A stretch of 37,493 nt of DNA from Betaproteobacteria bacterium (GTDB taxonomy: Bacteria > Pseudomonadota > Gammaproteobacteria > Burkholderiales > UBA3065): NCBI GenBank assembly GCA_009923755.1, contig RFSW01000005.1:1-37493 (forward strand). Direction: 5' to 3'. Shown here in pieces: positions 1 to 37,493 of the stretch. A program made the translations under genes and the position numbers. The notes below the pieces were generated by a model. The model ran no database searches, had not been told where the DNA came from, and was given only the letters and a program-made list of their open reading frames with translations. Each line of letters starts with the position of its first letter. Positions within the stretch are counted from its first letter, which is position 1.

Positions 1-278
1 TTGCGGTTGAGGGTCTCGAGCAGGGCCTGCAAGCGTCCGGCGTCGAGTTTGGTCACGAACTGCTTCGTCCGTTCGAGCATGACCCCGAGGTCCTGCTCGG
101 CATGCTGATAGCGCCGCGTCACGCGGCTGATCTCGTTCAGTTGCGACAAGACGTCCTTGCGCAAGAGATCAGTCTCGGCGCGCACCCGCAGCATCACCCA
201 GATGGCGAACGCGAAGCACCCGGCCAGCGCGACTAGAAGCGCCGCTAGCGCGATGATCTGGACGGTGGTGAGCTGCAT
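1..278 (-). CDS. Membrane-anchored protein of unknown function, C-terminus cut by window edge
   Basis: This ORF is missing from the track because it runs off the left edge. Read from the ATG at 278, it is open for 92 codons without a stop. Residues about 5-32 form one hydrophobic helix (LAALLVALAGCFAFAIWVML). A charged, heptad-like region rich in Leu, Glu, Arg and Gln follows, which suggests a coiled coil on one side of the membrane. It lies 17 bases downstream of the response-regulator gene on the same strand, so it is probably the third gene of that operon. No family is recognised. A sensor, a scaffold, or a divisome- or pilus-associated small membrane protein are all possible, and the missing C-terminus prevents a choice. 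No clear Shine-Dalgarno is visible before the ATG. Confidence 0.55.
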   Translation of the reverse strand, partial: MQLTTVQIIALAALLVALAGCFAFAIWVMLRVRAETDLLRKDVLSQLNEISRVTRRYQHAEQDLGVMLERTKQFVTKLDAGRLQALLETLNR

Positions 279-295
279 GCGGGCGGCTAAAGGCG

Positions 296-1159
296 CTAGC
301 TCATGCGGATCAGCGCGAGCGAGCCTGATGCGAAGCCCGGCACGGCAAGCTCGAACGCCACGCCCCAGCGATTGTGTTTGAGCGGCTTCGCCAGCAACTC
401 AAGTTTCACGTTCACCAGGCTCGCGCGGGTCATCAGGGTTTGGTGGTGGGGATCGAACAAAGCGGCGAGCATCCCCATGAAACGTTGGGCGTGGGAATCT
501 GCCTCGTGCAGCGCCTTATCGCCGGCGCTGGAGTCGGGGCTGTCGGTGCCAGCCAAGCCGCCGAGCAGATTCACCAGGCTCGAGTCCATGAGTCCGAGGC
601 CGATCGCCACGTTATCTGTGGCCCGGGCGAAGACGCCGAGAAGCACCTTGCCGGAGAGGTGCTCGAAGGTCTCCAGCGGTATCGGGCGGATCTCCCAAGA
701 GCCATCGGGCACGAAGCCATCGGCCACCTCGAGCACCTGCTTGACGGTGGGAACCAACAAGGCGCTGTCGTCGCTCATGACCGGCAGCGGCTCTGCGATG
801 GCCTGGCGGACGCTCTCCAGGAGTTCCTCGTCGCGAAACGGCTTTTGCAAAATAAAGGAGACCCCGTGCGAACGCGCTTCGGCGAGGCGGATCTCGTTGG
901 TTTCGGTCGTGACGATGCCGACGCGGATGCGCTCGTGGTTGGAGTGCCGCAGCTTGATCAGCATTTCGAGGCCGGTCATCCCGGGCATATGCCAATCGGT
1001 GATGATGAGGTCGGGTTTGAGCGTAGCGGCAAGCTCAATCGCCTCGGCCCCACCCGAGACCACATGGACCTGCTCCTTCTCGTAGCCACCTGCCGTCAGC
1101 GCGCGTCGGATGATGCTCTGGGTGGCGCGGCTGTCATCGACGATGATGAACCTGTGCAT
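296..1159 (-). CDS. Response regulator: receiver domain plus CheC/CheX-like C-terminal domain
   Basis: The protein has 287 residues. Residues 1-124 are a CheY-type receiver with the acidic pair D8-D9, phospho-acceptor D55 (LIITDWHMPG), switch Thr about 84-85 and K106 (LQKPF). Residues about 136-287 are not a DNA-binding, GGDEF or HD-GYP domain. Their layout, with paired strands, a hydrophobic helix (LVNLLGGLAG) and a second helix (ALHEADSHAQRF), resembles the downstream half of the CheC/CheX/FliM fold. The Glu of the phosphatase motif is kept (E219) but the Asn is Ser (S222), so I infer a regulatory or degenerate phosphatase-like module. The start overlaps the stop of the upstream CheX-like gene by one base (TGATG), so the two are probably translationally coupled. 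No histidine kinase is in the window. The receiver is certain; the C-terminal assignment is inference. Confidence 0.85.
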   Translation of the reverse strand: MHRFIIVDDSRATQSIIRRALTAGGYEKEQVHVVSGGAEAIELAATLKPDLIITDWHMPGMTGLEMLIKLRHSNHERIRVGIVTTETNEIRLAEARSHGVSFILQKPFRDEELLESVRQAIAEPLPVMSDDSALLVPTVKQVLEVADGFVPDGSWEIRPIPLETFEHLSGKVLLGVFARATDNVAIGLGLMDSSLVNLLGGLAGTDSPDSSAGDKALHEADSHAQRFMGMLAALFDPHHQTLMTRASLVNVKLELLAKPLKHNRWGVAFELAVPGFASGSLALIRMS

Positions 1160-1653
1160 CAGACAGCCCCCCCCGGCTCATAGCCGGACATCGGATCAAA
1201 CAAGATCACCACAAGTTTCCGGTTTTGCTCGCGGGCTTCGAACAGCGCCCGGATGCCGCTGGCCAGCGAGACCAGTCGGTAGCCGTCCAGCGCCATCGCT
1301 TCTGGCAAACCGATGTCGGCAAGATTCCCGCACGGCAGATACTCGACCAAGCACCCGGAGAAAACATTGCACGCTTCAGCGCACGCATCGTCAATGTCAG
1401 ATTGGGACAGTTCGGCAGGTTCGAGGTCGAACATGACGCTAGCGAGGGTCTCGGCGTCTTCGCGGGAGATGACCAGCGCAACGCCGGCGCGACGGGAGGC
1501 GTCGTCGAGGCCCAGCGGCAGGACGATGCGGCGATCGCCTTCCGCGGTGGCCGTACCCGGGCCGTTCACCACAAGCCGGAACGTGCGGCTCTCCCGGGCA
1601 AGCGCCTCCCAGATACTGCTCAAGCGCGCTTCGATCTCATGGGGCTGCAGCAT
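1159..1653 (-). CDS. CheC/CheX-like phosphatase (chemotaxis-type)
   Basis: The protein has 164 residues when read from the ATG at 1653. The frame stays open upstream to 1773, but that part has no protein-like character. The key evidence is DACAEACN (D89 to N96) followed by P117. This fits the CheC/CheX/FliY active-site pattern D/S-x3-E-x2-N followed by a distal Pro, here 20 residues later against the usual 22. Members of this family dephosphorylate phospho-CheY-like receivers, with Glu and Asn as the acting residues. The adjoining response regulator, which overlaps by one base, is the obvious candidate substrate. No chemoreceptor, CheA or flagellar gene is in the window, so the pair may serve a signalling circuit other than flagellar motility. 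The Shine-Dalgarno is weak, and a TTG start slightly upstream is an alternative. Confidence 0.65.
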   Translation of the reverse strand: MLQPHEIEARLSSIWEALARESRTFRLVVNGPGTATAEGDRRIVLPLGLDDASRRAGVALVISREDAETLASVMFDLEPAELSQSDIDDACAEACNVFSGCLVEYLPCGNLADIGLPEAMALDGYRLVSLASGIRALFEAREQNRKLVVILFDPMSGYEPGGAV

Positions 1654-2142
1654 GTCAGGGGCGCTCGGCGATAGGACCTTCGCATTGTTCTGCGCCAATG
1701 TGACAAATCGATCACGGTCATGAGCGATGCGAGCGCAGTCTCTTGTGGCCCGAGATCGGATTGGCCAGGACATCGTTGGTCACGCTGTTCATCCGTATGA
1801 CCAGCGCCGGGAAGCCTGCCGAGCCTTGTGCACGGGCTTGGGGAGGGCGTCTCTGGCTCCCTGGATCCGGTCATCCAGGGGCCGAAATTCTTTGAGGTCG
1901 ACAAAGCCGACCAAAGCCACTATGTTAGTTATGCAAAAGTTTGCAGTTAGTCGGTGAGTCCCCGTGCGTCGCACTGGGAACCATTCCCGGATCCGATGGA
2001 TTCGTCCTCCCGGTTGACCTGCTGCGAACTTCTGCAACATGGCTAGCCCGAGTGGGCGCCGTAGGGCGGCGCTTCGTCGTGGCGGGCTTCATTTCCGGGT
2101 CCCATGGATCCGTCATCTAAAAATCAGGTATCTGGAGGCGAA
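1654..2142. other. Intergenic region of about 490 bp with degenerate repeats
   Basis: No convincing gene is seen here. The short ORFs in the track lack any recognisable domain. Three diverged copies of a short motif occur: TGGATCCGGTCATC near 1862, TGGATTCGTCCTC near 1998 and TGGATCCGTCATC near 2105. The last two sit in a longer direct match of about 26 bases with 21 identical positions. A small palindrome (GCGCCG-n5-CGGCGC) lies near 2057. A possible -35 element (TTGACC, about 2015) precedes the dehydrogenase, but no good -10 follows. The region must carry the divergent promoters for the signalling operon and the dehydrogenase; I cannot place either with confidence. Confidence 0.4.
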
Positions 2143-3403
2143 ATGGCAGCGAAGTTTACGCTTAAGGGCAAGTGGGTCTCGTTGGGTGTGGCAGCGTCGG
2201 CGTTGATGGCGGCTCAAAGCGCCATGGCGGTAGACGTTCAGGTGGAAGTGTTCCAGAAGAGCAAGAATCCCTGGGGCATGGCTTTCCTGAAGGACGGCAC
2301 CTTCTTCTTCACCGAAAAGTGCGACGGTCTTTCTGTGCGTCTTCCGTCCGGCAGCGTCAACAAGCTGCTCGGCGTGGGTGGCTCCAGCGGCTACGCCTCG
2401 GTCAGGGACGATCTGTTCTGTGATGGTCAGGCTGGTGTGCTCGGCGTCGAGGTCGATCCGAAGTTCAGCGAGAACCGGTTCATCTACGTCCGCTCCACGT
2501 CCCAGGGCGCCAACCGCAAGTACGGTGGTTACGCCAACATCCTGATGCGCATGAAGGTCAACAACGACTTCTCCGGCGTCACCGATGTCGTCGACATCAT
2601 CGATGACATGGGCTACAAGCCCAAGGCCACCAAGCATCCCTTCGGCGGCCCCGGCGCTCACAACGGCGGCATCGTCCGCTTCGGTCCTGACGGCTTCCTG
2701 TACGTGACCATCGGTGACAACCATAACGGCCCCGGTCCGCAGGATCCGAACGCACTGATCGGCAAGCTGCTGCGCGTCGACCGCGACGGCAAGGCGGCAC
2801 CGGGCAACAAGTCGCCCGGGTCGGACAAGCGCATCTTCGCCCACGGCTTCCGCAACCCGCAGGGCATCACTTTCCGCCCGGGTTCAGGCGACGTGTACCT
2901 GTCTGAGAACGGCCCGTGGCACAACGACGAGGTCACCAAGGTCGTCAATGGTGGCAACGGCGGCTGGGATCCGCGCGACAACGTCAACGGTCGTGGCGAG
3001 TGCCTATTCGCCGAACCAGATGGGTGCCGTTCCGCCGAAGGAGCGTGCCGCATTCATGCCCATGACCGACCTGAAGGCTTACCCCGCTGCGCTGAAGCCG
3101 GCATTCAACAATAACGGCCTGTCGCAAGGCATGTGTGGCAGCGCCTGGTTGGTCGGCAGCCAGTGGAAGGAATGGGAAGGTCGTCTGGCTGTGGGTTACG
3201 CCGGCATCGGCATCCACGGCACGGCGGTCGGTAACCGCATCGACATCCTGAACGTCGCGAACGACGGTTCCGGGGCCACCAAGGAGGAACTCTCCTGGCC
3301 CACCGCTACCGGTCGTCTGCGTCACCTCATCTCGGGCCCGGATGGCGCGCTGTATGTCGGCGATGAAGCCAGCGGCAACATCTACCGCGTGACCCCCCTG
3401 TAA
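2143..3403 (+). pseudogene. PQQ-dependent sugar dehydrogenase (GSDH family), split by a 1-base frameshift
   Basis: The start is the ATG at 2143 after TCTGGAGGCG, a good Shine-Dalgarno, and not the upstream ATG at 2104. Residues 1-29 are a Sec signal peptide (ending AQSAMA), so the product is periplasmic. Family landmarks include the catalytic-His segment GPGAHNGGIVRFGPDG, typical of soluble aldose/glucose dehydrogenases that hold PQQ in a six-bladed propeller, and the FRNPQG segment. The first frame ends falsely at 3114. The proper C-terminus (SPNQMGAVPPKERAAF through GNIYRVTPL) is in the +1 frame and ends at 3403. Removing one C near 3003-3004 gives continuous GECYSPNQMG, so a single inserted base explains the break. 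The full product would be about 419 residues. It may be a real pseudogene or an assembly error. A cytochrome c gene follows and is a plausible electron acceptor. No PQQ synthesis genes are present. Confidence 0.85.
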
Positions 3404-3427
3404 CATCCAAGCGTAATGTTGCGAGAG

Positions 3428-3461
3428 CGCGCTGTATCAGTACTGGTACAGCGCGTTTTTT
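3428..3461 (+). terminator. Rho-independent terminator after the PQQ dehydrogenase gene
   Basis: A perfect 9-bp stem (CGCGCTGTA paired with TACAGCGCG) with a 10-base loop is followed at once by six T. It begins 24 bases after the dehydrogenase stop and separates that gene from the cytochrome c gene, so the latter probably has its own promoter. Confidence 0.9.
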
Positions 3462-3517
3462 ATTGGCTTGGCCTACTGTTTGGACGCTTGGCGTCGTTTC
3501 GCTTTGAGGATGCAAAC

Positions 3518-3886
3518 ATGAGTAAGACCTTGGATTCGATTCTGTCCGGTGTTGTGTCTTGGGGCTGCGGTACGGCAGTGTTGCTCGCCGTGGCGTGCAC
3601 CGTGAACACTGCCTACGCCGGGAGCGAAGAGCTCACAAAGCTCATGCTTTCGAACAACTGTACCGCTTGTCACATGATCGACAAGCGTAAATACGGCCCG
3701 CAGTTCGTTGAGGTGGCCGAGAAGTACGCTGGCGACAGCGGGGCTGCGAGCAGGCTTGCGGCCAAGATCAAGGCTGGCGGGACCGGTGTGTGGGGTGAAG
3801 ATGTCATGCCGCCTCAACCCCATGTGTCCGACGCCGACGCCAAGGCCATCGCCGACCTGATACTTGCGCTCAAGCCCGCCAAGTAG
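3518..3886 (+). CDS. Small periplasmic class I cytochrome c (c551/c552 type)
   Basis: The start is the ATG at 3518 behind GAGGA. The track ORF begins at 3416, inside the preceding terminator, and that extension is rejected. The product has 122 residues with a signal peptide ending NTAYA, so the mature protein has about 88 residues. It carries one haem site, CTACH, and a distal Met ligand in DVMPPQ. The size and the Met-Pro-Pro loop match the small monohaem c551/c552 electron carriers of Proteobacteria. Its position beside a PQQ dehydrogenase suggests it receives electrons from it, but the terminator between them means co-transcription is not assured. It could also serve nitrite reductase or a terminal oxidase. 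Confidence 0.9.
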   Translation: MSKTLDSILSGVVSWGCGTAVLLAVACTVNTAYAGSEELTKLMLSNNCTACHMIDKRKYGPQFVEVAEKYAGDSGAASRLAAKIKAGGTGVWGEDVMPPQPHVSDADAKAIADLILALKPAK

Positions 3887-3924
3887 CCATCTTCGGCCTT
3901 GACGGCACTCATCTCTTGGCGGGG

Positions 3925-4326
3925 TCAGTCGCCCTCGCCGCTAGGGCATAGCGTGTCGAATAGCGGTCGGCCGAGTACGCCGGTCGGCAGGTCTTGCCAG
4001 ACACTTGAGCTGGCGGGGACAGGTAGCGACACGGCCTCACCCACCGCCCAGGGGTGGTTGAACCTGTCGACCTGCAAAATGCGGAAGCGCCCGGCCATGC
4101 AGTCGTATTCATGCACGGATACGGTTGTGTCGGCACTTGCGGCGGCAGGCTGCCACTGACGAAGCACCCTGACTTGCCGGTAGATGGCCATCGGCCCGGT
4201 CTGCCGGATGGCCCCGGAATCGATGTAGTAGCCAAACTCCGGCGACCCATCCGTGCCCAGAGGCGTCCAGCCGGCCACAGCGTCAGGCGCTAGCAGCACT
4301 GCGATACAGATCAGGGGGTGGCGCAT
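3925..4326 (-). CDS. Secreted Adhesin_E-like protein
   Basis: The product has 133 residues from the ATG at 4326, which has GAGGA upstream; the track start at 4344 is a TTG. An N-terminal signal peptide (LICIAVLLAPDAVAG) is followed by a small domain with the pattern of the surface-adhesin protein E family: a Trp-rich beginning, a YYIDSGAI strand, a variable middle, and the EYDCMAGRFRIL block whose Cys probably pairs with the Cys near the end (DTLCPSG). Proteobacteria carry many such small periplasmic or surface proteins of unknown role, so no adhesin function is claimed. It lies 53 bases downstream of tRNA-Leu on the same strand, with no terminator visible between them, so read-through from the tRNA promoter is possible. 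Confidence 0.6.
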   Translation of the reverse strand: MRHPLICIAVLLAPDAVAGWTPLGTDGSPEFGYYIDSGAIRQTGPMAIYRQVRVLRQWQPAAASADTTVSVHEYDCMAGRFRILQVDRFNHPWAVGEAVSLPVPASSSVWQDLPTGVLGRPLFDTLCPSGEGD

Positions 4327-4379
4327 CTTGCGGATGTTCCTCAAGCGCCGTGGCTGCGCGCAGGGGCGGCTGTCGTGCT

Positions 4380-4466
4380 TGGTGCCGGGAGGGGGACTCG
4401 AACCCCCACAGTGTCACCACCGGCGGATTTTGAGTCCGCTGCGTCTACCGATTCCGCCATCCCGGC
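4380..4466 (-). tRNA. tRNA-Leu (anticodon CAA)
   Basis: The reverse strand folds into a class II tRNA. The acceptor stem is GCCGGGA paired with TCCCGGC, the D-arm contains ATCGGTAGACGCAG, and the anticodon stem GCGGA/TCCGC encloses the loop CTCAAAA, giving anticodon CAA. A long variable arm (GGTGGTGACACTG) and a T-arm with GTTCGAGTC follow. The discriminator A and CCA are encoded at 4380-4383. Total length is 87 nt, and the arrangement closely matches Escherichia coli tRNA-Leu(CAA). Confidence 0.97.
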
Positions 4467-4481
4467 TGGAGGGGAGGGCGG

Positions 4482-4511
4482 ATTATCCGGTGCCACGAGG
4501 CGCCGCTGCAA
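4482..4511 (-). promoter_or_regulatory. Probable sigma-70 promoter of tRNA-Leu
   Basis: On the minus strand TTGCAG (4511-4506) and GATAAT (4487-4482) are separated by 18 bases. The -10 lies about 15 bases before the tRNA 5' end, which fits a start site just upstream of the tRNA. The -10 matches the consensus at five of six positions; the -35 keeps only its TTG. Confidence 0.5.
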
Positions 4512-4529
4512 GCGCGCGCTGCCTGAGAT

Positions 4530-4574
4530 AAAAAAAGCCGGACCGGGCGGCCTTCCATCCGCGCCGGCCCGGCT
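4530..4574 (-). terminator. Rho-independent terminator of the BLUF-HTH gene
   Basis: On the minus strand AGCCGGGCCGG pairs with CCGGTCCGGCT (11 bp, one G-T wobble) and is followed by a run of seven T. It starts 10 bases after the stop of the 4585-5448 gene and insulates it from the tRNA. Confidence 0.88.
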
Positions 4575-4584
4575 GAGGGAAACG

Positions 4585-5448
4585 TCACCTGGAATAGCCC
4601 ATCGAGGGGGCCGAGGCGGCGACCGCGCAGACCACCTCCGGCATCACGCTCATCACGCGGATCAGCGTCGCGGCCGCGCCGGTGGGTACGCGTTTGCCCT
4701 GTTCCCAATTGCGCAGCGTGTGCAGGGGTACACCGAAGCGTCGCGCGAACTCGACTTGCGTCAAGCCACTGCGTTGGCGCACCGCCCGTACCGTCGAGGA
4801 TGGCGTGTCATGGCCGTTGCTGCCATTGCTCGGGCTGATGTGATTGGCATGACGTAACGGCGCATGCAGCAGGGCGGCGCCACGTTCATTCCGCTCCGGC
4901 ATCCACTCGCCATCGACGATGAACGCACGCAAGCGGCGTCCGGCCTCCGGGTCGTCGTGGGCAAAAGCGTGTTCGATGCGACCGAAGCGGTCGCTGTCCA
5001 GTTGCGTGCTGGCCATCCACCAGCCGGGGAAATCCCGTTTCAGCGCAGGGCGCACGCGCAGCACGGTGAACTCGCTGTGGCGGGGGTCGCGGCCGATCAC
5101 CGTGAGAGCGTCGCCGACCCGCTCCGCGGTGCCTTCGAGCACCAGCAGCACGGCCTCGCCTTGTCGTGCCAGTACCCCAGTGATATTGCGCTTACGGTTC
5201 TCGCGGCGCGCCTGCGAGAGCAGGTCTACCCAGCCATCTCCCCCGTGCACCATGCGGCTGCGGCAGACCGCTTGGACCAGCTGGTTTGCGGTCACGGCCG
5301 GCAGCAGTGGAGCTTGCAGGGGGGGTTGACGCGGCGCTCGCGGGCGGGTTAAGGCGGACGCTGTCCCGATGTCGGGGGGGCGCCCGGCGCCATTCTTCGC
5401 GGCGGCGCTTGCGGATGCGTTCTTGGGGCTGGCAGCGGCATTCTTCAT
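4585..5448 (-). CDS. Degenerate BLUF-domain protein fused to an XRE-type HTH
   Basis: The product has 287 residues from the ATG at 5448; a GTG at 5469 is an alternative. Residues 1-56 are a low-complexity Ala/Pro/Lys leader. Residues 57-147 have the shape of a BLUF flavin domain ([49 protein letters not shown]). Compared with AppA, the flavin-contacting Asn is kept (N84), but the photoactive Tyr is Cys (C62) and the key Gln is Leu (L102), so the normal photocycle should be lost. Residues about 148-215 form a linker. Residues 221-275 are a helix-turn-helix ([20 protein letters not shown]) with the tail typical of HigA/NadS-like antitoxins. I infer a transcription factor with a former light- or flavin-sensing domain. 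No toxin gene adjoins it. It is divergent from queA and has its own terminator. Confidence 0.75.
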
Positions 5449-5538
5449 GGGTGGCAATCTATCGGGCACCGCCGCAGCGCGCTTTGCGGCAGATCAAGCT
5501 TCGCCGGTCCGATGTGCCATGAGTTAGAGTCGCGACCC

Positions 5539-7850
<2,312 letters not shown>

Positions 7851-7857
7851 GACGGAG

Positions 7858-7893
7858 CTGCGTGCCGGGGCTCCTGCCCGGCAGGCTACGCAG
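7858..7893 (+). other. Stem-loop between tgt and yajC
   Basis: CTGCGT-GCCGGG pairs with CCCGGC and ACGCAG, giving 12 bp with a 5-base bulge on the right arm and a 7-base loop. No T-run follows, so it is not a classical intrinsic terminator. It may attenuate or stabilise the queA-tgt to yajC-secDF transcript. Confidence 0.45.
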
Positions 7894-7934
7894 CATCCCC
7901 GTGCTACCATCGCGCACCCTTGTAAACGCCTGAC

Positions 7935-8300
7935 ATGACTGACATGACCGCTGTTCGTCCCGCCCTTGCCGGCCTGCTGCTCACCGCTGCCGCACCCGCC
8001 CTCGCCGAGTCCGCGCCGGCCGCCTTTGAGTTCACCCAGCTGTTGCCCATGCTGGTGATCTTTGTGCTGTTTTATTTCATGCTCATCCGCCCGCAGATGA
8101 AGCGTGCCAAAGAGCACAAGCAGATGGTCGATGGCCTGCAGGTGGGTGACGAGGTCGTCGCCGGCGGAGGCATGCTGGGCAGAGTCACCAAGGTCGCTGA
8201 CGCCTACGTCACCATAGAAGTCGCCAAGGACACCCGCATCGTCGTGCAGCGTCCGAGCATCCAGACCGTTCTGCCCAAAGGCAGCATCGCGGCTGCCTGA
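7935..8300 (+). CDS. yajC: Preprotein translocase subunit YajC
   Basis: The product has 121 residues. After a signal-like N-terminal stretch (residues 9-25) comes the single transmembrane helix (LPMLVIFVLFYFMLI). It is followed at once by the family signature RPQMKRAKEHKQMVDGLQVG and the small cytoplasmic beta domain (DEVVAGGGMLGRVTKV). YajC forms a subcomplex with SecD and SecF at the SecYEG translocon; its exact role is modest and it is dispensable in E. coli. The order tgt-yajC-secD-secF is the standard proteobacterial cluster. An ATG at 7944 is an alternative start. Confidence 0.96.
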   Translation: MTDMTAVRPALAGLLLTAAAPALAESAPAAFEFTQLLPMLVIFVLFYFMLIRPQMKRAKEHKQMVDGLQVGDEVVAGGGMLGRVTKVADAYVTIEVAKDTRIVVQRPSIQTVLPKGSIAAA

Positions 8301-8372
8301 GCGTGCGCAGACAGCGAGCGGGGTCGGCGGGCGCATCCGCCGCCGCTGGCTGTCCCGCCCGTCCGGTGTCCG

Positions 8373-8414
8373 CCTCTGACGAACCTCCTCTGATGAACCT
8401 CTCCCGATGAACCG
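8373..8414 (+). repeat. Three tandem copies of a 14-bp unit across the secD start, with a five-codon ORF
   Basis: The units are CCTCTGACGAACCT (8373), CCTCTGATGAACCT (8387) and CTCCCGATGAACCG (8401). The third contains the secD start codon. The ATG in the second unit opens a five-codon ORF (MNLSR), whose TGA at 8408-8410 overlaps the secD ATG at 8407-8409. No purine-rich Shine-Dalgarno is visible before either ATG. Confidence 0.6.
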
Positions 8415-10269
8415 GTTCCCGCTTTGGAAGAACGCTCTGATCGCCATCGTCATGGTGCTCGGGGTGGTCTACACCGTACCCAACCTGTTCGGCGAGGTGC
8501 CGGCGGTGCAGGTGCTGCCGGCTCGAGCGGGCGTCAAGGCCGATGCCGCCCTGATGGGCAGTGTCGAGGAGGCGCTCAAGGCGGGTGGCGTGAGTCCGCA
8601 GTCGGTCGTCAGAGACGAGCGCAGCATCCGCGTGCGCCTGGCCAGCACCGACGAGCAGCTCAAGTCCCGTGACGTTCTGCAGCAGGCGCTCGGCGGCAAC
8701 GTCATTGTCGCGCTTGCCTTGCAGTCGGCGTCTCCCGAGTGGTTGTCGTCGATCCGCGCTTTACCCATGTATCTCGGCCTCGACTTGCGTGGCGGCGTGC
8801 ACTTCCTGCTGGAAGTCGATATGAAGACTGCCATCACCAAGGCGGTCGAGCGTAATCAGAATGAGCTGCGTGGCAGTCTGCGCGAGGCCCGCATCAGCTA
8901 TGGCGGCATCAGCCGGCAGGGTGACGATTTGGTGCTTCGCTTCAAGGACGATGACGCCCGCAGCAAAGCGCGCGCTTTGATCGAGAAGGATTTCCGCGGC
9001 GTGTCGATGCGCGACGACGCGGTCGGCGACGACTTGCGTCTGGTTCTGTCGCTGACGCCTGCCGAGCTCAAGCGCATCGAAGAGGCCTCACTCCAGCAGA
9101 ACATCACCACGCTGAGAAACCGCGTCAATGAGCTTGGCGTGGCCGAGCCGATCGTGCAGCAGCAAGGCGCAGCGCGTGTCGTGGTGCAGCTGCCCGGCGT
9201 GCAGGACACCGCCAAAGCCAAAGACATCCTCGGCCGCACCGCGACCTTGGAGTTGCGGATGGTCGATGAGGAGCACTCCGACCCCGGCGCCCTGGCTGCC
9301 GCGCAGGCGGGACAGGTGCCGTTCGGCGACGACTTCGTCACCGACCGTGAGGGCCGGCCCTATGTGGTGAAAAAGCAGGTCTACCTGACCGGCGAGAACA
9401 TTGCCGACGCGCAGCCTGGCTTTGATGGCCAGAGCGGTCAGCCTGCCGTGCACATCAACCTCGACGGCAAGGGCGCGCGCATCTTCAAGCAGGTCACGCG
9501 CGAGAACGTCGGTAAGCGCATGGCCATGCTGCTGGTCGAGAAGGGCCGCTCGGAGGTGGTTACCGCCCCGGTCATCCGCACCGAGATCGCCGGCGGCCGC
9601 GTGCAGATCAGCGGTGCCATGAACACCGAGGAAGCCCGCGACATCGCGCTGCTGTTGCGCGCCGGCTCGCTGGCGGCGCCGATGGAGATCGTCGAGGAGC
9701 GCACCGTGGGCCCCTCGCTCGGTGCCGACAACATCAGCCGTGGCATCAATTCGACGCTCTATGGCTTTGCCGCCATCGTCGTCTTCATGGTCATCTACTA
9801 CCTCGCGTTCGGCGCGATCTCCTCGGTGGCGCTGGCCAGCAACCTGTTCCTGCTGATCGCGCTGCTCTCGCTGCTGCAGGCCACCCTAACGCTGCCCGGC
9901 ATCGCTGCCATCGCGCTCACGCTCGGTATGGCGATCGACGCCAACGTGCTGATCAACGAGCGTATCCGCGAGGAACTGCGCAACGGCAATTCGCCGGCCG
10001 CGTCGATCGTCGCCGGCTACGACCGCGCCTTCGACACCATCCTCGACTCCAACATCACCTCGCTGATCGCTGGGCTCGCCCTGCTTGCGTTCGGCTCCGG
10101 CCCGGTACGCGGCTTCGCAGTGGTGCACTGCCTCGGTATCCTGACCTCGATGTTCAGCGCGGTGTTGGTTTCGCGCGCGCTGGTCAACTTGGTCTATGGC
10201 CGGCAGAAGCGCATCGCGCGGCTGTCGATCGGCAACACCGACTGGGCACAGCGCGACGCCGCCGCCTGA
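8407..10269 (+). CDS. secD: Protein translocase subunit SecD
   Basis: SecD is an RND-superfamily membrane protein that, with SecF, uses the proton gradient to help pull preproteins out of the Sec channel. The product has 620 residues, the usual size. TM1 lies at the N-terminus (NALIAIVMVLGVVYTV). The large periplasmic P1 domain begins near YLGLDLRGGVHFLLEVD, the family's hallmark after TM1. Five further membrane helices lie in the C-terminal third, with GMAIDANVLINERIREELR carrying the conserved Asp for proton relay. secF follows 15 bases after the stop. No Shine-Dalgarno is visible, and the start region has the tandem repeat and mini-ORF listed separately. Confidence 0.98.
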   Translation: MNRFPLWKNALIAIVMVLGVVYTVPNLFGEVPAVQVLPARAGVKADAALMGSVEEALKAGGVSPQSVVRDERSIRVRLASTDEQLKSRDVLQQALGGNVIVALALQSASPEWLSSIRALPMYLGLDLRGGVHFLLEVDMKTAITKAVERNQNELRGSLREARISYGGISRQGDDLVLRFKDDDARSKARALIEKDFRGVSMRDDAVGDDLRLVLSLTPAELKRIEEASLQQNITTLRNRVNELGVAEPIVQQQGAARVVVQLPGVQDTAKAKDILGRTATLELRMVDEEHSDPGALAAAQAGQVPFGDDFVTDREGRPYVVKKQVYLTGENIADAQPGFDGQSGQPAVHINLDGKGARIFKQVTRENVGKRMAMLLVEKGRSEVVTAPVIRTEIAGGRVQISGAMNTEEARDIALLLRAGSLAAPMEIVEERTVGPSLGADNISRGINSTLYGFAAIVVFMVIYYLAFGAISSVALASNLFLLIALLSLLQATLTLPGIAAIALTLGMAIDANVLINERIREELRNGNSPAASIVAGYDRAFDTILDSNITSLIAGLALLAFGSGPVRGFAVVHCLGILTSMFSAVLVSRALVNLVYGRQKRIARLSIGNTDWAQRDAAA

Positions 10270-10284
10270 TCAGGACGCACTGCC

Positions 10285-11214
10285 ATGGAATTCTTCCGTA
10301 TCCGCCGCGACATCCCGTTCATGCGCCACGCCTTGTGGTTCAACGTGGTGTCGATCGTCACGTTTCTTGCCGCGGTGTTTTTTCTCACCACGCGTGGCCT
10401 GCATTTTTCGGTCGAGTTCACCGGTGGCACCGTCATGGAGGTCTCAACGCCGCAGGCTGCCGACCTGTCACGCATCCGCAGCGAGCTCTCCGGGCTCGGC
10501 TTTGCTGATGCCTCGGTGCAGAACTTCGGCACCTCCCGTGATGTGCTGATCCGTCTGCCAGTCAAGCAGGGCCTGACCAGCGCGCAGCTCTCGGAGCAGG
10601 TGTTCGCCTCGCTCAAGGCCGCGGAGCCTGGCATCGAGTTGCGTCGTGTGGAGTTCGTCGGGCCGCAGATCGGCAAGGAGCTCGCCACCGACGGCGGCAT
10701 GGCACTCCTGTTCGTCTGCCTGGGCATCGTGATCTATCTGTGGATGCGCTTTGAGTGGAAGTTCGGCGTCTCTGCGCTGATCGCCAACCTCCACGATGTG
10801 GTCATCATCCTGGGCTTCTTTGCTTTCTTCCAGTGGGAGTTCTCGCTCACCGTTTTGGCCGCGGTGCTCGCCGTGCTGGGCTATTCGGTGAACGAGTCGG
10901 TGGTGGTGTTCGACCGTATCCGCGAGAACTTCCGCAAGCTGCGCGGCCGCAGCGTGCCCGAGATCATCGACAACGCGCTGACCCGTACCATGAGCCGCAC
11001 CATCATCACCCACGGTTCGACGCAGCTCGCTGTCTTGTCGATGCTGATCTTCGGCGGCGAGGCTTTGCATGGCTTCGCGCTGGCGCTGACCATCGGCATC
11101 CTGTTCGGTATCTATTCTTCAGCCTTCGTCGCATCTGCGCTGGTGATGTGGCTTGGGGTGACACAGGCAGACCTGGTCAAGCCGGTCAAAGAACACGTCG
11201 ACGCGCTGCCGTAA
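10285..11214 (+). CDS. secF: Protein translocase subunit SecF
   Basis: The product has 309 residues, with an N-terminal TM helix (LWFNVVSIVTFLAAVFFL), the SecF-type VEFTGGTVMEV motif at the start of the periplasmic domain, and five C-terminal helices including LGYSVNESVVVFDRIRENFRK and GGEALHGFALALTIGILFG. It partners SecD in the SecDF complex. The start ATG follows CAGGACGC, an acceptable Shine-Dalgarno. It is the last export gene of the cluster; dedA follows 14 bases downstream. Confidence 0.98.
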   Translation: MEFFRIRRDIPFMRHALWFNVVSIVTFLAAVFFLTTRGLHFSVEFTGGTVMEVSTPQAADLSRIRSELSGLGFADASVQNFGTSRDVLIRLPVKQGLTSAQLSEQVFASLKAAEPGIELRRVEFVGPQIGKELATDGGMALLFVCLGIVIYLWMRFEWKFGVSALIANLHDVVIILGFFAFFQWEFSLTVLAAVLAVLGYSVNESVVVFDRIRENFRKLRGRSVPEIIDNALTRTMSRTIITHGSTQLAVLSMLIFGGEALHGFALALTIGILFGIYSSAFVASALVMWLGVTQADLVKPVKEHVDALP

Positions 11215-11228
11215 GGGGTTCTGCTGCG

Positions 11229-14891
<3,663 letters not shown>

Positions 14892-14967
14892 CGCGACGCC
14901 CTTTGCAGCGCGCCGCCGGCAGGCGGTGGGTCTATCCCGGGACGCGGGGCTGCGCCATCCCGCAGCG

Positions 14968-15399
14968 CTAAGCCGCTGCGACCGGCTCCTGCACCACTTC
15001 GTGGCTATGCGTCACTTCGGCAGTCTTGGCCAGCATCATGGTGGCCGAGCAATACTTCTCGGCCGATAGCCGGATCGCGTGCTCGACGCGGTTGGGCAGC
15101 AGATTGCGACCCGACACCACGAAGTGCAGGTGAATCTTGGTGAACACCTTGGGGTCGGTGGCGGCGCGTTCGGCGCTGACCTTGACTTCGCAGCCGGTCA
15201 CGTCCTGCTTGCTGTTGCGAAGAATGGTCACCACGTCATAGCTGGTGCAGCCGCCGGCGCCGATCAAAACCATCTCCATCGGTCGCGGACCGAGGTTACG
15301 ACCGCCGCCTTCGGGGGCGCCGTCCATGACGACGGCGTGGCCGCTACCGGTCTCGCCGACAAAACACACATTCTCGAGTAGTTTTACGCGGGCTTCCAA
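14968..15399 (-). CDS. OsmC family protein (YhfA-like)
   Basis: The product has 143 residues. The start is a TTG at 15399 with a clear AGGAG six bases upstream. OsmC-fold features include the first Cys motif (IGAGGCTSYDVVTIL) and the second (SAEKYCSATMMLAKTAEV), the two positions that act as redox cysteines in the peroxide-reducing OsmC/Ohr group. The GRNLGPRPMEMVLIG beginning is typical of the YhfA-like branch, whose physiological role is poorly defined, so peroxidase activity is only a possibility. It converges on coq7 across 76 bases containing small hairpins and diverges from rplM. Confidence 0.9.
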   Translation of the reverse strand: MEARVKLLENVCFVGETGSGHAVVMDGAPEGGGRNLGPRPMEMVLIGAGGCTSYDVVTILRNSKQDVTGCEVKVSAERAATDPKVFTKIHLHFVVSGRNLLPNRVEHAIRLSAEKYCSATMMLAKTAEVTHSHEVVQEPVAAA

Positions 15400-15547
15400 G
15401 GCTTGCTCCTGCAGTCGATGCGATGGGCGCGGATGCTAGCACGGGCCTCAGGCGCCGACTTTGATGCGCAGCATCGCCGATTTGAGGCGCAGCCCCGGGG
15501 GCTTTCTCCGGTGTCAGGGGCGTCATGTTGAACTGGGCTTTCGCTCG

Positions 15548-15577
15548 TTGACGCATCCCGCCGCGGCGCACTACAAT
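15548..15577 (+). promoter_or_regulatory. Sigma-70 promoter of rplM-rpsI
   Basis: TTGACG (15548-15553) and TACAAT (15572-15577) are 18 bases apart, each matching five of six consensus positions. The -10 ends 46 bases before the rplM ATG. It is the best-looking promoter I found in the window, as expected for a ribosomal protein operon. Confidence 0.75.
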
Positions 15578-15623
15578 CTCGGGCTTTTGGTGAACCGGCT
15601 CTATGCCGCACGAGATTCCAACA

Positions 15624-16052
15624 ATGAAAACCTTCTCCGCCAAGCCGCACGAAGTTCAGCGCGACTGGTTCGTGGTCGACGGCACCGACAAAGTGCTCGG
15701 CCGACTGGCCTCTGCTATCGCGCACCGTCTGCGCGGCAAGCACAAGGCCATCTACACGCCGCACGTCGACACCGGTGACTTCATCGTCGTCGTCAATGTC
15801 GAAAAGATCAAGGTCACCGGCAACAAAGCGCTGGACAAGAAGTACTACCGTCACAGCGGCTATCCCGGTGGCATCACCGAGACTACCTTTGGCAAGATGC
15901 AGCAGCGCTTTCCGGGCCGCGCATTGGAGAAGGCGGTCAAGGGTATGTTGCCCAAGGGCCCGCTTGGTTACGCCATGCTGAAGAAGCTCAAGGTGTACGC
16001 CGGCGACAACCATCCGCACAGCGCCCAACAGCCGCGCGCCCTGGAAATCTGA
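15624..16052 (+). CDS. rplM: 50S ribosomal protein L13
   Basis: The product has 142 residues, exactly the usual length, from the ATG at 15624 ([19 protein letters not shown]). The L13 signature is seen in [28 protein letters not shown] and [24 protein letters not shown]13 is an early assembly protein of the large subunit. It is co-transcribed with rpsI 11 bases downstream; a strong promoter lies upstream and a terminator follows rpsI. Confidence 0.99.
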
Positions 16053-16063
16053 GGAGTCACCCA

Positions 16064-16456
16064 GTGATCGGTAATTATTACTACGGAACCGGCCGCCGCA
16101 AGAGTTCGGTCGCCCGCGTCTTTATCCAGTCGGGCAGCGGCAAGTTCGTCATCAACGGCAAGTCCATCGACGAGTACTTCGCTCGCGAGACCGGCCGCAT
16201 GATCGCCCGCCAACCGCTGGAGGTCACCGAGCACGTCAACCAGTTCGACGTCACGGTCAACGTTGACGGCGGCGGCGAGACCGGACAGGCCGGTGCGGTG
16301 CGTCACGGTCTGGCCCGTGCGCTGGTCGACTACAACGCCGACCTCAAGGGCGAGCTGCGTCGTCATGGACTGATGACCCGCGATGCCCGCGAGGTGGAGC
16401 GCAAGAAGGTCGGTCTGCACAAGGCGCGTCGGCGCAAGCAGTTCAGCAAGCGCTAA
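16064..16456 (+). CDS. rpsI: 30S ribosomal protein S9
   Basis: The product has 130 residues from a GTG start with GAGGAG upstream. S9 features are [41 protein letters not shown] and the basic C-terminal tail [11 protein letters not shown], whose final Lys-Arg reaches the P-site tRNA. The rplM-rpsI pair is conserved across bacteria. Confidence 0.99.
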
Positions 16457-16464
16457 GGCCGCAG

Positions 16465-16492
16465 AAAAAACCGCCTCCGGGCGGTTTTTTTT
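16465..16492 (+). terminator. Rho-independent terminator of rplM-rpsI
   Basis: AAAAAACCGCC-TCCG-GGCGGTTTTTTTT forms a GC stem with a four-base loop, extended by A-T pairs, with eight T. It begins 8 bases after the rpsI stop; the A-run also makes it potentially bidirectional. Confidence 0.93.
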
Positions 16493-16512
16493 CGTTCGCA
16501 CGGGAGGTTTCA

Positions 16513-17562
16513 ATGGTCCAAGACACACAGCCCATCAAGGTCGGCATCGTCGGTGGCACCGGTTACACCGGCGTCGAACTGCTGCGCCTGCTCGCCGCGC
16601 ACCCGGCCGTGCAACTCGAGGTCATCACCTCGCGCGGTGATGCCGGCACGCCGGTTGCCGCCATGTTCCCCAATCTCAGGGGGCGGGTCGATATCGCCTT
16701 CACTGTGCCGGATGCTGCCGCGCTGGCCGGCTGCGATGTGGTGTTCTTTGCCACACCCAATGGCATTGCCATGCAGGAGGCCGGTGCTCTGCTGGACCGG
16801 GGGGTGCGCGTCATCGACCTCGCTGCGGATTTTCGCATCAAGGATGTGGCCGACTGGCAACGCTGGTACGGCATGACCCATGCCAGTCCAGCGCTTGTCG
16901 CCGAGGCGGTCTATGGCTTGCCGGAGTTCGACCGTGAGTCCATCCGCGGTGCACGCCTGGTCGCCAACCCGGGGTGTTATCCCACCGCGGTGCAATTGGG
17001 TTTCATGCCGCTGCTGCGCGCTGGTGTGGTCGATGCCTCATCGCTGATCGCAGACTGCAAGTCGGGGGTCAGCGGGGCAGGGCGCAAGGCCGAGGTCCAC
17101 AGTCTGCTGGCCGAGGCCGGCGACAATTTCAAGGCCTATGGTGTGCCCGGACACCGGCACTTGCCGGAGATCCGCCAGGGCTTGTCGGGCATCGCGGGCT
17201 GCGCGGTCGGGCTGACTTTCGTGCCTCACCTCACGCCGATGATCCGTGGCATCCACGCTACCCTTTACGCCCGTCTGACGGATGCGCGCGTCGATCTGCA
17301 GGCCTTGTTCTGCGAGGCCTACGCCAGTGAGCCCTTTGTCGATGTGATGCCGTCCGGCGCACACCCGGAGACGCGTTCGGTGCGCGGCGCCAACACTTGC
17401 CGCATCGCTGTGCATCGTCCGCAGGGGGGTGATACGGTGGTGGTGCTGTCGGTCATCGATAATCTGGTCAAAGGTGCTGCGGGTCAGGCCATCCACAACA
17501 TGAACCTGATGTTCGGACTGCCCGAGGCCACCGGCATCGACGCCATCGCCCTGTTACCGTGA
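16513..17562 (+). CDS. argC: N-acetyl-gamma-glutamyl-phosphate reductase
   Basis: ArgC catalyses the NADPH-dependent third step of arginine synthesis. The product has 349 residues from an ATG behind GGGAGG. The Rossmann motif [17 protein letters not shown] is at residues 11-27, the catalytic Cys lies in [14 protein letters not shown], and [11 protein letters not shown] and [12 protein letters not shown] complete the substrate site. It follows the rpsI terminator, so it should have its own promoter. No other arginine gene is nearby. Confidence 0.98.
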
Positions 17563-17625
17563 GGGTTGAAGCGCCCGCCGCCCGTCCTCATACTTAGCCC
17601 ATTGCCGATTTGTAGGGAGCCCGCC

Positions 17626-17991
17626 ATGAATGCCATCACCGACACCCCCGTCACTGCGGCACCGTCCGCCATCCTGCTCACCGACAGCGCGGTTGCCAAG
17701 GTGCTCGACCTGATCGCCGAAGAAGGCAATCCGGAGATTCGCCTGCGCGTGTTCGTCAGCGGTGGCGGCTGCTCGGGCTTTCAGTACGGCTTCCAGTTCG
17801 AAGAGTCGACAGCTGAGGACGACGCTGTCATCGAACGCGGCGGGGTCACGCTGTTGTGCGATCCGATGAGTTATCAGTACCTGGCCGGTGCCGAGATCGA
17901 CTACACCGAGGGCATCGAGGGCGCTCAGTTCGTCATCCGTAACCCCAACGCCACCACCACCTGCGGCTGCGGCTCCTCGTTCTCGGTTTAA
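17626..17991 (+). CDS. erpA: Iron-sulfur cluster insertion protein ErpA
   Basis: The product has 121 residues from the ATG at 17626, with TAGGGAG upstream; the track ORF adds 20 spurious residues. The A-type carrier Cys set is present: [13 protein letters not shown] and the C-terminal CGCGSSFSV. The segment [13 protein letters not shown] and the absence of an isc or suf cluster point to ErpA rather than IscA. ErpA delivers Fe-S clusters to apoproteins, including isoprenoid-synthesis enzymes. The argC-erpA-anmK-M23 neighbourhood is common in betaproteobacteria. The TAA stop overlaps the anmK stop through TTAA. Confidence 0.95.
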
Positions 17992-19163
17992 GCGGGTGGC
18001 GCCGGGTAGACGGCGCCCAGTACACGCAGACCGTGCGCGCCGGTCACGACCGGCAGATTGCCAGGGCGGCCCTCCAGTCTCCGTTTCGCCAGCCAGGCAA
18101 AGGCTGCTGCTTCCACGTGCATCGGGTCGAGCCCGATGGCCGATGTGGTGTCGACTGTGCAGTTCGCTAGCGCCGTGCGAAGCCGTCCCAAGAGGTCGGG
18201 GTTTCGCGCACCGCCGCCGCAAATCAGCACAGCGCGTGTCGCTGGCGCATGCTGACCGATGGCCAGCGCGATCGAACGCGCGGTGAATTCGGCCAGGGTG
18301 GCTTGCACGTCGGCCGGCGCGTAGGCATCCAGCGCCAAGCTCAGCAACCAATGCAGGTCGAACGCCTCGCGGCCACAGCTCTTGGGTGGCGCCTTGGCGA
18401 GAAACGGGTGGGCCAACATCTGCTCCAGCAGAGGCGATTGCACGCATCCGCTGGCCGACCAAGCGCCGTCGGCATCGAGTGGACGGCCCAGACAATGGCC
18501 GATCCATGCATCGAGCAGCACGTTGCCAGGCCCACAATCGAAGCCGCTCACCGGTTGTTGCGAATGCAGCAAGGTCAGGTTGGCCATGCCGCCGATGTTC
18601 ACCACCACCCGAGGCGTCGCGGTCCCCAACAGGGCCGCATGAAAAGCCGGTACCAGGGGTGCGCCCTGGCCGCCGGCAGCCATGTCGGCGCTGCGAAAAT
18701 CGCAGACCACGGCGGTCCCGGTGAGCTCTGCGAGCAGAGAGCCGTCCAGCAGTTGCACGGTGTAGCCGTCCTCGGGGCGGTGGCGCACCGTTTGCCCGTG
18801 GGCGCCCAGCGCGCTGACGGCACTCGGCGAGATCCCTGTCGCCTCGAGGAGGGGCGCGAGCGTGGCGGCGCAGTGGCGCGACAGGCCGATCGAGGCGCGT
18901 GCCGCACGAGCCAGTTCATCGTGCCCGCCGGCTTGCTGCAAGGCCAGCAGTTCGGCGCGCAATGCCGCCGGAAAGGGCAGGTGGTGGTGGTGCAGGGCGC
19001 CTACCGCGACGGTTTCGTCAGCCGCCACTGCGTGCGCAGCATCAGATTCGGGCGCGAGGTCCTCGAAACGGGCCAAGACCGCATCCACACCATCGAGGCT
19101 GGTGCCGGACATCAAGCCGGCAAACCATTTCGCAGCGGGTTCGGTCCGGGCGCCGCCGGCCAT
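17988..19163 (-). CDS. anmK: Anhydro-N-acetylmuramic acid kinase
   Basis: AnmK phosphorylates and opens 1,6-anhydro-MurNAc released from turned-over peptidoglycan. The product has 391 residues from the ATG at 19163; the 533-residue track ORF is an extension into the upstream gene. Landmarks are [18 protein letters not shown] at the N-terminus, [38 protein letters not shown] and a C-terminal [15 protein letters not shown] phosphate loop. The start overlaps the stop of the upstream M23 peptidase by one base (TGATG), linking wall cleavage and recycling in one operon. Confidence 0.97.
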
Positions 19164-20473
19164 CACTCGAAACGGGCGGCGACGGTCTGTTTGGCGAAAC
19201 CGATGTGACGCAAGGCGAGCGTGCGTTGTTGCTCGAAGGCCAAGCGGGCTTCTCCGGCGAGCGGTGCAGCCTCCGCGGTACGCACAGTCTGTGGGTCGAT
19301 CTGCGCACCCTTGACGCGGAATTCGTAATGCAGGTGAGGGCCGGTGGCCAGTCCGGTCGCACCGACGTAGCCGATGGTCGAGCCTTGAGCCACGCGCGCA
19401 CCACGGCGCACGCCGGGGCCAAAGCCTGACAGGTGCCCGTACGCGGTGCTGTGTCCGTTGCCGTGCGCGATCACCACCAGATTGCCGTAGCCGCCTGAGT
19501 AGCCGGCAGTCTCCACCACTCCGTCGGCGGTGGCGCGAACCTTGGTCCCGCTCGGTGCACCGTAATCCACCCCACGGTGCGCCCGCCATTCCTGCAACAC
19601 CGGGTGGAAGCGCGCGGTCGAGAAGCCCGAGGTGACGCGCGAGAACTCCAGCGGCGACATCAGAAACTGCCGACGCAGACTCTTGCCGTCGGCGTTGTAG
19701 TAGGCGCCGCGCTGGCCGCGCGGCTCGAACCAGTAGGCAGCGTGGGTGGCGTCACCGTTGTGGAATTCGGCGGCGAGCACACGACCGCTGCCGGCCACCT
19801 CGCCGTTGCGCAGGTTCTGTTCGAACACCACCCAGAAACGGTCGCCCTTGCGCAGGCCGCGGTGAAAATCGATAACGCCGGAAAAGATCTCGGCGAGCTG
19901 CACGGCGACGGCATCAGGGATACCGGCATCGTCGGTGGCAGCGAACAGGGAGCTGCGAATCTCGCCGCTGGCGTAGCGCGGTGCGGTCTGCAGGGCGACG
20001 TCTGCGAGGCGTACCGCAAGCGTTTCGCCAGTGGTGTCGATGTCGACCCGACGCCCATCAGCGCCTTGGAACGAGAGGCTTTGCAGACGCCCCTCGGCGT
20101 CGACTCTGACATCGATCGCCTGGCCTGGCTTGAGATTGCCCAGTACACGACGGGTCGGGGCATCGCTCATGAGACGAGCGGTATCTTGACCCGCCACGCC
20201 AGCACGCGACAGCACGGCGCCCATGGTGTCACCGCGGCGCACCACAGGGGCGAAGCTGAAGGCCCGCTCATCTTCGAGCCCCACCGGCTCAAGCGAGAAG
20301 CCTTCGGGCGCCTCCACGCGGTGCAGGGTCTGTAGGTCGAGACTGCTTGGCGGCGCCACGCCGAAGGCGGTAAACACCACCAGCGAACCTGTCGCGGCAA
20401 GCACGGTACCGATGCCGGCACGCCACAAACGGTGGCGCTGCTCGGCGGAGAGTCGGGCGCGGAAGTCGGTCAT
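19163..20473 (-). CDS. M23 family metallopeptidase, MepM-like murein endopeptidase
   Basis: The product has 436 residues from the ATG at 20473. An N-terminal anchor or uncleaved signal (IGTVLAATGSLVVFTAFGV, residues about 20-40) places it in the periplasm. A LysM-like/OapA-type segment follows (VVRRGDTMGAVLSRAGV). The C-terminal LytM domain has zinc ligands in HRGVDYGAPSG and GPHLHYEF, with a further His in HSTAYGHLSGF, so the catalytic set is complete. MepM-type enzymes cut D,D crosslinks to allow wall growth. It is first in the operon with anmK. Only 21 bases separate its start from the divergent mutY, so the two promoter regions must overlap each other's coding ends. Confidence 0.93.
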   Translation of the reverse strand: MTDFRARLSAEQRHRLWRAGIGTVLAATGSLVVFTAFGVAPPSSLDLQTLHRVEAPEGFSLEPVGLEDERAFSFAPVVRRGDTMGAVLSRAGVAGQDTARLMSDAPTRRVLGNLKPGQAIDVRVDAEGRLQSLSFQGADGRRVDIDTTGETLAVRLADVALQTAPRYASGEIRSSLFAATDDAGIPDAVAVQLAEIFSGVIDFHRGLRKGDRFWVVFEQNLRNGEVAGSGRVLAAEFHNGDATHAAYWFEPRGQRGAYYNADGKSLRRQFLMSPLEFSRVTSGFSTARFHPVLQEWRAHRGVDYGAPSGTKVRATADGVVETAGYSGGYGNLVVIAHGNGHSTAYGHLSGFGPGVRRGARVAQGSTIGYVGATGLATGPHLHYEFRVKGAQIDPQTVRTAEAAPLAGEARLAFEQQRTLALRHIGFAKQTVAARFE

Positions 20474-20494
20474 TGAGGCAAAATTAACACAATC

Positions 20495-21556
20495 GTGTCG
20501 TCCGGCAAACCCACCTTGGCAACCGCAAACCATTTTGTCTGTCGTGTCAATGACTGGCAGCGGCGGGCTGGGCGTCACGGCCTGCCTTGGCAAGGTGGCG
20601 GTCCATACCGTGTCTGGTTGTCGGAGGTGATGCTGCAACAGACCCAGGTCGCCACTGTCGTGCCGGCTTTTATTCGGTTTCTCGAACGCTTCCCCGATGT
20701 GGTCACGCTCGCTCAGGCACCGCTCGATGAGGTGCTCGGCCTTTGGTCGGGCCTTGGGTATTACAGCCGAGCCCGCAATCTGCATCGGGCGGCTTGCGAG
20801 GTGGTGGCGCGAGGCGGCTTTCCTGAATCGCTCGAAGAACTGATGCGACTGCCCGGGGTCGGTCGCTCGACCGCTGCCGCCATCGTCTCTCTCGCCTTCG
20901 ACCGGCCCGCAGCCATCCTCGACGGTAACGTGCGGCGCGTGTTCGCCCGCCATGCCGGCGTCGAGGGCTGGCCCGGCGACCCGGCGGTGGCGCGTCGGCT
21001 GTGGATTGAGGCCGAGGCGCGCCTGCCGGCACCTGAGGCGCCCGCAGGCACCGCGCGCACCTATACGCAAGCGCTGATGGACCTCGGGGCCACCGTGTGT
21101 CACCGACGCCGGCCCGCCTGCACCGCCTGCCCGGTGGCCAGCGACTGCGTGGCCCGGGCGCACGACCGCGTGGCGAGTGTGCCGGCACCACGGCCGTCGC
21201 GTGCGCGGCCTTTGCGGCGCATCGGCTTGCTTCTCGACGCAGGCGCCAGCGGTGTGGCCCTGGTGCGTCGACCGGAGCGCGGCGTCTGGGGCGGGCTCTG
21301 GTGCCTGCCGGAGGGCAGCGCCGCCGCACCCTGGCACACCGTGCATCACGATCTGACGCACGTACGCCTCGAGATCGTCGTGGGCCGGGCAGAGGCGGCG
21401 GCCGCAATGTCGACGGCAAGCGCAGCGCTGACCGGCGGCGTCCGCCGGTTCGCCTGGGACGAGGTCTGGCCGCTCGGTCTGCCACGGCCGGTCCGTGACA
21501 TCCTGCAGATGGCCCATCGCCAGTGCATGACGACCGATCTGCCGGTGGCCTCATGA
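20495..21556 (+). CDS. mutY: A/G-specific adenine glycosylase
   Basis: MutY removes adenine mispaired with 8-oxoguanine. The product has 353 residues from a GTG at 20495, with TTG at 20516 as the alternative. The helix-hairpin-helix and catalytic region are seen in SEVMLQQTQVATVVP, LWSGLGYYSRARNLH, LMRLPGVGRSTAAAI and AAILDGNVRRVFAR, whose Asp is catalytic. The 4Fe-4S loop has the classical spacing (CHRRRPACTACPVASDC). The C-terminal part is the Nudix-like 8-oxoG recognition domain (GVWGGLWCLPEG). The stop overlaps the ybgC start (ATGA), so mutY probably heads the tol-pal transcript here. Confidence 0.98.
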   Translation: MSSGKPTLATANHFVCRVNDWQRRAGRHGLPWQGGGPYRVWLSEVMLQQTQVATVVPAFIRFLERFPDVVTLAQAPLDEVLGLWSGLGYYSRARNLHRAACEVVARGGFPESLEELMRLPGVGRSTAAAIVSLAFDRPAAILDGNVRRVFARHAGVEGWPGDPAVARRLWIEAEARLPAPEAPAGTARTYTQALMDLGATVCHRRRPACTACPVASDCVARAHDRVASVPAPRPSRARPLRRIGLLLDAGASGVALVRRPERGVWGGLWCLPEGSAAAPWHTVHHDLTHVRLEIVVGRAEAAAAMSTASAALTGGVRRFAWDEVWPLGLPRPVRDILQMAHRQCMTTDLPVAS

Positions 21557-22002
21557 GCGCGCACAGCTTCGGGGTACGCGTCTACTACGAGGACACCGAC
21601 GCCGGTGGGGTGGTGTACTTCGCCAACTACCTGCGTTTCATGGAGCGCGCCCGCACCGAATGGCTGCGTCAGCTCGGCTACGGTCAGTCGGCCCTTCGCG
21701 AGCAACAGGGCATCCTGTTCGTGGTGCGCAGCGTCGACGCGGTCTACCACCGGCCGGCCCGGCTCGATGACGCGCTCACCGTACAATCAAGGTTGACTGC
21801 CCTCAGCCGGCTGGCCCTGCGTTTCGAGCAATCGGTCGAGCGCGACGGCGAGACGCTGGCTTCGGGTGGCAGCGACGTGATCTGCGTCGGGGCGACCTCG
21901 TTGCGGCCCTGTCGCATGCCGCTGCCGCTTGTGCGGGTACTCGAAGCGGTGCTCGACGACGCCGGCGCAGCCGGCTTCACGCTGCCGTCACCTGCGGTCT
22001 GA
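21553..22002 (+). CDS. ybgC: Acyl-CoA thioesterase YbgC (Tol-Pal associated)
   Basis: The product has 149 residues from the ATG at 21553; the track start ten codons earlier lies inside mutY. It is a hotdog-fold thioesterase with the catalytic block VYYEDTDAGGVVYFANYLRFMERARTEW, in which the first Asp of DTD is essential. YbgC acts on acyl-CoAs or acyl-ACP and is linked to phospholipid metabolism at the Tol-Pal complex. The ATGA overlap with mutY and the tolQ gene 43 bases downstream fix its place as first gene of tol-pal. Confidence 0.95.
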   Translation: MSAHSFGVRVYYEDTDAGGVVYFANYLRFMERARTEWLRQLGYGQSALREQQGILFVVRSVDAVYHRPARLDDALTVQSRLTALSRLALRFEQSVERDGETLASGGSDVICVGATSLRPCRMPLPLVRVLEAVLDDAGAAGFTLPSPAV

Positions 22003-22045
22003 ATCTCCTGCCAGTCTTAACCCCGCGAACCGGAACTCCGAACCG

Positions 22046-22729
22046 ATGAATGCCAGCGCCGACCTCTCTTTGCTCTCCCTGATCCTCGACGCCAGCGTGC
22101 TGGTCCAGCTTGTCATGTTGGTCTTGCTGGTGGCCAGCGGGTTGTCCTGGTGGCACATCTTCCGCAAGCGTTTTGCCATCGCCGAGCAACGCAAGTTGGC
22201 GGAGGCCTTTGAGCAGCGCTTCTGGAAGGGCGGCGACTTGCAGATGCTCTACCAGGGTCTCGCCGGCTCTGACGGCGGCGCCATGGGCCGGGTGTTCCGC
22301 GCCGGCTACGAGGAGTTCGTCAAGCTGCACAAGCAGGGTGGGGTGGATGCAGCCTCAATGTCCGACAGCACTCGCCGTGCCATGCAGGCCACCTACCGCC
22401 GCGAGATGGATGCGCTGGAGTCGCACCTGTCGTTCATTGCCTCGGTCGGTTCGGTGTCGCCCTACATCGGGCTGTTCGGCACGGTCTGGGGGATCATGAA
22501 CTCGTTCCGCGGGCTGGCCAATGTGTCGCAGGCCACGCTCGCGCAGGTCGCCCCGGGCATCGCCGAGGCGCTGGTGGCCACTGCCATGGGCCTGTTCGCC
22601 GCCATCCCGGCGGTGATCGCCTATAACCGCTTCAGTGACGACATCGACCGCCTGTCGATCCGGCTCGAGAGCTTCATGGAGGAGTGCGCCAACATCCTGC
22701 AGCGCCAGTCCTCCCGCGGCGCGCGCTAG
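22046..22729 (+). CDS. tolQ: Tol-Pal system inner-membrane proton channel subunit TolQ
   Basis: The product has 227 residues from the ATG at 22046 (MNASADLSLLSLIL). Three TM helices fit the MotA/TolQ/ExbB fold: ASVLVQLVMLVLLVASGLSWW near the N-terminus, then FIASVGSVSPYIGLFGTVWGIMNSF and IAEALVATAMGLFAAIPAVIAYN. With TolR it converts proton flow into movement of TolA, driving outer-membrane constriction at division. tolR follows 9 bases later. Confidence 0.98.
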   Translation: MNASADLSLLSLILDASVLVQLVMLVLLVASGLSWWHIFRKRFAIAEQRKLAEAFEQRFWKGGDLQMLYQGLAGSDGGAMGRVFRAGYEEFVKLHKQGGVDAASMSDSTRRAMQATYRREMDALESHLSFIASVGSVSPYIGLFGTVWGIMNSFRGLANVSQATLAQVAPGIAEALVATAMGLFAAIPAVIAYNRFSDDIDRLSIRLESFMEECANILQRQSSRGAR

Positions 22730-22738
22730 GAGCCCCTG

Positions 22739-23170
22739 ATGAGCGCCCGTCGCCAGCGCCGCCTCAAGGCCGAGATCAACGTCGTGCCCTACATCGACGT
22801 GATGCTCGTGCTGTTGGTCATCTTCATGGTCACTGCGCCGATGGTGCAGCCGGTCGAGATCACCTTGCCTGCGGTGGGCAAAGGCGCTCAGCCGGCCGCC
22901 AAGCCGGTCGAGGTACGGGTCGACAGCGAGGGCCGCCTGCAGTGGCGCGACCTCGCCATCGGTGACGCCTTTGCCGGGGGCAACGAGGGTGCCCTGGTGG
23001 CAGCCGTCAAGGCGGCGCAGGCACAGGACCCGCAGAAGCCGGTGGTGATCGCGGCCGACAAGGCAGTGCGCTACGAAAAGGTGCTTCGCGTGATGGACAT
23101 CTTGCAGCGCGAGAACGTCGCCCGGGTCGGCTTGTTGGCGCAGCCGCTGCCGCCCGCACCGCGACGCTGA
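22739..23170 (+). CDS. tolR: Tol-Pal system protein TolR
   Basis: The product has 143 residues. The ExbD/TolR layout is clear: a short cytoplasmic N-terminus (RRLKAEINVVPYIDVMLVLLVIFMV), a single TM helix carrying the proton-accepting Asp of YIDVMLVLL, then a periplasmic domain (VEVRVDSEGRLQWRD; PVVIAADKAVRYEKVLRVMDIL) that dimerises and may contact peptidoglycan. It sits between tolQ and tolA in one operon. Confidence 0.98.
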   Translation: MSARRQRRLKAEINVVPYIDVMLVLLVIFMVTAPMVQPVEITLPAVGKGAQPAAKPVEVRVDSEGRLQWRDLAIGDAFAGGNEGALVAAVKAAQAQDPQKPVVIAADKAVRYEKVLRVMDILQRENVARVGLLAQPLPPAPRR

Positions 23171-23195
23171 GCGCACTGCGCATCAACAGGCCTGC

Positions 23196-24122
23196 GTGAA
23201 GACGCCCTTGACCGCCGACCGCCTTGTGGCCAGTGAGCGCCGCGGCATCGCTGGGCTGCTGGCCGTGCTGGTGCATCTGCTGTTTTTGGGCCTGATGGTG
23301 TTCGCAGTGAGTTGGCAGACCAAGCCGCAGCCGGTGGTCGCTGAGGTGTGGGCGGATTTTCCCGCACCGGATGCTGCCGCGCCACCACCCAAGCCGGAGC
23401 CTGCCCCCGCAGAGCCAACGCCGCCGCCACCGAAGCCCGCGCCGAAGCCGACGCCGCCCGAACCCGAGCCTGCACCTGAGCCGCCGCGGCCCAAGGTGGC
23501 CGAGCCGCCGCCCAAGCCAGTGGCGGAGCCCAAGGTCAAGACGCCACCTACACCCGAGCCGAAGGCCGACATCGCACTCGAGAAGGAGAAGAAGCGCAAG
23601 GAGGTCGAGCGCTTGGCCGAGGTCGAGGCGCGGCACAAGCGCGAACTGGCGGAGGCAGCACGTCGCGACGAGGAGTCGCGACGCGAGGCAGAGGCCGCCA
23701 AGGCCGCTGCGCAGGCGGCCGAGCAGGCGCGTGCTCGCGAGCAGGAGGCGGCGCAGGCGGCAGCCGCTGAACAGCAGCGCCAACGCGATGCGCTTGCGGC
23801 CCAGCAGGCGCAGGCTCAAGCCCAAGCGGCGCAGCAGGCGAGGGCCCGGGCCACCGACCTCTACCGCGCTCAGATCATGCGGGCGGTGCGCTCGCGGCTG
23901 GTCGAGCCGGCGGGTGTGCAGGGCAATCCGCAGGCCGAGGTCAAGGTGCTACAGCTGCCCAACGGCGAGGTGGTGTCGGTCAAGGTGACCAAACCGAGTG
24001 GAAACCCAGCCTACGACGAGGCTGTCGAGCGTGCGGTGCTTGCAGCCAGCCCCCTGCCCCTGCCGGCGGACCGAGGCCTTTTTAACCGCGATGTGGTGTT
24101 GCAGTTCCGCCTGCGCGAATAG
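23196..24122 (+). CDS. tolA: Cell envelope integrity protein TolA
   Basis: The product has 308 residues from a GTG start. Domain I is the N-terminal TM anchor (residues about 17-39, GIAGLLAVLVHLLFLGLMVF). Residues about 55-123 are almost pure Pro/Lys/Glu/Ala, then about 124-219 is a charged Ala/Glu/Gln/Arg helix; together they form the periplasm-spanning domain II. Domain III (about 220-308, DLYRAQIMRAVRSRLVEP to VVLQFRLRE) is a TonB-like C-terminal domain that contacts TolB and Pal. The Pro-rich half is longer than in E. coli TolA, where the helix dominates. Confidence 0.96.
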   Translation: MKTPLTADRLVASERRGIAGLLAVLVHLLFLGLMVFAVSWQTKPQPVVAEVWADFPAPDAAAPPPKPEPAPAEPTPPPPKPAPKPTPPEPEPAPEPPRPKVAEPPPKPVAEPKVKTPPTPEPKADIALEKEKKRKEVERLAEVEARHKRELAEAARRDEESRREAEAAKAAAQAAEQARAREQEAAQAAAAEQQRQRDALAAQQAQAQAQAAQQARARATDLYRAQIMRAVRSRLVEPAGVQGNPQAEVKVLQLPNGEVVSVKVTKPSGNPAYDEAVERAVLAASPLPLPADRGLFNRDVVLQFRLRE

Positions 24123-24212
24123 GCGGTCCGGCCGCGCAGACGCTCTGGAACTGGCGAGGTGCCAGCCTCGTCTTAACCGTCCCGACGCCTCGATTAGGCT
24201 ATCCTCACGCGC

Positions 24213-25517
24213 ATGCTCACCGCCCTGCGCCGCTGCGCGCTCACCTTGGCCCGTCTCGCGATCCTCGGGGGCGCGCTCCTGCCGTCTGCGGTGCGCGCCG
24301 AGGCGCTCAACGTCGAGATCATCGGGGCCGGGGCCAACCAGATCCCGGTTGCCATCGCGCCTCTGGCCTCCGAGCCCTTGTTGCCGGAGAGCCTCACCGC
24401 TGTGGTCAACGCCGATCTTGCGCGCAGCGGGCTATTCCGCCTGATCGATGCAAGCGCCATCTCGCCACGCCCGGCCGAACTGGCACAGCTCAACGTGGCC
24501 GAGTGGCGCGCGCAGGGTGCGGATGCGATGCTCATCGGGCGGGTCAACCCGGCGCCGAACGGCAAGGTGGAGGTTCAAGTGCGGCTGGTCGACCTGACCT
24601 CCAGCCGTCAGTTGCTCGGCCAGAGTTATGTCATCGAATCGCGGCAGGTGCGGGCAACCGCGCATCGCATCGCCGACCTCATCTTTGAGCGGCTCACCGG
24701 CATCCCGGGCGTGTTCAGCACCCGCGTGGCGTATGTCACTCGCCTCGGCAAACGTTTTGAGTTGATGGTTGCCGATGCCGATGGCTACAACCCGCGGACC
24801 GTCTTCAGCTCGACCGAGCCGATCATCTCGCCACGTTGGTCGCCGGACGGTGGACGCTTGGCCTATGTCTCGTTCGAGCGCAAGAAACCGGTGGTGGTGG
24901 TGCAGACGCTCAACTCCGGCGAGCGGCGTTTCGTCGCCGAGTTCAAGGGGTCCAACTCTGCCCCGGCGTGGTCGCCCGACGGGCAGCGGCTCGCGGTGGT
25001 GCTCACTCGCGACGGGTCCTCGCAGATCTACCTCATCCCCGCCACGGGTGGAGAGCCGCAACGGTTGATGAAGACCTCGCCGGCCAATGACACCGAGCCC
25101 TCTTTCAGCTCCGATGGCAGGGTGCTGTTCTTCACTTCCGACCGGGGCGGCGGTCCACAGATCTATCGCGTGCCGGTGGCTGGGGGCAATGCCGAGCGTC
25201 TCACCTTCGAGGGCGACTACAACGTCTCGGCGCGGCCTTCGCCAGATGGCAAGTCGATCGTTTTCGTTCAGCGCAGCGCCGGCCGCTTCCGCATCGTCAC
25301 GCAGGATCTCGGCAACCGTCAGGTGCTGCCCGTCACTGACGGCCCGGTCGATGAGAGTCCGAGTTTCGCGCCCAATGGGCAGATGGTGCTGTTCAGCCGG
25401 ATGCAGGGTGCGCGGGGCGAGCTGGCTGCGGCGTCGATCGACGGCCGGGTGCGTCAGCGTTTGAGCCTCTCGAGTGGCGATGCGCGTGAACCCGCATGGG
25501 GTCCAGTGGGTCAGTAG
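24213..25517 (+). CDS. tolB: Tol-Pal system protein TolB
   Basis: The product has 434 residues, with a signal peptide (LAILGGALLPSAVRAEA) exporting it to the periplasm. The N-terminal domain (VEIIGAGANQIPVAI; LFRLIDASAISPRPAEL) is followed by a six-bladed propeller made of WSPDG-type repeats: SPRWSPDGGRLAYVSF, APAWSPDGQRLAVVLT, EPSFSSDGRVLFFTSD and SARPSPDGKSIVFVQR. TolB binds Pal through the propeller and TolA through its N-terminus. A 90-base gap from tolA leaves room for an internal promoter, but none is clear. Confidence 0.98.
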   Translation: MLTALRRCALTLARLAILGGALLPSAVRAEALNVEIIGAGANQIPVAIAPLASEPLLPESLTAVVNADLARSGLFRLIDASAISPRPAELAQLNVAEWRAQGADAMLIGRVNPAPNGKVEVQVRLVDLTSSRQLLGQSYVIESRQVRATAHRIADLIFERLTGIPGVFSTRVAYVTRLGKRFELMVADADGYNPRTVFSSTEPIISPRWSPDGGRLAYVSFERKKPVVVVQTLNSGERRFVAEFKGSNSAPAWSPDGQRLAVVLTRDGSSQIYLIPATGGEPQRLMKTSPANDTEPSFSSDGRVLFFTSDRGGGPQIYRVPVAGGNAERLTFEGDYNVSARPSPDGKSIVFVQRSAGRFRIVTQDLGNRQVLPVTDGPVDESPSFAPNGQMVLFSRMQGARGELAAASIDGRVRQRLSLSSGDAREPAWGPVGQ

Positions 25518-25611
25518 ACAGAATCGAGCAGTGGCGGTGCCGTTTGAGGATAATCCGCCCGGTCCAAGTCAATCCCGCGGCTGCCCGGCCGCCACAACAG
25601 GAGAACGCAAG

Positions 25612-26172
25612 ATGAATCAAGTTCACGCCAACATCCTTTTGGCCGCCGCCGTGACGCTCGCTCTGGCCGGTTGCGCCAGCAAGAAGCCGGCCGGCGCCGA
25701 AGGCGCAGCCATCGAGGAGCGTGGCGCGGCGTCCAGCAGCGCGTCTGATGGCAAGTCCTCCAGCACCGGCAAGGACGCGGTGGTCGCGCGCAGCCTGGGT
25801 GACGAAGGCGATGGCTCGGGCGACGTCGCCGGCGCTCCGTCGGCACGCCAGATCTTCTTCGATCTCGATCAGTACACGGTCAAGCCGGAGTATCAGGGCG
25901 TGGTCCAGGCCACGGCCGATTTCCTCAAGAGCAAGCCCAAGGTTCGCGTCATCATTCAGGGCAATACCGACGACCGCGGCAGCCGCGAGTACAACCTCTC
26001 GCTCGGACAAAAGCGTGCCGAGTCGGTGCGCAGGGCGCTTGGTGTGCTCGGTATCGGCGAAGACCGCATCGAGGCCGTGAGTTTCGGCGAAGAGAAGCCG
26101 ATGGCCGAGTGCCATGACGAGTCCTGCTGGTCCAAGAACCGTCGCGCCGACATCGTCTATCAGGCCCGCTGA
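25612..26172 (+). CDS. pal: Peptidoglycan-associated lipoprotein Pal
   Basis: The product has 186 residues from the ATG at 25612 behind AGGAGAACGCAAG; the track ORF adds 46 spurious residues. The lipobox is LALAGC, so Cys is lipidated and the protein is held in the outer membrane. A Ser/Ala/Gly-rich linker (residues about 24-76) leads to the OmpA-like domain, with IFFDLDQYTVKPEY and the diaminopimelate-binding TDDRGSREYNLSLGQKRA containing the key Asp and Arg. It is the outer-membrane end of the Tol-Pal machine. Confidence 0.98.
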   Translation: MNQVHANILLAAAVTLALAGCASKKPAGAEGAAIEERGAASSSASDGKSSSTGKDAVVARSLGDEGDGSGDVAGAPSARQIFFDLDQYTVKPEYQGVVQATADFLKSKPKVRVIIQGNTDDRGSREYNLSLGQKRAESVRRALGVLGIGEDRIEAVSFGEEKPMAECHDESCWSKNRRADIVYQAR

Positions 26173-27152
26173 TGCGTCTGCGCCGACTCGTCGCCGGCCT
26201 GTTGGCCGCCAGCCTGTTGGCGGCCTCGCCGGCGTGGGCCATCTTTGGCGATTCCGAGGCGCATAAGCGCATCGACGAGCAGGTCAAGGCCCTGCAGGCG
26301 GCAACTGAGCAGATGCGCGCCCTTGATGGGCGGATCGGCGCGGTCGAGGGCACCGTCAACGGCGGCACGCTACTCAATCTGCTCAACCAGATTGAGGCGC
26401 TGACCGCCGAGATCGCCCGTCTGCGTGGCGAGCTTGAGGCGGCCAACAACCGGCTTGATATCGCCGACAAGCGCGCCCGCGACCTCTACCTCGATGTCGA
26501 CGGCCGGCTGCGCGTGTTGGAGACACCACCGCCGGTCGCAGCGGCCCCGGCAGCTCCCACGGCGCCCGCGGCCAGCAGCCAGCCGCCGACCGCCCCGCCG
26601 GCCATTGCCGACACCGGTCTGCGCCCTGATGCGCCGCCAGCCGAGACTGTGCCGATGCCGGCAGTGAGCACCGGTGCGCAACCCACACCCGCGACCGCGC
26701 CGAGCCCGACGGGCGCGCCCAAAGGCGGGCCGGTCGCTCAGCTCGCCCCGGCCCGGCCCGGCTCAGCGGGCGAGCTCGCCAGCGAAGCGGCTGCTTATGA
26801 GGCGGCGCACGCCGCTCGGCGCGAGGCGCGCTATGGCGAGGCGGCGCGCTTGTTCCAGCAGTTCATCGCCGCTCACCCCAACAGCCCGCTGGCCGCACCG
26901 GCGCAGTACTGGACCGGTGATTCGCTGTTCAACACCAAGGACTATGCCGGCGCCATCGCCGCGCAGAAGCGGCTGCTCGACACCTGGCCGGGCAGCGCCA
27001 AGGTGCCGGACGCCCTGCTCAATATGGCGAGCGCCATGCGTGACGGCGGTGACCTGACCGGTGAGCGCAAGACGCTGGAGCAGCTGGTCGCCCGCCATCC
27101 GGCGAGCGAAGCCGCGGAGAAGGCGCGCAAGCGTCTGGCTGCAAAGCGTTGA
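26172..27152 (+). CDS. cpoB: Cell division coordinator CpoB (YbgF)
   Basis: The product has 326 residues, with a signal peptide (LLAASLLAASPAWA). Residues about 30-115 form the N-terminal coiled coil that trimerises and binds TolA (KRIDEQVKALQAATEQMRAL; IEALTAEIARLRGEL). Residues about 118-195 are a Pro/Ala/Thr-rich linker, and about 200-326 are TPR repeats (AAYEAAHAARREARYGEAA; LAAPAQYWTGDSLFNTKDY). CpoB couples Tol-Pal to PBP1B activity at the septum. The start overlaps the pal stop by one base (TGATG). Confidence 0.96.
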   Translation: MRLRRLVAGLLAASLLAASPAWAIFGDSEAHKRIDEQVKALQAATEQMRALDGRIGAVEGTVNGGTLLNLLNQIEALTAEIARLRGELEAANNRLDIADKRARDLYLDVDGRLRVLETPPPVAAAPAAPTAPAASSQPPTAPPAIADTGLRPDAPPAETVPMPAVSTGAQPTPATAPSPTGAPKGGPVAQLAPARPGSAGELASEAAAYEAAHAARREARYGEAARLFQQFIAAHPNSPLAAPAQYWTGDSLFNTKDYAGAIAAQKRLLDTWPGSAKVPDALLNMASAMRDGGDLTGERKTLEQLVARHPASEAAEKARKRLAAKR

Positions 27153-27841
27153 TGCCCTTGCAAGGCGCGTCTGGCGCTACGCTGGCCGACCCGCTCGCGC
27201 TGGGCGTTCTGCGCGTCAACGAGGTGTTCCTGTCGGTTCAGGGCGAATCCAGCCGGGTCGGCTTGCCGACCGTCTTTGTGCGGCTGACCGGCTGTCCGCT
27301 GCGCTGCCGATGGTGTGACACCGAGTACGCGTTCCACGAGGGGGCGAACCGCAGTGTGGCCGACCTCGTCGACGACATCCGCCGGCACGGCGCGCGTCAT
27401 GTGTGTGTCACCGGCGGTGAGCCGCTGGCGCAGCCGTCTGTGCACGCACTGATGAGGGCTCTGCTGGACGCTGGCCACGAGGTGTCGCTTGAGACCAGCG
27501 GCGCGCTCGACACCGCACCCGTCGATCCGCGGGTGCGCGTGGTGATGGACCTCAAGTGCCCCGATTCCGGGGAGGTCGGGCGCAACCGGTGGGCCAATCT
27601 GGCGCATCTGCGGGCGCACGACGAACTCAAGTTCGTGCTTGCCTCGCGCGCCGATTACGACTGGATGCGCGAAGTGCTCCAGCGCGAGGGTCTGACACAG
27701 CGCTGCGGTGTGCTCGCCTCGCCGGTCTGGGGCGAACTCGACCCCGCCCGATTGGCCGAATGGATCCTTGCCGACCAACTTGACGTGCGTTTGCAGGTGC
27801 AACTGCACAAGGTGCTCTGGCAGGACGCGCGCGGACGATGA
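27152..27841 (+). CDS. queE: 7-carboxy-7-deazaguanine synthase
   Basis: QueE is a radical-SAM enzyme that contracts 6-carboxytetrahydropterin to 7-carboxy-7-deazaguanine on the way to queuosine. The product has 229 residues from the ATG at 27152, overlapping the cpoB stop by one base. The 4Fe-4S site is [15 protein letters not shown], the classical CxxxCxx[21 protein letters not shown] precedes it and [11 protein letters not shown] and [11 protein letters not shown] follow. It is coupled to queC by ATGA. Its place at the end of tol-pal is common in proteobacteria. Confidence 0.97.
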
Positions 27842-28548
27842 GCGGGCAGGGCGGGTTGCCGCTGGAGGCGGGTAGCGGCCGTCGCGCCGTGGTGTTGCTG
27901 TCGGGGGGGCTCGACTCCGCCACCACCCTGGCGGCAGCGGTGCGCGCTGGCTGGGCCTGTTACGCCTTGTCGTTTGATTACGGTCAGCGCCATGGGGTCG
28001 AGATCGAGGCCGCCCGGCGCCTGGCGAGCGCGCTCGGCGCTGCAGCGCATCGGGTGGTGCGGCTGGATCTGGCGGTGTTTGGGGGTTCGGCGCTGACCGA
28101 CCCCGCCATCGCGGTGCCGGAGACGCCCGGCGAGGGTATTCCAGTGACCTATGTCCCGGCGCGCAACACGGTGTTTCTGTCGATGGCGCTGGCTTGGGCA
28201 GAGACGCTCGACGCGCACGACATCTTCATCGGTGCGAATGCCGTGGACTACTCCGGCTACCCCGATTGCCGACCGGATTATCTTGCCGCCTTCGAGGCGA
28301 TGGCCAATCTGGCCACCCGAGCCGGCGTCGAAGGGTCGCGCATCCGCATCCGCGCGCCGCTGGTGGATCTCGCCAAGGCGGAGATCGTCAGACTGGCGAT
28401 CGAATGCGGCGTCGATCCGGCCACCACAGTGTCTTGCTATCAGGCCGATGCGGCGGGTCGTGGGTGTGGCGTCTGCGATTCGTGTCGCTTGCGTGCCCGC
28501 GGTTTCGTCGACGCGGGACTCCCCGACACCACCCGCTACGCGCCGTAA
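27838..28548 (+). CDS. queC: 7-cyano-7-deazaguanine (preQ0) synthase
   Basis: QueC converts 7-carboxy-7-deazaguanine to preQ0 using ATP and ammonia. The product has 236 residues. The ATP-pyrophosphatase loop is [15 protein letters not shown], followed by [15 protein letters not shown] and [17 protein letters not shown]. The C-terminal zinc site has four Cys ([18 protein letters not shown]). The start overlaps the queE stop (ATGA). The gene ends 7 bases from the convergent uspA-type gene. Confidence 0.98.
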
Positions 28549-28555
28549 AGCGGGT

Positions 28556-29023
28556 TCAGCTGCGGACCAGGATCACCGGTCGCGGCGAGTGATGAAGCAA
28601 GCGCATCGACACCGAGCCGAGCAGCACTCCCGAGAGGCCGCCATGCCCGCGGTTGGCTAGCACGATGGCCTGGCAGTCATGGCGCTCGGCGGCATCAAGG
28701 ATGGCCGCGACCACGTCGCCCACCACGACGTGTGACTCATGCACAAGACCAGCCTCTTGCGCCAGTCGGCCGGCCTTGCGCAGCGCCTTGCGACCCTCGT
28801 CGCCGTGATATCGCTGCAGGTCCGCTTCGGCGATGAAGCGCCCGATGTTGCCGCGCACGGGCGCTTGCACGTTGAGCAGCACCAGTGTGGCAGGCGCACG
28901 CTGGGTGGCAGACAGCGCCACGGCATGGCGCACTGCCGCCAAGCTGCGCGGCGAACCGTCGACCGGCAGGAGCAAACGGGTACAGCCTCGGCTGTCCGTC
29001 CAAGTGGGCGCACTGCGCGTCAT
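28556..29023 (-). CDS. Universal stress protein (UspA family)
   Basis: The product has 155 residues from the ATG at 29023; the track ORF's extra 67 residues lie over the upstream gene. It has a Usp fold: RLLLPVDGSPRSLAAVRHAVAL at the start, SHVVVGDVVAAILDAAERHDCQAIVLANRGHGG in the middle, and LLGSVSMRLLHHSPRPVILVR at the end. The nucleotide motif G-x2-G-x9-G-S is nearly intact, but the first Gly is Ala (ANRG), so ATP binding is likely but not certain. It overlaps the TerC gene stop by four bases (ATGA), so the two are co-translated. Confidence 0.92.
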   Translation of the reverse strand: MTRSAPTWTDSRGCTRLLLPVDGSPRSLAAVRHAVALSATQRAPATLVLLNVQAPVRGNIGRFIAEADLQRYHGDEGRKALRKAGRLAQEAGLVHESHVVVGDVVAAILDAAERHDCQAIVLANRGHGGLSGVLLGSVSMRLLHHSPRPVILVRS

Positions 29024-29745
29024 GGTCGATGCCCTTCCTCGATCGGGACCGGCGCGGTCGCCAACCGTCTGCGTTTGAGCACGCTGGCAACGGTCAGCAC
29101 CAGAGCGACCCCGGCTACACCGCTGACCGTATGCAGCCAGCGGGCCGACTCCAGCAGCCCGGCGTGCGCCGGGTCGCTGACCAGGGTGACGCCGGCCACC
29201 CAGCCAAGCAGGCCGCCGCCACACGTGACGATGACAGGAAAGCGATCCATCCAGCGCATGATGATCTGCGACGAGAAAACGATCAGCGGGATGCTGATCA
29301 GCAAACCGAGAACCAGCAGCAACAGGCTTCCGTGGGCTGCGGCAGCGATACCGATGACGTTGTCCAGACTCATCACAAGGTCCGCCACCATGATGATGCG
29401 CACCGCCTGCCAGAAGCCTGAGGCTTCGCTGCTGTCACTGTCGGCCTCTTCACCCGGGATGATGAGCCGAACCGCGATCCATAGCAGCAGCAGGGCGCCG
29501 ATGGTCTTGACCCAGGGCAAGTCGAGCAGCAGGGCGGCGAACACGGTGAGCGTGACGCGCAGGCCGATGGCGGCGGCGGTGCCCATCATCACTGCCCGCC
29601 GGCGTTGCACTTGGGGTAGTCTGCGCGCAGCCAGCGCGATCACCACGGCGTTGTCGCCCGAGAGGACGATATCGACGCCGATGATCTGCAGCAGGCCGAC
29701 CCAGAACAGTGGCGTCTGCAACTCCTGGATAACGTCTGCCAGCAA
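29020..29745 (-). CDS. TerC family integral membrane protein
   Basis: The product has 241 residues if begun at the TTG at 29745 ([24 protein letters not shown]); the track ORF extends over thyA and cannot be right. It has seven predicted membrane helices with the paired TerC acidic motifs: [21 protein letters not shown] and [21 protein letters not shown]. The Asp residues in these helices are thought to bind metal. The family includes manganese exporters of the Alx/MntX/YceF type and tellurium-resistance TerC; the substrate here is unknown. The divergent thyA starts 63 bases away. Confidence 0.88.
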
Positions 29746-29808
29746 GGGGCGGTACCGGGAACAAGGACCCGCGAGTATAGCCGTAGCCCCCGGCCCGGAC
29801 CTCTGCCG

Positions 29809-30603
29809 ATGCGCACGTACCTCGATCTGTTGCAGCACATCCTTGACCACGGTAGCGACCGTGCCGACCGCACCGGCACTGGCACCCGTTCGGTGTTCGG
29901 GTATCAGATGCGCTTCGACCTGTCGGCGGGCTTCCCGCTGCTCACCACCAAGAAGCTGCACACCCGCAGCATCATCCATGAGCTGCTCTGGTTCCTGCGC
30001 GGCGAGACCAATGTCCGCTCGCTACAGGCCGAGGGTGTCAGCATCTGGGACGAATGGGCCGACGCGGATGGCGAGCTCGGCCCGGTCTATGGCCATCAGT
30101 GGCGGCACTGGCCGGCGCGCGACGGTGGCGAGATCGACCAGATCCGTCAGCTGGTCGATGGCCTACGCCGTAACCCCGCATCGCGCCGGCACATCGTCAC
30201 GGCGTGGAACCCGGCGGATGTCGATCGCATGGCGCTGCCCCCCTGTCATGCGCTGTTCCAGTTCCACGTCGCCAACGGCCGGCTCTCCTGCCAGCTCTAT
30301 CAGCGCAGCGCTGACGTCTTTCTCGGGGTGCCCTTCAACATCGCCAGCTATGCCTTGCTCACCCATATGGTGGCGCAGGTCTGCGAGTTGCAGGCGGGAG
30401 ATTTTGTGCACACCCTGGGCGATGCCCACCTCTACCTCAACCATCTGGAGCAGGCCCAGCTACAGCTCACGCGTGAGCCGCTGCCGCTGCCCAGACTCAG
30501 ACTCGATCCACGGGTGAAGGACCTGTTCGATTTCACCTTCGACGACATCGTGATCGAGGGTTACGATAGCCATCCTCATATCCCAGCGCCGATCGCTGTC
30601 TGA
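29809..30603 (+). CDS. thyA: Thymidylate synthase
   Basis: The product has 264 residues, exactly the E. coli length. ThyA methylates dUMP with methylene-tetrahydrofolate. Landmarks are the phosphate-binding [30 protein letters not shown], WGxxY-type [13 protein letters not shown], the catalytic Cys in [14 protein letters not shown], and [25 protein letters not shown]. folA follows 16 bases later and regenerates the oxidised folate; the pairing is conserved. Confidence 0.99.
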
Positions 30604-30619
30604 GCGGAGCCTTAGAGCC

Positions 30620-31129
30620 ATGCTGACGCCCAAGACCCTGACCCTGCTGGTGGCGCGCAGTCGCAACGGCGTGATCGGCGTCGACAACCGCCTGCCGTGG
30701 CATCTGCCAGAGGATCTCAAGCGTTTCCGTGCGCTAACCATGGGCCACCCGATCATCATGGGGCGGCGCACCTGGGATTCCATCGGCCGGCCCTTGCCCG
30801 GGCGTCGCTCGATCGTCGTCACCCGGGACACCGGCTGGAAGGCCGACGGTGCCGAGGTCGCGCACAGCATCGGCGAGGCGCTGGTGCGCTGCAGCGGCGC
30901 CGAGAAGCCGTTCGTGGTCGGCGGCGGCGAGCTGTACGAGGCCACCTTGCACCTTGCCACGCACATCGAGCTCACTGAGGTCGACATCGACATCGAGGGC
31001 GATGTGCACTTCCCGCCGCTCGATCCAGCCCATTGGCGGGAGGTGGCGCGTCAACCGGGGCTCAGCGAGGGCGTCGGCTATTCCTTTGTCACCCTGGAAC
31101 GGGTGATCGGGCTCAGCCTCGGCATCTAG
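30620..31129 (+). CDS. folA: Dihydrofolate reductase
   Basis: The product has 169 residues. FolA reduces dihydrofolate to tetrahydrofolate with NADPH. Active-site segments are NGVIGVDNRLPWHLPEDLKRF (the Asp after Pro-Glu matches the catalytic Asp27 of E. coli), MGRRTWDSIGRPLPGR and VVGGGELYEATL. It lies in an operon with thyA and converges on yhbY with only 6 bases between the stops. Confidence 0.98.
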   Translation: MLTPKTLTLLVARSRNGVIGVDNRLPWHLPEDLKRFRALTMGHPIIMGRRTWDSIGRPLPGRRSIVVTRDTGWKADGAEVAHSIGEALVRCSGAEKPFVVGGGELYEATLHLATHIELTEVDIDIEGDVHFPPLDPAHWREVARQPGLSEGVGYSFVTLERVIGLSLGI

Positions 31130-31135
31130 CTGGCG

Positions 31136-31630
31136 TCAGCGGCCCTGCGAGCTGCCGCCACGCGGCGTCTTGCGGCGCTTGCCGGCCATCTGCCGGTCGC
31201 GCGAACGAGTATCGAGGCTACCCCCACGCCGCTTCGGCGTGTCGGCTGCGCTGCGCCTCGAGCCGGGCACGCGCGGCGTAGCAACACGCCGTTTGCTCAG
31301 CACCGCCACCGGCTCACTGGGCGGCTGAGGCCGCCACAAGACCAGCGTCTTGCCGATGTGCTGGATCGCTTGGGCGCCGGTCGCCGCGCAGAGCGACTCG
31401 AGCATCGCCTCGCGGTCCTCTCGGGCATCATCGATGATGCGCACCTTGATGAGTTCGTGGGCCGTGAGCGCGCGGTCGGTCTCACCGATCACGCCCTCGC
31501 TGAGGCCATCGCTGCCGATCTGCACCACCGGTTTGAGGGCGTGCGCGCGGGCGCGCAAGGCGCGGCGTTCGCTGGCGGTAAGGGTCGGCGCGGGTAGCGC
31601 GCCGTCGTCGGGCAAGGGTCGATCGGTCAT
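31136..31630 (-). CDS. yhbY: CRM-domain RNA-binding protein YhbY with a long basic tail
   Basis: The product has 164 residues. Residues about 18-108 are the CRM domain: LTASERRALRARAHALKPVVQIGSDGLSEGV, ALTAHELIKVRI, and GKTLVLWRP with the preceding IQHI. The GxxG loop is slightly altered (GSDG). YhbY associates with pre-50S particles. Most YhbY proteins have about 97 residues; here about 50 extra residues at the C-terminus are rich in Arg, Lys, Ser and Gly (KRRVATPRVPGSRRSA; KRRKTPRGGSSQGR), probably an added RNA-binding tail. It is divergent from rlmE, the usual neighbour in proteobacteria. Confidence 0.93.
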   Translation of the reverse strand: MTDRPLPDDGALPAPTLTASERRALRARAHALKPVVQIGSDGLSEGVIGETDRALTAHELIKVRIIDDAREDREAMLESLCAATGAQAIQHIGKTLVLWRPQPPSEPVAVLSKRRVATPRVPGSRRSAADTPKRRGGSLDTRSRDRQMAGKRRKTPRGGSSQGR

Positions 31631-31686
31631 GGGCGGATGATACGGCAGGTGCAGCCCGCCCCGCGGCGCATCGTAGAGGCCCGATA

Positions 31687-32343
31687 ATGGGCGTCATGAT
31701 CAAACGAGCCGGAAGCAAGCGGTGGATGCGCGAGCATGTCACCGACCCCTTCGTCAAACAGGCGCAGAAGGATGGCTACCGGTCACGGGCCGCCTACAAG
31801 CTCCTTGAGATCGCGCAAAAAGATCGCCTGTTGCAAGCCGGCGCGATCGTCTTCGATCTGGGCGCTGCGCCCGGTGGCTGGTCGCAGGTGGCTGCACGCG
31901 CGGTCGGCCAGTCGGGGCGCGTCTATGCCGTCGACCTGCTGGCGGTGCAGCCGGTGCCGGGCGTACAGATTCTGCGCGGCGATTTCACCGCGGCGCAGAC
32001 CCGCGCCGAGCTGCTCGCCCTGGCGCCGAGCGGGGCCGACCTTGTTTTATCCGATATGGCCCCCAATCTCACCGGTATCGTCGATCGCGACCAGCGTTTG
32101 AGTTTCGAGTTGGCCGAGTTGGCGGTCGTTTTTGCCGCCGAGGCCTTGCGCCCGGGCGGGTCGGTGCTGCTCAAGGTGTTTCAGAGCGAGTGGGTGGAGG
32201 GTCTGCGAGGCGCAATGGACGAACTTTTCACGCGTGTCGCCGTCCGAAAACCAGAGGCCTCGCGAGGGCGCAGTGCCGAGGTTTTCCTGCTCGGCACCGG
32301 GCTGCGCCACACGGTTGTGCGCAGTTCCATGAATCAGCCGTAG
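31687..32343 (+). CDS. rlmE: 23S rRNA (uridine-2'-O-)-methyltransferase
   Basis: RlmE (FtsJ, RrmJ) methylates U2552 in the A-loop of 23S rRNA. The product has 218 residues, with the ATG at 31696 an alternative start. The catalytic K-D-K-E set is visible: Lys in SRAAYKLLEIA, Asp in VLSDMAPNLTG, Lys in VLLKVFQSE and Glu in SAEVFLLG. The SAM-binding motif is VFDLGAAPGGWSQVA. It is followed 59 bases later by ftsH, the classical ftsJ-ftsH pair. Confidence 0.98.
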   Translation: MGVMIKRAGSKRWMREHVTDPFVKQAQKDGYRSRAAYKLLEIAQKDRLLQAGAIVFDLGAAPGGWSQVAARAVGQSGRVYAVDLLAVQPVPGVQILRGDFTAAQTRAELLALAPSGADLVLSDMAPNLTGIVDRDQRLSFELAELAVVFAAEALRPGGSVLLKVFQSEWVEGLRGAMDELFTRVAVRKPEASRGRSAEVFLLGTGLRHTVVRSSMNQP

Positions 32344-32402
32344 AATCAACCGGGAATCTCGGGCTTTGTCGGCCCGGTCTCGTTCCGTGAGGGGACATCG
32401 AC

Positions 32403-34294
<1,892 letters not shown>

Positions 34295-34313
34295 TCGGTG
34301 ATTTCAGCCGCCG

Positions 34314-34343
34314 GGGCCCGCCAAGTGCGGGCCCTTTCGTTTT
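34314..34343 (+). terminator. Probable Rho-independent terminator after ftsH
   Basis: GGGCCCGC pairs with GCGGGCCC across a 5-base loop and is followed by TTTCGTTTT, a slightly interrupted T tract. It starts 20 bases after the ftsH stop and precedes folP. Confidence 0.7.
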
Positions 34344-34371
34344 CGGGCGGCGTTTTTGTCACAATCGCGCC

Positions 34372-35226
34372 ATGACTGCACCCGCCGCCCCACTGACCTC
34401 ACTCCGTTGCGGCACACACTCGCTGGATCTGTCGCGACCGTTGCTGATGGGCATCGTCAATGTGACGCCGGATTCCTTCTCCGATGGCGGCTTGCATGCC
34501 GACACCGGTGCAGCCGTGGCGCACGCCCGTGCCTTGCTTCAGGCCGGCGCCGACATCCTCGACATCGGCGGCGAGTCGACCCGCCCCGGTGCACAGCCGG
34601 TGAGCCTCGACGAGGAGCTGCACCGCGTCATCCCGGTGATCGAGGCTTTGGCCGCGGAGGGCGTGCCGCTCTCCATCGACACCTATAAGCCCGAGGTGAT
34701 GCGCGCAGCGGTAGCCGCCGGCGCCAGCCTCATCAACGACGTGTTCGCCCTGCGACAGCCCGGGGCGCTGGAGGCCGCGGCGCAGACCAGTGCTGCGGTG
34801 TGTCTCATGCACATGCAGGGCACGCCCCAGACCATGCAGGCCGATCCGCACTATGCCGATGTGGTGACGGAGGTCACGGGCTTTCTGGCCCAGCGCGTGG
34901 CCGCCTGCGAGGCCGCCGGCATCGATCGTCACCGCATCGTGGTCGACCCTGGCTTCGGCTTCGGCAAGAGCACCGCCCACAACATCGCGCTGCTGCGCGG
35001 CCTTGGCAGCATCGTGCGGGGCACCGGCCAGCCGCTGTTGGCGGGGCTGTCGCGCAAGTCGGTGCTCGGGCGCATCACGGCCCGCGAGCAGGCTGCTGAC
35101 CGCGTGGCCGGCAGCGTCGCCAGCGCACTCATCGCCGTGCAGAACGGCGCGCGCCTCCTGCGCGTGCACGATGTCGCGGCGACGCTCGACATGGTCCGCG
35201 TCTGGCAGGCGCTGGAGGCCGCATGA
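34372..35226 (+). CDS. folP: Dihydropteroate synthase
   Basis: FolP joins p-aminobenzoate to the pterin pyrophosphate and is the sulfonamide target. The product has 284 residues, the usual size. Motifs are [72 protein letters not shown] and [14 protein letters not shown]. It overlaps glmM by four bases (ATGA), the common folP-glmM arrangement downstream of ftsH. Confidence 0.98.
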
Positions 35227-36560
35227 GCCGGCGCTGGTTCGGTACCGACGGGGTCCGTGGCGCGGTCGGCGAGGCGCCGATGACACCGGAGTTTGTCATG
35301 CGGCTGGGCCACGCTTTTGGTGTCGAACTGCAGCGCGAGGGGCGCAGTGGTCGCCCGGCAGTGCTGATCGGCAAGGACACGCGCATCTCCGGCTACATGC
35401 TGGAGGCGGCGCTCGAGGCGGGCTTGGCGGCGGCGGGTGTTGATTCGCATTTGGTGGGGCCCCTGCCCACCCCCGGCGTGGCTTACCTCACCCGGGCGCT
35501 GCGCCTGTCGGCCGGCATCGTCGTTTCGGCTTCGCACAACCCGTACCCTGACAACGGCATCAAGTTCTTCTCCGGCAATGGCGAGAAGTTGCCCGATGAG
35601 CTCGAGGCGCGCATCGAGGCGCAGCTGGAGGCGCCGTTGCGCTGCCGGCCGGCGGGCGAGCTTGGCCGCGCCTTCCGCATCGCCGATGCGGCCGGTCGCT
35701 ATATCGAATTCTGCAAGAGCACCTTTCCCACTGAACTCGACCTGCGAGGCCTCAAGCTGGTGGTCGATTGCGCGCACGGTGCGGCGTATCACATCGCGCC
35801 GCATGTGTTCCACGAGCTTGGCGCCGAGGTGGTGGCCTTGTTCAACCAGCCCGACGGATTCAATATCAACGAGGCGTGCGGCGCCACCGAGCCGCAGGCT
35901 CTGGCGGCGGCGGTGCTGGAGCACCAGGCCGACGCCGGTATCGCCCTCGATGGCGACGCCGATCGCCTGATCATGGTGGACGCCGCCGGGCACGTGGTCG
36001 ATGGCGATGCCTTGCTCTACGCCATTGTCCGTCAACGGCACGCGCGCGCGCCGGTGGCGGGGGTGGCCGGCACGCTGATGAGCAACCTTGGCCTTGAGCA
36101 GGCGCTCGGCCGCTTGGGCGTCGACTTCGGCCGCGCCGCCGTGGGGGATCGTTACGTCCTCGAGATGATGCGCGAACGCGGCTGGCTGTTCGGCGGCGAA
36201 TCCAGCGGACACATCATCTGCCTCGACCGCCACAGCACCGGCGATGGCCTGGTGAGTGCGCTGCAGGTGCTGGCCGCCATGGTCGCAGAGCAGTGCGCGC
36301 TGGCCGACTTGCTGGCCGACTTGCGGCTCTGCCCGCAGGTGCTGCGCAGCGTGCGCGTGCCAACCGATTTTGATTGGCGCAACTTTGCGCCTTTGCAGGA
36401 CGCCGCAATTGCCGCCGAGGGCGCCTTGGGGTCGCGCGGCCGTCTGCTGGTGCGCGCCTCCGGCACCGAGCCGCTGCTACGCCTGATGGTCGAGGCCGAC
36501 GACGCAGCCCTGGCTCGCGAACTGGTGGATGCGCTTGCGGCCACTTTGCCGCGAGCCTGA
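35223..36560 (+). CDS. glmM: Phosphoglucosamine mutase
   Basis: GlmM converts glucosamine-6-phosphate to glucosamine-1-phosphate for UDP-GlcNAc and hence peptidoglycan and lipopolysaccharide. The product has 445 residues. It has the N-terminal [14 protein letters not shown], the phospho-serine loop [18 protein letters not shown], the metal loop [32 protein letters not shown] for sugar specificity, and [14 protein letters not shown] for phosphate binding. All key residues are present and the length is normal. Confidence 0.98.
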
Positions 36561-36581
36561 CCACGCCGTTTGGCCCGCACC

Positions 36582-36607
36582 CGCCTGTTGCGCCCATGCA
36601 ACAGGCG
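36582..36607 (+). other. Stem-loop after glmM
   Basis: CGCCTGTTGC and GCAACAGGCG form a perfect 10-bp stem with a 6-base loop, 21 bases after the glmM stop. No T-run follows, so intrinsic termination is doubtful; it may protect the 3' end or act with Rho. Confidence 0.55.
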
Positions 36608-36725
36608 TGCTTCAAAAGGGTGCTGATTTTGCCTTTGGTAACCTCTTTGTCATCTTTGCTTGCCACCCTCTTCCTAGGGAAACGTCCAGCTGATGTACCC
36701 CACCGTCCTTCCACGGAGATACGAA

Positions 36726-37493
36726 ATGACCAAGTTCCACCCCAAGCGCCTTGCGCCTGTGAGTTCCGTTGCCGCCCTGGCCGCCGTTTTGGCGACCTTC
36801 AGCGCGCCCGCCGCCGCCAATATGGAGGCCCTGCTCGAGAAGCTGCATGCCAAGGGCGTGCTCTCGGATGACGAATACAAGGAAATGAAGCAGGAAGCTC
36901 GCGAGGCTGCCCGTGCCAACCGCGACTTCAAGGCCGAGATCATGGGTGACAAGGCCAAGCGCGAGCTGCCCACCGGCTTGAACGGTGCGTTCAGCAACAA
37001 CTTCACGTGGACCAGCGGCGACGGTGCCAACTCGATCCGCCTGACCGGTCGTGTGCACGCCGATTATCGCTTTGTCGACAACGATTTCTCTCTTGCGCCG
37101 ATCTCTGCAAATGATCGCGACACCGCGTCTGCGGCCGATGGTTTTGACCTTCGCCGTGTTCGCCTGGGTGCGAGCGGTACTTTGTTCCGTGACATTGATT
37201 ACAACGCAGTTTTCAACATGGTCGGCAGTGCGCCGGTTGTCGATACGGCGTTTATGAACTTTAAGTATTTGCCAAACATGAACTTCCAGTTCGGTCGGTT
37301 TAAGCAGCCGTTCTCGCTGGGTCAGCTGACAAGCTCGAACGACATCGATTTCGCTGAGCGTAGCTACGTCGACCAAGTCATCCCGGGGAAAAAGATGGGT
37401 GCCATGGTTCATGGCGAGCCCAAGCCGGGTTTCACTTATGCAGCGTCGGTATTCCAAGAGGGCGAAAACGAAATCACCCAAGAGGACGGCGAG
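36726..37493 (+). CDS. Phosphate-selective porin (OprO/OprP type), C-terminus beyond window
   Basis: The track misses this ORF because it is open to the window end. The start is the ATG at 36726 after GGAGATACGAA, and 256 codons are visible. A signal peptide (VAALAAVLATFSAPAAA) is followed by a short helical, coiled-coil-like segment (ALLEKLHAKGVLSDDEYKEMKQEA). The barrel then begins with ANSIRLTGRVHADYRFVD, FDLRRVRLGASGTLFRDIDYN and FQFGRFKQPFSLGQLTSSNDIDF, blocks typical of the phosphate-selective porin O and P family. Many such porins in betaproteobacteria carry phosphate or other anions and are induced by phosphate starvation; the substrate here is not shown. Codon use from about 37200 is a little richer in A/T than in the core genes, as in many highly expressed outer-membrane proteins. 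Confidence 0.9.
   Translation, partial: MTKFHPKRLAPVSSVAALAAVLATFSAPAAANMEALLEKLHAKGVLSDDEYKEMKQEAREAARANRDFKAEIMGDKAKRELPTGLNGAFSNNFTWTSGDGANSIRLTGRVHADYRFVDNDFSLAPISANDRDTASAADGFDLRRVRLGASGTLFRDIDYNAVFNMVGSAPVVDTAFMNFKYLPNMNFQFGRFKQPFSLGQLTSSNDIDFAERSYVDQVIPGKKMGAMVHGEPKPGFTYAASVFQEGENEITQEDGE

Follow-up and report, generated by a model that had tools for sequence, protein, structure and literature searches.

A predicted CheX-type phosphatase encoded with a regulator bearing a probable degenerate CheX-like tail and a membrane-anchored coiled-coil protein in a freshwater bacterium

Introduction

CheX proteins (PF13690) form dimers, and their known structures include those from Borrelia (3hzh, a CheX-CheY complex), Thermotoga (1xko) and Vibrio vulnificus (6vpw). 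The middle domain of FliM has a CheC-type fold without phosphatase activity. Regulators in which a receiver carries a CheC-family label have also been listed: in the table of a published two-component inventory, each Pseudomonas syringae strain has one 'CheC-like' regulator (PMC2222644), and its likeness to the regulator described here is one of class label alone. We found no description of the module reported below in the literature searched, which was mostly open-access. MotV/MotW and HubP (PMC8789113), considered because of their coiled coils and link to motility, were rejected as relatives since their architecture differs.

The module comes from a freshwater bacterium with a fragmented genome (1.99 Mb in 204 contigs, 83% complete). 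The window, i.e. the whole stretch of DNA analysed (37,493 nucleotides), is one entire contig, and the three genes occupy its left end on the minus strand (Table 1). The original prediction, made from the sequence alone, described an intact CheC/CheX/FliY-type phosphatase overlapping a response regulator whose own tail resembled a degenerate CheC/CheX domain. That observation is partly confirmed and its interpretation partly supported by the current analysis; the register of the active site in the tail had to be corrected, and the origin of the tail now stands on firmer ground.

Results

The small CheX-family gene comes first in reading order, followed by the regulator and the coiled-coil gene. 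The overlap predicted for the first two amounts to a single base (TGATG), the ATG of the regulator beginning within the small gene's stop codon, and the overlap is identical in the sister species. The membrane-anchored coiled-coil gene expected after the regulator is present as well; a hydrophobic stretch lies around residues 8-26, close to the N-terminus of its product, of which only 92 residues are visible because the contig end cuts the gene. In the sister species, the coiled-coil protein is complete at 288 aa, and the motif EKxF[LI]E is found at or near the C-terminus of all four complete homologues.

Table 1 Features of the module in the window and stand-alone relatives of the regulator tail
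Feature	Position	Strand	Evidence and key residues
Small CheX-family protein, 164 aa	1162..1653	-	D89-x3-E93-x2-N96, distal P117; stop codon 1159-1161
Response regulator, 287 aa: receiver and probable CheX-like tail	299..1159	-	ORF, Pfam Response_reg 1.1e-21; stop codon 296-298
Receiver domain, residues 1-122	794..1159	-	Pfam Response_reg; D8, D9, D55, T84, K106; Ile103
Probable degenerate CheX-like tail, residues about 129-287	299..775	-	hhalign to stand-alone E-x2-N family; Arg226/Gly229
Membrane-anchored coiled-coil protein, N-terminal 92 residues	3..278	-	ORF; hydrophobic segment; cut by contig end
Stand-alone CheX-like members (n = 15)	L016:5615-6097, L104, L030, L105-L107, L109-L117		E-V-[MLF]-N

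The CheX family membership of the small protein is well supported by sequence and by modelling. The phosphatase motif noted originally is present as D89-A-C-A-E93-A-C-N96, with the distal proline at P117 within GLPEA. The match to Pfam CheX (E=1.2e-4, 22.5 bits) falls under the curated cut-off of 27 bits and marks the protein as a divergent member. Its AlphaFold model, built from a four-sequence alignment, is of fair quality (pLDDT 78.6) and of CheX type, and the best Foldseek matches of this model are CheX and CheC structures, led by 3hzh_B (E=1.7e-6). When aligned with a canonical CheX set by hhalign, the D, E, N and distal Pro fall in register, at modest significance (E=0.0086). The small-protein family has four members (window, L008, L009, L010), and each of them retains the D-x3-E-x2-N motif and the proline of GLP. 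Phosphatase activity is likely. The small protein thus resembles known CheX proteins in fold, in its active-site residues and in having a receiver gene as neighbour, but differs from them in its sub-threshold Pfam score; moreover, the partner receiver here bears an extra CheX-like tail and the gene set includes a membrane coiled-coil protein.

The receiver of the regulator had been described as normal. This holds for the acidic pair, the phospho-acceptor D55, the threonine and the lysine, which make up a complete response-regulator residue set, and for the strong Pfam match (Table 1). Most receivers have an aromatic switch residue three positions before the lysine; here that position is taken by Ile103, a trait common to the closest relatives, and in this respect the description needs amending.

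No Pfam family matched the regulator tail. A profile search with five such tails led to a first stand-alone relative in another family of the class, situated in a cluster of MCP, STAS, CheR, CheD, CheB and CheY genes. Further stand-alone relatives adjoin a single receiver, some with CheA, CheW, CheR and CheB genes nearby. A class-wide search brought the set to 15 members across eight families, all of which contain E-V-[MLF]-N; a CheY-like receiver gene is a neighbour in 14 of the 15, and several lie in full che clusters. The stand-alone members scanned against Pfam gave no convincing match, the one scanned against NCBIfam gave none, and a profile comparison of the family with canonical CheX was not significant. 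A weak profile match, L118, was dropped as an apparently FliL-like protein.

Comparison of the tail with the stand-alone E-x2-N family by hhalign gave a probability of 95% (E=3.6e-8), and comparisons with a larger set gave E=1.3e-6 and 1.7e-9; the alignments span 138-151 columns. When the sequences are aligned, the catalytic Glu and Asn correspond to Arg226 and Gly229 of the window tail. None of the five fused tails keeps both residues, against 15 of 15 stand-alone members: the aligned pairs are Arg/Gly in the window, His/Lys in L008, Glu/Arg in L009, Arg/Ala in L010 and Ser/Asn in L013, the last two from less secure alignments. The E-x2-S motif originally proposed for the tail, in which Glu would be kept and Asn replaced by Ser, does not survive this comparison. 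The residues in question, Glu219 and Ser222 (HEADS), lie upstream of the aligned site, and the sister species has EVGP in this segment.

The structural evidence for the tail is less clear. Its AlphaFold model is poor (pLDDT 44.6), with the same helix and strand order as CheX, and its best structural matches are FliM middle domains (E=0.013 at most favourable), with CheX proteins ranking lower and none of these matches being significant. Together with the hhalign homology, the secondary-structure order and the weak FliM/CheX matches agree with a degenerate CheC/CheX domain in outline, and a CheX-type fold of the tail is probable on sequence and modelling grounds. We propose that the tail is, like the FliM middle domain, a non-catalytic member of this fold, although it differs from FliM in being fused to a receiver and in lying outside any flagellar gene set. 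The tail had also been regarded as a paralogue of the small protein. A direct profile comparison found no relation between the two, and they are therefore not close paralogues.

Since the stand-alone family had been found with a profile built from the fused tails, the receivers were ranked instead, as an independent check. A profile of the fused receivers placed those adjoining stand-alone CheX-like genes at the top (110.9, 104.0 and 95.1 bits), followed by the next-best receiver at 85.1 bits and another at 73.6. The regulator shares its receiver subtype (DW[HN]MP, VTTE, FIxxKPF) with gammaproteobacterial pairs of a receiver and a CheX-like gene, found in and outside che clusters. In those pairs, the receiver and the CheX-like protein are encoded by separate genes and E-x2-N is kept, whereas in the window a receiver and a probable CheX-like tail form one protein and the Glu/Asn pair is lost. 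The gene pair is the probable ancestral arrangement. Tail and receiver both point to one such pair. This speaks for a fusion after which the active site was lost, and the regulator probably arose in this way. A CheX-like gene beside a lone receiver is a frequent arrangement in the class, and this part of the finding is therefore ordinary. Two long ORFs found with the CheX profile, L076:3874-4830 and L078:3673-4740, end in a receiver; their sequences suggest fusions of the opposite order, with the CheX-like part first. Fusion of the receiver/CheX-like pair may therefore have occurred repeatedly.

The neighbourhoods of homologous regulators show which parts of the module travel together. Each of the five regulator loci has the coiled-coil gene, and four also have the small CheX gene, its adjacency to the regulator being kept in each. 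The order is CheX, regulator, coiled coil in the window, L008 and L009, and coiled coil, CheX, regulator in L010. The Pseudoalteromonas locus (L013) has the regulator with a divergent coiled-coil gene and no small CheX gene, and the phosphatase is thus not obligatory. The coiled-coil protein thus has a closer tie to the regulator than the phosphatase has, and of the two it is the better candidate for a partner of the tail; we infer a contact between tail and coiled-coil protein.

The module had been placed away from any chemotaxis locus. This holds within the window, but the sister species has two MCP genes 5' of the module, and about 1.2 kb separates the closer of them from the small gene. 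Given the contig end and these MCP genes, the separation is uninformative. Chemotaxis signalling does exist in the host, as indicated by 8 MCP and 12 CheW-domain matches, which belong to a genome with several chemosensory clusters, and by a CheZ encoded on a chemotaxis cluster contig. With CheZ present, the flagellar pathway probably has a phosphatase of its own, and the small CheX protein is unlikely to be the main one there.

Discussion

We propose, with a probability of about 0.6, that the module is an off-switch circuit consisting of a CheX phosphatase, a fusion-derived regulator with a non-catalytic tail and a coiled-coil partner. The small CheX-family phosphatase would most likely remove the phosphate from Asp55 of the regulator, whose gene overlaps its own. 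The regulator would descend from a CheY-like receiver gene that became fused to the CheX-like gene next to it. Its tail, which has no catalytic Glu/Asn pair and would hence be incapable of dephosphorylation, may have become a binding or output domain. The likeliest partner of the tail would be the adjoining membrane-anchored coiled-coil protein, perhaps through its conserved C-terminal EKxFIExRFL, and the phosphate donor, CheA or another kinase, would be encoded elsewhere. We infer the phosphatase activity, its target and the output of the circuit. The module is a variant of CheX-receiver signalling, its extra components being the fused degenerate tail and the coiled-coil gene. The broader view, to which we give roughly even odds, is that such regulators form a class: a receiver and CheX-like fusion that has lost its active site and gained a membrane-coupled output or docking tail, with a second, intact CheX recruited as the reset.

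The part of this proposal that concerns the tail could be mistaken in two ways. The tail might be an unrelated output domain that shares with the stand-alone family only a general alpha/beta layout. The low confidence of its AlphaFold model and the missing Pfam match would fit such a domain, but hhalign alignments of 138-151 columns (E 3.6e-8 to 1.7e-9) would not, nor would a helix and strand order as in CheX with FliM and CheX as the best structural matches; the partner receivers, moreover, independently indicate the same gene pair. We therefore regard an unrelated tail as very unlikely. Alternatively, the degenerate tail could pair with the small CheX protein, a hetero-oligomer through which the regulator would bring in its own phosphatase, and the coiled-coil protein would compete with this pairing at the membrane. 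Both tail and small protein apparently have CheX-type folds and they are co-encoded in four loci; however, no profile similarity connects them and the pairing is dispensable in Pseudoalteromonas. This arrangement is a tentative and rather doubtful alternative to a tail docked on the coiled-coil protein.

The assignment of the regulator as the phosphatase target must likewise be weighed. The small CheX protein could act mainly on other receivers, e.g. the CheY of a chemosensory cluster, in which case the overlap would serve co-expression and the signal of the regulator would decay by itself. The host has several chemosensory clusters, and the Pseudoalteromonas regulator and coiled-coil pair manages without a small CheX. 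Against this stand the one-base overlap in both the window and the sister species, the adjacency to the regulator in four loci, the commonness of a CheX-like gene beside one receiver, and the CheZ already encoded on the chemotaxis cluster contig. Action mainly on other receivers is therefore unlikely in our view, and dephosphorylation of the regulator itself is preferred.

If the proposed off-switch circuit is correct, the module would represent a phosphatase turned into an output domain through fusion and loss of the catalytic pair. FliM may have evolved from a CheC-like ancestor by a step of this kind. Apparently intact stand-alone relatives of the degenerate tail would then persist in other bacteria. 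The module would offer a minimal three-gene system for testing the role of a non-catalytic CheX-like domain, and the finding also draws attention to a family of stand-alone CheX-like proteins, encoded in chemotaxis clusters, for which Pfam and NCBIfam apparently have no model.

The module recurs in a few distant bacteria, but the full set is rare: of 399 genomes sampled in the order, 3 have it. Named records with it are a Betaproteobacteria MAG from Lake Lanier, Rhodoferax sp. BLA1 and a Proteobacteria MAG, and the two MAGs are apparently identical with two of these 3 genomes. No relatives were found among the viral contigs searched, and PDB sequence searches returned chance matches only. Among plasmids, the whole regulator was covered only by two large Pseudoalteromonas replicons. 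The isolate Rhodoferax sp. BLA1 has, after the module and on its strand, an apparent PAS-GGDEF gene (L009:8408-9988); the C-terminal part of its product is GGDEF-like, a possible link to cyclic-di-GMP. Two other genes in the window appear to be split. A sugar dehydrogenase-like gene (2104-3406, plus strand) has an apparent frameshift giving overlapping ORFs (2104-3114 and 2948-3403), which may reflect an assembly error or a pseudogene. An FtsH-like gene (32403-34291) is apparently broken into two ORFs meeting at 33710, through either an assembly error or a genuine break.
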